Under the pieces are notes generated by a model, which made no database searches, was not told the DNA's origin, and was given only the letters and a program-made list of their open reading frames with translations. Shown piece by piece: positions 1 to 64,000 of a stretch of DNA of 64,000 nt. The position numbers and the translations under genes are program-made. Origin of the DNA: Candidatus Syntrophocurvum alkaliphilum. Its GTDB lineage: Bacteria; Bacillota; Syntrophomonadia; Syntrophomonadales; Syntrophomonadaceae. The stretch lies in NCBI RefSeq assembly GCF_009734445.1, contig NZ_CP046457.1:806001-870000 (forward strand), given 5' to 3'. Numbering within the stretch: the first letter of the stretch is position 1; the number at the start of each line of letters is the position of its first letter.

Positions 1-423
1 TGAAATTGCAGCTATAATAAAACCTGCAAAGGTAATTGGTATACCTATAAAATGATCTGGAATGTTTAAAGTATTAAATCTAGCCAATCTAAATGCACCA
101 CACATAACAAATAATAATGTGAATACTATACCTAAGATTTCTAATGAATGCTGATTAAAGACCTTAGCATAAATTAAAATAGCTGGAGCAACTCCAAAAG
201 ATACCAAATCACAAAGTGAATCAAGCTGTTTGCCCAAATCAGAAGTAATCTGGAATTTTCTAGCAACCTTACCATCTAATCCATCCATAAAAACTGCAAT
301 GATAATTAAAATAGCTGCGATATTATAATGTTGATTTATTATATATATAATGGCTAATGATCCTAATAAAATATTAATCAAAGTAATTGTATTAGCTAAT
401 GACTTAGTTGCGAAGCTTAGCAA
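1..423 (-). CDS. pssA: CDP-diacylglycerol--serine O-phosphatidyltransferase (partial, 3' end outside window)
   Basis: This gene makes phosphatidylserine from CDP-diacylglycerol and serine at the membrane. Only the first 141 codons are present; it runs off the left edge. The CDP-alcohol phosphotransferase signature is intact: DG, KV, AR, then G and two spaced aspartates (DGx2ARx8Gx3Dx3D) inside hydrophobic segments. I chose TTG at 423 because a GGAGGTG site lies 9 bases upstream (432-438) and the frame is open through to the edge. It overlaps the end of psd by 20 bases. The two form a phosphatidylethanolamine pair: PssA makes the substrate of Psd. Confident on family; the start is inferred. 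Confidence 0.9.
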   Translation of the reverse strand, partial: MLSFATKSLANTITLINILLGSLAIIYIINQHYNIAAILIIIAVFMDGLDGKVARKFQITSDLGKQLDSLCDLVSFGVAPAILIYAKVFNQHSLEILGIVFTLLFVMCGAFRLARFNTLNIPDHFIGIPITFAGFIIAAIS

Positions 424-1036
424 TTATGGATTCACCTCCTCGGACTTTGTCCCCTGGTTTAACAAGTATTTCAGCTTCAAGAGGCATATATATTTCAGTA
501 CAAGAGCCAAATTTTATTAAACCATACCTATCACCAATAAAGACATTATCTCCAGGCTTAACTCTACAAACTATCCTTCTAGCTATTAATCCTGTTATTT
601 GAGCAACCATAACTTTACCCCAGTTTGTTTCTAAAATAATATATGTTCTTACATTTTTATCTGAGGCATCTTTTTTATAAGCTGGTAGAAAAATACCGCC
701 AACATTATGCACTGTTAAAACTTTACCATCAATGGGGATTCTATTAATGTGAACATCAAAAACACTTAAAAATATACTTACTTTAATAACTTTTTTATTA
801 AGATATTTTTGTTCATTAATTTCCTCTATAGACATTATTTTACCATCAGCTGGTGAAACGATCATATCTTTAGTATCTGTTAAAACTCTTTCTGGATCTC
901 TGAAAAAATAAATACAAAAAAATGTTAATAACAAAGGAATAATAGCTAAATTATAAAAAAAATACAAACATATTATGGATAATAATGTAAATAATAATAT
1001 AAAGGGTAAGCCTTCTCTTGCAATATAATTTTTCAA
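404..1036 (-). CDS. psd: Phosphatidylserine decarboxylase, short form
   Basis: Converts phosphatidylserine to phosphatidylethanolamine using a pyruvoyl group made by self-cleavage. The 210-residue length fits the short archaeal/Gram-positive type rather than the roughly 320-residue E. coli enzyme. Two hydrophobic stretches lie near residues 12-42. The cleavage site near the C-terminus reads FGSC, with the serine that becomes the pyruvoyl group; related short enzymes usually carry FGSR, so the cysteine is a small departure. The start is TTG at 1036, preceded by AAGGAG. It is translationally coupled to pssA downstream by a 20-base overlap. Confidence 0.93.
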   Translation of the reverse strand: MKNYIAREGLPFILLFTLLSIICLYFFYNLAIIPLLLTFFCIYFFRDPERVLTDTKDMIVSPADGKIMSIEEINEQKYLNKKVIKVSIFLSVFDVHINRIPIDGKVLTVHNVGGIFLPAYKKDASDKNVRTYIILETNWGKVMVAQITGLIARRIVCRVKPGDNVFIGDRYGLIKFGSCTEIYMPLEAEILVKPGDKVRGGESIIAKLRN

Positions 1037-1161
1037 TTTTAAATTTACTCCTTAAACTTAAATTAAGTTCTAAAAATAAATCTTTAGTTTTATTGAGAAC
1101 AATTTTACCCTATATTTGAACTTATGTAATCAAATTTATCTTATTTTTAATTAAAAAACTG

Positions 1162-2886
1162 CTATTTCATTATCGAAAATTTAAAAGCTGTTTTTTTATA
1201 AGGATCATATTCAAATAATATAGAGGTGTCTTCATTAAATTTTTTATAAGTTATAGGGTTATATTTAAAATATTCTAACCGTACATATTTTCTTAATGTC
1301 CTAATAGATTTTCCAGAAAATGTTGCCAAAAGTTTTGGATCAATTTTTTCCTCTTTTATATAATCACTGAGTTTTTCATTGATATTAGATGGGTTATATC
1401 TAATTATTTGGTCTGGTAAATTATAAGATTTATTATTTATTAGAAAATCAAATTTTATTATGTCATTTAAAAGATCATCATGATCTATATAGTTATCTTT
1501 AATAAAGCTTTTTAGAATCGTATAATAAAAATCCCTTTTATGTCCTTTATTAAAATACTTGTAATTTTCCCAGTAATCAGCTAAGTCTTCGTAGAACTGA
1601 AAAGCATTATTATTATAAATATTATTTGTTATGTATTTTAAAGAATTTCTCATAATATGCGAATTAAAATATTTATTTAACAATTCTTCTATTCTTTTTA
1701 AATATAAAATTTGTTCATATGTAATATATTTATTAGCAAGAACTTGATAAGGTGGATTTTCTTTAAAGCGATATCCAAAAGATTTAGCTTTTATTCTTAT
1801 TTCAGAACCTTTTAAAAGCTTTAAAAATCCAAGCTGCAAGACATCTGGTTCAAGCTCATAAACCATATTGAAAGAAGAAGAAAAATATTCATATGATTCA
1901 TACGGAAGTCCAGCAATAAGATCTAAATGTAAATGAATATTGTCATTCTTTTTAAGTAATGTTATATTTTCTTTTAATTTATCCCAGTCTGTTTTTCTAT
2001 TAATTGCCTCTAAAGCTGGAGGAAATGTTGTTTGAATACCAATTTCAAAATCAAATAAATCAGAAGGTACATTTTGCAAGAAATCTATCATTTCTTTGGT
2101 TAATAGCTCAGCCTGAATTTCAAAATGAAATTTAGTATTACCGTTTCTATTTATAATATGTTCCATAATATTTTTTGCCCTTGATTCATTAAAATTGAAG
2201 GTTCGATCTACAAACTTAACTAATTTAGTCTGCTTTTCTATTAAATAATCTAAGTCACGTTTTACTCGATCTAGGGAAAAAGCACGTACTCCTTTTGTTG
2301 TAGATGAAAGACAGTAAGTACAATTAAAAGGGCATCCTCTAGATGTTTCGTAATATATTACTTTATTATCATCTGGCATAATTATATTATGAGGAGAGGG
2401 TAGTGAATCTAGATTACATACCAATTCCCTATCAGTATTAGAATAAATTTTATCAGCAATACTGTAGGTTAAACCTTTTATATGAGTAACCGATTGATTT
2501 AAATAAAGTTGATTTAATAACTCTTTAAATGTTTCTTCTCCCTCACCACGAACAATAAAATCAATAAAGTTATTATTTTCTATCATATTATGGGAATCAT
2601 AAGAAACTTCTGGTCCCCCTAAAACTATTTTTATATTTGTATCAATTTTTTTATAATCATTACATAATTCTAAAATCTGATTTATATTCCATATATAACA
2701 AGAAAAGCATAGCACATCTGGTTTTTCTAAATATAATTCATCCATTATATCTGAAATATATTCGTTTATAGAAAACTCTTTAATTTTAATTTCTAAAGGA
2801 AGATCATTACAATAAGCCTTTAGATACTGTAGCGATAATGATGAATGAATAAATTTTGCATTTAATGCTACTAGTAATACTTTCAT
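1162..2886 (-). CDS. B12-binding radical SAM protein (DUF4080-type)
   Basis: A 574-residue protein with an N-terminal Rossmann-like cobalamin-binding domain (about residues 1-140) followed by a radical SAM core. The 4Fe-4S motif CxxxCxxC uses C185, C189 and C192. The C-terminal part, with no catalytic motif I can see, resembles the DUF4080 extension of this group. Such proteins use S-adenosylmethionine and often cobalamin for methylation or rearrangement, but the substrate of this subfamily is unknown to me. It starts at ATG 2886 after an AGGTG site. It lies between psd and murB on the same strand, with no context that names a substrate. Confidence 0.85.
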   Translation of the reverse strand: MKVLLVALNAKFIHSSLSLQYLKAYCNDLPLEIKIKEFSINEYISDIMDELYLEKPDVLCFSCYIWNINQILELCNDYKKIDTNIKIVLGGPEVSYDSHNMIENNNFIDFIVRGEGEETFKELLNQLYLNQSVTHIKGLTYSIADKIYSNTDRELVCNLDSLPSPHNIIMPDDNKVIYYETSRGCPFNCTYCLSSTTKGVRAFSLDRVKRDLDYLIEKQTKLVKFVDRTFNFNESRAKNIMEHIINRNGNTKFHFEIQAELLTKEMIDFLQNVPSDLFDFEIGIQTTFPPALEAINRKTDWDKLKENITLLKKNDNIHLHLDLIAGLPYESYEYFSSSFNMVYELEPDVLQLGFLKLLKGSEIRIKAKSFGYRFKENPPYQVLANKYITYEQILYLKRIEELLNKYFNSHIMRNSLKYITNNIYNNNAFQFYEDLADYWENYKYFNKGHKRDFYYTILKSFIKDNYIDHDDLLNDIIKFDFLINNKSYNLPDQIIRYNPSNINEKLSDYIKEEKIDPKLLATFSGKSIRTLRKYVRLEYFKYNPITYKKFNEDTSILFEYDPYKKTAFKFSIMK

Positions 2887-2927
2887 CTTTTAAAACACCT
2901 TTATATGAAAATTATTTTATAAATGTA

Positions 2928-2949
2928 AAGACCGCTTAGCGGTCTTTTA
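2928..2949 (-). terminator. Stem-loop directly after murB
   Basis: An inverted repeat AAGACCGCT/AGCGGTCTT begins at the murB stop codon and is followed on the minus strand by a short T-rich stretch. It is probably the murB terminator. The T-run is weak, so read-through into the radical SAM gene is possible. Confidence 0.6.
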
Positions 2950-3846
2950 TTTCTCTCCAACTATTTTTATTTCTGGTTGAAGTGAAACATTATATTCTGT
3001 CACTGCACGTTTTTTTATATGCTCTATTAAAGCTAAAACATCATTTGCAGTTGCATTACCTGAATTAATAATAAAACCAGCATGTTTTTCTGATACCTGT
3101 GCTCCCCCTATTGTAAAGCCCTTTAATCCCATTTTTTCAACCATAGGACCAACATATAATCCTTCTGGTCGTTTAAACACACTACCTGCACTAGGCCACT
3201 CTATAGGTTGTTTTTCCCGTCTTTGTTTGGAAAAAGTTCTCATTTTGGTTAAAATCTCTTCTTTATTACCAGGGTTTAATTTTATTTGGGCTTTTACAAT
3301 AATGTCTGTACTATTTTGAAAGACGCTTTTTCGGTATCCTAGTCCCATTTGTTTATTTGTAAATTTTTTCGTATTGCCATTCAAATCAATAGTTTCTACT
3401 TCTACTAAAATGTTTTTCATTTCTGAATCATAGGCTCCAGCATTCATGACAACTGCTCCACCTAAACTTCCTGGAATACCTTCAGCAAATTCCAATCCAC
3501 TTAAGCTATTAGCAGCAACCTTTTTAGATAATTCTGTTAATCTAATTCCAGCTTCTGCTATTATTTGAGTCTCGTTAATATCTATTTTTTTTAAGTTATT
3601 TCCTATTTTTAAAACTATACCGCGTATCCCTTTATCAGTTACTAGTAAGTTGCTACCAAACCCAAATATAAATAAAGGTATTTTATTTTCATTACTATAT
3701 TTTATAATTGTTTTAATTTCATCAACATTCTCTGGAAGCACCATTACATCAGCCGGTCCTCCAATTTTAAATGTAGTATGCTTTTTCATTGGTTCGTTTT
3801 CTTTTATTCTTTCTTGGGGTATTAAATTTTTTAATTTACTATACAT
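2947..3846 (-). CDS. murB: UDP-N-acetylenolpyruvoylglucosamine reductase
   Basis: Catalyses the NADPH- and FAD-dependent reduction of UDP-N-acetylglucosamine enolpyruvate to UDP-N-acetylmuramate, a cytoplasmic step of peptidoglycan synthesis. At 299 residues it matches the short (type II, Gram-positive) MurB. The FAD-binding domain carries GFGSNLLV and the GIPGSLGG motif. The C-terminal domain has the SAGSVFKRP segment, whose serine is the usual proton donor, and a late glutamate (QPEIKIVG). It starts at ATG 3846 with AAGGAGAG upstream. It stands alone rather than with other mur genes and ends in a hairpin. Confidence 0.97.
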   Translation of the reverse strand: MYSKLKNLIPQERIKENEPMKKHTTFKIGGPADVMVLPENVDEIKTIIKYSNENKIPLFIFGFGSNLLVTDKGIRGIVLKIGNNLKKIDINETQIIAEAGIRLTELSKKVAANSLSGLEFAEGIPGSLGGAVVMNAGAYDSEMKNILVEVETIDLNGNTKKFTNKQMGLGYRKSVFQNSTDIIVKAQIKLNPGNKEEILTKMRTFSKQRREKQPIEWPSAGSVFKRPEGLYVGPMVEKMGLKGFTIGGAQVSEKHAGFIINSGNATANDVLALIEHIKKRAVTEYNVSLQPEIKIVGEK

Positions 3847-3910
3847 AATACACTATACTCTCCTTAAATTATCTCTTGCGGTATTTTATTATTTAAAATA
3901 AATAATTATG

Positions 3911-5167
3911 CTATACATGTTTAACCGCTATCTGAGGGGCTTCTGGTATTAAGTATATTTTGCTGTTTATACCATGCTTTTGTAATGCTAGACTTAGTGC
4001 TTCATTTACACTGTTAGCACTTATAAAGTTTAGTTTTTTTGTAACGTTATCTTCGAGATTGCTTATTATATAAACATTTGCCTTTTCTAATATTCTGCTA
4101 ATAGCAAATGCTTTGTGTCCACCTAATTCAAAGTTAGTAAAAAATCTCTTCTTAATATCTTCAGTAGAGATAGCATTTTCTATCCAATTAGCAAAAGTAG
4201 TTTCACCTAATCCTTCCCTACACTCAGCTACTAATATGATACTTCCACCATTTTTCACTGCTAATACAGCAGAATCTAAAGCTTTTTGAGCCTGATACAT
4301 GTTAATATCCTTAGGATATCCGCCACATCCTGCAATAACTATATCAGCAGGTTCAGATATTTCAACTACATTTCTATGTTCACAAAACTTAACTGCATTA
4401 ATCCAGGCTTCATATAAGTCACCGCTTGTGCAATGAATTATATTATTATTTTGTGCTGTGACTATGTTTAAAATGTAATCTACACCAACTTTGCGAGCAG
4501 CTTCAATCATAATATCATTTACTGGATTATCGTTATAATTACCAAGACAAGCTCTTTTATCTGACATCATTTTATGATTCTCTTTTATTAAATCTCTTCC
4601 TGCTACACCTGGCAAAATCGATTTTCTTCCTCCTGAGAATCCAGCAAAGTAATGTAAAGTGACTATACCTGTTGTTATTAATATGTCTGCCTCTGCTACA
4701 TGCCTATTTATCACCAGCTTCATTCCATTAGAAAGATAGCCTAAATCTTTTAAGTACTTATCAGGATTGTGATTAATAATATTATAATTAGTGCAAATTT
4801 CTTCACCAAAAACATTAATATTATCTTCTTTTGTATGTGGTCTATGAATACCTGTTGCTATTATTAGTTTTATATTGTTTTTACTTATTCCTGCATTTTC
4901 AATTTTTTTCAGCATAGGAGGAAGGAGTTTTTTATATGGGGTTGGTCTAGTTATATCATTTACAACTATTACAACATTTTCAGCTTTCTTTTTATTTATT
5001 ATTTGTTGTAGTGAATCAGAATTTATTGGGTTATTAAGTGCTGATTCAATTAAATCATTTTCATCAATAACGTTTTTGAAATCGTTTGCTTTTAGTTCAC
5101 CTAAAAAATTTATTTTATTTATTTCAAAACTTTTATATGTTTCTCCATAAGCAAAAGAATATTTCAC
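3911..5167 (-). CDS. larA: LarA-type nickel-pincer racemase (probable lactate racemase)
   Basis: Probable lactate racemase, or a relative acting on another 2-hydroxy acid, using the nickel pincer nucleotide cofactor. Length (418) and residues match the family: H108 in GIHRPH, H172, K182 in FSGGRKS (the lysine that carries the cofactor) and H198. It starts at GTG 5167. It is divergent from a glycolate/D-lactate oxidase pair at 5.3-8.0 kb. One reading is that it supplies the D-isomer to that dehydrogenase. The cofactor genes larB, larC and larE are not in this window, so they must lie elsewhere or be missing. LarA homologues are now known to racemise several hydroxy acids, so the substrate is not certain. 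Confidence 0.85.
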   Translation of the reverse strand: MKYSFAYGETYKSFEINKINFLGELKANDFKNVIDENDLIESALNNPINSDSLQQIINKKKAENVVIVVNDITRPTPYKKLLPPMLKKIENAGISKNNIKLIIATGIHRPHTKEDNINVFGEEICTNYNIINHNPDKYLKDLGYLSNGMKLVINRHVAEADILITTGIVTLHYFAGFSGGRKSILPGVAGRDLIKENHKMMSDKRACLGNYNDNPVNDIMIEAARKVGVDYILNIVTAQNNNIIHCTSGDLYEAWINAVKFCEHRNVVEISEPADIVIAGCGGYPKDINMYQAQKALDSAVLAVKNGGSIILVAECREGLGETTFANWIENAISTEDIKKRFFTNFELGGHKAFAISRILEKANVYIISNLEDNVTKKLNFISANSVNEALSLALQKHGINSKIYLIPEAPQIAVKHV

Positions 5168-5239
5168 AAAATAACCTGCCTTGTTAATTTTTCTTTCTAT
5201 TGTTTAGGATTATACATTATAATTAATATTTTAATAAAC

Positions 5240-5265
5240 TTTGTTGATTTTCTTTATGATATAAT
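5240..5265 (+). promoter_or_regulatory. Likely promoter of the glcD-like operon
   Basis: A clear TATAAT box at 5260-5265 lies 46 bases before the chosen start codon of the FAD oxidase. The -35 region (around AACTTT, 17 bases upstream) is poor, which suggests activator help or a weak promoter. It lies in the divergent gap with larA. Confidence 0.45.
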
Positions 5266-5310
5266 AAAGTTCGGATTTAGCTATTTTTTGTTACTATGGG
5301 GAGTGAAATT

Positions 5311-6711
5311 ATGGAAAAAACAAATTTAAAAAGTGATCTTATCTCCATATCGGGGAAAGAAAATGTATTAACTGATGACTTAGATTTAATGTACTATTCC
5401 TATGATAGTTCATTTCTTACTAAAATAGAAATAAAAAACCCTGATGCTGTAGTTTTGCCTAAATCAACAGAAGAAGTACAACAAATTATGAAATATGCAT
5501 TTGAAAATAATATACCTGTTGTCCCACGAGGAGCTGGTACAGGTGAAACAGGTGGGTGTGTTGCTTTAAATGGTGGTATAATAATTGATTTATCAACTTG
5601 GGACGATATTGTTGAAATAGATAATAAGAATATGCAGGTAATTTTAAGACCTGGTGTGATACATGCTGAATTAAATAAAGAATTAGCCAAATATAATTTA
5701 TTCTTTCCACCTGATCCCGGAAGTAGTCAAATGTGTACAGTTGGAGGAATGGTTGCTAACAACGCTAGTGGATTAAGAGCGGTAAAATACGGTTGTACTG
5801 AACAATATATATTAGGTTTAGAAGTTGTGCTACCAAATGGAGAAATTATAACAACTGGTGGCATGAAATCAAAAGCAATTAAAAATGTATCAGGACTTAA
5901 TATGACTAAACTAATGGTAGGTTCTGAAGGTGTTTTAGGTATTGTTACTAAGATTAGACTTAGGTGTTGGCCTAAACCAAAAGCACGAGGTATAGCAATG
6001 GCTGTTTATGATAAGTTAGATGATGCACCAGCTTCAGTACTCGAAGTTTACCAAGCGGGGATTCTACCATCAGGAATAGAAATACTAGATAGCTCAGCGA
6101 TTGAAGCTGTTAACCAGTTCAAACCAGAAATTAATCTTCCTGATGCAGAAGCTATTCTCCTATTTGAAGTTGATGGTAATCCTCCTGGAGTTGAATATGA
6201 AGGAAATACTATTAAAGAAGTTACACAACAAAGAGCAAGATATGTTGAATGGGCAACTGATACTAAACGAATGGCTGAGCTTTGGGAAGGTAGAAGTGTA
6301 ACTGCTGCTGCAGCTGCTAGAGTTAGACCCGATGGTAGTCGTATTTTTGCTGGTGAGGATGTTAGTGTTCCTTTATCTAAAGTAGCTGACACATTAAGAG
6401 CTATTAGAGATTTAGGTGAAAAATATAATATAAAGGTTGTTAATTATGGACATATAGGTGATGGTAATGTTCATACTGCCCCAGTGATTAATCCTGAAAA
6501 TCCTGATGAAGTTGAAAGAGTTAAAAAACTAGTACATGAAATACATTTGTTAGCTATTGAACTAGAGGGCTCTACTACGGGTGAGCATGGTGTTGGTGCT
6601 GTACGACGAGAGTATGCAGAATTAGAGCATGGTAATGCCGTTAATTATATGCGAAAAATTAAGGAAGCCTTTGATTCTAAAGGAATAATGAATCCTGAAA
6701 AACTGTTTTAG
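5311..6711 (+). CDS. FAD-linked 2-hydroxyacid (glycolate/D-lactate) dehydrogenase, GlcD-like
   Basis: A 466-residue flavoprotein of the VAO/PCMH fold. FAD-binding signatures are PRGAGTGETGGCV, then a PDPGSSQMCTVGGM segment and NNASGLRAVKYG; the C-terminal FAD-oxidase domain carries NYGHIGDGNVHTAP and the terminal TGEHGVG motif. It oxidises glycolate or D-lactate, passing electrons to the Fe-S partner next door. An ATG at 5296 is in frame, but GGGGAG at 5298-5303 lies 7 bases before ATG 5311, so I use 5311. It forms a two-gene operon with the GlcF-like gene 22 bases downstream. Divergent larA supports a lactate role, possibly electron-confurcating. Exact substrate is inferred. Confidence 0.92.
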   Translation: MEKTNLKSDLISISGKENVLTDDLDLMYYSYDSSFLTKIEIKNPDAVVLPKSTEEVQQIMKYAFENNIPVVPRGAGTGETGGCVALNGGIIIDLSTWDDIVEIDNKNMQVILRPGVIHAELNKELAKYNLFFPPDPGSSQMCTVGGMVANNASGLRAVKYGCTEQYILGLEVVLPNGEIITTGGMKSKAIKNVSGLNMTKLMVGSEGVLGIVTKIRLRCWPKPKARGIAMAVYDKLDDAPASVLEVYQAGILPSGIEILDSSAIEAVNQFKPEINLPDAEAILLFEVDGNPPGVEYEGNTIKEVTQQRARYVEWATDTKRMAELWEGRSVTAAAAARVRPDGSRIFAGEDVSVPLSKVADTLRAIRDLGEKYNIKVVNYGHIGDGNVHTAPVINPENPDEVERVKKLVHEIHLLAIELEGSTTGEHGVGAVRREYAELEHGNAVNYMRKIKEAFDSKGIMNPEKLF

Positions 6712-6733
6712 GCTTTAGGAAGGAAGGTTAACC

Positions 6734-8026
6734 ATGGATTTTAGAAAACTACCTCCCGTTAGGGATCAAATAATGAAATGTGTTCGCTGTGGCAAATGTA
6801 GAAGTGTCTGTCCTGTTTTTACTGAAATTCGCAATGAAACAGTTTCACCACGAGGACATGTGTTTATGGTTCAGATGTTACGTGATAACAATGTAGACCC
6901 TAATTCTAAGGTGTACGAAAAAATTGGAAGTTGTCTTATGTGTGAAACCTGTTCAGTTAATTGTCCTTCAGGAATAGATGTACATGAACTTAATGCTGCT
7001 GCAAGAACTTATATATATCAAAACAATCCAACAATGAGTAAAGAACTAATATTTGATACTTTATGGACTAATCCATCTTTACTAAAAACCTCTACATTTT
7101 TTATGTGGGGAGCACAAAAAACAGGGATTCAAAAATTAGCACGTAGCCTAAAATTAACTAAGGTATTACCGGGTGATTTATCTAAAGCAGAAGAAATACT
7201 TTCTGATGTTCCCTTATTTTCTGCTAAAAGTGAATTGTCAGCAGTTAATAAGCCTAAAGGCCAAAAACGTTTTACAGTTGGATATTTTTTAGGTTGTGCT
7301 ACGGATTTATTAAATCCTAATGTTGCAAAGGCAACTGTAGAAGTTTTGACTCAAAATGGTTGTGAAGTAATTATTCCTAACAATATTAAATGTTGTGGTT
7401 TGCCTCAAATAGCAAATGGTAAACTAGATACAGCCAGAAAACTTTCTGCTCATAATATAAAAATATTTAATTCTTATGATTTTGATTATATTATTACTGA
7501 TTGTGCCTCTTGTTCATCTGCACTTTCAAAAAAACATTTTGAATTTTTATTGGGTGGATTGAAAATTGAAGATGAAGCTTTTAAGTTTGCTGAAAAAGTT
7601 ATTGATTTAACTAAATTTTTAATAGATATTCTTGATATAAAGCCACCTGAAAACGGTAATACTCCAAAATATAAAGTTACGTATCATGACCCATGTCATT
7701 TAGCTAATGCCCAAGGAATTAAAAATCAACCTAGAGAACTATTAAAACGCACTCCTGGAGTTGAGTTTGTAGAAATGGGTATTGCTAATCGATGCTGTGG
7801 AGGTTCGGGAACTTATGCTCTAACTCATTACGATTTGTCAATGAAAATTTTAGATAAGAAAATGGATAGTGCTATGGAAACAGGAGCTGATAAAATAGCA
7901 ACATGTTGTCCAAGCTGTACTATGCAATTAAAATATGGCATAAAAAGACATAAATGGAAAGCTGACATAGTTCATCCGGTTGAACTATTAAATAATTCAT
8001 ATCAAAAAGCTGTTAGCAATTTATAA
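6734..8026 (+). CDS. GlcF-like Fe-S/CCG-domain electron-transfer subunit
   Basis: The 430-residue partner of the preceding flavoprotein. Two N-terminal 4Fe-4S motifs are visible (CVRCGKCRSVCP and CLMCETCSVNCP), followed by two CCG domains (CCGLPQ with CASC, and CCGGSG with CCPSC), the layout of glycolate oxidase GlcF and of heterodisulfide-reductase-like subunits. There is no transmembrane helix, so it should be peripheral or soluble. It would carry electrons from the FAD subunit to quinone or another acceptor. It starts at ATG 6734 after AGGAAGG and ends before a strong terminator. Confidence 0.93.
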   Translation: MDFRKLPPVRDQIMKCVRCGKCRSVCPVFTEIRNETVSPRGHVFMVQMLRDNNVDPNSKVYEKIGSCLMCETCSVNCPSGIDVHELNAAARTYIYQNNPTMSKELIFDTLWTNPSLLKTSTFFMWGAQKTGIQKLARSLKLTKVLPGDLSKAEEILSDVPLFSAKSELSAVNKPKGQKRFTVGYFLGCATDLLNPNVAKATVEVLTQNGCEVIIPNNIKCCGLPQIANGKLDTARKLSAHNIKIFNSYDFDYIITDCASCSSALSKKHFEFLLGGLKIEDEAFKFAEKVIDLTKFLIDILDIKPPENGNTPKYKVTYHDPCHLANAQGIKNQPRELLKRTPGVEFVEMGIANRCCGGSGTYALTHYDLSMKILDKKMDSAMETGADKIATCCPSCTMQLKYGIKRHKWKADIVHPVELLNNSYQKAVSNL

Positions 8027-8039
8027 AATTAAAGTTTTC

Positions 8040-8070
8040 AAGCCGGAACATTGTTTCCGGTTTTTTTTTA
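8040..8070 (+). terminator. Intrinsic terminator of the glcD/glcF-like operon
   Basis: A CCGGAA...TTTCCGG stem followed by nine T residues, 15 bases after the stop codon. A textbook Rho-independent terminator. Confidence 0.9.
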
Positions 8071-8113
8071 TAGAAAATTATTTCATTTCTAACATCAAGT
8101 AGGTGAGATTTTT

Positions 8114-8836
8114 ATGAGTAAAAAAAAGACTAAACTTATTTTTAGAAAAGTTCGTAATGCTAATTTAAATTATAAATTAATAGAAAATGGTGATAAAATA
8201 GGCGTTGGTGTTTCTGGTGGTAAAGATAGTTTAGTTTTGCTTTTCTTTGTCCATATGTTAAAAATATATACTCCATTAGAATTTGATGTCATCCCCATAT
8301 ATATTGACTTAGGATGGGAGATGGATATAAGTAATTTAAGAGATTACTGTAGTTCTTTAAATCTTAATCTTATAGAGGAAAAGACTAATATTAAAAATAT
8401 TGTTTTTGATATTAAACAGGAAAGTAATCCGTGTTCTCTATGCTCAAATCTAAGGCGCGGTGCAATTAATAGAACTGCCAAAAGTCTAAATTGCAACAAG
8501 CTAGCCCTTGGACATCATCTTGATGATGCTGTGCATACTATGTTTATGTCAATGATATTTGCAAGTCAATATAGTGTTTTTAAACCTAAAACCTATTTGG
8601 ATAGAATAGATATTACTGTTATTCGACCATTAATTTACGTTTCAGAAAATGATATAAAATCTTATATAAAAACACTTGATGTTTTACCAATAAAAAATCC
8701 CTGCCCTGTTGATGGTTATACTAAACGCCAAGAAGTCAAACAACTAGTTAATGAAATAGAAAGTAAATTTCCAGGTGCTAAACAAAATATAATTAATAGT
8801 ATTGAAAATGTTGCAGCAGATAGCTTTTGGAAATAA
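8114..8836 (+). CDS. ttcA: TtcA-like tRNA thiolation ATPase
   Basis: A 240-residue PP-loop ATPase. The loop SGGKDS is at residues 34-39, and a CSLC pair (C107, C110) followed by RRG matches the Fe-S-binding part of TtcA, which thiolates cytidine 32 of tRNA. A further cysteine lies in NPCPVDG. Bacterial TtcA is usually longer (about 300 residues in E. coli), so this belongs to the shorter anaerobe type, and the exact tRNA position modified is not certain. It starts at ATG 8114 after AGGTGAG. It is a single gene between the glcF terminator and lexA. Confidence 0.82.
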   Translation: MSKKKTKLIFRKVRNANLNYKLIENGDKIGVGVSGGKDSLVLLFFVHMLKIYTPLEFDVIPIYIDLGWEMDISNLRDYCSSLNLNLIEEKTNIKNIVFDIKQESNPCSLCSNLRRGAINRTAKSLNCNKLALGHHLDDAVHTMFMSMIFASQYSVFKPKTYLDRIDITVIRPLIYVSENDIKSYIKTLDVLPIKNPCPVDGYTKRQEVKQLVNEIESKFPGAKQNIINSIENVAADSFWK

Positions 8837-8851
8837 TTAAATAATTTGAAC

Positions 8852-8886
8852 AGAACATTTGTTTCTAGTTAATAATATGGTATAAT
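8852..8886 (+). promoter_or_regulatory. lexA promoter with overlapping SOS box
   Basis: GAACATTTGTTTC (8853-8865) fits the Gram-positive LexA box GAAC-N4-GTTY. It covers a likely -35 (TTGTTT, 8859-8864), and a perfect TATAAT follows 16 bases later at 8881-8886. LexA binding here would block its own promoter, the usual autoregulation. Confidence 0.8.
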
Positions 8887-8917
8887 TTAGCCAGAAAAAT
8901 ACAGGGTGGTGAATACC

Positions 8918-9529
8918 TTGACAAATTTAAACAATCGGCAGCAACAGATACTAGATTATATAAAAGAAAAAATAGTAGTTTCTGGTTATCCCCCATCAGT
9001 TAGAGAAATAGCTGAAGCAGTAGGCTTGAAATCTAGTTCTACTGTTCATAACCACTTAGTTCAATTAGAAGAAAAAGGTTATTTAAGGAGAGATCCGACT
9101 AAACCTAGAGCAATAATACCAGTAGAAAATGATACGTTAGAGCCTAAGTATGACACATTAAATTTACCCGTCGTAGGTGATGTAGCAGCTGGAACTCCGA
9201 TTTTAGCACAAGAAAATATCGAAGAATACTTTCCAGTTCCAGTAAGCTTTATAGGTCAAGGAACACATTTTATTTTAAAAGTTAAAGGTGAAAGTATGAT
9301 TGATGCAGGTATATTAGATGGTGATTATTTAATTGTAAAGCAACAAAATACTGCTACTAACGGTGAAATTGTTGTAGCAATGCTTAATGAAGAAGCAACG
9401 GTGAAAAGGTATTTTAAAAGAGATAATTATATAGAATTGCAGCCTGAAAATACCACACTAGAGCCCATTACAGTAAATGAAGATATTACAATACTAGGTA
9501 AGGTTGCTGGATTATTAAGACGTATGTAA
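8918..9529 (+). CDS. lexA: LexA repressor
   Basis: Represses SOS genes and self-cleaves when RecA is activated. The protein has an N-terminal winged helix (about residues 1-65) and a C-terminal S24 protease-like domain. The cleavage pair is A91-G92, the nucleophile S126 in KGESM and the general base K163, at the spacing expected for a 203-residue LexA. A GTG at 8906 is in frame but lies inside the ribosome site GGTGGTG, so I choose TTG at 8918, which has correct spacing. An SOS box overlaps the promoter upstream. A bidirectional terminator separates it from convergent glnA. Confidence 0.96.
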   Translation: MTNLNNRQQQILDYIKEKIVVSGYPPSVREIAEAVGLKSSSTVHNHLVQLEEKGYLRRDPTKPRAIIPVENDTLEPKYDTLNLPVVGDVAAGTPILAQENIEEYFPVPVSFIGQGTHFILKVKGESMIDAGILDGDYLIVKQQNTATNGEIVVAMLNEEATVKRYFKRDNYIELQPENTTLEPITVNEDITILGKVAGLLRRM

Positions 9530-9557
9530 AAAAGCCCACTAATTTGTGGGCTTTTTA
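9530..9557. terminator. Bidirectional terminator between lexA and glnA
   Basis: AAAAAGCCCAC / GTGGGCTTTTT stem with A-run on one side and T-run on the other, so it can end both lexA (plus) and glnA (minus). Confidence 0.9.
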
Positions 9558-9568
9558 ATATTATGCCA

Positions 9569-10897
9569 TTAAAACTTTTCAAGATACTCATTTATTTCCC
9601 AATCATATACCTTTGAACTGTAATTTTCCCATTCTTTTATTTTAGCTAATGAAAATCTAGAATAAACATGAGGTCCTAGTGCTTCTTGTATAACCTTATC
9701 ATTACTTAATTCTGTTATAGCTTCATATAGATTTTCAGGCAAAGATTCTATTCCTTGCATTTTCCTAGAAGCCAAATCCATTTCATATATATTCTGCTCT
9801 ACTGGTGCCGGTGGTATAAGTTTATTTTTTATTCCATGTAAACCAGCTTTAAGTATAACTGCTAAGGCTAAATATGGGTTACAGGAAGGGTCGGGGTTTC
9901 GTAATTCGATTCTTGTACCAATTCCCCTTCTAGCTGGAATTCTAATAAGTGGGCTACGATTCTTATATGACCATGCTATGTGAACAGGAGCTTCATAACC
10001 TGGTACAAGACGTTTATATGAATTAACTGTTGGACTTGTAATTGCTGATATTGCCTTTGTGTGTTTAATAACACCTGCTATGAAATGACGACAAACATCA
10101 CTTAACCCATCTTCAGCATTTGCATCATAGAATATGTTTTCATTATCTTTAAATAATGATACATGAACATGCATTCCCGAACCTGCTATACCATAAATAG
10201 GTTTAGGCATAAAAGTCGCATGTAGTCCATGTTTTTGGGCAACCATTCTTACTACAATTCTAAAAGTAACAATATTATCTGCAGTGGTAAGTGCATCTTG
10301 ATATTTAAAATCTATTTCATGTTGTCCAGGTGCTAATTCATGGTGAGATGCCTCTATCTCAAAACCGATGTTTTGTAGAACTTCAACCATTTCCCTTCTT
10401 GCATCCTCACCTTTATCAACAGGAGCTAAATCAAAATAGCTTGCTTTATCATTAGTTTCTAAGGTTGGTTGACCATCTTCATCTACTAAAAACATAAAAA
10501 ATTCTGGTTCAGGACCAACATACATTTTATAACCCATCTCTTCTGCTTCTTTTAAAACCTTAGTTAGTACATATCTTGGTGAACCTGTGAATGGTTCATT
10601 ATTTGAGTCATATATATCACAAATAAATCTAGCTGTCTTACCTCTACCATTTCTATCAAAGCTTGGCAGAATAACAAATGTATTTAAATCAGGCTTTAGA
10701 TACATATCTGATTCTTCTATGCGAACAAAACCCTCTATTGAAGAACCATCAAACATTAATTCACCATCTATAGCTTTTTCTAATTGGTCAACAGTTATGG
10801 CAACATTTTTCATTACCCCTAAAATATCAGTAAATTGTAATCTGATAAACCTTACATCTTCTTCTTTAGTTATGCGAAGTATTGCTTCTTTAGTCAA
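9569..10897 (-). CDS. glnA: Glutamine synthetase type I
   Basis: Forms glutamine from glutamate, ammonia and ATP. At 442 residues it is the Gram-positive GSI-alpha type. Visible signatures are FDGSSIEGF in the N-terminal beta-grasp domain, PEPEFF, the HHE-containing [24 protein letters not shown] and the C-terminal [10 protein letters not shown]. The open frame extends to 10933, but TTG at 10897 has GGAGGGG 6 bases upstream and gives the normal N-terminus, so I use it. No glnR lies beside it, unlike Bacillus. It follows a DUF456 gene by 46 bases and is probably co-transcribed with it. Confidence 0.96.
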
Positions 10898-10943
10898 ATT
10901 TACCCCTCCAAATGTTTTTTGCAGAAGAATCAAATTATAGATT

Positions 10944-11423
10944 TTAAATTATTCTACTCACAAAACTGATTATCATCCAGACTGCAATAATAATTTTAAT
11001 TAAAATACCACTAAACAAACCAATTAGTGCACCAATTGAGGATTTTAGTGCTCTATTAATATCATTTAAGTATAAAAATTCTCCTAAGAATGCTCCTAAA
11101 AAAGGTCCTATAAAAATTCCTAATGGTGGCAATATAAAAATACCGATAATTGCTCCAATTATTGCACCCAATAACCCATATTTACTAGAACCAAAGTATT
11201 TAGCACCATATAATGTGGTTAAATGTTCTAAAATAAAAGATATAATAGTGAGTACCAATAATAAGGTCAAATAATCCCAAGTGATATTATAAAATCCTTC
11301 GTACCAGCCATAAAAAGCAGCCGCACAAAATATGATTGGTATACCAGGAATTATAGGCAAAAAAGTTCCTAAAAAACCAATAATCATTATAAATAATATT
11401 ATTAACAACACAAATATATCCAT
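10944..11423 (-). CDS. DUF456 family membrane protein
   Basis: A 159-residue, very hydrophobic protein with about four to five membrane segments and glycine-rich helices ([22 protein letters not shown]), the pattern of the DUF456 family. Function is not established. It starts at ATG 11423 with GAGGG upstream. It sits between the ynbB-like gene and glnA on the same strand, so may share their transcript, but this does not show a role in nitrogen metabolism. Confidence 0.8.
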
Positions 11424-11550
11424 TTTTCCCTCAACAACTTTAAAATTATTATGGGGTTTCCCTTTTGATTAATAGTCTACGTATTCATGGTTAGGTATAA
11501 TACTAAGCTTATATAGCCTGTGTAACAAGGTTTATTTTCTGCGTGAAAAA

Positions 11551-12774
11551 TTATAGTAATTTATCTATTATATTTTTCATCACAAACCTACAGTGTTCAT
11601 AGGTTAGACCACCTTGCAAATAAGCTGTATATGGTTTTCTTAAAGGAGCATCACAAGAAATTTCTATAGAAGACCCTTGGATAAATGTTCCTGCTGCCAT
11701 AACAACTTTATCCTTATAACCAGGTATTTCTGCATATTCAAGCTTAACCCCGCTATCAACTGGAGAACTATTTTGTATTATTTGACAAAAAGCTAAAACT
11801 TCTTCCTCATTATTAAAAGTTATAGCTTGAACTATATCAGCTCTAACTTCATTCCACCTAGGTGATACTGAATATCCATATTCCTCTAATATAAAGGAGA
11901 GAAGACAAGCGCCTTTTAAGGCTTGTGAAACAGTATGTGGAGCTAAAAACAATCCATGATATAGATGTCTTGTATTTATTAAACTAGCACCTAAGTCTTT
12001 ACCTAAACCTGGTGCAGTAAGTTGGTAAGAAACTAAATCAACTAATTCTTTTTTACCTGCTATGTAACCTCCAGAAGGTACTATTCCACCACCTGGATTT
12101 TTTATTAGTGAACCTGCAATAATATCTGCACCAACCTCTGAAGGCTCAATAGTTTCTACAAATTCACCGTAGCAGTTATCTACCATAATTATTGCATCAG
12201 AATTTATAGTTTTTATTGTATTAATAATATTTTTTATTTGTATGTTTGTAAGTGAGGGGCGAAGACTATAACCACGTGATTTTTGAATAAGTATAACTTT
12301 GCTATTGGCTGAAATTGAATTAACTATAGCTTTGATGTCAGGATTTAAGTTATTATCTAGTGCAACTTCTTTGTATTTTATTCCTTTATCTATAAGAGTA
12401 CCTGGATGGTTTTGTTTATTTCCAATAACCTCACCCAAGGTATCATAGGGGCTTCCAATAATCGAAATAAGCTCGTCACCATGTTTTAATAAACCAAATA
12501 AACATGCTGATATCGCATGTGTTCCAGAAACTATTTGTGAGCGAACAATTGCATCTTCAGTATTGAAGATGTCTGCATATATACTTTCTAAAGTATCTCT
12601 ACCTAAATCTCCATAGCCATATCCAGTAGATGTATTAAAATGATAATCTCTTACAGAATACTTTAAGAAAGTATTTAATATTTTTTCTTGATTGATATAA
12701 GCGGTTTCTTCTATTTTTTTAAATTCATAATATAAATTATTTTCAGCATTACGTATTAATTCTAGTGAATTCAA
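11551..12774 (-). CDS. YnbB-like PLP-dependent enzyme (methionine gamma-lyase family)
   Basis: A 407-residue fold-type I pyridoxal phosphate enzyme of the group often annotated as methionine gamma-lyase family or aluminium resistance protein. The PLP lysine is in AGSLIKNPGGG, and the aspartate contacting the pyridine ring in VDNCYGEF. The physiological substrate is not well established. The open frame starts at 12786, but that GTG lies in the ribosome site, so TTG 12774, seven bases after AAAGGTGG, is more likely. Its Bacillus counterpart also lies beside glnA and near hfq and spoVK, so the position is conserved. Confidence 0.85.
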   Translation of the reverse strand: MNSLELIRNAENNLYYEFKKIEETAYINQEKILNTFLKYSVRDYHFNTSTGYGYGDLGRDTLESIYADIFNTEDAIVRSQIVSGTHAISACLFGLLKHGDELISIIGSPYDTLGEVIGNKQNHPGTLIDKGIKYKEVALDNNLNPDIKAIVNSISANSKVILIQKSRGYSLRPSLTNIQIKNIINTIKTINSDAIIMVDNCYGEFVETIEPSEVGADIIAGSLIKNPGGGIVPSGGYIAGKKELVDLVSYQLTAPGLGKDLGASLINTRHLYHGLFLAPHTVSQALKGACLLSFILEEYGYSVSPRWNEVRADIVQAITFNNEEEVLAFCQIIQNSSPVDSGVKLEYAEIPGYKDKVVMAAGTFIQGSSIEISCDAPLRKPYTAYLQGGLTYEHCRFVMKNIIDKLL

Positions 12775-12800
12775 AGATATTTCCACCTTTAAGTTTGATT

Positions 12801-12826
12801 AAACAATTGTTAAATAACAATTGTTT
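12801..12826. promoter_or_regulatory. Tandem AACAATTGTT palindromes upstream of the ynbB-like gene
   Basis: Two copies of the self-complementary AACAATTGTT lie five bases apart, 27-52 bases before the ynbB-like start. Such paired palindromes could be an operator, but I do not recognise the regulator. The rest of the 12775-13319 gap holds a partial repeat element (12948-13091) and AT-rich sequence before mrpA. Confidence 0.3.
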
Positions 12827-12947
12827 GTACTTTGTTTTTTAAGAATGTTAATTCTTGCTATTAGTACTGTACAATGTTTTGGTAAGAATGTCTATTTGTA
12901 AGCTTAATGTAATAATATAATTTAGGCTGATTTCATATTTTAAGTTT

Positions 12948-13091
12948 GATTCTGCTGCAAAAAGTAACTACAACAAACTTAAGGCTGAGCAAACATGTTT
13001 ATCTAAGTCCTTAAGTAGCAAGGCGTGGTGCATAGATCACGGCTAAGTATAAATAAAAAATCATTTTAGATAATAAGTGCTAAGCTAAAAT
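12948..13091 (+). repeat. MITE-like element, copy 1 (left 144 bp only)
   Basis: Starts with the element's left end GATTCTGCTGCAAAAAG and matches the full copies through GTGCTAAGCTAAAAT, then stops. The right third, including the right inverted repeat, is missing. It is therefore a deletion derivative or an old insertion cut by rearrangement. It lies in the gap between the ynbB-like gene and mrpA. Confidence 0.9.
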
Positions 13092-13319
13092 CTAAATTAA
13101 TTAAAATTTAGGTATTTTTTGTTATTTTTGATTAGAGTATCTCTCCTTTGTTTAGCAAGCAAGAGCAATATTAGATTTTATTTAGCTATTATATTCGATA
13201 TTTGCTTTTTTGAAGTTATTTCTACTAAATTATTTAATAAAAGCTAAAAATAAATTATATGTGGTGCAAATTTATCAATATCACATGTTTTAATATTTTG
13301 TTTTTAAGGAAGGATTTAT

Positions 13320-15725
13320 ATGAATTTATTATTAGTAATTCTTGCTCCATTTCTTTATGCTTTATTTATTCCTTTTTTATACAAACATACAAAACATATA
13401 CATACAGGATGGTTTGTATTATGGTTACCAATAATTTTATTTGTTTATCTACTGAATTTTGTACCAGTTGTAGCAAAAGGTGACATAATTAAAAAGACTA
13501 TTGATTGGGTACCTTCATTAGGCGTAAATTTCACTGTTTATATTGATGGGCTTGGTTTGCTTTTTGCTTTATTGATAACAGGGTTAGGAACTTTAGTTGT
13601 TTTATATTCTATTTATTATCTATCACTACAATCTGAACCACTAAACAATTTTTATGTTTATCTCCTCTTGTTTATGGGAGCTATGTTAGGTGTTGTATTA
13701 TCTGACAACTTAATTGTTTTATATGTTTTTTGGGAATTAACTAGTTTATCATCATCTTTATTAATTGCTTATTGGTATCAGCGAGAAAAATCACGTTATG
13801 GCGCATTAAAATCATTGTTTATAACAGTTGCTGGTGGTTTTGCCATGTTAGCTGGTTTTGTTCTTCTTTATGCAATGACTGGTACTTTTAGTATTCGCGA
13901 AATCATAGCTCAAACAGATATTATAGTTAATCATGTATTATTTGTACCTTCAATGATACTTATTTTATTAGGTGCTTTTAGTAAATCTGCTCAATTCCCT
14001 TTCCATATTTGGTTACCTGATGCTATGGAGGCTCCAACTCCCATAAGTGCATATTTACATTCTGCTACTATGGTAAAAGCAGGTATTTTTTTAGTAGCCC
14101 GTTTAAGTCCTATTTATGCTGGCAATCCACATTGGTTTTGGATTATTTCAATAATAGGTATTATTACGTTATTCTGGGGAGCATTTTTTGCTATAAGACA
14201 AACCGACCTTAAATCTATTTTAGCCTATTCAACAGTTAGTCAGTTAGGTTTAATAATGTGTTTATTAGGTCTAGGATCAGCAGCTGTTCATTATAACTAT
14301 GAGCAAATTTATACTGTAGCTACATTAGCAGCTATTTTACATTTAATTAATCATGCAACCTTTAAAGGGTCATTGTTTATGGTTGCTGGAATCATAGATC
14401 ACCAAACTGGAACACGTGATATAGATAAATTAGGTGGTTTAGTAACAATAATGCCCATAACTTTTACATTAGCGATAATTGGTTCTTGTTCAATGGCTGG
14501 AATTTTTCCGTTTAATGGCTTTTTAAGTAAAGAGCTTTTTTATACAGGACTCATTAATTCTATAAATATAGAGACTTTTAATATGGAACTATGGGGTATT
14601 ACTTTAATAGTTATTGCTTGGATAGCAAGTATTTTTACTTTTGTTTATAGTATGATTGTGGTTTTTAAGTCTTTTATGGGAAAACATAAACCATATTACC
14701 TAAAAAAAGAACCAAAAGAAGCATCTCTAGGATTAATTATTCCTCCAGCTATTTTAGCCTTTTTAGTTGTAATTTTAGGATTATTTCCTAATATATTGTC
14801 CCAGTCAATAATCGCACCAACGATGCATTCAATTTATGCTCTTGCTCCTACTCATATATTTGAAGTAAATATATATCATTGGCACGGCCTAACTCCAGAA
14901 CTTTTTATGACTATAGGGGTAATTGTTATAGGTTTTCTACTTTATAAAAATTTAGATAAATGGTTAAAAGTTTACTCTGTTCTTAAATTAAACAAAAAAG
15001 AGCCATTAAACACAATTTATGATTGGTTTCTAGAATTATTGGATAGAGCTTCATTAAGAATTACACAATTACAAATGACTGGATTATTACGTGATTATTT
15101 AGCATATATTTTAATCTTTATGATTTTCTTGATTGGGTATACATTTTCTAAATATGTATCAACACAATATGTAATTCCAGAAATATCGATATATTCTTGG
15201 TACATTTTAATTTTTATATTTATGGCTATTTGTACAACAATAAGTATTTTATTTATTAATAGTCGTGTTACAGCTATTATTATAACTGGAATAATAGGAT
15301 TTCAGTTGGCACTATTTTTTGTTATTTTTAGAGCCCCAGATTTAGCTTTGACAAAATTGTTAATTGAAACAGTTATGACAGTTTTATTTTTACTTTGCTT
15401 TTATCATTTACCTAAATTAAAAAAGGAAACATTTAAATCAACTTTTAAGCTAACTAATGCCCTTATTTCCATAGGTGTAGGTTTGATGGTAACAGTAATT
15501 GCATTTACCTCTATGGCACTTAGTAATGAAAATCCTATTAAACCTATTTCTAACTATTTTATAGAAAATTCTTATGAATTAGCTGGAGGAAAAAATTTAG
15601 TAAATGTTATCTTAGTTGATTTTAGAGGATTAGATACTCTATTAGAAGTTTTGGTTTTAGCTATTGCTGCTCTTGGTTTAATTGCTTTAATAAAGCATAG
15701 GGTAAAAGGAAAGGAAGATATATAA
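13320..15725 (+). CDS. mrpA: Na+/H+ antiporter subunit A
   Basis: The largest Mrp subunit, 801 residues with about 20 membrane helices. It is related to complex I subunit NuoL: the N-terminal two thirds carry the proton-channel antiporter domain (KSAQFPFHIWLPDAMEAPTP and FNGFLSKELFY are typical). The C-terminal third holds the extra MbhD/MbhE-like domains (RAPDLALTKLLIE). With the other six subunits it exchanges sodium for protons and supports alkali or salt tolerance or sodium-linked energetics. It starts at ATG 13320 after AAGGAAGG. It is the first of seven tightly packed genes. Confidence 0.96.
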   Translation: MNLLLVILAPFLYALFIPFLYKHTKHIHTGWFVLWLPIILFVYLLNFVPVVAKGDIIKKTIDWVPSLGVNFTVYIDGLGLLFALLITGLGTLVVLYSIYYLSLQSEPLNNFYVYLLLFMGAMLGVVLSDNLIVLYVFWELTSLSSSLLIAYWYQREKSRYGALKSLFITVAGGFAMLAGFVLLYAMTGTFSIREIIAQTDIIVNHVLFVPSMILILLGAFSKSAQFPFHIWLPDAMEAPTPISAYLHSATMVKAGIFLVARLSPIYAGNPHWFWIISIIGIITLFWGAFFAIRQTDLKSILAYSTVSQLGLIMCLLGLGSAAVHYNYEQIYTVATLAAILHLINHATFKGSLFMVAGIIDHQTGTRDIDKLGGLVTIMPITFTLAIIGSCSMAGIFPFNGFLSKELFYTGLINSINIETFNMELWGITLIVIAWIASIFTFVYSMIVVFKSFMGKHKPYYLKKEPKEASLGLIIPPAILAFLVVILGLFPNILSQSIIAPTMHSIYALAPTHIFEVNIYHWHGLTPELFMTIGVIVIGFLLYKNLDKWLKVYSVLKLNKKEPLNTIYDWFLELLDRASLRITQLQMTGLLRDYLAYILIFMIFLIGYTFSKYVSTQYVIPEISIYSWYILIFIFMAICTTISILFINSRVTAIIITGIIGFQLALFFVIFRAPDLALTKLLIETVMTVLFLLCFYHLPKLKKETFKSTFKLTNALISIGVGLMVTVIAFTSMALSNENPIKPISNYFIENSYELAGGKNLVNVILVDFRGLDTLLEVLVLAIAALGLIALIKHRVKGKEDI

Positions 15726-16145
15726 ATGAATAGAAATCTCTTTTTCAACACTGTTGTAAGAACAATATTATTTATTATATTAGTTTTTTCAATATACCTT
15801 TTTTTTGCTGGCCATAATAATCCCGGGGGTGGCTTTATTGGTGGCTTAATGACTTCTGCAGCATTTGTTTTATTATATATATGTTTTGATATAGAAACAG
15901 TAGAAAAAATAATTCCTTTTAATTACGTTTTTTTAATTGTGTTGGGTTTATTACTTGCTACCGGTACTGGTATTATTGGCATATTTTTTGGTTATCCATA
16001 TTTAACACAATTTTTTGACTATTTTGAGCTCCCAATTTTAGGTCAAACAGAACTAACTACAGCATTGTTATTTGATTTTGGAATATATTTGGTTGTTATT
16101 GGAACGAGTTTAAGAATAATACTAGATATTGCGGAGGATGATTAA
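15726..16145 (+). CDS. mrpB: Na+/H+ antiporter subunit B
   Basis: A 139-residue four-helix membrane protein. The conserved NNPGGGFIGGL segment near residue 30 identifies MrpB. It begins one base after the mrpA stop and its stop abuts the start of mrpC, so translation is coupled. It forms part of the Mrp complex with subunits A, C and D. Confidence 0.95.
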   Translation: MNRNLFFNTVVRTILFIILVFSIYLFFAGHNNPGGGFIGGLMTSAAFVLLYICFDIETVEKIIPFNYVFLIVLGLLLATGTGIIGIFFGYPYLTQFFDYFELPILGQTELTTALLFDFGIYLVVIGTSLRIILDIAEDD

Positions 16146-16484
16146 ATGGAAATCATGATGATTGTATATATAGGTGTTTTATTTACTGTTGGAACATATA
16201 TGATTTTAACTAATGTTATATTGCGGATTATACTTGGTATTATACTTCTTTCACATGGAGCACATTTATTATTATTAACTATGTCAGGTTTAGGAGAAAC
16301 TTCACCGCCTTTATTAGGTGAGAATGCTATATCTTATGCAGACCCACTTCCTCAAGCATTAATTTTAACTGCTATAGTTATTAATTTTGGAGTAACTGCA
16401 TTTTTATTAGTTTTGGGATACCGTACTTATCAAGAACACCAAACCGACAATCTAGAAGAATTAAGGGGAAGTTCAGATGAATAA
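16146..16484 (+). CDS. mrpC: Na+/H+ antiporter subunit C (NuoK-like)
   Basis: A 112-residue, three-helix protein homologous to complex I subunit NuoK. The helix 2 region (GIILLSHGAHLLLL) and the later YADPLPQALILTAIVI segment are typical of MrpC. It starts at ATG 16146 with GGAGG upstream and overlaps mrpD by 8 bases. Confidence 0.95.
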   Translation: MEIMMIVYIGVLFTVGTYMILTNVILRIILGIILLSHGAHLLLLTMSGLGETSPPLLGENAISYADPLPQALILTAIVINFGVTAFLLVLGYRTYQEHQTDNLEELRGSSDE

Positions 16485-17970
16485 TTTAATTATTGCACCA
16501 ATTTTACTTCCTATGATTTTAGGTAGTATACTCATTCTTTTCACTCAAAAAATACATATTCAACGTATACTAGCAGCATTAACAGCTATTGCTCTATTAT
16601 TTGTATCATTTTATCTTGCTTATGTTGTTTACTTATCACCTGATCAAATCATAACACTAGAGCTTGGTAGTTGGCCTGCTCCATTTGGAATAGTCTTAGT
16701 AGCTGATATGTTCGCTTCTTTAATGGTGATATTAGCTAGTCTTATTGGTCTAGTATGTCTATTTTTTGCTTTTAAAACTATCATTCATGAAAGACAAAAA
16801 TATTATTTTTATCCTTTTTACTTTTTCTTACTTACTGGTGTTAATGGTGCTTTTCTAACAGGAGATTTATTTAATTTATTTGTATTCTTTGAAGTAATGC
16901 TTATCTCTTCATATGTACTAATTGTATTTGGCGGAACTGCCTATCAATTAAGAGAATCATTTAAATATGTAGTTATAAATATATTCTCATCTATTTTATT
17001 TATAGTAGCTATTGCTTATATATACGGTATCACAGGATCACTAAATTTGGCTGATATTGCTGTGAAAGTTGCAGTTCTTGAACAGCAAGGAGTTATTAAC
17101 GTAATAGCTATATTATTATTAATAGTTTTTGGTTTGAAAGGTGCTTTGTTCCCTCTATATTTTTGGTTACCCAAATCATATTATGGACCACCTTCAGCAA
17201 TTGCTGCGTTATTTGGTGGCTTGCTAACTAAAGTTGGTATTTATGCAATTATTCGTGTTTTTACATTAATTTTTACACATAATCCTGAATTTACTCATAA
17301 TGTTATTTTAATAATAGCTGGATTAACAATGTTTTTTGGAGTTTTAGGAGCAGTATCACAATTTAATTTCAAAAGAATTTTATCTTATCACATAATTAGT
17401 CAGGTTGGATATATGGTAATGGGATTAGGTATATATACCCCCTTAGCTGTTGCAGGTGCTATTTATTACATTACCCATCATATTATTGTTAAATCTGCAT
17501 TGTTTTTATTTGCGGGAGTCACCCAAAAGCTAACAGGTACATATGAATTAAATGAAATGGGAGGGGTAATAAAATCTTACCCTTGGCTTGGATGGCTATT
17601 TTTTATAACAGCTTTATCTCTAGCGGGAATTCCTCCACTAAGTGGATTTTTTAGTAAATTTGCATTGATCATAGCCGGAATACAGGAAGAACAATACTTT
17701 ATAGTTTTTGTAAGTTTATTAGTTGGATTGTTAACTCTTTATTCAATGATGAAAATATTTAATAATGTTTTTTGGGGAGAAGAACAATATTTAGATGAAA
17801 AAACTACAGTTAAAAATGCTAATTGGTTGTTAATACCGATTGTACCATTAGTTTTACTAACCATTACTTTGGGTTTAGCTGCTGAACCAATATTTCAATA
17901 TTCTTTAGGTATAGCAGAACAAATACTTGAACCAAGTAACTATATTAATTCAGTATTAAATGAATACTAA
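16477..17970 (+). CDS. mrpD: Na+/H+ antiporter subunit D (NuoM/N-like)
   Basis: A 497-residue, about 14-helix antiporter-like subunit related to NuoM/NuoN. Proton-pathway motifs include the FFEVMLISSYVLI glutamate in helix 5, KGALFPLYFWLPKSYYGPPS, and HHIIVKSALFLFAG. It starts at ATG 16477 after AAGGGGAAG, overlapping mrpC. It should work with MrpA in ion exchange. Confidence 0.96.
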   Translation: MNNLIIAPILLPMILGSILILFTQKIHIQRILAALTAIALLFVSFYLAYVVYLSPDQIITLELGSWPAPFGIVLVADMFASLMVILASLIGLVCLFFAFKTIIHERQKYYFYPFYFFLLTGVNGAFLTGDLFNLFVFFEVMLISSYVLIVFGGTAYQLRESFKYVVINIFSSILFIVAIAYIYGITGSLNLADIAVKVAVLEQQGVINVIAILLLIVFGLKGALFPLYFWLPKSYYGPPSAIAALFGGLLTKVGIYAIIRVFTLIFTHNPEFTHNVILIIAGLTMFFGVLGAVSQFNFKRILSYHIISQVGYMVMGLGIYTPLAVAGAIYYITHHIIVKSALFLFAGVTQKLTGTYELNEMGGVIKSYPWLGWLFFITALSLAGIPPLSGFFSKFALIIAGIQEEQYFIVFVSLLVGLLTLYSMMKIFNNVFWGEEQYLDEKTTVKNANWLLIPIVPLVLLTITLGLAAEPIFQYSLGIAEQILEPSNYINSVLNEY

Positions 17971-17991
17971 ATATTGTAAGGAGATGACAAT

Positions 17992-18468
17992 GTGGCTTTT
18001 CAAATAATTTTAAATATTATTTTGGCAGTTATCTGGATGCTATTACATGATAGAATTACACTTTTAGATTTTTTTATTGGTTATTCACTAGGAATTATTT
18101 TATTTTTTATAATGAGAAGGTTTCTACGATTTGATTTTTACTTTACACGAGTAATAGCTATTATTTATTTAATATTAATCTTTATTAAAGAATTAATTAT
18201 CACTAATATTGATGTTGCCAAAATTGTTCTTAGTAAGGATATGAATATTAATCCTGGTATTATAGTTTATCCAACAGACTTGAAAAGAGATTGGGAGGTT
18301 GTATTTTTAGCATCAATAATTTCATTAACACCTGGAACAATTACAATGGCTTTTTCTGATGATGGACGAACTATATATATTCACTCACTTCACATTGAAG
18401 ATAAAGAGGAAGCCATTAATCGTCTAAGACATACATTTGAAAAAACAATTATGGAGGTGTCACATTAA
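17992..18468 (+). CDS. mrpE: Na+/H+ antiporter subunit E
   Basis: A 158-residue subunit with two to three N-terminal helices and a soluble C-terminal domain. The SLTPGTITMAFSDDGRTIYIH segment is the family signature. It starts at GTG 17992 with AAGGAGATG in front. Its stop overlaps the ATG of mrpF (TAATG). Confidence 0.94.
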   Translation: MAFQIILNIILAVIWMLLHDRITLLDFFIGYSLGIILFFIMRRFLRFDFYFTRVIAIIYLILIFIKELIITNIDVAKIVLSKDMNINPGIIVYPTDLKRDWEVVFLASIISLTPGTITMAFSDDGRTIYIHSLHIEDKEEAINRLRHTFEKTIMEVSH

Positions 18469-18749
18469 TGCTACAATTATCTTTGTGGATAGGTTTGTAT
18501 GCCATGGTTTTTTCAATCCTTCTTTGTTTAATTAGGGTAATTAATGGTCCTAGTACACCTGATCGAGTTATAGCATTAGATGCTATTGGTATAAATTTAA
18601 TTGGAATTATTGGATTAATAATGATAATGCAAGAAACTTTAGCTTATGTTGATGTTGTGCTTGTTTTAGGTATTTTAGCCTTTATTAGCTCAATTGCATT
18701 AGCAAAATTTTTAGAAAGGGGTGTTGTTATTGATAGAAATAGTGATTAG
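18468..18749 (+). CDS. mrpF: Na+/H+ antiporter subunit F
   Basis: A 93-residue, three-helix membrane protein. The GPSTPDRVIALDAIGIN motif is diagnostic of MrpF, with the aspartates within the membrane region. It starts at ATG 18468 with GGAGGTG upstream and overlaps the start of mrpG. Confidence 0.95.
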   Translation: MLQLSLWIGLYAMVFSILLCLIRVINGPSTPDRVIALDAIGINLIGIIGLIMIMQETLAYVDVVLVLGILAFISSIALAKFLERGVVIDRNSD

Positions 18750-19074
18750 CTTGTTTATTTTAATAGGAGGACTTTTTATGTTTTTAGGTTCACTGGCATT
18801 AGTCCGTTTTCCTGATGTTTTTACACGAACTAATGCTGCTACTAAAAGTGCTACGTTTGGTGTTTGTAGTACAATGCTAGCAACTTTTTTTTATTTTTTG
18901 TTTATACAAAATATTTTTGCAAGTAAAATTCTTTTAACTATTGTATTTGTATTTTTAACAGCACCAATTGTTGGATTTGTAGTATTAAAATCATCTTATA
19001 AATTAGGCATACCTATAGTTATCGAAGATGTTAACGAATTAGAAGATGATTTAGGAGAAGACCATGAAAGATAA
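18730..19074 (+). CDS. mrpG: Na+/H+ antiporter subunit G
   Basis: A 114-residue, three-helix subunit. The FLGSLALVRFPDVFTRTNAA segment is the MrpG signature. The frame is open from GTG 18721, but AGAAAGGGG ends at 18721 and places TTG 18730 at a good distance, so I choose TTG. It overlaps the end of mrpF by 20 bases and is the last gene of the operon, giving a complete mrpABCDEFG set. Confidence 0.94.
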   Translation: MIEIVISLFILIGGLFMFLGSLALVRFPDVFTRTNAATKSATFGVCSTMLATFFYFLFIQNIFASKILLTIVFVFLTAPIVGFVVLKSSYKLGIPIVIEDVNELEDDLGEDHER

Positions 19075-19097
19075 AGTTAAAGTTATATATAAGATAA

Positions 19098-19132
19098 AAC
19101 GGTGTATCCTATTTTAAAGATATCACCGTTAT
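19098..19132 (+). terminator. Probable terminator of the mrp operon
   Basis: ACGGTG(T)ATC / GAT(AT)CACCGT imperfect stem with a short T-rich tail, between mrpG and the convergent spoVK. The T-tract is interrupted, so strength is uncertain. Confidence 0.5.
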
Positions 19133-19157
19133 TGTATTATTATCCTCTTTTGTACAC

Positions 19158-20045
19158 TTAAAGTTCGATACAGTCTGGATGTGGTAAATCAACATCTTCA
19201 ATTGTCATTAATTCTTTTCTACTTAACATCTGTTTATCCACTAAACGAAGTGCTTGAAGTCTAATTGATTTTTCTACTAAATTTCTTACAAAGCGAGCAT
19301 TACCACTATGTGGATGTCTGGATTTTACAAATTCATTTAGATAGTTTTTTAATTTCCAGCGACATTTACTACTTAATTCGTAATCTCTTTCATTATACAT
19401 TTGTACAGCAATTTTAAAAAGCTGCTCACTATCATAGTCAGGAAACTCTATTTGTATTGGGAATCGAGATCTTAATCCTGGGTTTGATCTAATAAACAAA
19501 TCCATTTCTTGACGGTATCCTGCAAGTATAACAATTAGGTTTTCTCTATGGTCCTCCATAGCTTTTACTATAGTAGCAATAGCTTCCTTGCCAAAATCTT
19601 TTTCTCCACCTTGTGCTAAAGTATAAGCTTCATCTATAAATAAAATACCTCCTATAGACTTATTAACCATTTCTTTAGTTTTTTGAGCTGTGTGACCAAT
19701 ATATTCACCAACTAAATCTGCTCTTTCTACCTCTATTAAATGGCCTTTAGAAAGTACACCTATATCAAACATTATTAACCCCAATAATCTAGCAAGAGTA
19801 GTCTTGCCAGTTCCAGGATTACCTTTAAATACCATGTGCAATACTATGGGATGTGCCTTTAACTGTTGTTCCGACCTCTTTTTTTGTACTAGTGCAAATG
19901 CACTAATTTCTGCAATAATTTTTTTTACCTCTTTTAGTCCGATAAGTTTTTCTAAGTCTTTAAATGAATCCTTTTTTGATAATTTATCTGAATTTATACT
20001 ATGAATAACATTTTCCATAGCACTTTCAGTAGGCGTAAATTTCAT
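19158..20045 (-). CDS. spoVK: Stage V sporulation protein K, AAA+ ATPase
   Basis: A 295-residue AAA+ protein of the CbxX/CfxQ-SpoVK family, needed for spore maturation in Bacillus. Walker A is GNPGTGKTT, Walker B LFIDEAYTL, and an arginine-finger region (SNPGLRSRFP) follows. An in-frame ATG at 20069 has its AGGTG site only one base away, while ATG 20045 has GGAG at correct spacing, so I use 20045. Its place next to hfq and miaA is conserved with Bacillus. This is the best direct evidence in the window for sporulation. Confidence 0.9.
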   Translation of the reverse strand: MKFTPTESAMENVIHSINSDKLSKKDSFKDLEKLIGLKEVKKIIAEISAFALVQKKRSEQQLKAHPIVLHMVFKGNPGTGKTTLARLLGLIMFDIGVLSKGHLIEVERADLVGEYIGHTAQKTKEMVNKSIGGILFIDEAYTLAQGGEKDFGKEAIATIVKAMEDHRENLIVILAGYRQEMDLFIRSNPGLRSRFPIQIEFPDYDSEQLFKIAVQMYNERDYELSSKCRWKLKNYLNEFVKSRHPHSGNARFVRNLVEKSIRLQALRLVDKQMLSRKELMTIEDVDLPHPDCIEL

Positions 20046-20194
20046 TGAAATCTCCACTTTACCATTCACCTCAATAAATCTATAGTCTTTATTTATCTAG
20101 GTTATTATATGATGAATAGCTAAAAGTGGTGATATTATTAATAAAAATGCATACTACTCTGGAGTAAAGGGTATTGAGAGAATAATAATCATAT

Positions 20195-20258
20195 AAAAAA
20201 CCCCTTAGAGATAATATATATTAAACATTTAATATATATTATCTCTAAGGGGTTTTTT
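20195..20258. terminator. Long perfect palindrome after hfq, bidirectional terminator
   Basis: About 30 paired bases: A-run, CCCCTTAGAGAT, TA-rich arm, four-base loop, then the exact complement ending in a T-run. On the minus strand it lies 23 bases after hfq and should end that transcript. It is unusually long for a plain terminator. Confidence 0.85.
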
Positions 20259-20280
20259 ATTAATTTAAAATAAGCGTATA

Positions 20281-20526
20281 TTATTCTTCGTTTTTTGCAT
20301 CTATATTTATTATTCCCATAGCTTTTATTGGAGCTATAGTTGATATTGCATGTTTATAAACAAGCTGTTGTCTTTGTTCTACTTCTATTATTACTGTAAA
20401 ATTGTCAAATCCTTTAACTACACCTTTTATTTGAAAACCATTAACTAAGTAAATTGTTACTGGGATTTTTTCTTTTCTTACTTGGTTTAAAAATGCATCT
20501 TGTAAATTAATTTGATTTTTACTCAA
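20281..20526 (-). CDS. hfq: RNA chaperone Hfq
   Basis: An 81-residue Sm-like protein that forms hexamers and binds small RNAs and poly-A or U-rich tails. Sm1 is seen in [19 protein letters not shown] and Sm2 in the canonical YKHAIST. The C-terminal tail is short, as in other Gram-positives. The frame is open to 20559, but TTG at 20526 has AGAGGTG seven bases upstream and gives the normal SKNQINLQD start. It follows miaA by 42 bases in the usual miaA-hfq pair. Confidence 0.97.
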
Positions 20527-20568
20527 AGGTAATACACCTCTTTCTTTTTTCTCTAACATTTATTATTT

Positions 20569-21504
20569 CTACACACGTGGTGATACTCCTTCTATAAGTT
20601 TTATTATTTTTTCTACTAGTAGCTTTGGGTTATTTTCGTACCCTTGAACATTTAACCAGTTAATACGATTATCTTTTTTAAACCAAGTTAATTGTCGCTT
20701 TGCATATCTACGAGTCTGTTTTTTTATTTCTTTTATCATTTCATCATAAGTAATCATACCTTCTAGGTAAGAAAATACTTGCTTATAACCAAGTGCTTGC
20801 ATAGAATTTAGACTTGTGTCATAACCCTTATTTCTTAATTCTGATACCTCTTCTATAAGTCCTTTACTAATCATTTTATCAACTCTTTGTTCAATATGTT
20901 CATATAAATATTTCCTCTCTAGATAAAGGCCTATTGCTTTTAAATTATATGTTTTGCCTTGCCTAGTTTGTAAATGAGAAAATGGTTTGCTGGTAATATC
21001 AAAAACTTCTAAAGCACGAATAATTCTTTTTTTATCATTAGTACTAATTTTATTAGCATATTCTGGATCATTTTTTTTTAATTCTAAATATAAATTTTCT
21101 AATCCTTTTTCATAATATTTTTTTTCCCACTTTTTTCTAACAGCTTCTTGTTTCTTTTGGGGAAAAAAGTGATAGTTATCTACTACACTTTGATAATAGA
21201 GTCCTGTACCTCCTACTAGTATAGGAAGCTTGTTTTTTTGGTTTATATTTTCTATTAATTCTTTAGCTTTTTTTTGATAATCAGCAACAGTAAAGTTTTC
21301 ATGTGGTTGCACTATATCAATAAGATGATGATTAACGCCCATTTTTTCATTTTCATTTATTTTTGCTGTACCTATATCCATGCCTTTATAAATTTGCATA
21401 GAATCACAAGAAAGTATCTCACCATTTATACTTTGTGCTACTTTAACAGAAATATTAGTTTTTCCTACTCCAGTAGGCCCTACTATTGCAGCTAATTTTA
21501 ACAT
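20569..21504 (-). CDS. miaA: tRNA dimethylallyltransferase
   Basis: Adds dimethylallyl to N6 of A37 in tRNAs reading UNN codons; MiaB, also in this window, then methylthiolates the product. P-loop GPTGVGKT is at the N-terminus, followed by DSMQIYKGMDIGTAK and the later QTRRYAKRQLTWF segment, all typical. I choose ATG 21504 because GGATGGTG lies just upstream; in-frame ATGs at 21519/21522 fall in or before that site. The length of 311 fits the family. Confidence 0.95.
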   Translation of the reverse strand: MLKLAAIVGPTGVGKTNISVKVAQSINGEILSCDSMQIYKGMDIGTAKINENEKMGVNHHLIDIVQPHENFTVADYQKKAKELIENINQKNKLPILVGGTGLYYQSVVDNYHFFPQKKQEAVRKKWEKKYYEKGLENLYLELKKNDPEYANKISTNDKKRIIRALEVFDITSKPFSHLQTRQGKTYNLKAIGLYLERKYLYEHIEQRVDKMISKGLIEEVSELRNKGYDTSLNSMQALGYKQVFSYLEGMITYDEMIKEIKKQTRRYAKRQLTWFKKDNRINWLNVQGYENNPKLLVEKIIKLIEGVSPRV

Positions 21505-21527
21505 TTTTACACCATCCATCAATAATT

Positions 21528-22304
21528 TTAGGTTTTTATATATCCGTATTTGATACTATTTTTTTTATTTTCTATAATATTTTTAAAACCTAATTTATCA
21601 AAAACATTACTGTCAGCTCTTTCTTTTAGGACAACACGCTTACTTGCAACTCTACAGGCTTCATTAATTGTATCTAAATCTATTTCATTATGGTTGGCTA
21701 TTTTTCTAATTGGAGAAATAGGTTGACTACTAAGCAAAGGATTACGAAACATAGGATCAAAATAAACTATGTCATATTTGTTATCTTGAAGCTTAAGTAA
21801 GTAATCCTTGTGGTCACTGTTAATAACTTCTATTTTTTTAATAGCATTTGTTAGCCAAGTTATATTATTTTTATATGTTTTCATTCCCCATTTTACAGTT
21901 GTTGCCAGAGCAAATGATGATTCTAATCCAGTAATTTTACCATTTTCAGAAAAATACGATGCTACAATAGCATCTGCTCCGATTCCTAGAGTACAGTCTA
22001 AAAAACTATCACCTTTTTTTAAATCAGCAGCCTTTATAAGTAAGTCTGGTATGCCTTTTTTCCGATAGGCTGAAATTCTATTTTTTGCCATACTAGGATG
22101 AAAGAAAAATTTTTCTTCACCAATATAAAGTATAGGTCCATCTTGATGCCAAACTATTATAGTATTTACACCATTTTCTTCGCTAATCTTCTTAAGACTC
22201 TTCTTTTGTCTTGGAACATATTTTATCCCTGTATTTATAATAAATTCCTCGAATTGTTTATCTAAATGGTTAATTGAACTAGTTGTAGTTGCTATTATAT
22301 TCAT
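21528..22304 (-). CDS. Class I SAM-dependent methyltransferase, RsmJ-like
   Basis: A 258-residue methyltransferase. The SAM-binding motif I is DCTLGIGADAIVAS and the catalytic-region motif reads FDPMFRNP. Both resemble RsmJ, which methylates G1516 of 16S rRNA, though the N-terminal 80 residues are different. The substrate is therefore inferred only. It lies between mutL and miaA, 6 bases after mutL's upstream neighbour order would place it, and is probably part of that transcript. Confidence 0.75.
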   Translation of the reverse strand: MNIIATTTSSINHLDKQFEEFIINTGIKYVPRQKKSLKKISEENGVNTIIVWHQDGPILYIGEEKFFFHPSMAKNRISAYRKKGIPDLLIKAADLKKGDSFLDCTLGIGADAIVASYFSENGKITGLESSFALATTVKWGMKTYKNNITWLTNAIKKIEVINSDHKDYLLKLQDNKYDIVYFDPMFRNPLLSSQPISPIRKIANHNEIDLDTINEACRVASKRVVLKERADSNVFDKLGFKNIIENKKNSIKYGYIKT

Positions 22305-22310
22305 AATAAT

Positions 22311-24056
22311 TTACCTTTTAAATTTTCTTTCTAAGTCTAATTTACTTAGATTAAAAATAGTTGGTCTTCCATGTGGACATGTCAGAAAATCATTGCATTG
22401 TAGCAAATCTTGCACTATTTTTTGTATCTCAGAATTAGATAAACGTTGATTTGCTTTTATTGCTTTCTTACATGACATTAAGATTTTTGTTTTATCTGCA
22501 ATATCTTTTTGGTCTTCTTCATTTAAAATATCTATAATTTCATTAATAGTTGAATATTCATCACCTTTTATAAATGATGGTCCTGACCGTATTACACAAG
22601 AATTATCACCAAAGTAATCAATTTGAATACCTAATTTATCAAATGTTTCTTTATTGTTGAAAATGCAATCTATAGATTCTATTGGTAACTCTATTACTAA
22701 AGGTATTGCATATTGTTCGGAAGTAATATCTTCTTTAAAATAATTTGTGTATATAATTCTTTCATGAGCAGCATGTTGATCTATAAACCATATTGTATTT
22801 TCCTTCTCTACAATAATATATGTATCATATAGTTGACCAACTATTTTAAAATCATTTTGCACTGATTCATTTTGAGTTGTTATTATTTTTTCATTATTAT
22901 ATTTATCATTGCTAGTTTCATTTACATAGTTATTAGTAGTAACATTTTGAGATTGTGAATAAGGAAGTTTTTGAACTTCAATTGTTTCTTCTATACGAGT
23001 AGGTTTGAAATTATTAACTTTCTTATCTTTAAAAACATTTTCATTATTTTTTTCATGTCCAATGCTACTTATTTGTTGGCTTAAAATTGTATCTTTTATA
23101 ACCTCATTTATTAATCTGAAAATAGTTCTTTCATCATTAAATCGAATTTCTGTTTTTTGTGGGTGAACATTAACATCTATTTCCTCAGGTTTAATTTCTA
23201 AAAATAAAAAAACTAATGGAAATTCTCTTGAAACTAGAAGGCCCTTGTAGGCCTCCTCAACAGCTTTATATAACATAGGACTCTTTATACATCTATTATT
23301 GACAAAAAACAATTGATTTTTTCGACTTGACCTTACATTTCTAGGTTTAGAAATAAAACCTTTAAGATTATAATTTTCCCCCTTATATTCTAGGGGTATT
23401 AAGCCAATTAAAAAATCGGTTCCAAAGATGCTTAAAATAGTATCTCCTAAGTTATCATTTCCTGGTGTTTTAAAATATAATTTTTTATTGCTTTTTAATG
23501 TTATAGATAAATCTTTTCTAGATAGTGCTAGTTTAGTAACTATTTCATTTATAGCGTTATTCTCAGCAACTGGTGTTTTTAAAAATTTACGCCTTGCTGG
23601 GGTATTGTAAAATAAGTCTTTTACAACTATTCTAGTACCTTCTGGACAAGGATAGTTTACTATTTCAGTAATCTCCCCTGCTTCAATTATGGCCTTAGCT
23701 CCATTATGACCAGCTTTTTTGCTTTGTATTTCCACACGAGAAACAGAAGCTATACTAGGTAACGCTTCTCCTCTAAATCCCATTGTATATATTTTGAACA
23801 AATCTGATTCATTTGTTATTTTACTAGTTGCATGTCTGGTAAAGGCTAATGGCAACTGTTCTTTAGTCATGCCCACACCATCATCTTCAATGATTATTTC
23901 ATCTAATCCACCATTTATGATAGTTATATCTATATTTTTTGCATTTGCATCAATTGAGTTTTCTACTAATTCTTTAACTACTGAGGCTGGTTTTTCTATT
24001 ACCTCACCAGCAGCAATTTTGTTAATAACATCATCTTTTAATAAGTGTATGCTCAT
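22311..24056 (-). CDS. mutL: DNA mismatch repair protein MutL
   Basis: Couples MutS mismatch recognition to strand incision. The N-terminal GHKL ATPase motifs are present (ELVENSIDANA, DDGVGM, GFRGEAL). The C-terminal dimer domain carries CPHGRP. The endonuclease motif DQHA(x)2E(x)4E reads DQHAAHERIIYT: D426, H428 and E432 are present but the last glutamate is T437. The 581-residue length is normal, with a low-complexity asparagine-rich linker (about 340-400). It starts at ATG 24056, directly after the deacetylase gene. mutS is 3 kb upstream on the same strand. Confidence 0.95.
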   Translation of the reverse strand: MSIHLLKDDVINKIAAGEVIEKPASVVKELVENSIDANAKNIDITIINGGLDEIIIEDDGVGMTKEQLPLAFTRHATSKITNESDLFKIYTMGFRGEALPSIASVSRVEIQSKKAGHNGAKAIIEAGEITEIVNYPCPEGTRIVVKDLFYNTPARRKFLKTPVAENNAINEIVTKLALSRKDLSITLKSNKKLYFKTPGNDNLGDTILSIFGTDFLIGLIPLEYKGENYNLKGFISKPRNVRSSRKNQLFFVNNRCIKSPMLYKAVEEAYKGLLVSREFPLVFLFLEIKPEEIDVNVHPQKTEIRFNDERTIFRLINEVIKDTILSQQISSIGHEKNNENVFKDKKVNNFKPTRIEETIEVQKLPYSQSQNVTTNNYVNETSNDKYNNEKIITTQNESVQNDFKIVGQLYDTYIIVEKENTIWFIDQHAAHERIIYTNYFKEDITSEQYAIPLVIELPIESIDCIFNNKETFDKLGIQIDYFGDNSCVIRSGPSFIKGDEYSTINEIIDILNEEDQKDIADKTKILMSCKKAIKANQRLSNSEIQKIVQDLLQCNDFLTCPHGRPTIFNLSKLDLERKFKR

Positions 24057-24058
24057 AT

Positions 24059-25402
24059 TTATAAAACCTTTTCAATGTTAGTTTTCATGTTAGTACTTCT
24101 ATACTCGTCTCCTAACCTATCTTGTAAATATATATAATCAAAAAATGAACTATTTTCTATCAAGTCTTTATACGCAGATTTAGCTTCTTCTTGACATGTA
24201 CTACAGGAGTTTGAAGGTATAGAAATACAATATACTCTGACTACTTTACCATCTCTATGATGTGCTGTTGAGTCTATCATTCTATAGCCACTACATTTAT
24301 TACATACTCTGTATTTATTATATTGTTCTTCATTTATAAATTCAGTGTCATAAAATACACTTTTATAATCTTGAATCAATTTTCCCCTTTTCTTTTTGTT
24401 TTGTGCAATAACATCCTCACGATTTCGAAAGTTTTCTAGCTGTATGTTAACCATTTTTTTAATGTATTCCATGTTTTCGGGAGACTCACTAAAAGATTTG
24501 TAATCTGGTTCATAGTAATTTGAATAATCTATACCTGCCATTGCCATAATTATTCCTAGGTTAATATAAGGTAAGGCTGTTTCAACTGAATACCCACCTT
24601 CAAGAACTGCTATATCTGGCGCTAATTTAGTATTTAGCTTAGCATAGCCTTGAGCTGTAAAACGCATATTTGCTAATGGATCACTGTAATGGTTATCCTG
24701 ACCTGCTGAATTTACTATTAAATCAGGTTTAAATTCTTCTATTAATGGTAGTATGAGATTATCTAATATATAATGAATACCCACATCTGTTGTTCCAGGA
24801 ATTAAAGGTATATTAATGTTCGTACCATATGCTTGTGGAGTTCCTAGTTCATCAATAAATCCTGTACCAGGAAAAATTGTTCTACCGTCTTGGTGAAATG
24901 ATATACATAATACATCAGGATCATTGTAATAAATTTCAGAAGTTCCATCACCATGGTGTACATCAGTATCAACAATGACAATTTTTTTAATACCATAATT
25001 TTTTCTAATGTACTCAACCATAATTGCTTCATTATTAATATTACAAAAACCTCTATTGCCATGTGATACAGTCATTGCATGATGTCCAGGTGGACGAATA
25101 ATGGCAAATGCATTTTTTATTTCTTTGTTAAAAAATGCATCAGCCATAACAAGTGAACCACCTGCTGCTATTAGATGGGCTTTTAGTATTTGCGACTCTA
25201 TATCAGGAATACAAAAATGTACCCTAGCTATATCTTTTATTTCAGCTAATCGCGGCTGATATTCTTTTATTTCCTGTAAATCCATAACTCCTTCTTCAAA
25301 AATAAGATCACGTGTGTATAAAAGTCTTTCTTCTCTCTCAGGATGTGTTGGGGTTATTGCCCAATCAAATGCTGGAAAAAATAAAAGTCCGGTTTGCTTC
25401 AT
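24059..25402 (-). CDS. Histone deacetylase-family hydrolase with C-terminal Cys-rich extension
   Basis: A 447-residue zinc hydrolase of the arginase/deacetylase fold. Catalytic features are intact: PPGHHAM (paired histidines), DTDVHHGDGT (zinc ligands) and SAGQDNHYSDP. Family members remove acetyl groups from lysines, polyamines or acetoin-related targets; the substrate here is unknown. After the catalytic domain a roughly 85-residue extension carries C367, C370, C392, C400 and C403, suggesting a zinc-ribbon. It starts at ATG 25402 with GGGGGTG upstream. It lies between the hydantoinase-like gene and mutL, with one to three bases between genes, so it is co-transcribed with mismatch repair. 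Confidence 0.85.
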   Translation of the reverse strand: MKQTGLLFFPAFDWAITPTHPEREERLLYTRDLIFEEGVMDLQEIKEYQPRLAEIKDIARVHFCIPDIESQILKAHLIAAGGSLVMADAFFNKEIKNAFAIIRPPGHHAMTVSHGNRGFCNINNEAIMVEYIRKNYGIKKIVIVDTDVHHGDGTSEIYYNDPDVLCISFHQDGRTIFPGTGFIDELGTPQAYGTNINIPLIPGTTDVGIHYILDNLILPLIEEFKPDLIVNSAGQDNHYSDPLANMRFTAQGYAKLNTKLAPDIAVLEGGYSVETALPYINLGIIMAMAGIDYSNYYEPDYKSFSESPENMEYIKKMVNIQLENFRNREDVIAQNKKKRGKLIQDYKSVFYDTEFINEEQYNKYRVCNKCSGYRMIDSTAHHRDGKVVRVYCISIPSNSCSTCQEEAKSAYKDLIENSSFFDYIYLQDRLGDEYRSTNMKTNIEKVL

Positions 25403-27082
25403 TTATTTCACCCCCGTAAATTCATTAATTAATCCGGGTTTTATTTGTATGCCTATTTCAAAAATTTTTCCTACTCTATCCCAGTTTCTTATCATATTAA
25501 ATTGTTCTTCTAAATAAAATTCTGCATTAGTAGCATAACCTGTAACATCATTTTGATCTGCAATATATTGTAAATACTCATAAGCAATTTTTTTAGCATC
25601 TTCTAATTGAATATTGTTAACATTCTTTAATTTTCCGGTATAACCATCTAAATCTATAACATATTTTTTATTCTCTGTATCTAAATGCATATTAAATCCT
25701 ATTGTTGGTCTTGATAAACAAGCACCTAATGCATTTGCTACTGAAGAATGCTGATTAATCTCATAGTCAATGCCCATATTGTCTGCAACAACAGGGATTA
25801 TAGCATTTGCAGCAGCACCTATTCCTACAATTTGTTCGGGTATAAATTGTTTTTTATTCAATATTTCCCAAATTCTATAGGCTGGTTCAGTCTCCCACTC
25901 TTTAAACATATTATTTATGGCAAAAGTTAATTCATTAATAACTTTTGCTATAACTTTATCGCAAACCTCTAATATATCTATACCTAATTGTTCTGCAAGT
26001 TTTCTTAAGCTTTCTTCCGATAAATGCATATTTCCTATATCTAATTTGTATCTTAAATTAAAAGCATCAGTAGTTGTAGGACAGGGTCCATTAAAACAAG
26101 CTGCAGGACCTTTTCTTTCTGGTCCTACTAAGATATCGTCATTTTTAATGGTGATAGCACTATCACCACCTAAGTTAATAGACCTTACTGCAAATGAATT
26201 AATATGAGTATATTTTTCATTAATTCTTGCACCTTTAGAAGCATATAATGGGTCTCCTTCTATTAATAATGCAATATCTGATGTTGTTCCACCTATATCA
26301 ACAACTATAGAGTTTTTACTGTCCATTGTAGTTGCTATTGCACCCATGGTGCTTGCGGCAGGTCCTGAAAAAATTGTTTCACATGGTCTTTTTCTGGCAT
26401 TTTGTATGGACATTGTTCCACCATCTGCCTTTAATATTTCGATCTTAGCATTTAGGTTTCTTTCTTGAAATGCTTTCTGTAGATCATCTACAAATGCATT
26501 CCATTGAAAATTAGTCATAGCTGTGTAGTAAGTTGTGACTGCTCTACGAGCAAAATTTAATGGACCGGCTACTTCATTACCAGTAATCACCTTTGCATCT
26601 GAATATTTATCATTAATTATTTGTTTAATTTTATTTTCAAATGATGCATTACGATTAGAAAATTTTGACACAACTGCAATGTTTTTAATGCCATCAGCTC
26701 TTATCTTATCTACAATCTCAATGACTTCTTCCTCTTTTATTTTTTCATATACCCTGCCCCTAAAATCTATACCTCCACTAAGGAAGAAGGTCTTTTTAAA
26801 AAAATTAAAATAAGAATAAGGTAAACCTCTACCTGGAATTAGTATAAGGGCTGTTTTTTCACCACTTTGGGTTGCTATTATATTTGTTATTAGGGTTGTA
26901 CTAATGACCACTCTTTTTATATCCTTTGGATTACATGATTTAAGAAGTTCATCAAGTACAAAAAATAAAGTCGTTTGCAGATTTTGATTATCTGTAGGAT
27001 TTTTTACTGTTTTTTTAACTGATTTATTATCAAATAGCACTCCATCAGTAAAAGTCCCACCAACATCAATACCTATTAGCAA
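25403..27082 (-). CDS. Hydantoinase/oxoprolinase family protein, HyuA-type
   Basis: A 559-residue protein of the ATP-dependent hydantoinase/oxoprolinase A family with an actin-like ATPase fold. Phosphate-binding motifs are GIDVGGTFTDGV at the N-terminus and VDIGGTTSDIALL in the middle. Family members cleave cyclic imides or carboxylate ketones with ATP; no HyuB partner is beside it, so the substrate is unclear. GTG 27091 is in frame but sits in the AAGGAGG site; TTG 27082 is better spaced. It is between mutS and the deacetylase in a single tight operon. Confidence 0.82.
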   Translation of the reverse strand: MLIGIDVGGTFTDGVLFDNKSVKKTVKNPTDNQNLQTTLFFVLDELLKSCNPKDIKRVVISTTLITNIIATQSGEKTALILIPGRGLPYSYFNFFKKTFFLSGGIDFRGRVYEKIKEEEVIEIVDKIRADGIKNIAVVSKFSNRNASFENKIKQIINDKYSDAKVITGNEVAGPLNFARRAVTTYYTAMTNFQWNAFVDDLQKAFQERNLNAKIEILKADGGTMSIQNARKRPCETIFSGPAASTMGAIATTMDSKNSIVVDIGGTTSDIALLIEGDPLYASKGARINEKYTHINSFAVRSINLGGDSAITIKNDDILVGPERKGPAACFNGPCPTTTDAFNLRYKLDIGNMHLSEESLRKLAEQLGIDILEVCDKVIAKVINELTFAINNMFKEWETEPAYRIWEILNKKQFIPEQIVGIGAAANAIIPVVADNMGIDYEINQHSSVANALGACLSRPTIGFNMHLDTENKKYVIDLDGYTGKLKNVNNIQLEDAKKIAYEYLQYIADQNDVTGYATNAEFYLEEQFNMIRNWDRVGKIFEIGIQIKPGLINEFTGVK

Positions 27083-27102
27083 ATAAGCCACCTCCTTTAA
27101 AA

Positions 27103-29667
27103 TTAAACCAAACCTTTTAAACGGTATAAAAGGTTTAGAGCTTCCTTAGGGGTAATATCATCTGGATTTATTTTTTTTATTTCTTTAACTACTATATTTT
27201 CATCATCATTAAATAAACTTAATTGAGTTATATCTTGTTTATATTCATAATAATTAGTATTTTCTAAATGTACTAATATATCATTTGAACGTTGGATAAC
27301 TTCTTTAGGTAAACCCGCAAGCTTAGCAACATCTATTCCATAGCTCTTATCAGCTTTTCCTGGTAGGACTTTTTTCAGAAACACAACTTGATCCCCCGTT
27401 TCTAACACAGAAACGCATAAGTTAACCATTCCTTCAAATTCATCAGCAAGAGAAGTTAATTCATGATAATGAGTAGCAAAGAGTGTTTTAGCACCAATAT
27501 TTTCATGAATATATTCGCCTACAGCTCTAGCTATACTTAATCCGTCATAAGTACTTGTCCCTCTACCAATTTCATCAAGAATAATTAAACTGTTTTTTGT
27601 AGAATTATTAATAATATTTGCAACTTCAGTCATTTCCATCATAAAGGTACTTTGTCCTGATGCTAAATCATCTGATGCACCTACACGTGTAAAAATTTTA
27701 TCAACTATACCAATATTGGCATATTCAGCAGGAATAAAACAGCCTATTTGTGTCATTATTACTAACAAGGCTATTTGACGCATATATGTACTTTTACCAC
27801 CCATATTAGGACCAGTAATTATTAAAAATCTAGAATCATCCATGTTTAAATCAACGTTATTAGGAACAAATCGAGCATTAGCAAGAGTTTTTTCTACAAC
27901 TGGATGTCTACCAGCTTTAATTTCTATAGTTCCTTCTGAGTTTAATTGAGGACGTATATAATCATTTATATACGCTGTCTCAGACATTGAATATAATGTA
28001 TCTAGTATAGCAATTTGTGCTGCTGTTTTTTGAATTCTACTAGTATTTTCACTTATTTTTTGACGTATTTGCAAAAAGATTTTGTATTCTAATTCAAAAA
28101 GTTTATCTTTAGAAGTAATTATTTTTGTTTCAAAATCTTTAAGTTCTTCTGTTATGTATCTTTCTGTATTTGCTAGTGTTTGTTTCCTAATATAATCATC
28201 TGGAACAAGATGGAGATTTGATTTACTTACTTCTAGATAATATCCAAAAACCTTATTAAAACTTACTTTTAAGTTTTTAATTCCTGTTTTACTTTTTTCT
28301 TTTTGCTCATATTCTATTAACCATTGACTCCCTTGCTCCTTCAATTTGCGAAGTTCATCTATTTCAGAATTAAATCCTTTTTTAATTATATCTCCTTCTT
28401 TTATAATTACGGGTGCATCATCGTTAATAGAATTTTCTATAAAAGAAGAAATTTCGTCTAAGATATCTAATTCTGCTATTTTTGTTAAGTATTCCGAATG
28501 TGTACTAGAATATAAATCTGCTAATTCAGGCAACTTATTAATTGAATTTTTTAATGCTAACAAGTCCTTAGGGTTAGCAATATCAGCTCCAATACGCCCC
28601 ACTAATCTCTCTAAATCATAGATTGATTCTAGTAATTTTTTGGTATCAGTTCGTAAAATTAAATTGTTTCTAAGCTCTTCAACTGCATCAAGTCTTTTAT
28701 TTATATCATCAATCTTTTTTAATGGTTGTTCAATCCATTTTTTTAAGTTTCGTTTTCCCATCGCTGTACAGCATTTATCAATTATATTATATAGAGTCCC
28801 GTCTTTTTTTCTTTCTTTCATATTATAAATTAATTCGAGATTTTTTCGGGTTACGAAATCTAATTCGACAAACATACTTTCCTTATAAAACTTTACTTGT
28901 TTAATGTGTTTTAGACTTCTTTTATGTGTTTCACTTAAATATTTAATTATTACTGCAATAGACATAATACAGGTAGAACTATAATTTGTATTTAGTTCTT
29001 CTGTTATTTCTGCTTTATAATGGTCTTTTATGACTTGTTTGGCTTGTTCAAAATCTTCAATATAATCTACATTATTAAAATTAGTTGATATTATGTTTTC
29101 AAACTTTGTATCTTTTATTAAAGTGTTAGGAGAACTAATCAAGCACTCTGAAGGAAAAATCCTTAAAATTTCATTTTCTATTTCTAAATATGCGTTATCA
29201 CCTGAATATTCTGTAACCCAAAAATCACCTGTTGTTATATCAATGTATGATAGGCCAAATTTTTGTTCATATTCTACTACAGCGGCTAAATAATTATTTT
29301 CAGATTCATCTAACATATAATCTTCTAATATAGTTCCTGGAGTTATAACCCTAGTAACTTCTCTTTTCACTATTCCTTTTGCATCTTTTGGATCTTGAAC
29401 TTGCTCGCAAATTGCAACTTTATAGCCACGATTAATTAATTTATGTATGTAGTTATTTACAGAATGATATGGTACACCACACATGGGAATTTTATTTGAT
29501 CCACCATCTCTTGCTGTTAATACTATCTCAAGTTCTTTTGCGGCAATTTTAGCATCTTCAAAAAACATTTCATAAAAATCACCTAAACGGAAAAAGAGAA
29601 TAGCGTCTTGATATCGTTCTTTTATTTCTAAATACTGTTGTATCATAGGGGTATATTGAATAGTCAC
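27103..29667 (-). CDS. mutS: DNA mismatch repair protein MutS
   Basis: Recognises mismatches and small loops. At 854 residues it has the full layout: the mismatch-binding domain with the FYEMF motif near residue 30, core and clamp domains, and a C-terminal ATPase with GPNMGGKSTYMRQ, an STFMMEM signature and ILDEIGRGTSTYDG Walker B. It starts at GTG 29667 with CAGGAGG eight bases upstream. Downstream hydantoinase, deacetylase and mutL genes follow closely. Confidence 0.97.
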   Translation of the reverse strand: MTIQYTPMIQQYLEIKERYQDAILFFRLGDFYEMFFEDAKIAAKELEIVLTARDGGSNKIPMCGVPYHSVNNYIHKLINRGYKVAICEQVQDPKDAKGIVKREVTRVITPGTILEDYMLDESENNYLAAVVEYEQKFGLSYIDITTGDFWVTEYSGDNAYLEIENEILRIFPSECLISSPNTLIKDTKFENIISTNFNNVDYIEDFEQAKQVIKDHYKAEITEELNTNYSSTCIMSIAVIIKYLSETHKRSLKHIKQVKFYKESMFVELDFVTRKNLELIYNMKERKKDGTLYNIIDKCCTAMGKRNLKKWIEQPLKKIDDINKRLDAVEELRNNLILRTDTKKLLESIYDLERLVGRIGADIANPKDLLALKNSINKLPELADLYSSTHSEYLTKIAELDILDEISSFIENSINDDAPVIIKEGDIIKKGFNSEIDELRKLKEQGSQWLIEYEQKEKSKTGIKNLKVSFNKVFGYYLEVSKSNLHLVPDDYIRKQTLANTERYITEELKDFETKIITSKDKLFELEYKIFLQIRQKISENTSRIQKTAAQIAILDTLYSMSETAYINDYIRPQLNSEGTIEIKAGRHPVVEKTLANARFVPNNVDLNMDDSRFLIITGPNMGGKSTYMRQIALLVIMTQIGCFIPAEYANIGIVDKIFTRVGASDDLASGQSTFMMEMTEVANIINNSTKNSLIILDEIGRGTSTYDGLSIARAVGEYIHENIGAKTLFATHYHELTSLADEFEGMVNLCVSVLETGDQVVFLKKVLPGKADKSYGIDVAKLAGLPKEVIQRSNDILVHLENTNYYEYKQDITQLSLFNDDENIVVKEIKKINPDDITPKEALNLLYRLKGLV

Positions 29668-29688
29668 TTATAGTCCCTCCTGGTGTAT

Positions 29689-30477
29689 TTAATCATCAAT
29701 TAATTCAAATCTATTAACTATTCTGTTTTCAAGCTCTAATTCCTTTTTTCCTGCAAACATCTCATAAGGGCGGGCATAGACAATTCCAGTTTGCAGGTCT
29801 TTATAAACTACTAAAGGACTATAATTTTCTGAATGATAAGCTATAGTAATAACTTCAAATATATCACCTTTAAAATGACGGTATTTTTCACCTGATTTAA
29901 TTTTTATCTTTAATGGTTCTGTATTTATTTCTTTATTAATTATGTCTTTTAATTGATCATAAGCATATTCTAATGTATCAATATTATAAACAACATAATC
30001 ACAAGTGTTTAAATCCCGAATTTCTTGTTTTGCAAGCTCAATTCTTCTATTTTTCTCTTGTTTACTAGAATCTCTATTATTTATTACTTCAATGATTTCT
30101 TTTAAATCTCTATAAATAAAAATGCTTACTACGTTTTGTGGACCTAAGCTTTTCTTTAGTGTTCTAATTCCCTCTGTCGTCATTATTATTAATCCATGTT
30201 TACCTGTATTTTTAACTCTTTGCAATTCATCAGCTGTTATTCCATAAATATTGTCTACATAAACAATTTCTTCTATGATTTTATTATCAACACAGTATTC
30301 TAAATACTTTTCTCTATTTATAAAATAATAATCTTTTCCATCTTTTTCGCTTGATCTTTTTTTTCTAGTAGTAAATGAAACAATAGGCTCTAGAAAGTCA
30401 TTATCATTTAATAATAAATAATCCATTAGTGCTGTTTTGCCTGTTGCTGAAGGGCCATTGAGTACAAAAACTTTCAT
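29689..30477 (-). CDS. Guanylate kinase-like protein fused to DUF1653
   Basis: A 262-residue protein. Residues 1-185 look like guanylate kinase: P-loop NGPSATGKT, then SFTTRKKRSSEKDGKDYYF resembling the GMP-binding TTRxxRxxExxGxDYxF segment, and a YGI segment. Residues about 205-250 (KYRHFKGDIFEVI, PLVVYKD, RPYEMF) match DUF1653, usually a stand-alone small protein. Whether it phosphorylates GMP or serves another nucleotide or regulatory role is not known; a housekeeping gmk may exist elsewhere. It starts at ATG 30477 with AAAGGAGG and lies 21 bases upstream of mutS. Confidence 0.75.
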   Translation of the reverse strand: MKVFVLNGPSATGKTALMDYLLLNDNDFLEPIVSFTTRKKRSSEKDGKDYYFINREKYLEYCVDNKIIEEIVYVDNIYGITADELQRVKNTGKHGLIIMTTEGIRTLKKSLGPQNVVSIFIYRDLKEIIEVINNRDSSKQEKNRRIELAKQEIRDLNTCDYVVYNIDTLEYAYDQLKDIINKEINTEPLKIKIKSGEKYRHFKGDIFEVITIAYHSENYSPLVVYKDLQTGIVYARPYEMFAGKKELELENRIVNRFELIDD

Positions 30478-30612
30478 TTAATTTTGACCTCCTTTACATG
30501 TATGATTAATATGATTTAATTTAGTAACACAAGCTAAACTAATAATATATAATCAGTGCTTTAATGATATGGTACTTTTTACATTTGCATAATTTTTATT
30601 TTAAGTATAAAT

Positions 30613-30655
30613 GATAAAAAATAAAAGGATAGATCATATAATATGATCTATCCTT
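30613..30655 (-). terminator. Intrinsic terminator after the ylbF-like gene
   Basis: On the minus strand AAGGATAGATCATAT/ATATGATCTATCCTT forms a long stem followed by TTATTTTTT. It separates miaB and the ylbF-like gene from the mutS operon. The remaining 30478-30612 gap is AT-rich with no recognisable feature. Confidence 0.85.
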
Positions 30656-30678
30656 CATAGTATTATCTTGACCTTTGA

Positions 30679-31068
30679 CTATTGACTACAATCTGAACCA
30701 CATGTGCCGCAATCAGATGGTGCGCAGTTTTCTCCACCAGATATTGCTTGGTTCATTGCAAAGTAAACTCCTTGCATTAAATTATCAAATTTTTCTTGTG
30801 CAGCAATTAATTCTTTTACAAGGCTATTACTATTTAGTTGCTGTTCTAAAATTTGCACATGGCTTTCTTCATTATCAGGTACAATTATACCTTCATTAGC
30901 TTTGTTGTCTAATTTAGTTTTAGCATCCTGATAACGCATAATTAAATCATATGCCTCTTTGTCCTCGGTAAGTTTTGCTTGAACATCTTTTAAGTTCTGA
31001 ATTTCATCAGAACTAGCAATGGCGTTTCCTAAATCGAATGCCATTTTTACAATTGATTCTGTACTCAA
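30679..31068 (-). CDS. YlbF/YmcA family protein with Cys-rich tail
   Basis: A 129-residue helical protein of the YlbF/YmcA (Com_YlbF) family. In Bacillus, YlbF, YmcA and YaaT form a complex that assists RNase Y and affects competence, biofilm and sporulation; it has been reported to carry Fe-S clusters. Residues 1-105 match the helical core. The C-terminal tail holds C115, C120, C123 and C127, a plausible cluster- or metal-binding group. It starts at TTG 31068 after AGGAGGAG. It follows miaB, as ymcA follows miaB in Bacillus. Confidence 0.85.
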   Translation of the reverse strand: MSTESIVKMAFDLGNAIASSDEIQNLKDVQAKLTEDKEAYDLIMRYQDAKTKLDNKANEGIIVPDNEESHVQILEQQLNSNSLVKELIAAQEKFDNLMQGVYFAMNQAISGGENCAPSDCGTCGSDCSQ

Positions 31069-31111
31069 AATTTACTCCTCCTAATTATTGGTTTTTATCC
31101 TTAGATTGGCA

Positions 31112-32446
31112 TTATGATACATAATCACCAAATAAAGAAAACGTTTTTCCTTCTTCTATTCTAACATTTATAAGCTGTCCTATTAAGTCTTTAGAACCAG
31201 AAAATATAATTATTCTATTACAACGAGTTCTACCTGTTAACCTCTCAGTATTAGTTTTACTAGTACCTTCAACTAAAATTTCAACTGTTTTTCCCTCCAA
31301 ACTTTTATTTATTTCAGTTGCAATTGAATATTGTAATTTATTCAATCGGTTTAAACGCTCTTTTTTTGTTTCTAATTCAATTTGTTCTTCAAGCGAAGCA
31401 GCTTTTGTTCCAGTCCTAACTGAATACATAAAGGTAAATGCAGCATCAAATTTTACTTTATCAACCATATCTAAGGTATCTTCGAAATCTTGTTCAGTTT
31501 CTCCGGGAAATCCAACTATTAAATCGCTTGTAATTGATACTCCCGGTATTCGATCTCTCATTCTTTTTGTTAATTCTAAATAATGATCTCTTGTGTAATT
31601 ACGATTCATAAGTTTCAAAACCTTATTGCTTCCTGCTTGTAAAGGAACGTGTATATGCTCGCACACCTTATTATTATTTCTAATAGCATCTATTAAATTA
31701 TCAGACATATCTTTTGGATGAGAAGTTGTAAATCTAATTCGTTCTATTCCATTAATTTCATTAACTTTATATAACAATCTGGAAAAATCAGTTTCATTTT
31801 GTAGGCCTTTACCATATGAATTAACATTTTGACCTAAAAGAGTTACCTCTTTATATCCTAATTCAGCTAACTCTTTTATTTCAGCAACTATATCTTGAGG
31901 TTCTCTGCTTCTTTCTCTACCTCGGGTATAAGGGACAATACAATAACTACAAAAATTATTACAACCATACATTATATTGACAAAAGCACTAATACCTTCC
32001 TTTCTTTTAGAAGGTAATGATTCTACTACTGTACCCTCTTTATCCCAAACTCTTAGTATAGGATTTTTTTCCTGATTTGCTTCCTCTATTAAACGTGGCA
32101 ACTCATGTACATTATGTGTTCCAAAAAGTATATCTACACCTGTATTTTTTAATTTTTGCTGTACCTCATTAAGTTGAGCCATACAGCCTCCAAAAGCAAT
32201 TAATAGTTCTTTATTATTTTTTTTAAATTTATTTATTTCTCCTAATTTTCCATATACTTTGTTTTCAGCAGAATGACGTACACTACAAGTATTAAATATA
32301 ACTAAATCAGCATCTGAAGGGCTATTCGTTTCAATATACCCCATAGATTCAACTAATCCTGCTATGATTTCTGAATCTCTAACATTCATTTGACAACCAT
32401 AAGTTAATATATGATATTTTTTTATTTCTTCACTATAATCAACCAT
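31112..32446 (-). CDS. miaB: tRNA-2-methylthio-N6-dimethylallyladenosine synthase
   Basis: A radical SAM methylthiotransferase acting on i6A37 of tRNA, the product of MiaA. The 444-residue protein has the N-terminal UPF0004 domain with TYGCQMN, NTCSVR and a GGCMAQ cysteine for the auxiliary cluster, the radical SAM motif CNNFCSYC, and a C-terminal TRAM domain. It starts at ATG 32446 with GGAGGAT upstream. Together with miaA it makes the pathway complete within the window. Confidence 0.97.
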   Translation of the reverse strand: MVDYSEEIKKYHILTYGCQMNVRDSEIIAGLVESMGYIETNSPSDADLVIFNTCSVRHSAENKVYGKLGEINKFKKNNKELLIAFGGCMAQLNEVQQKLKNTGVDILFGTHNVHELPRLIEEANQEKNPILRVWDKEGTVVESLPSKRKEGISAFVNIMYGCNNFCSYCIVPYTRGRERSREPQDIVAEIKELAELGYKEVTLLGQNVNSYGKGLQNETDFSRLLYKVNEINGIERIRFTTSHPKDMSDNLIDAIRNNNKVCEHIHVPLQAGSNKVLKLMNRNYTRDHYLELTKRMRDRIPGVSITSDLIVGFPGETEQDFEDTLDMVDKVKFDAAFTFMYSVRTGTKAASLEEQIELETKKERLNRLNKLQYSIATEINKSLEGKTVEILVEGTSKTNTERLTGRTRCNRIIIFSGSKDLIGQLINVRIEEGKTFSLFGDYVS

Positions 32447-32539
32447 TTATATTAATATCCTCCTGACACTTTTCCCTCATTTGTATTATTAAGATTAAAG
32501 TATTTGTAATGTAATCAATTTGATTGTATCGCAAAAATA

Positions 32540-32570
32540 GAGAGTTGTTAACTATTAAGACAACAACTCT
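32540..32570. terminator. Hairpin upstream of miaB
   Basis: AGAGTTGTT / AACAACTCT stem with a 12-base loop in the leader region before miaB. On the minus strand a CTATTTTT tract follows, so it could be a second terminator for the upstream operon or a leader structure for miaB. Confidence 0.4.
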
Positions 32571-32603
32571 AATTAAATGAGTAACATTAATAATCAATAT
32601 TGT

Positions 32604-32652
32604 ATTACACTGCAGCAAAACCTTAGATAAAAATGTTTGCTCAGGCAGAATC
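32604..32652 (-). repeat. Miniature derivative of the MITE-like element (copy 2, about 49 bp)
   Basis: On the minus strand it begins GATTCTGC, jumps directly to CTGAGCAAACAT and TTTATCTAAGG, then ends with TTTTGC and GCAGTG. It keeps both outer ends but has lost nearly all of the interior. It lies in the miaB leader region. Confidence 0.6.
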
Positions 32653-32718
32653 ACTTTTGCAATATTTTACTATATACATAGTTTTAACAAATTTTATTAT
32701 TATTAAAATGCAAAATAA

Positions 32719-32757
32719 AAAAATAGATAGACAATATAGTCTATCTATTTAAATATA
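32719..32757 (-). terminator. Intrinsic terminator after the selenoprotein gene
   Basis: On the minus strand AAATAGATAGAC/GTCTATCTATTT stem followed by TTTTATTTTG, 12 bases after the selenoprotein stop codon. Confidence 0.85.
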
Positions 32758-32769
32758 TGGTAAAAAAAT

Positions 32770-33126
32770 TTAGTCTTTTAATTTGTCATTAACGGCATTT
32801 TTAATCTCATCAACCATTATTTTACCTGCATATTTTGGTTCTCCATTAATAAATGTAATTGGAAATGGATAACCCATACGCATAACTTTTTCCATTATTG
32901 GATAATCATCCATTCCTTCTTCATCAGTATCTACATATTTAACTTCAATTTTATCACCAAAAGATTGTTTTAATTCATTTCGTAATAAATCTGTTGATTC
33001 TTTGACACTCATAGTTGGTCCACAACTATCTGCTACAGCACAATCAGCAGAACAGCTTCAACCTCCTGCAACAGCTTTGGTTCCTTGAAGCACTTCTATG
33101 ATAACTTTTTCTTTATTTTCAGCCAT
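32770..33126 (-). CDS. Thioredoxin-like selenoprotein with in-frame UGA (Sec23)
   Basis: The reading frame from ATG 33126 to the TAA at 32770 contains one TGA (33058-33060), codon 23. Read as selenocysteine it gives 118 residues. ATG 33126 has a perfect AAGGAGG seven bases upstream, while the next in-frame ATG (33012) has none. The N-terminus reads VAGG-U-SCSADC, then further cysteines C25, C29 and C35. The C-terminal half (KYVDTDEEGMDDYP, YPFPITFINGEP) looks like the thioredoxin-fold small redox family with a PITFING cis-proline region. Directly after the TGA is an 11-pair hairpin with a bulged U. Function is probably thiol-disulfide or selenol redox chemistry. A frame broken by mutation is the alternative. 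Confidence 0.8.
33024..33057 (-). promoter_or_regulatory. SECIS-like hairpin immediately after the in-frame UGA
   Basis: Starting at the base after TGA, the minus strand folds as AGCUG-(bulged U)-UCUGCU, an 11-base loop GAUUGUGCUGU, then AGCAGA-UAGUU. This gives 11 pairs including two G-U pairs. A bulged U in the stem and GU in the apical loop are features of the E. coli fdhF SECIS recognised by SelB. Confidence 0.65.
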
Positions 33127-33210
33127 TTATAAGCCTCCTTGAAAGTTGTTAATATGGATAATAACAGTTTAGTTCATATTTTACAAGTTTTACAATAACT
33201 AATTTTAAAA

Positions 33211-33426
33211 TTATATAGTATCTAATGTGCTTGTATATTTTTCTACTTTATTAATATTGTTTAATTCATCTTCTATTTGTTGTTGTATTAACTCAAGATC
33301 TTGTTTAATTCTAAAGTACAAGTCACGTTTACCTTGAAATTCACTATAAGAAGCTAATTGAGTTAAGGTGTCTTGCATATTATCTAAGTCTTTTTTAAAA
33401 TTATTTAGTAAGTCAGTTGAATGCAT
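33211..33426 (-). CDS. Small hypothetical protein, helical
   Basis: A 71-residue protein I do not recognise. It is charged and predicted mostly helical with heptad-like spacing (NNFKKDLDNM, LELIQQQIEDEL), suggesting a coiled coil. The frame is open from 33477, but ATG 33426 has AAAGGAGTG upstream, so I start there. It lies between the DUF368 gene and the selenoprotein gene with gaps of 53 and 84 bases, so the three are probably one operon. Confidence 0.65.
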   Translation of the reverse strand: MHSTDLLNNFKKDLDNMQDTLTQLASYSEFQGKRDLYFRIKQDLELIQQQIEDELNNINKVEKYTSTLDTI

Positions 33427-33479
33427 ATTAGAACACTCCTTTAGATATATTTTATTTAGTTTTTGATTATAAAACATAT

Positions 33480-34250
33480 CTAATTCACTAATTTTGCACG
33501 ACGATAACTAAATAATGTCACTAATAATATTCCTAATAATACTCCTAAAATTTCATTTACTCCTAGATTATAGGGTATTACTGCTGTTGATGAACCTAAA
33601 ATTAATCCAGTTAATATAGTCATTAATAAATTTCTGTGATTATTTAATATGTACGAAATAATCCAAGCACAACATATAATACCTAATAATGCTGATAAGC
33701 TAAAAACTGAAATAATTAGAAAATTTAATTCTGCTAATGCTACTAAAACAGGCTTATAAACCCCTAATATAATAAGTATTGTAGCTCCACTGATTCCAGG
33801 AAGTAACATAGAAATAGAACTAAAAACTCCGCCAATTGCGATATTTATTAAATTAACCGATGTTTCTGTAGCAGTAATATGAGCATTAATACTTAAAAAT
33901 ATAGCTAATAATAATGCAGATATACCAAAAAAAATATTTTTAAAATTAAAATACTTTATTTCAACATAGGTGATTTTAGCTGAAGCAATAATTAATCCAA
34001 AAATTAAAGAGTTTATAAATGTAGGATAGGCTTCCATAAAGTATGTCACAAGGCTTGCTGTAACATAAATACCAGATACACCGCCTATAAAAAGAGGAAT
34101 TAAAATTCTAAGATTAATTTCCTTTACTGCTTTAATTAATAGTTCATAAATATTTAATATTAAAGCTACAGTTCCACCACTAACTCCTGGTAATATATTA
34201 GATATACCAATTGGTACACCCTTTAAAAACAAAGTCAGATAACTACGCAC
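33480..34250 (-). CDS. DUF368 membrane protein, PopT-type undecaprenyl phosphate translocase
   Basis: A polytopic membrane protein of about 256 residues with eight or so helices. The GVPIGISNILPGVSGGTVALIL segment and the second repeat SMLLPGISGATILII are the DUF368 signatures. Members named PopT have been shown to recycle undecaprenyl phosphate across the membrane for cell wall synthesis. The frame is open from ATG 34292, but GTG 34250 follows GGAAGGA at good spacing; either is possible. A full MITE-like element (34343-34570) lies upstream. Confidence 0.85.
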   Translation of the reverse strand: MRSYLTLFLKGVPIGISNILPGVSGGTVALILNIYELLIKAVKEINLRILIPLFIGGVSGIYVTASLVTYFMEAYPTFINSLIFGLIIASAKITYVEIKYFNFKNIFFGISALLLAIFLSINAHITATETSVNLINIAIGGVFSSISMLLPGISGATILIILGVYKPVLVALAELNFLIISVFSLSALLGIICCAWIISYILNNHRNLLMTILTGLILGSSTAVIPYNLGVNEILGVLLGILLVTLFSYRRAKLVN

Positions 34251-34342
34251 AACTTTCTTCCTTCCCAAAAAAGCAGGAATAGGATATCTCATCCCACATT
34301 TAATATTATATATTGCAAAAAAATTACTTATTATTAATTAAT

Positions 34343-34570
34343 GATTCCACTGCAAAAAGCTAAACTTAGAGTATGGAATCGGCTGAGCAAACATGTTTAT
34401 CACGCCACTCATCGGTCTTTACCTCCATTTTAGCTTAGCACTTATTATCTAAAATGACTTTTTATTTATACTTAGCCGTGATCTATGCACCACGCCTTGC
34501 TACTTAAGGACTTAGATAAACATGTTTGCTCAGCCTTAAGTTTGTTGTAGTTACTTTTTGCAGCAGAATC
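34343..34570 (-). repeat. MITE-like element, copy 3 (full, 228 bp)
   Basis: A full copy in inverse orientation. Its ends are GATTCCACTGCAAAAAG and the complement of GATTCTGCTGCAAAAAG. An internal 21-base inverted repeat, perfect in this copy, starts GGCTGAGCAAACATG. It is flanked by ATTAAT at 34337-34342 and 34571-34576, a likely 6 bp target duplication. The right duplication contains the first base of the MutS-like stop codon. Confidence 0.92.
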
Positions 34571-34575
34571 ATTAA

Positions 34576-36384
34576 TTAGTTTTCATTTTCTTCCTTAATC
34601 TCAATACCTACCATTTTCATCAGATATTTAGCATTTGTTGTTTTAGAACGTCCTTTTCTAAGTTTGTAGTCGAAGATAATTTCACCATTTTTATATGTTT
34701 CAGTAAAATGATAATTCATAATTCTGCCACTATTATCATTTTCAAAATCACAAAGCTCATAATCATGTGTTGAGATTACCCCTATTACCCAATCTTTATT
34801 TAAATTAATAAGGACGTTTTTTGCACCTATAATTCTATCTCGAGAATTAGTTCCTCTAAAAACTTCATCTATCAAAAATATCATTGGTTTTTCTTCTTTT
34901 GAATGATTAATAATCAATTTAATGCGTAATAATTCAGCATAAAAAGTAGATATACCAGCATTTAAATCATCAGCTAATCTCATAGAGGTAAATATATCCA
35001 TTATAGAACATTTGAAATTTTTAGCACACACCGCTGACCCAGCATAAGCTAAAACAAGATTTATCCCTATTGTTCTTAATAATGTTGTTTTACCAGACAT
35101 GTTAGAGCCTGTAATTATTAATATCTGATTATCAATAGTAAGGTTATTTGAAACTCTTTGTTTTTCATTAATTAGTGGATGACCAATTTGTTCAGTTAAA
35201 ATAGTAAGCTTATTTTGATCAAATTTGGGATAACACCAATTAGGATTTATTTGAGAAGTTAGAGCTAAACTAGATAGAGCTTCATACATTCCAATATTTA
35301 AAATCCAGTCTCGCAAAGCTAAGCCTGATTCATCTCTCCATTTTTCTAAAGAAAATACACATCGAAAATCCCAAAAAAACAAACTGTTAATGAAGAAATG
35401 AACTATAGGATTGTATTGTAGAGCAATTGCACCTACAATCTTATCTAAATTTTTTATCTGTTGTGATGCAGGTTTATTTCTATTATATAATTTAGATTTT
35501 AGTTTTAATAAATAGTCATTATTAAATTTTTCTTCTTCAATTACTTTAAATATTTTTTGATAAGCATTTATTTTGTTTTTATTTGAATAAACTGGTTCTA
35601 AAATTTTAAATATTTTTCCATAATTAAATATGTTAATAACTATTTGAGCTATTAACAAACTTAAAGGGAAAATTAATAAAATCAAATCAAAAATCCATAA
35701 TAAAAATAAAAATATTGTTATTATCGGAAGTAAATAGATTACATATATAAAAAATTTATTTTGAATTAATTTCAAATCATTTTCAGTGTATTTTAATAAT
35801 TTTTCTGGATTTTCAAATAAATCCCCATTCATTCCTTCACATTGTAAGTGTTGACAAAAATCTAACTTAGACGATAATTCTTTTATCGCCTGTTGTCTTT
35901 TTTCAATGCTTTTTATTTCATTTGTAGGATTAGATAATATATTTTTAAGAGTAGTTCTGCCATAATATGTATTAGCATTATTTAACCATTGATAAAGTGA
36001 AGCACTACCAAAAATATCTAAATCATCTGTAAATGGATGATTAGAGTCTTTAAATTCAATACCATCATCAATAAAGCTAGTCCAGCTACCTTCTATTCTA
36101 TCAATACATCTTTTATTGGCTTCTTCTAAAAAACTAAATCTCGTAGCTTCATTGTTAGCTTCTATACTTTTAGTTACCACATAGAAAAATGTAATTGTTG
36201 ATATCAGTAATACAAGGTAACCATATGCATCTTTAGAATACAAAAAAGCCGCAATTGTCAATGACAACCCAAGTACAAATAAAAGTAATCTTAGATTGCT
36301 TAACCTATAGGATTTCCTTTGCATTTTTTCTTTCTTTTTTTTATACTTTTTTAAACGATTATTAAATATGATTTTTGTATCCAT
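34576..36384 (-). CDS. Membrane-associated MutS-like ATPase
   Basis: A 602-residue protein with a MutS-type C-terminal ATPase: Walker A GSNMSGKTT, a STFYAELLRI signature and Walker B FLIDEVFRGTNSRDR. It lacks the mismatch-binding domain. Two hydrophobic pairs (about residues 28-68 and 215-255) predict membrane helices, which true MutS does not have. Members of this group occur in Firmicutes; their job is not established. It starts at ATG 36384. Its stop codon touches MITE copy 3. The deacetylase gene upstream is 14 bases away, so they are likely co-transcribed. Confidence 0.85.
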   Translation of the reverse strand: MDTKIIFNNRLKKYKKKKEKMQRKSYRLSNLRLLLFVLGLSLTIAAFLYSKDAYGYLVLLISTITFFYVVTKSIEANNEATRFSFLEEANKRCIDRIEGSWTSFIDDGIEFKDSNHPFTDDLDIFGSASLYQWLNNANTYYGRTTLKNILSNPTNEIKSIEKRQQAIKELSSKLDFCQHLQCEGMNGDLFENPEKLLKYTENDLKLIQNKFFIYVIYLLPIITIFLFLLWIFDLILLIFPLSLLIAQIVINIFNYGKIFKILEPVYSNKNKINAYQKIFKVIEEEKFNNDYLLKLKSKLYNRNKPASQQIKNLDKIVGAIALQYNPIVHFFINSLFFWDFRCVFSLEKWRDESGLALRDWILNIGMYEALSSLALTSQINPNWCYPKFDQNKLTILTEQIGHPLINEKQRVSNNLTIDNQILIITGSNMSGKTTLLRTIGINLVLAYAGSAVCAKNFKCSIMDIFTSMRLADDLNAGISTFYAELLRIKLIINHSKEEKPMIFLIDEVFRGTNSRDRIIGAKNVLINLNKDWVIGVISTHDYELCDFENDNSGRIMNYHFTETYKNGEIIFDYKLRKGRSKTTNAKYLMKMVGIEIKEENEN

Positions 36385-36398
36385 TAATATTTCCTTTA

Positions 36399-37151
36399 TT
36401 ATTTTTCAAGCCCTTCTAGAAAGGCTAATATGCTTTCACCTAGAACAACAGGATTATAACCTCCTTCAAGGACTGCAAATAAACCTCCTTGACATTTTTC
36501 TCTAGTAAACTTACCTAATATTTGACCTGCAATATTATAACTTGTAGTAGGAAGCATACCTCCCCAATCATATTCGTGACGATCAAATCCAGCAGATATA
36601 GCAATGATATCACATGTTTTGTTTTCTAAATAGTCTTCTAACTCCTTAATAAAATTGTGAGAATTTCTGCCTTTTATATGATAGTATTCAACTTGTTCAT
36701 GGTTTTTAAAAGTCTCATATGTACCATCTCCTAAATGAAGATCAATATCTATAATAATAGCATTCTCTATATATTCATTTTCTAGTAAGTTCTGAACAGC
36801 TATTGCAATATTGTTAAAGTAACAAAATCCCCAACAGAATTCTGAACTAGCATGATGACCTGGTGGACGGCACAAAGCAAAAGCCATTTGATTTTGAATT
36901 GCATATTCTGCGGCAAGGATAGCAGAACCAACTGCCATTTTTGCAGTTTCATATAATTTTTTATTTGATTTAATCGATTTAAGATGTTGTTCTGTGTGAA
37001 CTAGTAATATATCTTCATCTGTGCAAAGTTCAGGTTTTATAATTTCATACTTTTGACTTAATAAATCATAGGCATGATCTAGTCTTTTCATATCAGCCGC
37101 TGAATCTAAAGAATATTCATGGAAAAATAATTCATCAAAAATTACTTTCAT
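36399..37151 (-). CDS. Histone deacetylase-family hydrolase, short form
   Basis: A 250-residue member of the deacetylase family, second in this window and without the Cys-rich tail of the one at 24-25 kb. Catalytic motifs are PPGHHASS, DIDLHLGDGTYE and SAGFDRHEYDWGG. The second histidine of the usual DxHHGDG is replaced by leucine (DLHLGDG), a substitution seen in the smaller branch. Substrate unknown. It lies between cbiZ (5 bases upstream) and the MutS-like gene, in a polycistronic run. Confidence 0.85.
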   Translation of the reverse strand: MKVIFDELFFHEYSLDSAADMKRLDHAYDLLSQKYEIIKPELCTDEDILLVHTEQHLKSIKSNKKLYETAKMAVGSAILAAEYAIQNQMAFALCRPPGHHASSEFCWGFCYFNNIAIAVQNLLENEYIENAIIIDIDLHLGDGTYETFKNHEQVEYYHIKGRNSHNFIKELEDYLENKTCDIIAISAGFDRHEYDWGGMLPTTSYNIAGQILGKFTREKCQGGLFAVLEGGYNPVVLGESILAFLEGLEK

Positions 37152-37155
37152 TTTT

Positions 37156-37836
37156 TTAATCTCCCTTTTTTATTCCTTTTTTTATTCCTTGTCGTACTAA
37201 TTTTCCAATAAGCTGGCCAAAATTAGTTGCAGTTCCAGCATATTCAACATTTGGACCAGTATTAGTGGTAGCAATAACAATAGCATCACTTGTTGTGCCG
37301 CTCGCTAGACTACCGTTAATTACATCTTTTACTTTTGTGTCTGCTAAAGCTAATGATTTGGCTTCAGTTGCAGTAATTACACTATTAACTAAAGCACCAT
37401 TAGTTAAACTTCCATTAGTAATAATAATTGTATTAATAGTACCGGGGCTATACTGATCTTTTGTTTCTTTTAATATATGATTATATGCACTGCCTGCCCC
37501 AGCAGCATTTGTTATCCCTATAGTTAAAAATACTTTAACCCAAAATTCGTCAATGCTATCTTGAAGTATAACTAAATCCTTCATTAGAACTGCTGTTAAA
37601 AGACCACTAGTCATGTTAGGTTCTAAACCATGCTTTATGCATATTTGTTTTAAATGGGTTTTTGGATTTGGATGATTATAATTTTTATCAACTTGAACAT
37701 TTAATATATGTTTTATAGGCTTTATTCCCTGACCTAAAACCCCTGAGCTAATAGCAGTTAAACTAATTTCACTATTAATAAATAAAATATTTTCTTTTAC
37801 AACATTTTTTATTTGGTTCATACTATTCATCTTCAC
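37156..37836 (-). CDS. cbiZ: Adenosylcobinamide amidohydrolase
   Basis: A 226-residue CbiZ-family protein. CbiZ removes the side chain of adenosylcobinamide to give adenosylcobyric acid, so that imported corrinoids can be rebuilt with the cell's own lower ligand. Family segments visible are the GLLTAV region, NAAGAG and the conserved TNTGPNVEYAGTATNFGQLIG near the end. It starts at GTG 37836. It follows btuD by 12 bases and completes a btuFCD-cbiZ uptake and salvage operon. The C-terminus is a lysine-glycine repeat (IKKGIKKGD). Confidence 0.93.
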   Translation of the reverse strand: MKMNSMNQIKNVVKENILFINSEISLTAISSGVLGQGIKPIKHILNVQVDKNYNHPNPKTHLKQICIKHGLEPNMTSGLLTAVLMKDLVILQDSIDEFWVKVFLTIGITNAAGAGSAYNHILKETKDQYSPGTINTIIITNGSLTNGALVNSVITATEAKSLALADTKVKDVINGSLASGTTSDAIVIATTNTGPNVEYAGTATNFGQLIGKLVRQGIKKGIKKGD

Positions 37837-37847
37837 AAATCACCAAC

Positions 37848-39107
37848 CTAAATATGCTTCCATAAATCATCTATAGTAGATAAATCAATAACTCCTTTTG
37901 TTAATAATTGTTTAGTTATCTTAGTTGCTTCTCCATTGGAGTAATCTCTATAAGATATATTGTTCATATCAATAATAAAGGAAGGTTTTTGTAAGTTTAG
38001 GCTTTCTTCTAATATTTTCAAATTTAAAAGATTTCCTGATCCAATAGGAATTGGTAGTAATAATACTAAGTCTGCGTTCTGAACTAATTTCAAATTATCT
38101 AAATATGATTTTTCAGATATGGGAGAAAAAGGAGCCTCCTCTGTTATTTCAATGCCTAGCATCTTAGCAATTTGCCAGTCAGTATCACCTAAATTTAAAA
38201 CCCCTGCTGTGACTTTAAAGCCACTTTGTACTAGCTCCTTTATTACAGGAGCACCAATTCCCCCTCCGCTAATTATATGAATTGTAAGATTGTCTTTGTA
38301 ATTATACTCTTTTTTATTATAAAAATTCGATTCAATTATGGTTATTTGAGGTACACCCGTCAATGGATGAGTGCTAATTAAGGGTTTACTGCCATAAACA
38401 TCTTGGATATTTTTTTGAGTTATTACCTCATTAGGTGTTCCTACTGCATATATTCGTCCTTCATTGATTAAAATTAACTTTTTACAATACCTAGCTGCTA
38501 AATTAATATCATGTAATACAGTTATAGATGTAAGGTTATCTGTCTCATTTAAATGTTTTATTAGGGCTAATAATTCAATTTGATGATTTATATCTAGATG
38601 GGCAATAGGCTCGTCTAACAGTAATACTTTGGGTTGTTGAGTTAGTGCTCGAGCTAGTATTACCCTTTGTCTTTCACCACCACTTAACGCTACTATACTT
38701 TTATCACGTAAATGCCATGTATTAGTAAGCATCATTGCTTGTTCTGCTACCCAATAGTCCTCCTTGTTTTCACTAGCAAAACGACCTAAATGAGGCATCC
38801 TCCCCATCATTATTATTTCCCATACTGAAAAATTGAAATTAACCGTAGTATCTTGAGGAACTACGGCAAGTTCTTTAGCTAGTTTTTTTGGCTTTAGTTT
38901 AAAAAGATCTTGCTCACCCAAATATATGTTCCCAACAATAGGTTTTAAAGATGCTGCCATAGCTTTTATAAGTGTAGATTTTCCAGAGCCATTAGGACCA
39001 ATAATGCCTATACTATCACCTGGCATAATACTTAAATTAATTTCTTTTAAAACCTCGCTTGAACCATAATTAAAACTAATATCATCCACTTTAATACTAA
39101 TGCTCAT
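37848..39107 (-). CDS. btuD: Corrinoid ABC transporter ATPase with extra C-terminal domain
   Basis: A 419-residue ATPase of the FecE/BtuD class. Walker A GPNGSGKST, signature LSGGERQR and Walker B VLLLDEP lie in the first 255 residues. The last 150 or so residues form a separate domain with a nucleotide-binding-like start (HIISGGGIGAPVI), not found in BtuD of E. coli. It probably powers cobamide import with BtuC and BtuF. The role of the added domain is unknown; it may sense corrinoid or process it. It starts at ATG 39107 after AAAGGTGAG. Confidence 0.88.
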   Translation of the reverse strand: MSISIKVDDISFNYGSSEVLKEINLSIMPGDSIGIIGPNGSGKSTLIKAMAASLKPIVGNIYLGEQDLFKLKPKKLAKELAVVPQDTTVNFNFSVWEIIMMGRMPHLGRFASENKEDYWVAEQAMMLTNTWHLRDKSIVALSGGERQRVILARALTQQPKVLLLDEPIAHLDINHQIELLALIKHLNETDNLTSITVLHDINLAARYCKKLILINEGRIYAVGTPNEVITQKNIQDVYGSKPLISTHPLTGVPQITIIESNFYNKKEYNYKDNLTIHIISGGGIGAPVIKELVQSGFKVTAGVLNLGDTDWQIAKMLGIEITEEAPFSPISEKSYLDNLKLVQNADLVLLLPIPIGSGNLLNLKILEESLNLQKPSFIIDMNNISYRDYSNGEATKITKQLLTKGVIDLSTIDDLWKHI

Positions 39108-39116
39108 AACTCACCT

Positions 39117-40169
39117 CTAGATAGACATACTTTTCTTTCTAACTCTCAAAAGATACCCAAAGAATGGAGCACCAATTAGTGCTGTTATAACACCTACGGG
39201 AAGCTCACTTGGAGTTATAATAATACGTGCTATAGTGTCAGCCCATATTAAAAACAACCCACCAACTAAGGCAGATATAGGTATTAGTACTCGATGATCA
39301 GGTCCTAGTATCATCCGTACTATATGGGGTACAACTAGTCCTACAAATCCGATAGTTCCAGCAATTGATACAGCTAGTGCTGTAATTAAAGATGCTAAAA
39401 AGAGAACTAATATTTTAGCCTTCTCAACTGATACCCCCAAATGGTGGGCAGTATCTTCACCTAAAGCCATTACATTAAGTTCTCTTGATAAAAGCCATAG
39501 TAATATCATTCCAAAGAATATAAAAGGAGAAATAAAAATAATATAATCCCAGCTTCTTAAAGCTAAGCTACCCATAAGCCAAAACACTACTTGTTCTAAG
39601 TTGTTGTAGGCTCTAGTAAGCATAAAAGAAAGTAATGCAGTTAAAAAAGATCCTACTACTACACCAGCCAAAATCAAAGTTTCAACAGCTACACGTCCAC
39701 CAATTTTAGCTAATTGATATACTATTGTAATAGCAGTCATAGCACCTATAAAAGCAAAAAATGGCACTAATCCAAATTGCAAATAAGTTACTCCCCCACC
39801 TATCATAAAAGCAAATACTGCTCCAACTGCTGCACCTGAAGATACTCCTACGGTGTAAGGGTCTGCTAATGGGTTTCTTAAGAGCCCCTGAAATGATGCA
39901 CCAGCTAATCCCAAAGCTCCACCAACGATTCCCCCTAGTAAAATTCTAGGTACTCGTATTTCATATACAATAGTTTCTGTAGTATCAGACCAATCTGCTA
40001 TTATTAAAAGCTCACCTAAATATGGGATTTTGTAAATTAACATACGCAGAACAGTAATTACATCAATATTAGCACTACCTAGAGTTGAACTAATAATCAT
40101 TGTTAAAATGAAAGCTGGAACTAGTAATCCTAGCCCCAGCAACAATCTATTTATCCATTGGTTAGACAT
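39117..40169 (-). CDS. btuC: Corrinoid ABC transporter permease
   Basis: A 350-residue, about ten-helix FecCD-family permease. ASFQGLLRNPLADPYTVGVSSGA and GTIGFVGLVVPH are the family signatures. Iron-siderophore permeases look similar; cbiZ next door supports corrinoid. In-frame ATG 40178 overlaps the GGATGG site, so ATG 40169 is preferred. It lies between btuF and btuD with 22- and 9-base gaps. Confidence 0.9.
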   Translation of the reverse strand: MSNQWINRLLLGLGLLVPAFILTMIISSTLGSANIDVITVLRMLIYKIPYLGELLIIADWSDTTETIVYEIRVPRILLGGIVGGALGLAGASFQGLLRNPLADPYTVGVSSGAAVGAVFAFMIGGGVTYLQFGLVPFFAFIGAMTAITIVYQLAKIGGRVAVETLILAGVVVGSFLTALLSFMLTRAYNNLEQVVFWLMGSLALRSWDYIIFISPFIFFGMILLWLLSRELNVMALGEDTAHHLGVSVEKAKILVLFLASLITALAVSIAGTIGFVGLVVPHIVRMILGPDHRVLIPISALVGGLFLIWADTIARIIITPSELPVGVITALIGAPFFGYLLRVRKKSMSI

Positions 40170-40191
40170 TTGCGCCATCCTTTTTTCAATA

Positions 40192-41160
40192 TTAATTAAA
40201 AAGGTCAGGGTATAAAGATTTGGCTACTTCCTCAAGGCCTTCAACAGCTCGATAAGTAGGACGTACCAAAATATTGGTGTCAATTGTATCAATAACTTGA
40301 TCTTTTTTTACTGCTGTCAGTTGACTCCATCCAGTTCTATTTTTAGCATCTTCAGCAGTGTAATAAGGATGAGTTCCCATAATAATAACATCTGGGTCTA
40401 TCTCAATTAACTTTTCATTACTATATTTAACCCATGCTTTGTTAGCATCTACTACATTTATTCCTCCAGCTAAATCTAGAATCTCATGTTGTAAAGACCC
40501 AAGTCCCACAGTATAAAGTGGCTCCCAACCAACCTCAAAAAATACTCTTTTTCTTTCTTTATCACCAAGTGTTATTACTTTTTTCTCAACAGCTTCAATT
40601 CTTGTTTTCATGTCTGTAATAATGTCTTGAGCTTTATCTTCAGTACCTGTAGCCATAGCAATAATCTCAAATGATTTATAAATTTCTTCAAAGTTTTGAG
40701 CTTCAATCATTAAAGTATTAATACCTAGGTTAGAGATCTCATTTAAAAGCACTTCATTTGTAGTGTGTTTACCTACTACTAAATCAGGTTCTAATGAAAT
40801 TAGTTTCTCTAAATTAATGTTCCAATCACCTACTTTTTTCTTTTTTGAAGCTATTTTGGGATAATCACAATTTTCAGTAACCCCTACAATTTTATCTTCC
40901 AATCCTAAATCATAAAGTATTTCGGTTACACTAGGAATAACTGAAACTATTCTAATTGGCTTAGATTCAATATTTATTTCATTTCCTGCTACATCTATTA
41001 CTGTTCTTGAAAAATCAGTGTCAACTACTTTATTTCCTTGTTTTTTTTCAGATACATCTGGGCTGCCACATCCTGTAATGAACACTATTGCTGTTAATAA
41101 CACAAATAATATAAATATAAAATTATAACTAAAATTTGTTTTATTAATTATAAACACCAC
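40192..41160 (-). CDS. btuF: Corrinoid ABC transporter substrate-binding lipoprotein
   Basis: A 322-residue periplasmic-binding protein of the BtuF/FepB type. The N-terminal hydrophobic segment ends in a lipobox (FITGC) so it should be lipid-anchored on the outer face. The two lobes carry conserved glutamates (SVTEILYDLG, FEVGWEP) used to dock on the permease. The start is uncertain: two GTGs (41160, 41157) sit close to the AGAGG site. No cobalamin riboswitch was found upstream. Confidence 0.88.
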   Translation of the reverse strand: MVFIINKTNFSYNFIFILFVLLTAIVFITGCGSPDVSEKKQGNKVVDTDFSRTVIDVAGNEINIESKPIRIVSVIPSVTEILYDLGLEDKIVGVTENCDYPKIASKKKKVGDWNINLEKLISLEPDLVVGKHTTNEVLLNEISNLGINTLMIEAQNFEEIYKSFEIIAMATGTEDKAQDIITDMKTRIEAVEKKVITLGDKERKRVFFEVGWEPLYTVGLGSLQHEILDLAGGINVVDANKAWVKYSNEKLIEIDPDVIIMGTHPYYTAEDAKNRTGWSQLTAVKKDQVIDTIDTNILVRPTYRAVEGLEEVAKSLYPDLFN

Positions 41161-41274
41161 CTCTTCTTGTTAGCTCATTCTTATTTCGCTTTAAAATTAA
41201 TAAACTCCTGCCTATAAAAGGAAAATTATTACACTATAATCCAATTAATGATTGAATTGCAAAAATTTATATTA

Positions 41275-41309
41275 AAAAATCCCTTCCTAAAATTTAGAAA
41301 GGGATTTTA
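41275..41309. terminator. Bidirectional terminator
   Basis: AAAAATCCCTT / AAGGGATTTT stem, T-rich on both strands. It ends the minus-strand gene at 41374-42909 before the btuF transcript begins. Confidence 0.85.
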
Positions 41310-41373
41310 TTTATTTTAGTTTTTAATTTATTAAAGCCATAAACGAAATTAGTATTTTGCAAGTTTCACTTAA

Positions 41374-42909
41374 TTAAAAGGCAATTAAGGAAAAAATAAT
41401 ACCTGCTATGCCAATAAAAGTTATAATATAAACTGGTAATGTTGGCATGTTTCCATCCTTTTCCATAGCCTTACCAAACATAAAAAATACTAAAGGATGT
41501 ACTAAGAATGGCATAGCAAAAATAAATGGAATTAATCCTGCCGCTTCAGCTCCAAACATTCCTCCCTGTATTGCTGCAAATAAACCAAAATGAGATATTG
41601 CAGATGTTTGTGCCATGACTGCATAGTTCATGGGCATAGTAGTAAAACTTAGTAGTAGTAACCCGCCAAATATAACCAATAATTGCCAACCCATAGAAAA
41701 TTGCATTAATGCTTTTACTTCTATACTGTTTTCTTCATTAGAATAACGCAAGTTTTTAAGAGCAAATACTGTTAATATAAGACCAGCAGCTACTATTAAT
41801 AATGATGGTGCTAAAATTAAATTTCCACTCTCAGCACTTACAGCTAAGATAGAAAATACAAATACGTGAGCAAAAAATGGAATATTTATCATAATTGGTG
41901 CACGATTAGCTGCAATTTTACCAAAATCTCCTGCAGTACAAGCACCAGTTAATCCTGAATGAGAAAGTGCACCTGCCATACCTGGTGCTAAATTTCGAAC
42001 ATTGGTAGTTTTAGCAAAATACATTAATAATGAAATTCCTAAAAACATCCAAACAAGTTGTCCGAAAAATCCATATGCTAAAACTGAATTCATACCACTA
42101 ATAGTAAATGCCTCTCCTATTCTAGAGCCACCAATCATAAAGTTACCTGCTAATACAATTGGAATTCCGGCAAATAATAATGCTCTAATAGTTGGTCCAA
42201 AAGACCATTTATATAAAAATCCGCCTAATCCTGCTGATAAAAGCATAGCAAAGAAAATTTGAGGCAGAGCAATAATTTCATATATTATTTGAGCAATATT
42301 GTATGATAAGTATAATACTATTAAAATAGCTAATATCTCCACTATTCCTTTTCTGATATATTGATGTTTATTTGAAATTTTGGCTTTATAGTCAATTAAA
42401 ATAACTGCACCAACAATTCCAATATATGCAATTAAAAGATAGTATTGACTTAGAATGCTTTCAGATCCTACAAGTAACCTACTTAAACCTTCAATTCCTA
42501 ATAGTAAAAAGAAAGATCTTATAACAAAAACTAATTGAGTTCTATTAGTTCCTAAAATTGTTTCTTCATCAGAGGGAACCAGCATTTTATCTGGTTCTAA
42601 TTGCTTACCTCCAAAGATTTTTCGTAGTTCCTGTCCACCTACAAAGAAAGAAACAGATAAGGCAATAATAGTTGTTTTACTTATTAAATCTATTAAAGGA
42701 AATTCTTGTAAGCCTGGTTTGGCTATACCACTTGCAACTAGTATATAACCCATTGATAATCCAAAAATAACAATAATTAAGATTGGTGAATATCTTGTTC
42801 CCGCTACTACAGTCCGTGCAATAACAACCATAGGTATTACTAAGAATAATGCAAGCCAAAATTGATTTAAGATCTGTATTTTACTAATTTGATCAATAGC
42901 TATTTCCAT
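41374..42909 (-). CDS. Polytopic membrane protein, probable transporter, family not recognised
   Basis: A 511-residue protein with about 13 to 15 predicted membrane helices. I see two glycine/serine/threonine-rich breaks typical of ion or solute binding: AGNFMIGGSRIGEAF and SHSGLTGACTAGDFGK. The second-half FGLFAAIQGGMFGAEAAG segment is similar in character. The pattern suggests a secondary transporter, perhaps of the same broad class as sodium-coupled carboxylate carriers, but I cannot assign a family. It starts at ATG 42909 with AGGAGGG. It is a single gene with its own terminator. Confidence 0.7.
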   Translation of the reverse strand: MEIAIDQISKIQILNQFWLALFLVIPMVVIARTVVAGTRYSPILIIVIFGLSMGYILVASGIAKPGLQEFPLIDLISKTTIIALSVSFFVGGQELRKIFGGKQLEPDKMLVPSDEETILGTNRTQLVFVIRSFFLLLGIEGLSRLLVGSESILSQYYLLIAYIGIVGAVILIDYKAKISNKHQYIRKGIVEILAILIVLYLSYNIAQIIYEIIALPQIFFAMLLSAGLGGFLYKWSFGPTIRALLFAGIPIVLAGNFMIGGSRIGEAFTISGMNSVLAYGFFGQLVWMFLGISLLMYFAKTTNVRNLAPGMAGALSHSGLTGACTAGDFGKIAANRAPIMINIPFFAHVFVFSILAVSAESGNLILAPSLLIVAAGLILTVFALKNLRYSNEENSIEVKALMQFSMGWQLLVIFGGLLLLSFTTMPMNYAVMAQTSAISHFGLFAAIQGGMFGAEAAGLIPFIFAMPFLVHPLVFFMFGKAMEKDGNMPTLPVYIITFIGIAGIIFSLIAF

Positions 42910-43287
42910 TCATAAACCCTCCTATAACACCTACTATAATTATAGCTTAAAAATTACTGCATTTTTTAATAATTGTTATTTATTAACAGGATGTGGCCTT
43001 GAATATTTCTTATTTATCAATATTCATAGTTTGCCTTCAACAATAATCTACAATATATGTGCTTTTCCCTGCTTTTATTGTTAAATTTATTACAAACTCA
43101 TTATACCAAGGACCTAATTTAGTTGGTATATATAAAATTAATTTAATAAAAAATATTAGATTGTTGCTTTAACATCTCGTTTATTAAGAAGATATCTATT
43201 TTTTTATTATTAAAACTAACACTAATATTCTTTTTAGAACCTTTATTAGTAATTATAAATATAATAACCAAAAAGGAGGGGTTATTA
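42910..43287. other. Intergenic region between divergent genes
   Basis: A 378-base AT-rich gap between the membrane protein gene (minus) and the propeller-like gene (plus). It contains an inverted repeat ATACCAA/TTGGTAT at about 43103-43129, possibly regulatory, and AAGGAGGGG before the plus-strand start. No coding sequence or RNA gene was seen. Confidence 0.4.
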
Positions 43288-44802
43288 ATGAATCAAAGTC
43301 TCAATAATGCTTTTGATTACCGTTTTAGTAAATTTAGAAAAATTACACCTGTTAATGGACTTGATGTAACTGATGCCGATAATGCTATGCAAAATAATTA
43401 TGCATGGTCTATAACAGAACTAGGTGATTATATTTATGTTGGTATAGGCAGAAATATTCTTTATACAGTTTTATCATCTGGTGCACTTGGTGATGTTCCA
43501 ATCCCTGAAGAACTAACTCCACAAGACCCAATTAATGTTGGTGAAATTTGGCGTTACAAAAAGGATGATTGTCAAGGCTGGGAACGTGTTTACCGTACAA
43601 CAGAAGATATTAATAATAATGGTTTTCGCTTTATGATTACCTATACAACACCAGATGGCGAAACGGCAATATATGCTGGAGCTTTTACTTTAACTCCTGA
43701 ATTGTTTATGGTTAAATCAACTGATGGTGTTAACTGGCATCAACTTGATACTGGAATTGAAGGATTTTCGACTAGATACATGGCTGAACATAGAGGAAAA
43801 TTGTACCTAGGTGCTACAGCACTACTTGGACCAGGTGAATTTAGGTTGTATAGTAGTTTTGATCCAGAAAATGAAGGTTGGGATTTAGTAGATGTTGATG
43901 GTGATCCGAATAAAAATCCTCGAGGAATAGCAGACATTTTATTTAGTTTTAATGACCACCTGTATGTAGGTACTGCAAGAGAAACAGGTTTTGAACTATG
44001 GCGTACAGTAGGAACTGAACCAGAATTAGACAACTGGAAATTAGTTGTCGACAAAGGGGCTGGTGATGCTAGAAATGAACGCCCTTGGGAAGTTGGTATT
44101 TTTAATGATTATATTTATATTGGTACTGCCATTGAAATAGCTATACTTAGTTTACGTCAGACTTTAATCCCCCCAAAAGGATTTGATCTCATACGAGTTG
44201 ATAGTAATGATAATTGGGAGTTAGTAATAGGTGGAACTCCTGTCGTCCCTACTGAACCAGAAACAGGTACTAGGGGTGCACCACTTAGCGGTAATTCTTC
44301 GGGTTTTGGCAATATAAGTAATGCATATTGTTGGCAACTACAGGCACAAGGGAACGAGTTTTACCTCGGAACCTTTAGCTGGTCTGTACTAATTCCCCCA
44401 TATATTCCTTTAATACCCGAATTATTAGACAGTATTTTTTCAGCAAACGTAAATGCTTATCAAAACTCATTGCAGAATTATATAAATTACTTAACCCAAA
44501 GCAACCCACAACTTTCACAAATATCTCTTGGGGATGTGATGCAAAAGGTATCTAATTTTATTATGAAATTGGGTAGTAGAACTTTTGGCTTTGATCTTTG
44601 GAAATCAAAAGATGGAGTTAATTGGGAACCAGTATCTTTAAATGGCTTTGGCAATCCACATAATTATGGTGTAAGAATGTTATTTTTAGCTCAAAATAAA
44701 AGCTTATATTTAGGTACTGCAAATCCTTTTGATGGACTTGAAGTCTGGGTTAAACCAAAAGATGTTAGAATTAACGATAAATTCCCAAATGATGAAGAAT
44801 AA
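43288..44802 (+). CDS. Uncharacterised beta-propeller-like protein
   Basis: A 504-residue protein I do not recognise by name. It contains at least six repeats of a strand motif of the form (L/I)Y(V/L/A)G(T/A) followed by (L/M)W or V-K-S-x-D-G-x-N-W, for example YIYVGIG, IYAGAF, LYLGATAL, LYVGTARETGFELWRT, FYLGTFSW and LYLGTAN. This spacing of 45-75 residues is what a seven-bladed propeller would show. There is no signal peptide or membrane helix, so it should be cytoplasmic. A 45-residue Gln/Asn-rich insert near residue 390 breaks the last repeats. It starts at ATG 43288 after AAGGAGGGG and stands alone. Confidence 0.7.
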   Translation: MNQSLNNAFDYRFSKFRKITPVNGLDVTDADNAMQNNYAWSITELGDYIYVGIGRNILYTVLSSGALGDVPIPEELTPQDPINVGEIWRYKKDDCQGWERVYRTTEDINNNGFRFMITYTTPDGETAIYAGAFTLTPELFMVKSTDGVNWHQLDTGIEGFSTRYMAEHRGKLYLGATALLGPGEFRLYSSFDPENEGWDLVDVDGDPNKNPRGIADILFSFNDHLYVGTARETGFELWRTVGTEPELDNWKLVVDKGAGDARNERPWEVGIFNDYIYIGTAIEIAILSLRQTLIPPKGFDLIRVDSNDNWELVIGGTPVVPTEPETGTRGAPLSGNSSGFGNISNAYCWQLQAQGNEFYLGTFSWSVLIPPYIPLIPELLDSIFSANVNAYQNSLQNYINYLTQSNPQLSQISLGDVMQKVSNFIMKLGSRTFGFDLWKSKDGVNWEPVSLNGFGNPHNYGVRMLFLAQNKSLYLGTANPFDGLEVWVKPKDVRINDKFPNDEE

Positions 44803-44824
44803 ATAATATATTAAAAAAATTTTA

Positions 44825-44859
44825 ATGGACGATTTCTAATATATATTAGAAATCGTCCC
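44825..44859. terminator. Stem-loop after the propeller-like gene
   Basis: GGACGATTTCTAATAT / ATATTAGAAATCGTCC, a 15-16 base perfect arm, 23 bases after the stop. A T-run is present on the minus strand but not the plus, so its use as a plus-strand terminator is uncertain. Confidence 0.5.
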
Positions 44860-44878
44860 AATTAGAAACCTAATTTTT

Positions 44879-45106
44879 AATTTCACAGCATAAAGGTAAA
44901 CCTAGACTATAGAATCGGCTGAGCAAACATGTTTAACACGCTACTCATCGGTCTTTACTTGCATTTTAGTTTAGCACTTATTATCTAATATGATTTTTTA
45001 TTTATACTTAGCCGTGAACATTCACCATGCCTTGCCACTTAAGGAATTAGGTTTATATGTTTGCTCAGCCTTAAGTTTTTTGTAGTTACCTTTTTGCAGC
45101 AGAATC
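44879..45106 (-). repeat. MITE-like element, copy 4 (full, diverged)
   Basis: A 228 bp copy in inverse orientation with more changes than the others (for example AATTTCACAGCATAAAGG at its left edge). AT-rich AATTTT-like sequence flanks both sides. It ends 8 bases before the stop codon of the flavin oxidase-like gene on the same strand. Confidence 0.85.
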
Positions 45107-45114
45107 AATTTTGT

Positions 45115-45594
45115 TTATTTAATTAAATTTTTAACCTTGTCATAGTTAAAGCTCCTTAACTCTTCTAATAATTTTTCAACAAATGATTCCCATTCAGGAG
45201 AACGAAGTTTAAGTTTTATTCCTTCCTGTACTTCAACATCTACAGCTACATTACTCTTGACGCTTTTACATACCAGAAGTAATATTCCCATATGTTTACT
45301 AGATTCCATCTTTTCTTTTAATATTAATCCTTCAGCTTGAAGTGAAAATGCAACATCACCATCACCTACAAAAGTAAGGGCAATCTTACCTCTTTTTTGT
45401 ACATTTTTATATGTTTGAGATTGATTCTGTGCTGCTAATAATATTATTTTATCATTTATAGCATAGAACAATGACATAGGTGCTCCACGAGGATAGCCAT
45501 CTGCATCAACTGTAGAAACAATACCAGTCATTGTTTTTTCCTTAAAGAAATTTGTAAGATGAGATGGTAGGCAGTCTCCTAAATATTCAGCCAA
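45115..45594 (-). CDS. Pyridoxamine 5'-phosphate oxidase-family flavin-binding protein
   Basis: A 159-residue split-barrel FMN-binding protein. The GIVSTVDADGYPRGAPMSLFY segment and the central KRGKIALTFVGDGD are typical of the PNPOx-like family, whose members bind FMN, F420 or haem. The substrate is unknown. It starts at TTG 45594 after GGGGG. It is the last gene of a padR-moxR-VWA cassette, with 18 bases to the gene before it. Confidence 0.8.
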   Translation of the reverse strand: MAEYLGDCLPSHLTNFFKEKTMTGIVSTVDADGYPRGAPMSLFYAINDKIILLAAQNQSQTYKNVQKRGKIALTFVGDGDVAFSLQAEGLILKEKMESSKHMGILLLVCKSVKSNVAVDVEVQEGIKLKLRSPEWESFVEKLLEELRSFNYDKVKNLIK

Positions 45595-45611
45595 AATAAT
45601 TCCCCCTTCAT

Positions 45612-46712
45612 TTATAATTTTTCAAATGCCTTTTCCATTTCAAGTAAGTTAGTACATGAAAAGGAGTCATCACAATGTATGAGATATTCACTCATTCTAC
45701 TGTCACCAGTATTCCAATTAGCGTAAGATTCAGGATTGAACCAATATATTTTTTTTACCCTATTTCGTATCTCTTGCAACGCCCAAGTTTCATCTCTAAA
45801 CCAATTATTCCTAGCATCACCAAATATAAGTACAGTTGTTTTATGATTTAGTAATTGACTATGCCTTTGTTGGAATGCTTTAAAAACAGCACCATAATCA
45901 GTATATCCTCGACCACCAACTACGCGACTATGCTTAAGTACATGAGTGCGTAATGTCAATGGATTTCCTGATATTAATAATTGACTTATGTTGTCAATTT
46001 CATCAATAAAACCATAAGAATGGATATGACGAAAAAACCTCTCCAATGAAGCAAGCAGAGCCAAGGCAAAACAGCTAAAATTCATTACTGAACCAGATAC
46101 ATCACAAAGAACTAATAGAACTGGTTTTTGCTTAATTTTTTTACTGGTTATTATATCTACAGGTATACCACCGGTTGACATACTCTGACGGATAGTTCGC
46201 CGATAATTAAGATTGTTTTGATCATTTCTCCGATGTACTTTGATCATTTTAGCTGCTAGACGTCGTGCAATAACCGGAAAAAGACGTTCCATTTTATGAA
46301 TATCATCTAAATTTGCCAAGTTAAATTCAATTTCCAATGGATTTTTGTTTCCCCCAGGTGGAGCTTGGGAAGAACTTTTGCTATTTAAAGGTAGTCCCTG
46401 AGCAAATTCTGATCCTTCATTGCTAATATTTTCATTTCCAATAGCATTATTTTGTTGGTTATAATGATGATCTGAATAGTATTGCCCTGGTAGTCTATCA
46501 ATAAAGTATCTTTTATAAACATCATCAAAAATTGCTTGATAACTATAGTTTTTAACTAAAGTGCTAGACATCGCTGAATAAAAAGCATCTTCTATTAGCC
46601 AATCTACATGCAAAAGGGCTTGGAAACAATCATTTGCTTGCCCTGGACTAACTGGCAGACCTTCCTGCCTTAGTTGTTCAAAAAACTCTTGTAGGTTATA
46701 AAATAAAGACAT
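45612..46712 (-). CDS. VWA domain-containing protein, CoxE-like
   Basis: A 366-residue protein with a C-terminal von Willebrand A domain. The MIDAS metal site is CDVSGSVMNFS, followed by a threonine in RGYTDYGAVF and an aspartate in FGDARNNW. Together with the preceding MoxR ATPase it matches the CoxD-CoxE type pair, in which ATPase and VWA protein act as a chaperone machine for metal or cofactor loading of a partner enzyme. No such partner is obvious beside it. It starts at ATG 46712 with GAGGTG upstream. Confidence 0.85.
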   Translation of the reverse strand: MSLFYNLQEFFEQLRQEGLPVSPGQANDCFQALLHVDWLIEDAFYSAMSSTLVKNYSYQAIFDDVYKRYFIDRLPGQYYSDHHYNQQNNAIGNENISNEGSEFAQGLPLNSKSSSQAPPGGNKNPLEIEFNLANLDDIHKMERLFPVIARRLAAKMIKVHRRNDQNNLNYRRTIRQSMSTGGIPVDIITSKKIKQKPVLLVLCDVSGSVMNFSCFALALLASLERFFRHIHSYGFIDEIDNISQLLISGNPLTLRTHVLKHSRVVGGRGYTDYGAVFKAFQQRHSQLLNHKTTVLIFGDARNNWFRDETWALQEIRNRVKKIYWFNPESYANWNTGDSRMSEYLIHCDDSFSCTNLLEMEKAFEKL

Positions 46713-46740
46713 GGTTTCACCTCATTCCAGGTTAACAATA

Positions 46741-47619
46741 TTAATAACGGTTAAGTAAGTCTTCTTTACTGTAAATTAAGCGTTCTACTTTTTGCATATC
46801 TTCTTGATGCTTCACAATAGTGTTAAGGGTTTGCAAAGCTGCATCCTTATCCAAATGCTCTTTGCCCAACCATAGTAACGTTGTCGCCCAGTCAATGCTT
46901 TCAGCTATACTTGGAGATTTCTTTAGTTCCAAACCTCTAATACGACGCATAACAAGTGCGATGTGTTCAGCCAATTGTTTGCTTAAATCAGGAGTTTTTA
47001 ATAGTAAAATATTTTCTTCCATTTCACGGTCTGGGAAATCAAGATAAAGGTATAAACATCTTCTTTTTAGGGCTTCTGAAAGTTCTCGGGTTGCATTAGA
47101 TGTAAGAAAAACAAAAGGATATTGTTTAGCTTTAATTGTTCCCATCTCAGGAATGGTGATTTGAAATTCTGATAATAATTCTAGTAGCATTGCTTCAAAT
47201 TCAAAGTCTACTTTGTCAATTTCATCAATAAGTAAGACTGGAGATGAATCACAAGAAATGCTTTCTAGTAGTGGTCTGCGCAATAAGAAATCCTCAGAGA
47301 AAATTTGCTCTTCTACTTCATCAATACCTGGCTGCCGGTTGGCTACAGCCTGAATATGCAATAATTGTCGTTTATAATTCCACTCATAAAGAGCCTTTGA
47401 CTCATCTATTCCTTCATAACATTGCATACGAATCAGAGGCAGATTCTTCATTTTGCTAAAGGCTTGAGCAATTGCAGTCTTCCCTACACCGGCGGGTCCT
47501 TCTACCAGAATAGGTTTTTGCATCACCTCAGAAAGAAATAATACTGTTGCTGTCCGGGTATCACAAATATAACCAGCCTCCAACATATCATTTTTTAAAG
47601 CTTCAATTTTGCTGTTCAT
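46741..47619 (-). CDS. MoxR/CoxD-type AAA+ ATPase
   Basis: A 292-residue AAA+ protein. Walker A is GPAGVGKT, Walker B LLIDEIDK and sensor 1 FLTSNATRE. The closest type by arrangement is CoxD/MoxR, which partners VWA proteins. It starts at ATG 47619 after GAGGGGGG, overlapping the end of padR by 4 bases. It should act as a molecular chaperone with the VWA protein just downstream. Confidence 0.88.
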   Translation of the reverse strand: MNSKIEALKNDMLEAGYICDTRTATVLFLSEVMQKPILVEGPAGVGKTAIAQAFSKMKNLPLIRMQCYEGIDESKALYEWNYKRQLLHIQAVANRQPGIDEVEEQIFSEDFLLRRPLLESISCDSSPVLLIDEIDKVDFEFEAMLLELLSEFQITIPEMGTIKAKQYPFVFLTSNATRELSEALKRRCLYLYLDFPDREMEENILLLKTPDLSKQLAEHIALVMRRIRGLELKKSPSIAESIDWATTLLWLGKEHLDKDAALQTLNTIVKHQEDMQKVERLIYSKEDLLNRY

Positions 47620-48188
47620 GTTTGTCCCCCCTCATTTTTGTGCATATTTTGTTCCAATTCTAAAATAAATTGTTCTAACCATTTTATTTTGAGCTTTTCA
47701 ACATCTATTCCGTATTCAATAATCTTAGTACGGTTAACATCTACCTTTTTTTGAACCATCTTTTCCCTGGCTTCATTAAAATGCCTAAGACGCATATCAC
47801 TTATTTCTAATTGTTGTTTTAACTTTTTCAATTTATCTGCATCTGATAGAAACATAAAAAAATTAACTTTAGTTAAAAAAGGATATTGATTAAAAAAATC
47901 ATATTTAGAGTGACCTTCTTCATCTATTTCAGATTCTAACCACTCATTAAACTCTGCTATTCCTTGAGGCGTAATTTTAATAATTTTCTGATCAGGCATA
48001 TCTTGTTGTGCCCGAATTTCTCGTTCAACCATACCTTCACGATCTAGTTGTTTAAGTGTAGAATAAAGTCTTCCTTCATTTATAATTGGATTAGCTGGAG
48101 TAAAATCTGCAAAACATTTCTTTATCATGTTGTAACCATATGTTGGAAGATCCATTAATGTCCCCAATAATATGTGTTTAAAGGCCAA
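47616..48188 (-). CDS. PadR family transcriptional regulator
   Basis: A 190-residue PadR protein with an N-terminal winged helix (ILLGTLMDLPTYGYNMIKKC, then a beta wing with EGRLYSTLKQLDREGMVE) and a C-terminal helical dimerisation domain (residues about 100-185). It starts at TTG 48188. It is the first gene of the moxR-VWA-flavin cassette and lies opposite a TRAP transporter. It probably represses itself, and perhaps the transporter, through the palindromic region in the shared gap. Confidence 0.9.
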   Translation of the reverse strand: MAFKHILLGTLMDLPTYGYNMIKKCFADFTPANPIINEGRLYSTLKQLDREGMVEREIRAQQDMPDQKIIKITPQGIAEFNEWLESEIDEEGHSKYDFFNQYPFLTKVNFFMFLSDADKLKKLKQQLEISDMRLRHFNEAREKMVQKKVDVNRTKIIEYGIDVEKLKIKWLEQFILELEQNMHKNEGGQT

Positions 48189-48294
48189 ACAACATCACCA
48201 TCCCTACTTATGTTTAAAGTATTTTCGATAACAAGGTCACCTTAATCAAATTGGAACCTAATTTAAACATTTTCTTTTCATCTAATACCCTAGA

Positions 48295-48338
48295 CTTAAA
48301 CTTAATGTACATTAATGTTAAGGTATATTAAGTTTAAG
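48295..48338. promoter_or_regulatory. Palindromic operator region upstream of padR
   Basis: CTTAAACTTAA (48295-48305) and its exact complement TTAAGTTTAAG (48328-48338) are 22 bases apart and enclose TTAATGTACATTAA, itself a perfect palindrome with the ATGT/ACAT core typical of PadR sites. It lies about 110 bases upstream of padR, in the 440-base gap facing the TRAP genes. The rest of this gap is AT-rich without other recognisable features. Confidence 0.6.
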
Positions 48339-48629
48339 GTTATGTCAATATGAATGCTCAAAATACTTCTGGTATAATTTGTTAATATTATTATTTTATG
48401 CTTATTTGCAAATTTTCTTTAAATAAAACAATTGTACAGTGCGATTTTTCCATTTTTGTAGTATTTTATATATTTATAAATTATTAAAATTATTTTAATT
48501 GACCATTTCGTCTCTATTGATATAGAATTTAATAGTGGATGAAATTTTTGTTCAATATTGTCAATATTAGATATTGTACAAACCATCCAAATTTTATTAA
48601 TTAATAAGGGGTAAAGGAGGATGTTGATT

Positions 48630-49583
48630 TTGAGAAAGAAGCTCGTATTAGTAGCAATACTTACAACGTTTGTTTTTATTGCTGCAGCATGTGGTGGTGG
48701 GGGTAGCCAACAAATTACTATGGGAACTGGCAGTGTAGGTGGGACATATTACCCACTAGGACAAGAAATGGTCACTGTATGGAACAATAACATTGAAGAC
48801 GTAAACTTTTCAGCTGTTGAATCAGGGGCATCAGTTCAAAATTTAGCTGATATTGGTGCAGGAAATATGGACTTAGGTATGAGTGTACATATTCCAGCTT
48901 TAAATGCACTAGCAGGAATTAATGATTTCGATAATGAAATTACTAACTTCAACTTTATAGGACATATCTATCCAGAAGTACTACAAGTTATTACTCGTGA
49001 AGGTACCGGGATAGAAAGCATTTCAGATTTAGAAGGTAAACGTGTTGCAATTGGCCCAGCTGGTAGTGGAACACAGGCTGCAACTAGACTTGTATTAGAA
49101 GCATATGGACTAACTGAAGATGATTATGATGCATACCAAGAAGGCTTTGGAGATGCTGCTGATCGCTTACAGGATGGAACAATTGATGCATCATTTGGTT
49201 TATTAGGATTACCAAACGGAACTATTGAACAATTACAAGCATCAGTTGGAGATGTACAATTTATAAACATTTCAACTGAAGGATTACAATATGTTGAGGA
49301 AAATAGTGACTATGGTGAATTAACAATTGCTGGCGGTACATATGATTGGATAGAAGAAGATGTAATAACAATTTCAGCATTTGCTGTTCTTGTTGCTAAT
49401 ACCGATACAGTTGACGATGAATTAGCATACGAATTAGCAAGAGTTATGGTTGAAAATGCAGATGAAAATACACATCCACAATCTGCTCACATGACATTGG
49501 AAAATGCTTTACTGGGATCAGAAGGACTTCCAATGCATCCTGGTGCAGAAAGATATTATCAAGAACAAGGTATACTTGAATAA
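48630..49583 (+). CDS. TAXI-type TRAP transporter solute-binding lipoprotein
   Basis: A 317-residue extracytoplasmic binding protein of the TAXI (TRAP-associated extracytoplasmic immunogenic) family. It has a signal with a lipobox (AAAC followed by glycines), then MGTGSVGGTYYPLG, the TAXI signature, and GKRVAIGPAGSGT. The ligand is unknown, possibly a dicarboxylate or amino acid. An ATG at 48621 adjoins the AAAGGAGG site, so TTG 48630 is the better start. The matching permease follows 100 bases later. Confidence 0.9.
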   Translation: MRKKLVLVAILTTFVFIAAACGGGGSQQITMGTGSVGGTYYPLGQEMVTVWNNNIEDVNFSAVESGASVQNLADIGAGNMDLGMSVHIPALNALAGINDFDNEITNFNFIGHIYPEVLQVITREGTGIESISDLEGKRVAIGPAGSGTQAATRLVLEAYGLTEDDYDAYQEGFGDAADRLQDGTIDASFGLLGLPNGTIEQLQASVGDVQFINISTEGLQYVEENSDYGELTIAGGTYDWIEEDVITISAFAVLVANTDTVDDELAYELARVMVENADENTHPQSAHMTLENALLGSEGLPMHPGAERYYQEQGILE

Positions 49584-49684
49584 ATTAATAAGAATTCTGA
49601 TTAGACAACCTAGTTAGAAAGGGGCAAGCATAAAATGCTTTCCCCTTTTTAGATACTGTTACTGGTATAAGGGAGGGGAGCACC

Positions 49685-51694
49685 ATCCGAGATCAAGAAA
49701 AAATAGCTAATAATGAAACCAATCATGATGCAAATCAAAAAATTATTGAAAAATACGACAGAGAAAGAAATTATCGAAGTAATTTAGGTAAATTGACTTG
49801 GGTGTTTTCATTTCTTGCTATATCTTTAACTATATTTCATTTATATACTGCTTCATATGGTATTTTACAATCACAAGTACAAGGTGCTGTACATTTAGGA
49901 ACAGGACTTGGTTTAATATTTATACTTTATCCTATTAAGAAAGGATTACAGCATAAACAAAAAGGTGTTCCTTGGTACGATGTAATACTAGCCTTTCTAG
50001 CATTGTTCGTGGGTTATTATTTTGCTTATTTTGTAAATGAAATTACTGTACGAATACCTCGTAATGATGCTACAAGTTTAGATCTTTTAGTTGCTGTATT
50101 AGGTGTATTTTTAGTTTTAGAAGCAACTAGAAGATGTGTAGGATTACCAATAGTTGTGATTGCTAGTGTATTTATTACATATGCTTTATTAGGCCCTCAC
50201 ATGCCTGTATTAGATCATAGAGGTTTTGCATGGGATAATTTAGCATTAAGACTCTACTTTAGCACTTCTGCTATTTTTGGTACTCCGATACAGGTTTCGT
50301 CTAAATTTATTTTCCTATTTTTGCTTTTCGGTGTAGTGCTTATTAAGACAGGTATTGGAAAGTTTTTCAATGATCTAGCCTTTGCTTTGGCAGGACGATA
50401 TACAGGTGGGACAGCAAAAGCTGCGGTTGCAGCAAGTGCTTTACAAGGAACAGTTAGTGGAAGCTCAGTTGCTAATACAGTCAGCTCAGGTTCCTTTACA
50501 ATTCCATTAATGAAAAAATCCGGATTTAAACCCGAGTTTTCAGCTGCTGCTGAAGCATCAGCTTCAACTGGTGGACAACTTATGCCGCCAATTATGGGAG
50601 CTGCTGCATTTTTATTAGCTGAATATGCCGGTGTTCCTTATAGCCAAGTTATGTTAGCAGCACTTATCCCCGCTTTGCTATATTTTTCGGGTGTATTTAT
50701 GGGAGTACACTTTGAATCTAAAAAATTAGGTATTAAGGGTTTGCCAAAAAGTGAGCTACCAAAATTAAAAGAAATAATTTTTAGTCGTGGATATATGATT
50801 TTACCACTGATATTAATTTTTACGACTTTATTGATTGGCTTTACACCAATACGAGCTGCTTTAATTGGAATAGGAAGTGCGTTTATATTAAGCTTTATAA
50901 AAAAGGAGACACGTCTTTCTATTATAGATATTTTTGAAACACTTGAAAGAGGAGCAAGAGTTGCTTTACCTGTAATAGCCGCTTGTGCAAGTGCTGGTAT
51001 TGTAGCAGGAATTGTTGTTATTACTGGCTTAGGAGGTAAATTGGCTTCAGGAATAATTTCCATGTCAGGAGGCATACTAATTTTAACACTAGTTTTTACT
51101 ATGCTAGCATGTATATTATTAGGTATGGGTCTACCAACAACTGCCAATTATGTAGTAACAGCATCAATAGCCGCACCGGCATTAGTAAATCACCCAGAAT
51201 TTGCTATACCGGTATTAGCAGCACATATGTTCGTGTTTTATTTCGGAATAGTAGCTGATATTACTCCGCCTGTGTGTTTAGCTGCCTATGCTGGTTCAGG
51301 TATAGCTCAGTCTAATCCATTTCACTCAGGAGTAACAGCAGTAAAATTAGCTATTGCAGCCTATATTATACCTTTTATATTTATATATAACCCAATGCTT
51401 ATTTTAATAGATTTTACATACCCACTATTAGCAATATCAGTCCTTACAGCAATGCTTGGTATGTTTGGAATAAGTAGTGCTATGATGGGCTACTTTATAC
51501 GTCATTCATATTTATGGGAAAGACTAGTTTTATTTGCTGCTGGTATAATGCTCATATCACCTAATATTTTGGTAGATCTAAGTGGAGTAATCTTAATAAT
51601 TGGTATATGGCTAATACAGAAACGAAGAGAAGATGAAAATCTTAAAGATGATAAATTGACTAATGAATTAACTGAAAGACCCCAACACTTATAG
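49685..51694 (+). CDS. TRAP transporter fused permease (DctQM-type), apparent AUC start
   Basis: A fused small and large TRAP permease of 669 residues with about 18 membrane helices. The helical part has the DctM signatures SGSSVANTVSSGSFTIP and GGQLMPPIMGAAAF, and VADITPPVCLAAY. It imports the TAXI-bound solute with sodium or protons. The first ATG/GTG/TTG-type start in frame is TTG 49793, but the frame is open upstream and encodes IIEKYDRERNYRSNLG, the usual family N-terminus. A strong GGAGGGGAG (49672-49680) lies about 8 bases before ATC 49685, so initiation at AUC is inferred. TTG 49793 lacks a ribosome site. Confidence 0.88.
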   Translation: MRDQEKIANNETNHDANQKIIEKYDRERNYRSNLGKLTWVFSFLAISLTIFHLYTASYGILQSQVQGAVHLGTGLGLIFILYPIKKGLQHKQKGVPWYDVILAFLALFVGYYFAYFVNEITVRIPRNDATSLDLLVAVLGVFLVLEATRRCVGLPIVVIASVFITYALLGPHMPVLDHRGFAWDNLALRLYFSTSAIFGTPIQVSSKFIFLFLLFGVVLIKTGIGKFFNDLAFALAGRYTGGTAKAAVAASALQGTVSGSSVANTVSSGSFTIPLMKKSGFKPEFSAAAEASASTGGQLMPPIMGAAAFLLAEYAGVPYSQVMLAALIPALLYFSGVFMGVHFESKKLGIKGLPKSELPKLKEIIFSRGYMILPLILIFTTLLIGFTPIRAALIGIGSAFILSFIKKETRLSIIDIFETLERGARVALPVIAACASAGIVAGIVVITGLGGKLASGIISMSGGILILTLVFTMLACILLGMGLPTTANYVVTASIAAPALVNHPEFAIPVLAAHMFVFYFGIVADITPPVCLAAYAGSGIAQSNPFHSGVTAVKLAIAAYIIPFIFIYNPMLILIDFTYPLLAISVLTAMLGMFGISSAMMGYFIRHSYLWERLVLFAAGIMLISPNILVDLSGVILIIGIWLIQKRREDENLKDDKLTNELTERPQHL

Positions 51695-51767
51695 GCATAA
51701 ATTATTACTAGCTCTCTTGGGTTATACCAGTAAACTAATTTAGTTTTCTTAAATATTATTAAACTTT

Positions 51768-51800
51768 AAAACTACAAGTTTTACACTTGTAGTTTTTTTT
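51768..51800 (+). terminator. Intrinsic terminator of the TRAP operon
   Basis: AAACTACAAG / CTTGTAGTTT stem followed by a run of eight T residues, 74 bases after the permease stop. Confidence 0.9.
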
Positions 51801-51847
51801 ATAGCATATTAAATATATTATTATCGTTTTTATAAAAAACTAATTTT

Positions 51848-52073
51848 GATTCTGCTGCAAAAAGTAACTACAACAAACTTAAGGCTGAGCAAACATGTTT
51901 ATCTAAGTCCTTAAGTAGCAAGGCGTGGTGCATAGATCACGGCTAAGTATAAATAAAAAATCATTTTAGATAATAAGTGCTAAGCTAAAATGAAGGTAAA
52001 GACCGATGAGTGGCGTGATAAATATGTTTGCTCAGCCGATTCCATACTCTAAGTTTAGCTTTTTGCAGTGGAT
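51848..52073 (+). repeat. MITE-like element, copy 5 (near full)
   Basis: Full-length copy from GATTCTGCTGC to TTTTTGCAGTGGA. The last bases (normally GGAATC) have changed to GGATGG, so the right flank duplication is lost. The right internal repeat has one C-to-T change. A promoter -35 box begins 2-3 bases beyond its right end. Confidence 0.9.
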
Positions 52074-52075
52074 GG

Positions 52076-52104
52076 TTGACATAAATTACTAATAATATTA
52101 ATAT
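52076..52104 (+). promoter_or_regulatory. Promoter of the cobalamin-riboswitch operon
   Basis: TTGACA (52076-52081), 17-base spacer, TAATAT (52099-52104): a near-consensus sigma-A promoter about 50 bases before the riboswitch. It abuts MITE copy 5. Confidence 0.75.
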
Positions 52105-52151
52105 TTATAAGTAAATAGGTGTTAATATTTAACAACTAAATATTAAATAGT

Positions 52152-52312
52152 TAATGGTGCTCAATAATTTGAGATAATAGGGAATTGGGTTAGAATCCCA
52201 AACGGGCCCGCCACTGTATTGGTAAGTCTAATATATTATTACCACTCCAAAACTGGGGGAAGGTTATATTAGATGATGACCCTAAGTCAGGAGACCTGCC
52301 TTAAACTATATT
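52152..52312 (+). promoter_or_regulatory. Cobalamin (AdoCbl-type) riboswitch
   Basis: The conserved parts are in order: GGTGCTC near the start, GGGAATTGGGTTAGAATCCC hairpin, the core ACGGGCCCGCCACTGT, a variable arm, and the B12 box AGTCAGGAGACCTGCC at about 52285-52300. Ends are approximate. A terminator hairpin follows, so high cobalamin should stop transcription of the downstream dehydrogenase operon. Confidence 0.95.
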
Positions 52313-52353
52313 GATCCTTTATCAAAAAGGCATCTAGTAGTAATGGATGATGG

Positions 52354-52391
52354 AAAGTCCACGCTTTAATATAGCGTGGACTTTATTTTTT
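52354..52391 (+). terminator. Riboswitch-controlled terminator
   Basis: AAGTCCACGC / GCGTGGACTT stem with a nine-base loop and TATTTTTTT tail, placed between the riboswitch and the first gene, 20 bases before its start codon. It is the likely expression platform. Confidence 0.88.
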
Positions 52392-52410
52392 TAAGAAAGG
52401 AATGATTATT

Positions 52411-53448
52411 TTGAAAGCTGCAATTTTAGAGAGTAGAGAAAAAATTGTTATTAAAAAGTTAAAAGTTCCTGAATGTAATACAGGAGAACTATTAGTTAAA
52501 GTTAAATCTTGTGGAATTTGTAGAACTGATATGAAATCCTTTTTAAGTGGTCAAAGAGATCTTAAACTACCAAGAATTTTAGGACATGAAGTATCTGGAA
52601 TTATAGAACATGTGGGTTTAGGTGTAAAAATGTATAAAAAAGGAGATCGTGTACAAATTTCACCTGGTATACCATGTGGAAATTGTGAATTTTGTAAAAA
52701 AGGTATTGATAATCTGTGTGAAGCTATTAAAATTATGGGATTTAACTATGATGGTGGTTTTGCAGAATACATACTAGTACCTGCTAATGGAGTGAAAAAC
52801 GGAATAGTAACTATTATTTCAGATAACATTTCTTTTGAAGAAGCATCTATGGCAGAACCATTAGCCTGTAGTATTAATATGCAAGAATTATTAAATTTGA
52901 ACAATAATAGAACAGTTGTGATTTTTGGCTTAGGACGATTAGGTATATTAAATGCAAAATTAGCAAAACTCAAAGGATCTTCTAATATTATCGGAGTGGA
53001 GAAAAATAGGCAGCGTCTATTAAATGCTAAAAAATTTGAATTTGATTATATTATTGACTCGTCTAAGGCAGATGTTGTCAAAGAAATTTTATCATTAACT
53101 AGCGGTAAAGGTGCAGATGTTGTTATTCCCTGTTGCCCAGAATACGAGGCAATGAACACTGGAATTCAAGTTCTTACTAAAAGGGGTAAATTAGGTTTTT
53201 TTAGCGGATTAATTACTGAAAATTGTAGAAACATAGATTTCAATCTTATTCATTACAAAGAAATAAGTGTTATTGGTGGATATGGAGCTGCAATTAAACA
53301 TAGTAAAGAGGCTCTAGATTTTATCACAAAAGATAGTATTCGAGTTAGTAATATGGTTACAAAAATAATTGGACTTAATGATATTAAAAAAGGTATAGAT
53401 ATGGTTAAAAATATGACAGAGCTTTCTGTAGTAATAAATTTTGATTAA
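52411..53448 (+). CDS. Zinc-dependent alcohol/polyol dehydrogenase (MDR family)
   Basis: A 345-residue medium-chain dehydrogenase. Catalytic zinc ligands are C37 (in CGICRTD) and H59-E60 (GHE); the structural zinc site is C89, C92, C95 and C103. The NAD-binding site is VVIFGLGRLGILNAK. It resembles threonine/sorbitol dehydrogenases, but the substrate cannot be told. ATG 52402 touches the AAAGGA site, so TTG 52411 is chosen. As the first gene under a cobalamin riboswitch it should be made when cobalamin is scarce, which points to cobamide synthesis, salvage, or a B12-independent bypass. Confidence 0.88.
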   Translation: MKAAILESREKIVIKKLKVPECNTGELLVKVKSCGICRTDMKSFLSGQRDLKLPRILGHEVSGIIEHVGLGVKMYKKGDRVQISPGIPCGNCEFCKKGIDNLCEAIKIMGFNYDGGFAEYILVPANGVKNGIVTIISDNISFEEASMAEPLACSINMQELLNLNNNRTVVIFGLGRLGILNAKLAKLKGSSNIIGVEKNRQRLLNAKKFEFDYIIDSSKADVVKEILSLTSGKGADVVIPCCPEYEAMNTGIQVLTKRGKLGFFSGLITENCRNIDFNLIHYKEISVIGGYGAAIKHSKEALDFITKDSIRVSNMVTKIIGLNDIKKGIDMVKNMTELSVVINFD

Positions 53449-53466
53449 ATTTAGGGGGGATATTAT

Positions 53467-54609
53467 TTGAGAAATTTTAAAGAATTTAGTATGGGGATTA
53501 CAAAACTTCTAAACAAGGAAAACTTAACACATCAAGAAGCTAAGGACATGTTTTTTAAGGTATTAAATAATGATGAAACAGAAATGCATCAAGGTGCTTT
53601 TTTAGCAGCACTTGCTGCTAAGGGAGAAGCAGTACAAGAAATTGCAGCTGCTTGGGAAGCTATCTATGAATTAGATACAGTTAAGGTAACTCCAAATACT
53701 ACTAAACCTTTAGTGGAAAATTGTGGTACAGGAATGGATAGTGTAAAAACATTTAACATCAGTACAGCTGCCTCAATAGTTGCATCTACAGCAGGAGTTG
53801 TAATGGCTAAACATGGTGCCCGTGCTATTACATCTAAATGTGGAACAATTGACATTTTAGAAGAACTTGGAATAGATGTTGAATGTAGCCCTGAATTAGT
53901 AAAGAAAAGTATCGAAGAGGTAGGCATAGGTATTTTTAATGGTATGAGTCCAAAAATTCACCCTAAAGCACTAGGTAGAATATTATCTCAGATATCTTTT
54001 GGTTCTATTCTTAATATATCTGCTTCTCTTGCAAATCCAGCGTTACCTAAATATGCAGTTCGTGGTGTATATTCTAAACAGCTTTTAAAACCTACAGCTA
54101 TAGTGATGCGAGAAATAGGGTATAAAAAGGCTTTAATAGTACATGGTCTTGCAGAAGATGGTATTAATGGAATGGATGAAGCCTCAACATTAAATGAAAC
54201 ATTTATATCAGAGTTAAAGGAAGATGGAAGTATAGTTTCTTATTCTTTTTTTCCTGAAGATTTTGGAATTAAAAGAACAACAAGAGAAGCAATTCAGGGG
54301 CAAACTAATAAATCTAAAGAAGCAATTTATTTATTAAAAGTATTAAATGGTGAAATAATGGGACCAAGAAATGATATTATCTGTTTAAATACAGCCTTGA
54401 TTTTATACTTAATGAATTCTAGTAAAACAATAAACGAAGGCTATATTAAAGCTAAAGATATAATAGCCTCGGGTATGGTTATAGATAAATTAAAACAATG
54501 GGTAGCAAAACAAAACAATGACCCCCAAAAAGGATTAGACAAGTTAGAGCATTTACTAAAACTCAATAGAGGTGATTATTATGATAAAACTTTATGCTAT
54601 AAAATGTAA
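53467..54609 (+). CDS. Anthranilate phosphoribosyltransferase-like protein (TrpD/NP class III fold)
   Basis: A 380-residue TrpD-like enzyme, longer than typical TrpD (about 340). The phosphoribosyl-pyrophosphate motifs are close to standard: CGTGMD (GTGGD in TrpD) at 86-91, NIST at 97-100, KHGAR (KHGNR in TrpD) at 115-119 and SKCGT at 123-127. The asparagine-to-alanine change and absence of any other trp gene argue against tryptophan synthesis. It probably transfers phosphoribose to an unknown aromatic or nitrogen base. TTG 53467 follows a GGGGGGA site. It lies in a cobalamin-riboswitch operon. Confidence 0.85.
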   Translation: MRNFKEFSMGITKLLNKENLTHQEAKDMFFKVLNNDETEMHQGAFLAALAAKGEAVQEIAAAWEAIYELDTVKVTPNTTKPLVENCGTGMDSVKTFNISTAASIVASTAGVVMAKHGARAITSKCGTIDILEELGIDVECSPELVKKSIEEVGIGIFNGMSPKIHPKALGRILSQISFGSILNISASLANPALPKYAVRGVYSKQLLKPTAIVMREIGYKKALIVHGLAEDGINGMDEASTLNETFISELKEDGSIVSYSFFPEDFGIKRTTREAIQGQTNKSKEAIYLLKVLNGEIMGPRNDIICLNTALILYLMNSSKTINEGYIKAKDIIASGMVIDKLKQWVAKQNNDPQKGLDKLEHLLKLNRGDYYDKTLCYKM

Positions 54610-54796
54610 TAGTGGCTATATAAAAAATAGTCAAAACGAAGAGTTAAAATGTGTTAGTTTGGATAAAGCATCTGTATTTGGTGATGAAAGACTAAACCAA
54701 GTAAATGAGGTGATTAATCAAGCCAAGAAAAAAGGCTTAAAAGAAATTAGATTAGTTACTTTAAATATTATAGAACATGATCCATATAATATATAA
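54581..54796 (+). CDS. Small protein of unknown function, third gene of riboswitch operon
   Basis: A 71-residue protein overlapping the TrpD-like gene by 29 bases; GAGGTG lies eight bases before ATG 54581. The sequence starts MIKLYAIKCNSGYIK, and contains LNQVNEVINQAKKKG, a helix, followed by IRLVTLNI, a strand. This alternating arrangement suggests a small alpha/beta domain. I do not recognise the family. Translational coupling suggests it works with the TrpD-like protein. Confidence 0.75.
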   Translation: MIKLYAIKCNSGYIKNSQNEELKCVSLDKASVFGDERLNQVNEVINQAKKKGLKEIRLVTLNIIEHDPYNI

Positions 54797-54860
54797 ATTA
54801 AAACTAGAAATTCAAACTCACAAACACTTCCCATAAAAATACATTTTCAAATATTACAGA

Positions 54861-54912
54861 AAGAAGAATTCATTTGCTAGCTATATACAAGCAAATAAAT
54901 GAATTCTTCTCT
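54861..54912. terminator. Long hairpin after the riboswitch operon
   Basis: AGAAGAATTCATTTGCT and AGCAAATAAATGAATTCTTCT pair almost fully (a 17-base arm with a small bulge). No clear T-run follows on the plus strand, so termination is probable but not certain. The 54913-55307 gap is otherwise non-coding. Confidence 0.5.
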
Positions 54913-55111
54913 ACGTTTGTAAGATAATCAAGTGTTTCCGACTAATCTTACTATTTATTTTAAATTACTACTCCCCTTCCCTACCTTTATCTAAATTTTT
55001 AAATATTTTTACTAACAAAAAAAGATTTTATTATCTTTGTCACATATAAATTTGTGATTATCAAAATATAAACATCCATTAACAATAATGTTATTTTATG
55101 ACATATTTCTA

Positions 55112-55140
55112 TTGACATTTTAATGGTAATATTATGTAAT
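55112..55140 (+). promoter_or_regulatory. Likely promoter of the acrylyl-CoA reductase-like gene
   Basis: TTGACA (55112-55117), 17-base spacer and TGTAAT (55135-55140). The leader to the start codon is about 165 bases and holds a second strong ribosome site (AGGAGGTGA, 55241-55249) before a seven-codon ORF, GTG 55246 to TGA. Confidence 0.5.
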
Positions 55141-55307
55141 ATTTGGTAGTATAATATAATTAATTATTAAATTGTTTTATTTTTGTTTCGTAATGAATAT
55201 GCCAATAATTAATCTAAACTATGAAATATTAATTAGGTCCAGGAGGTGATACTTTTTAAAATGGTTTGACCTTGGACAAAGATAATAAATTGGGGAGGGG
55301 TATTGTT

Positions 55308-56315
55308 ATGTCCAGTAATGAAACCTTTAAAGCGCTTGTTGTAGATAAAGTTGATGGAAAAATTGTTAGTGAGATTAAACAGTTGACTGTTGATGATCTC
55401 CCCCAAGAGGATGTTCTTATTAAAGTAGACTATTCTACGGTAAATTACAAAGAAGGCTTGGGGTTTGCAGGTTTAAATAATATTTTTCGTAAATTTCCAA
55501 TGGTTCCCGGACTTGACCTAGCAGGAACTGTTGTGGAATCACAATCACCAGATTTTAAACCAGGAGATCAAGTAATATTAAATGGATGGAGTGTCGGTGA
55601 AAGATACTGGGGTGGTTATGCGCAGATGGCCAAAATAAAATCTGATTTTCTTATTCCTTTACCAAAAGGAATAGATACAAAGAAAGCCATGGAAATAGGT
55701 ACTGCCGGTTATACTGCTATGCTTTGTGTTTTGACACTTGAAGAAGCAGGGATAACACCCGAAAGTGGTCCAGTAATTGTTACAGGTGCTGCAGGTGGAG
55801 TAGGAAGCAATGCTGTTGCTATACTTGCTAACCTTGGTTATGATGTAACGGCTCTAACAGCACCTGGTCAGGAATCAACACATGAATTTCTTAAAGAGCT
55901 TGGAGCAAAATCATTTGCTGGCGGTGAAGAATGGTCTGAAATGCCTAAACCGCTCGAAGTACAAAAATGGATGGGTGCTGTTGATACAGTAGGTAGTGTA
56001 GTACTCTCCAGAGTTATAGCAGAAATGAATTATGGAGGTTGTGTTGCTAGCTGTGGGCTAGCGGCTGGTTTTGATCTTCCTTCAACGGTAATGCCTTTTA
56101 TTCTACGCGGTGTTAGTTTGAGAGGTGTTGATTCAGTATGGTGTCCAAACTCTAGAAGAATAGAAGCTTGGGAACGTCTTGTAACTGATATTCCAGATTC
56201 AGCATTAGCTAAAATTAATAAGGTTATAAAATTGGAGGAAGTACCAAAATACACCAAAGATATTCTTGAAGGAAAAGTTCATGGACATCTTGTTGTTGAT
56301 GTAAACGCGTCATAG
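55308..56315 (+). CDS. Acrylyl-CoA reductase-like MDR oxidoreductase (AcuI/YhdH)
   Basis: A 335-residue zinc-free medium-chain reductase. Family signatures are TVNYKEGLG, PGLDLAGTV, the NADPH-binding GAAGGVGSNAV and ALTAPGQ. AcuI converts acrylyl-CoA to propionyl-CoA with NADPH and can detoxify acrylate from DMSP breakdown. In this cluster it may reduce another enoyl-CoA. A TTG at 55266 is in frame, but ATG 55308 has GGGGAGGGG at good spacing. The MaoC-like gene follows 84 bases downstream. Confidence 0.85.
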   Translation: MSSNETFKALVVDKVDGKIVSEIKQLTVDDLPQEDVLIKVDYSTVNYKEGLGFAGLNNIFRKFPMVPGLDLAGTVVESQSPDFKPGDQVILNGWSVGERYWGGYAQMAKIKSDFLIPLPKGIDTKKAMEIGTAGYTAMLCVLTLEEAGITPESGPVIVTGAAGGVGSNAVAILANLGYDVTALTAPGQESTHEFLKELGAKSFAGGEEWSEMPKPLEVQKWMGAVDTVGSVVLSRVIAEMNYGGCVASCGLAAGFDLPSTVMPFILRGVSLRGVDSVWCPNSRRIEAWERLVTDIPDSALAKINKVIKLEEVPKYTKDILEGKVHGHLVVDVNAS

Positions 56316-56399
56316 TAATTATTAATTTTTTTGCACAATATAAACCCCCTATGTATAGGACAAATAATTTATAAGTAATTAATTTGGGAGGGATTAGGA

Positions 56400-56861
56400 A
56401 TGAGTAATGGGAATGTTGTAGCTGGTACAAAAATACCTTGTAGGGTTAATCGTACTCTTGATGTGGGAGACTTTTCACTTTTGCACTCACTCACTTGGTT
56501 TAATATGGGAGTTCACAGCGATTCGGAGTATGCGAAAGGCACTTGGTTTAAGGAGCGCTCACTTGCTGCTCCAATAATATTTGTTATTGCAGATGGCCTA
56601 GTACATCATGCAGACACAGTTTCTGAACTGTTAGGAAAAGATGGGTATTCAATCTATGCTTATGTTGGGGTTGATAATGTAAAAATCACTACACCAGTAC
56701 TTTTTGGTGATACACTCAGAGCAGATGCAGAAGTAGTAGATTTTCGTTCTACCAAAAATCCAAAGATGAACTTATTAATATATAACAATAAGACATATAA
56801 TCAACGTGATGACTTAGTAATTGAATATACCAGCACCATGTTGTGCTTGAAAAATGACTAA
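56400..56861 (+). CDS. MaoC-like hotdog-fold protein
   Basis: A 153-residue single hotdog domain. HSDSEYAK and the following F-x(2)-R-S-L-A-A-P-I-I resemble the MaoC/R-hydratase motif (GDxNPxHxDxxYA), so the histidine is present. The catalytic aspartate of that motif is not seen: the segment reads TWFNMGVH. It may be a non-catalytic or different dehydratase subunit. It starts at ATG 56400 after GGGAGGG. It lies between the acrylyl-CoA reductase-like gene and MITE copy 6. Confidence 0.75.
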   Translation: MSNGNVVAGTKIPCRVNRTLDVGDFSLLHSLTWFNMGVHSDSEYAKGTWFKERSLAAPIIFVIADGLVHHADTVSELLGKDGYSIYAYVGVDNVKITTPVLFGDTLRADAEVVDFRSTKNPKMNLLIYNNKTYNQRDDLVIEYTSTMLCLKND

Positions 56862-57099
56862 TAATTAATAGCTTAATTAATCAAATATTAATAAAAAATA
56901 ACTACACAATCTTAGTTCGGTATTAGACTGGACTAAGATTGTTTTAATTTTAAAGCCTTATATAAACATTAGTTGTTTAAACATTTTTCTAAGCAATAAC
57001 AATTAGCTATCTTATTGGCATATATTACATTTTAGCAGAATTTAATTAAATTATAATAGAAATTATATTAGGATTATAATTGTAATATAATTACATTAT

Positions 57100-57326
57100 G
57101 ATTCTGCTGCAAAAAGTAAATACAACAAACTTAAGGCTGAGCAAACATGTTTATCTAAGTCCCGAATAGCAAGGCGTGGTGCATAGATCACGGCTAAGTA
57201 TAAATAAAAAATCATTTTAGATAATAAGTGCTAAGCTAAAATGAAGGTAAAGACCGATGAGTGGCGTGATAAACATGTTTGCTCAGCCGATTCCATACTC
57301 TAAGTTTAGCTTTTTGCAGTGGAATC
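57100..57326 (+). repeat. MITE-like element, copy 6 (full, 227 bp)
   Basis: Full copy with ATTAT at 57095-57099 and 57327-57331 as a likely target duplication. It shares GTCCCGAATAGCAAGG with copy 8, where copies 1, 3 and 5 have GTCCTTAAGTAGCAAGG, so there are two subfamilies. It ends 32 bases before the thiolase-fold gene's start codon. Confidence 0.93.
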
Positions 57327-57357
57327 ATTATTACTTTTTGAGAAAGGAGAAAAGCAC

Positions 57358-58524
57358 ATGAACATTAGCAATAAAGCTATAATAACAGGAATAAGTGAGC
57401 TTAAACCTTTAAAAGAAGCGGGGGGTAAAAGGACTTTAGATTTGCTGGCTGAATCTGCATTACTTGCTCTAGAGGATGCTAATTTAGAAAAAGGTGAAAT
57501 TGATGGATTAATAGTTACTCCACCCACTGAGGATAGTTATTTCATGTGGCCTTCACAGGTTGCTGAGTATTTGCAATTATCTCCAAATTTTCTAGATATG
57601 ATTGAGTTAGGAGGTGCAAGTGCAGCAGCTAGTGTAGCTAGAGCTGTACTAATGATTGATGCTGGTATTTGCAATAACTGCCTGTGCTTAAGTGGTGGAG
57701 TGTGGGATAGCCAAGTTTTTAATAGCTTAGATGGGAAAAAAGCAGTAATGTCTCAAGCTGAAATTGACCATGAACTTCCATATGGACCAATGGGCTTTAA
57801 TTCTGCTTATGCCATGATTACCCGTCGTCACATGTGTGAATATGGTACTCGGTCAGAACAATTAGCTAAAATACCTGTTGCTCAAAGGGTTAATGCATTA
57901 CTCAATCCTAATGCACTATATAATGATAAAAAAATAACTGTAGAAGATGTATTATCATCTCCATTGATTGTTGACCCAATTCATTTATTGGAAATAGTAA
58001 GACCGTGCAGTGGAGCTGCTGCTGTAATAGTAAGCAAACAGCCCAATAACAAATCTCGAACTTCTGTTTCTATTTTAGGCTTTGGTGAATCCTATACACA
58101 CAATTCAATAGTATATGCTCCCAGTATTACAGATAGTCCAGTAAAGTTTGCAGCTGCCAAAGCTTTTTCAATGGCAAATCTTCTTCCTCAAGATATTAAC
58201 TTTGTTTCAATATATGATTGTTATCCAATTGCTGTATTGATAACTTTAGAGGATGCTGGCTTCTGTCCAAAAGGTGAGGGAGGAAATTTTCTAGAAAATA
58301 ACGATTTAACCTATAATGGTAACCTACCCTGTAACACCCATGGAGGTCAACTTTCTTTTGGACAAGCATCTTTTGCTGGCGGAATGTCACATATAATTGA
58401 AGCAGTACGACAATTGCGAGGAGAAGCAGGCAAGCGCCAGGTGAAAAATAACAATTTGGCTTTTATAAATGGAAATGGCGGAGTACTCAGTACACAATGT
58501 AGTTTAATCATGGGGAGGGTTTAA
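57358..58524 (+). CDS. Thiolase-fold protein (SCP-x/Ltp2-like) without the usual cysteine
   Basis: A 388-residue thiolase-superfamily protein. The nucleophilic-cysteine segment reads ELGGASAAASV (residues 83-93), with alanine/serine in place of cysteine, as in lipid-transfer and Ltp2-type proteins. The C-terminal NTHGGQLSFGQASFAGG keeps the other active-site histidine/glycines. It cannot be a normal thiolase; Ltp2-like members are retro-aldolases with a DUF35 partner, and a DUF35 gene follows. The frame is open from 57319 inside the MITE, but ATG 57358 has AAAGGAG upstream. Confidence 0.85.
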   Translation: MNISNKAIITGISELKPLKEAGGKRTLDLLAESALLALEDANLEKGEIDGLIVTPPTEDSYFMWPSQVAEYLQLSPNFLDMIELGGASAAASVARAVLMIDAGICNNCLCLSGGVWDSQVFNSLDGKKAVMSQAEIDHELPYGPMGFNSAYAMITRRHMCEYGTRSEQLAKIPVAQRVNALLNPNALYNDKKITVEDVLSSPLIVDPIHLLEIVRPCSGAAAVIVSKQPNNKSRTSVSILGFGESYTHNSIVYAPSITDSPVKFAAAKAFSMANLLPQDINFVSIYDCYPIAVLITLEDAGFCPKGEGGNFLENNDLTYNGNLPCNTHGGQLSFGQASFAGGMSHIIEAVRQLRGEAGKRQVKNNNLAFINGNGGVLSTQCSLIMGRV

Positions 58525-58525
58525 T

Positions 58526-58915
58526 TTGTTTAATTATAATGAATTTTACTGGCAAAAAATAAATAAAAATGAGCTTTTTATGCAATACTGTTCACCTTGT
58601 AAATGTTTCGTTTTTTACCCCCGTGAACGTTGTCCACATTGCTTAAAATCAACATTGGAATGGAAAAAAATGAGCGGAAAAGGAAGAATCTATTCATATA
58701 CTACTGTACACGTAAGTTCATTGCCTGATTTTGACAATAAGACTCCTTATATTTATGCAATTGTTGAACTGGATGAAGGACCAAGAATGCCTACAAATAT
58801 TTATAACTGTTCCCCTGAAACAGTTAGTGTCGATATGCCGGTAAAACTAGACTTTATCGAAAGAAATGATAAAAAACTACCTATTTTTGTCCCATTTTTT
58901 GAATTAGAAAAATGA
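58526..58915 (+). CDS. Zn-ribbon/OB-fold DUF35 protein
   Basis: A 129-residue protein with a rubredoxin-like zinc-ribbon (CSPC near residue 22 and CPHC about 15 further on) followed by an OB fold (GKGRIYSYTTVH, PYIYAIVELDEGPRM). Such proteins bind thiolase-fold partners and help bring acyl-CoA to the active site. It starts at TTG 58526, one base after the thiolase-fold stop, with GGGGAGGG upstream. The pair is therefore co-expressed. Confidence 0.9.
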   Translation: MFNYNEFYWQKINKNELFMQYCSPCKCFVFYPRERCPHCLKSTLEWKKMSGKGRIYSYTTVHVSSLPDFDNKTPYIYAIVELDEGPRMPTNIYNCSPETVSVDMPVKLDFIERNDKKLPIFVPFFELEK

Positions 58916-58920
58916 AATTA

Positions 58921-58966
58921 TGTTCAGCCGATTCCATACTCTAAGTTTAGCTTTTTGCAGTGGAAT
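58921..58966 (+). repeat. MITE-like element, copy 7 (right-end fragment)
   Basis: Holds only the last 46 bases (from TTCAGCCGATTCC to GCAGTGGAATC). Flanks read AATTATG on the left and ATAATTATG on the right, as if a duplication was kept while the interior was deleted. It supplies the end of the rluA-like gene. Confidence 0.85.
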
Positions 58967-59678
58967 CATAATTATGAAATACATCTTGATTTATATTTAG
59001 AAAATTTGAAAATTTATCCCAAGGGTGTTGGTTTTCAATATAACTAGTAAATGTTATTACTTCTTTTAATGTTGGATGCCTAAAAGTTATTTTATAGGAA
59101 TTGAGAGCTATTTGCTTTCTCCGATTATTATTTTTCACCCCATATTTTTGATCTCCATATAAAGGATACCCTATTGTAGCAAATTGGACACGAATTTGAT
59201 GTGGTCTTCCAGTATGTAAATTTATTTTGACTAAACTAAAATCTTGTTTTTTATCTATTACCTCATATTCAAGTATAGCTTCCTTAGCTTGTCTTACACT
59301 CTTACTAACAGCACTTACTGTATTTGTTTTCTTATCTTTTAATAAATAATGTGTTAATATGTCCTTACTCTTTAAGGTGTTACCATGAACAATTGCAATA
59401 TAGGTTTTTTGAAATTCTCTATTTCTTATTTGATTTGACAATCGTGAGGCAGCTTTTGATGTTTTGGCTAATACCATAACACCCCCAACAGGTCTGTCTA
59501 ATCGATGAATTAATCCTAAATAAACATTACCTAGTTTATTATATCGTTTTTTAAGATCTTGTTTTAGTAAACTTAAAATATCTGCATCTCCAGTTTTATC
59601 ACCTTGTGATAGGATATTAGGAGGTTTATTTATTACCAATAAATGATTATCTTCAAAAATAATTGGTATTTTGATCAT
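58947..59678 (-). CDS. RluA family pseudouridine synthase
   Basis: A 243-residue pseudouridine synthase. The catalytic HRLDRPVGGVMVLAKT contains the aspartate (HRLDR), and the NLHTGRPHQIRVQF and YGDQKYG motifs are those of the RluA/RluD group. The rRNA or tRNA position modified is unknown. The frame is open from 59702, but ATG 59678 has AGAGGAGTG upstream. Its last residues (DSTAKS) and the stop codon come from the MITE fragment at 58921-58966, so the ancestral C-terminus was probably changed by the insertion. Confidence 0.9.
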   Translation of the reverse strand: MIKIPIIFEDNHLLVINKPPNILSQGDKTGDADILSLLKQDLKKRYNKLGNVYLGLIHRLDRPVGGVMVLAKTSKAASRLSNQIRNREFQKTYIAIVHGNTLKSKDILTHYLLKDKKTNTVSAVSKSVRQAKEAILEYEVIDKKQDFSLVKINLHTGRPHQIRVQFATIGYPLYGDQKYGVKNNNRRKQIALNSYKITFRHPTLKEVITFTSYIENQHPWDKFSNFLNINQDVFHNYDSTAKS

Positions 59679-59941
59679 AGAAAACACTCCTCTTCTTAAC
59701 ACATAGAACTTTCTTTAATACGGGATATTAACTTAATAGACATGTACTATTTTATTATTTAACATAGCACTTCATAAAAAATTATGCAAAAAATCATAAA
59801 ATTCTTATTTGCTTACCTTATAAAAATCTATCATATTGTTTTAAAGTAATAAAAGTTTTAACAAAACTAATTGTTTATCATAACCAATTAGAAAAGAATA
59901 TTATTAATAAACTACAGTTTAACAATTCCAATAAAAATATA
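59679..59941. other. Intergenic region
   Basis: A 263-base AT-rich gap between rluA-like and selO. I see no terminator, RNA gene or coding sequence in it; promoter elements for the rluA-like gene are likely but not distinct. Confidence 0.4.
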
Positions 59942-61420
59942 TCAAGTACCGCAAAAAGTTCTATAAGGACGGTTTGATGGTTCAGGCAATGAAGAATAAT
60001 CAGCCTGTTTTGGAGAGTGGGCGTAGGGTTTTAAAAGCACTTCAAGAAACCTCTCCATTACACTGTAGTCACCATCTTTTTCTGCTGCCTCTATTGCTTC
60101 TTCTACTCTGTGGTTTCGAGGAATTATCGCAGGATTGCTATTTCTCATTAATTGATGAGAGTCAGTTTTAGTTTCCTGTTGTCTATCTAGTCTAGATTGC
60201 CACAACTCATACCAATTAGTGAATTCTGTAGTGCCAAAAAGGTCTGTATCCTCTAGATTATCAAAAGTTAATGCAAGAAAGGTATTAGTATAGTCGGCAC
60301 TATACTTTTCCATCATAATAAGAAGTTCTTCAATTAAGGATTCATCATGTTCTTCTTCGTTAAATAATCCTAGTTTCGCTCCCATTCCACTAAGCCAATC
60401 ACTATGATATAATTTGGGGAAAATCGAAAGTGCATCTTGAGCTATTTTAATAGCTTGCTCCTGATTATCATGTAACAATGGCAATAAGGTCTCAGCAAAT
60501 CGTGCAAGATTCCATGCGGCAATATTAGGTTGATTACCATAGGCATAGCGACCATGCTTATCAATAAAACTAAAAACCGTTGCTGGGTCATAAGCATTCA
60601 TGAAAGCACAAGGACCATAATCAATTGTTTCCCCACTAATGGTCATATTGTCTGTATTCATAACACCGTGGATAAAACCAACCAATTGCCATTTAGCAAT
60701 TAACATAGCTTGACGTTTGATAACTTCCTGGAGTAAAAAAAGATATGGATCATCTACAGTTTTGGCTTCCGGAAAATGTCTTTGTAGAGTATAATCAGCT
60801 AGTATTTTAAGGTCCTCAAAAGTACCCCAATGTGAAATATATTGGAAGGTACCTACACGCAAGTGACTAGCTGCTACTCTAGTTAGAATTGCACCAGGTT
60901 GTTGGGTTTCACGGATTACATGCTCACCAGTTGTCACCACCGCTAGGCTACGGTTAGTAGGAATTCCAAGTGCATGCATAGCTTCACTGATAATAAATTC
61001 GCGTATCATTGGTCCAAGTACTGCTCGACCATCACCACCACGGGAGTATGGTGTTCTTCCTGAACCCTTTAGTTGAATATCAAAACGCTCACCGTGTGGA
61101 GTAATCTGTTCACCAAGAAGCAAAGCTCGGCCATCCCCTAACATTGTGAAATGCCCAAATTGATGTCCAGCGTAAGCTTGAGCAAGAGGTAATGCACCAT
61201 CAGGAATCAAATTACCAGCAAACACCGCTACACCATCATTAGTTTGCAGTGCTTCTACGTTTAAACCTAGGGATGTTGCCAATGTTTTATTTAAAATAAT
61301 CAACTCTGGAGAACGTACAGGAATTGGGTTAATAATAGTAAATAATGATTGTGGTAAACAAGCATAACTATTATCAAAATTCCATCCTATTTTATTAATT
61401 TCTTTTATCTCTGTCATCAT
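59942..61420 (-). CDS. selO: Protein adenylyltransferase SelO (YdiU family)
   Basis: A 492-residue SelO pseudokinase-fold enzyme that transfers AMP from ATP to protein side chains, linked with redox control. Visible family segments are [30 protein letters not shown] and DYGPCAFM, with the metal-binding asparagine and aspartate in the last two. The C-terminus ends in FCGT, the bacterial form without selenocysteine, unlike animal SelO. It starts at ATG 61420 with GAGGCG before it; an adjacent ATG is also possible. MITE copy 8 begins 60 bases upstream, in its promoter region. Confidence 0.95.
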
Positions 61421-61480
61421 ATCGCCTCTTTTTTATCTTTTTGTGTTTAGTTTTATCATTATAAGTAAAAATAAATCATT

Positions 61481-61706
61481 GATTCTGCTGCAAAAAGTAA
61501 CTACAAAGAACTTAAGGCTGAGCAAACATGTTTGTCTAAGTCCCGAATAGCAAGGCGTGGTGCATAGATCACGGCTAAGTATAAATAAATTTTACTTTAG
61601 ATAATAAGTGCTAAGCAAAAATGAAGATAAAGACCGATGAGCGGCGTGATAAACATGTTTGCTCAGCCGATTCCATAGCCTAAGTTTAACTTTTCGCAGT
61701 GAAACC
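61481..61706 (+). repeat. MITE-like element, copy 8 (full)
   Basis: Full copy; the best target duplication of the family is AATCATT at 61474-61480 and 61707-61713. Its right end reads TTTTCGCAGTGAAACC, a few changes from the others. It belongs to the same subfamily as copy 6. Confidence 0.93.
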
Positions 61707-61737
61707 AATCATTGAATTATTATTTTTTAAAATATAA

Positions 61738-61774
61738 AAAATGACTGCTCTATGCTTTAGAGAACAGTCATTAA
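61738..61774 (-). terminator. Terminator of the nitroreductase gene
   Basis: On the minus strand AATGACTGTTCTCTA / TAGAGCAGTCATT stem followed by TTTTTAT, 67 bases after the stop codon. Confidence 0.75.
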
Positions 61775-61840
61775 TTATTTGTTAAAAAGCTAGTATTGTT
61801 CTATACTCAAATGAACATACCACTATGCTTTCAACAAACT

Positions 61841-62362
61841 TTAAAATTTGTTGAAATGTAGCTTATCGTAAAGCAAATCACTTTCATCATATGGTTTTTT
61901 ATGTTCTGCAGGGTAACCTATAGCGATTATACATTCAACATGATACTTTTCAGGAATTTCTAATATATTTTTGATATAATCCTCGGCCATTTGATTTTCG
62001 GGGTGTTCTCTCATTCGAACCTGTATCCAACAAGAGCCAAGTTCTAATGAGTGAGCAACCAATTGCATAATAATAGCTGTAATAGAACAATCCTCTATCC
62101 AAACATCACACTTTTCAGGATCTGCAATTATAACAATTCCTAAAGGTGCTCCCGCTAAAAAACTAGAACTGTGTTCCCTACAATTTGATAGCTTTTCAAG
62201 TAATTCTTTATCAGATACAACAATAAACTCCCATGGTCTCCTTGAACGTGAAGATGGGGAAAGCAAAGCACTTTTTAAAATTATGTCAAGCTTCTCCTTC
62301 TCTACTTCTTTATCTGTATATTTTCTAATACTTCTTCTAGTTTTCAACAAGTCAAATAGCAT
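61841..62362 (-). CDS. Nitroreductase family protein
   Basis: A 173-residue FMN-binding nitroreductase. TRRSIRKYTDKEVEKEK near the N-terminus and SRRPWEFIVV are the FMN-phosphate-binding parts; AIGYPAEHKKP is the C-terminal signature. It is a flavin reductase-like enzyme of unknown substrate. ATG 62362 follows AGGAGG by eight bases. It is 36 bases after the ketopantoate reductase-like gene, so they may be one transcript. Confidence 0.9.
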   Translation of the reverse strand: MLFDLLKTRRSIRKYTDKEVEKEKLDIILKSALLSPSSRSRRPWEFIVVSDKELLEKLSNCREHSSSFLAGAPLGIVIIADPEKCDVWIEDCSITAIIMQLVAHSLELGSCWIQVRMREHPENQMAEDYIKNILEIPEKYHVECIIAIGYPAEHKKPYDESDLLYDKLHFNKF

Positions 62363-62398
62363 CAAAACAACCTCCTTTTTTCTTAGTCAAAAGGACAA

Positions 62399-63313
62399 TC
62401 AGGCTTTAAATCCAAATTTTTTTGCAATCATTTCATAAGTCGGTACATTAACACCATATTGTTTTCCCAAAAGCACTACCTCAAAAATGAGACCTTGTAT
62501 CTCGGAATTCTTACCTTGTTTTATATCTCTCTGCATCGAAGTAGTAGCTGTGGGTGATAAATTAGCGAGAATCTCCAGATTGGTTTCCACTATATCTACC
62601 GTGAAATGTATGCCCATAGCTTTTGCCAGTGTATCAATCTCACGCATCAACGCAATAAAAGTATCTCTTACTTCCCCTTCCTGTTGTGCTGCTCCAGCAT
62701 TAATATCATAATATATGCCACAGGCAGCCATAGGGGATACATAAGAGAATTTCTGGAGTGCATCTCTTTTAATATTATCAGATACAATGCCCATTATACC
62801 ACTATCCTCCAGATCTTTAGCGACTTGTTCAAGGACAATTCGATACTCATCTGGTTTTCTCACACCATATACAATCCTAAATATATCTCCTAATTGAAGA
62901 ATGGTACCAGGTTCTTTAATTTCTGCAGATACATAAATACATCCATCTGTCACTAATATATCCGGTAACAGTTCCTGCATCCTGCCCCCAGTACCATATA
63001 TATTTAGTACAGGAATTACAACAGTATCTTTATGAGCTACTCTTTTAATAAAGGGAATCGTTTCATCAATGGAATAACCTTTCACACAATTAAATATCAC
63101 ATCAGGTTGATCGTTATAATCAGCCATATTATAAGCTTTCATGGGAAAGACAGTATAATTCCCTTTACTTGTAGTCTCCATTTTTAAGCCATTTTTTTGA
63201 ATTGCCTCTAAATGTGCTCCTTTGTCAATTACTGTAACATCTTTACCTGCCTCTGCCATAAATGCCCCAATACTTCCACCTGTACCACCAGCTCCAATTA
63301 TTAAATATTTCAT
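62399..63313 (-). CDS. Ketopantoate reductase family dehydrogenase (PanE/ApbA-like)
   Basis: A 304-residue NADPH-binding dehydrogenase. GAGGTGGSIGAF is the Rossmann loop, and NCVKGYSIDETIPFI with the following catalytic lysine region fits PanE. The C-terminal domain has the KFSYVSPMA and the usual NSEIQGLIFEVV (glutamate) segments. Many such proteins are not true PanE, so the substrate is uncertain. The frame is open from 63370, but ATG 63313 has GGAGG upstream. Confidence 0.88.
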   Translation of the reverse strand: MKYLIIGAGGTGGSIGAFMAEAGKDVTVIDKGAHLEAIQKNGLKMETTSKGNYTVFPMKAYNMADYNDQPDVIFNCVKGYSIDETIPFIKRVAHKDTVVIPVLNIYGTGGRMQELLPDILVTDGCIYVSAEIKEPGTILQLGDIFRIVYGVRKPDEYRIVLEQVAKDLEDSGIMGIVSDNIKRDALQKFSYVSPMAACGIYYDINAGAAQQEGEVRDTFIALMREIDTLAKAMGIHFTVDIVETNLEILANLSPTATTSMQRDIKQGKNSEIQGLIFEVVLLGKQYGVNVPTYEMIAKKFGFKA

Positions 63314-63502
63314 TTTATTACCTCCGCTATTTAAAAATAATTCACTTAAGCCAATTTTTCTGTGGCACATATTACAGTTTAATAATTATCTGGTACTAAT
63401 AATGTATTTTCCTTTTAATGTTATTTTACAATATTATATATAATTGCCCATTATCCTCTTTTGTTTCCTTCATTATTATAATTTTTTCCTGTAGCACAGA
63501 GG

Positions 63503-63532
63503 GTAGGACTGGGGATGCTTCTCCTGTCCTAC
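63503..63532. other. GC-richer hairpin in the right-edge intergenic region
   Basis: GTAGGAC / GTCCTAC with inner GGGGA/TCTCC pairing and a TGCT loop. It is denser in G+C than its surroundings and has no T-run, so it does not look like a normal terminator. The rest of the 63314-63566 gap shows nothing else recognisable. Confidence 0.45.
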
Positions 63533-63566
63533 ACAGATTCGATATTAATATTATGGTTAAGGCAAG

Positions 63567-63698
63567 CTAACCTCCAGGATAAAAGTTTTTACGCATAGTT
63601 GCACGCAGCTCACCTCTTAAATCTAGATGAGTAATTGCTATCAATTCATTTGCCCGTTCTTTCCTTGTCCTATATTTTAAATCAGCAACACAGTATTG
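63567..63698 (-). pseudogene. Remnant of an acetyl-CoA hydrolase/CoA-transferase C-terminus
   Basis: About 43 residues ending in a stop read YCVADLKYRTRKERAN, then ELIAITHLDLRGELRA. This resembles the C-terminal YGVADLRGKT...RAEALIAIAHPDFR region of acetyl-CoA hydrolase/4-hydroxybutyrate CoA-transferase family proteins. No upstream part of such an enzyme is present, and the frame joins unrelated sequence. It is therefore a fragment, probably left by a rearrangement. Confidence 0.6.
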
Positions 63699-63849
63699 AA
63701 ACAAGCACATATGGACCTTTCTCTCCCGACAGTTCCAACGCCTTTCGTGTTTCTTCAAGCATGGTATCTATATCCCTTGGACTATTTGATGTCTCACTCC
63801 AGCTGTAACCTGATTTTTCTACTACTGCAATCCTGTATTTATCTATCAT
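63682..63849 (-). CDS. Small hypothetical protein, probably truncated
   Basis: A 55-residue frame starting at ATG 63849, which overlaps the stop of the preceding gene (ATGATAGATAA). It reads MIDKYRIAVVEKSGYSW and ends in CC at a TGA. The end overlaps the CoA-transferase remnant in another frame, so the original gene was probably longer and was cut by fusion with that remnant. I do not recognise its family. G+C is higher than in most of the window. Confidence 0.5.
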   Translation of the reverse strand: MIDKYRIAVVEKSGYSWSETSNSPRDIDTMLEETRKALELSGEKGPYVLVSILCC

Positions 63850-64000
63850 CCTCATCCATATTTGTTGGGATTAGGTCTACTTTTGAAATCCAAATACTGT
63901 CGTAATGAAAAATCGGTTTATAATGATTCCCCCACATTTGTAGGGTTTTTTTAACTATTTCTTCTAATTGATGATTACATTCTTGTGCATAGTGATGGGT
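63839..64000 (-). CDS. C-terminal part of an unrecognised protein (partial)
   Basis: 53 residues from the right edge of the window to a TAA at 63839, reading THHYAQECNHQLEEIVKK at its start and ending DLIPTNMDEDDR. Its stop overlaps the start of the next small frame, a pattern of translational coupling. I cannot name the family from this part. Confidence 0.5.
   Translation of the reverse strand, partial: THHYAQECNHQLEEIVKKTLQMWGNHYKPIFHYDSIWISKVDLIPTNMDEDDR

Follow-up and report, generated by a model that had tools for sequence, protein, structure and literature searches.

A predicted thioredoxin-fold selenoprotein family of anaerobic Bacillota in which selenocysteine occurs at any of three cysteine positions

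DUF1462/YuzD and ArsD, both placed in the thioredoxin-like clan (PMC3091736), are among the described families closest to the protein reported here. DUF1462 (PF07315; structure 1xg8 from S. aureus) shares with it the thioredoxin fold, a similar length and a Cys motif following the first strand, but classical members carry a simple CASC motif made of Cys only, whereas the longer loop of our protein contains a predicted selenocysteine (Sec) together with three Cys. ArsD (PF06953; structures 3mwh and 3kgk) has the same fold, a three-Cys loop at the same position, a C-G-P context, and the company of arsenic-resistance (ars) genes that is also kept by relatives of our protein; however, it bears a vicinal CC and no Sec, and the similarity is distant. 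Small thioredoxin-like selenoproteins missed by annotation were likewise described in Brachyspira as Sec.1 and Sec.2 (PF13192; PMC5330540), the latter with a U-x-C motif, but there Sec is part of a short extension at the N-terminus, ahead of the thioredoxin domain, and not of the active-site loop. HUIPC (NF047660), also a small thioredoxin-fold selenoprotein, shows a weak likeness (E 0.014 for our protein, 0.0013 for the best member of the family reported here) and a different motif.

The gene was found in a window of 64,000 nucleotides (30-32% GC) from the genome of Candidatus Syntrophocurvum alkaliphilum. Its product scores below the cut-off of every Pfam model, and far below that of every NCBIfam model. 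The motif is absent from the 119-family prokaryotic selenoprotein catalogue of 2026 (PMC13188914), although the family may recently have been named elsewhere, and none of the ten S. wolfei selenoproteins of a 2006 survey (PMC1794560) is recognisable as this family. The families of Haft and Tolstoy 2025 were compared through NCBIfam and a review table. Selenoproteins as such are a known kind; the unusual feature here is a Sec that roams. We conclude that the protein almost certainly belongs to a selenoprotein family widespread in anaerobic Bacillota, contained in none of the catalogues compared, with Sec at any of three Cys positions.

An ordinary gene call would cut this gene short: the table-11 ORF list for the window contains only 80 residues of it, starting at ATG 33012, which has no ribosome site. 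A preliminary description of the locus had noted this and proposed that the frame continues upstream through one TGA to an ATG with a perfect Shine-Dalgarno sequence. The ORF list and the sequence confirmed both points: the reading frame runs on the minus strand from an ATG at 33126-33124 to a stop codon ending at 32770, with a single in-frame TGA between them, and the coordinates, the translation and the placement of U at residue 23 were all correct (Table 1). Since homologues conserve the protein sequence N-terminal to the TGA, Cys homologues are free of stops at its site, and the TGAs of homologues fall on Cys columns, the 118-residue frame with its TGA is far beyond chance. The intrinsic terminator on its 3' side separates the gene from miaB, so that it appears to form a separate unit.

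Table 1. Features of the selenoprotein locus and its conserved neighbours (window coordinates).
Feature	Position	Strand	Basis
Predicted selenoprotein gene, 118 aa, thioredoxin-like fold, motif GG-U-S-C-SAD-C-AVADS-C-G	32770..33126	-	sequence, homologues, fold
In-frame TGA, codon/residue 23, predicted Sec, context VAGG-U-SCSADC	33058..33060	-	column U/C in homologues
Shine-Dalgarno AAGGAGG, 7-nt spacer to ATG	33134..33140	-	sequence
Hairpin abutting the UGA, AGCUGU.UCUGCU, loop AGCAGAUAGUU, candidate bacterial SECIS	33024..33057	-	fold, homologues
Intrinsic terminator, 12-pair stem and T tail, 3' of the selenoprotein gene	32721..32750	-	1 found vs 0.2 expected
miaB, downstream gene; a conserved neighbour within the window's clade	31112..32446	-	TIGR01574, 551.7 bits
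YlbF/YmcA-type protein, C-terminal tail rich in Cys; conserved neighbour	30679..31068	-	PF06133, E 2.6e-20
mutS, conserved neighbour	27103..29667	-	read from translation

The genome, a single 2.36-Mb contig, carries all four genes whose presence had been proposed as a check on the selenoprotein reading. They form one cluster composed of selA (genome position 2095081), selB (2096494, 385 bits), tRNA-Sec (2101701, 71.5 bits; called tRNA-SeC with anticodon tca (UCA) by ARAGORN) and selD (2105522), the last with its own in-frame TGA at the standard place (MVRAAG-U-AAKIGPG). This gene set, together with the Sec-bearing selD, indicates that Sec decoding is very probably in use in Candidatus Syntrophocurvum alkaliphilum. 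Among the named genomes compared, the organism is closest to Syntrophomonadaceae.

A search of 101 related genomes using the window protein with its TGA read as Cys retrieved homologues, mostly full-length, in 50 of them. TGA-bearing members occur in 36 genomes, 35 of which have selB above the curated cut-off. The sole exception, G008 (member L063), is a 92%-complete draft without selB or selC above cut-off, and other species of its genus have selB; the gap probably reflects an incomplete assembly. Contrasting genomes with and without a Sec system was uninformative because nearly all relatives have one. When the search was broadened across the phylum (85 of 398 genomes), further TGA members turned up with the UGA in the same loop, such as RRTG-U-GPSQSQ and ECYS-U-GTLPT. 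A search of plasmid records found no relative.

Members were read out in frame, and 70 homologues were aligned. The column of the window's UGA (column 41) contains 29 U, 39 C, one D and one S, which is the U or Cys pattern anticipated for this position. The Cys versions suspected beforehand thus exist, and they run through the TGA site without a stop. Furthermore, the region before the TGA, whose absence or unrelatedness in homologues would have spoken against the extended frame, is present and related in them, Cys homologues included, and is conserved as V/I-E-V/I-x-x-G. Column 48 has U in two members (L029 and L031, both C at column 41) and C in 54, and column 55 has U in five (the FGSRxxDxCxxGGUGP group) and C in 62. 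One more U, at column 40 and adjoining a Cys, is probably misaligned by one position. Comparison of close relatives with GG-U-AG-C-SSAAS-C-G and SG-C-SG-U-ASAAS-C-G indicates that the predicted shift of Sec between them is beyond alignment doubt.

On a tree of 69 rows, the Sec/Cys state required 17 changes, at least 7 of which are forced by well-supported branches, and the state differs between sister rows and between tandem paralogues of one genome (L030). Selenoproteins typically evolve with such repeated exchange of Sec and Cys. Some hits contained a TAG or TAA, and in those read out these stops mostly fall outside the gene ends. In one Cys member (L015, G015:C15), a TAG interrupts the N-terminal strand (VEV*QGT), reflecting either an error in the draft assembly or decay of the copy. 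We also observed a second, widespread sub-group with the consensus FGSRxxDxCxxGGUGPxxSxEE (L077, L080, L084, L086, L089 and several of L151-L171), with the predicted Sec in the third Cys column and a distinct hairpin following the UGA; neither Pfam nor NCBIfam has a model specific to it.

The hairpin next to the window's UGA has a folding energy of -11.4 kcal/mol, which by itself is no better than that of shuffled sequences (z -0.70). Its outer stem is nevertheless found in 16 of 16 homologues of equal length, with G-U, A-U and G-C alternatives. In the GGUGP group, a hairpin of 8 pairs lies 9 nt 3' of the UGA and shows compensatory changes. Over 65 UGA genes, the fold energy after the UGA had a mean z of -0.97 relative to synonymous shuffles, compared to -0.13 for other segments of the same genes (Mann-Whitney p 1e-8, paired p 8e-7, values that are optimistic because the 65 sequences are related). 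These within-gene controls replaced a comparison of Sec and Cys members confined to the loop, which gave a weak difference (p 0.03). In L029 and L031, whose predicted Sec is at column 48, the hairpin anchored to the UGA of each is strong (z -2.3 and -2.6). Homology and these RNA statistics suggest that codon 23 would be decoded as Sec by SelB and tRNA-Sec, aided by the RNA hairpin located just 3' of the UGA.

An AlphaFold2 model built from 30 sequences (mean pLDDT 70.8, below 50 at residues 18-37, the Sec loop) gave the element order E8-14 H41-59 E60-66 H76-84 E90-93 E96-100 H105-117. This is the strand-helix-strand-helix-strand-strand-helix order of the thioredoxin fold with a Pro before the third strand, and that residue, P89, is invariant in the whole-family alignment A1. 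Profile (E 4.5e-9) and fold (E 6.5e-4) searches of the PDB both ranked 1xg8 first; among the fold matches, thioredoxins and ArsD came next, with 3mwh at rank 4. The thioredoxin-like fold predicted earlier for the part downstream of the TGA is thus supported by a model of moderate confidence and by these matches. Taken together, recoding has good support, and the window gene very likely encodes a selenoprotein of this thioredoxin-fold family.

Profile comparisons by hhalign placed DUF1462 nearer than ArsD, with probabilities of 73 for the window's clade, 95 for the wider family and 96 for the GGUGP group against DUF1462, and of 65, 80 and 95, respectively, against ArsD; reversed controls gave 5 and 22. 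A DUF1462 match at E <=0.01 was obtained for 35 of 68 members, and a few relatives exceed the gathering cut-off. Since the window protein falls below that of PF07315 (22.8 vs 25 bits) while some relatives lie above it, we consider it related to DUF1462 but do not file it as a member. It did not match PF06953 (ArsD), and it has no vicinal CC. PF13192 (Thioredoxin_3) reached E 0.14 with the 80-residue part and gave no match with the whole protein, and NF047660 (HUIPC_Trx_selen) scored 15.5 bits against a cut-off of 105. Three loci (L174, L176 and L177) encode a DUF1462-like protein with CxxU, KRECYSUGTLPTQEEL, apparently a Sec counterpart of the CASC motif seen in YuzD-type proteins.

We infer both Sec incorporation and the function of the protein. 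The product would be a 118-residue cytoplasmic thioredoxin-fold protein, kin of DUF1462 and more distantly of ArsD, with Sec and three Cys in the long loop that joins strand 1 to helix 1. This loop would supply three interchangeable Cys/Sec positions. On the basis of the loop anatomy and of relatives in ars operons, we favour a selenol/thiol protein that would bind and pass on soft metals or metalloids, or reduce disulfides. Because the window gene has no ars operon of its own, is followed by a terminator before miaB, and lies in a genome where a search for ArsD found none, this proposal does not derive from its own neighbourhood.

The two sides of this proposal are rated about equal. The protein may be a classical thiol-disulfide or peroxide oxidoreductase, a reading held at a little under even odds, in which Sec23 would be the nucleophile, Cys25 or Cys29 the resolving residue and thioredoxin reductase the reductant, the ars links of relatives reflecting a reductant role for arsenate reductase. 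Most catalogued selenoproteins of thioredoxin fold are thought to be redox-active (PMC13188914), small CxxC thioredoxins adjoin members at three loci (L192, L193 and L195), a neighbour at L201 reads as a thioredoxin reductase, and both UxxC and CxxU arrangements are present among members. On the other hand, there is no fixed CxxC order, Sec occurs in three columns whereas catalytic selenoenzymes normally keep it in one place, and L092/L017 have lost the Cys two residues after Sec.

With comparable plausibility, the protein could resemble a metallochaperone, its three loop Cys/Sec ligands binding a soft metal(loid) such as As(III), in the manner of ArsD, and passing it to an exporter. The loop position and its C-G-P/T context are those of ArsD, and the ArsD profile probabilities and fold match given above point in the same direction. 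Furthermore, arsenic-resistance clusters contain Cys and Sec members alike: arsR and acr3 adjoin L191 and L194, arsC adjoins L192, arsR adjoins L193 and L195, acr3 adjoins L206, and arsR-arsD-arsA-arsA lies directly upstream of the Sec member at L196. Pfam, NCBIfam and ArsD searches verified these neighbours, whereas the arsR at L193 and the first of the two arsA genes at L196 were identified by reading the translation. Interchange of Sec over three columns is also easier to understand if the chalcogens act jointly, as in an ArsD-like three-ligand site, than with a fixed CxxC. Against this reading, the window copy lies outside any ars operon, the host genome has no ArsD, although it carries an acr3 elsewhere, and DUF1462 is a closer relative than ArsD. 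A separate locus (L219, G050:C75) matches ArsD (63.5 bits) with one in-frame TGA and could represent either ArsD with a Sec or a damaged copy.

A role as partner of MiaB and the adjoining YlbF/Ric-type protein in sulfur or Fe-S handling seems unlikely. In the window's clade, a lone selenoprotein-family gene precedes miaB, the YlbF-type gene, mutS and a hydantoinase-like gene at 10-16 of 30 loci (14-16 for miaB-ylbF-mutS). At L203, a Cys paralogue heads a likely operon with miaB, and the Ric proteins of B. subtilis hold [4Fe-4S] clusters ligated by C-terminal Cys (PMC6751060). However, T-runs or terminators separate the family gene from the miaB-side genes at most loci, leading us to mark this link down, and other members are located ahead of riboflavin genes or in ars operons. 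The miaB-ymcA-mutS order in Bacillus, which exists there without a gene of this family, also counts against the link. The Cys-rich tail of the YlbF/YmcA-type protein in the window reads NCAPSDCGTCGSDCSQ, and the halo-CC-star HcsL model matched the protein at E 2e-12, far under its cut-off. Elsewhere in the window, we observed a cobalamin riboswitch (52138-52317, plus strand, 115 bits) and, from translation alone, a second MutS-like ATPase gene of 602 aa (34576-36384, minus strand).

Finally, that the TGA is a true stop, leaving an 80-residue protein or a decayed gene, is very improbable, as gene finders would call the 80 residues but their start lacks a ribosome site, the upstream half is conserved as protein, dozens of species carry a TGA in this very Cys column, and the genome has a complete Sec system.

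More speculatively, the family could form its own class of proteins that chaperone metals through a selenolate or bind soft metal(loid)s, possibly with three equivalent Cys/Sec ligands among which the single Sec and its hairpin can move. The family is easy to miss, and in many anaerobic Bacillota its addition to annotation would mend genes that are now truncated or absent. The repeated movement of Sec over three Cys positions within one family provides a natural experiment on the need for selenium, and the links to ars operons suggest a testable role in metalloid handling.
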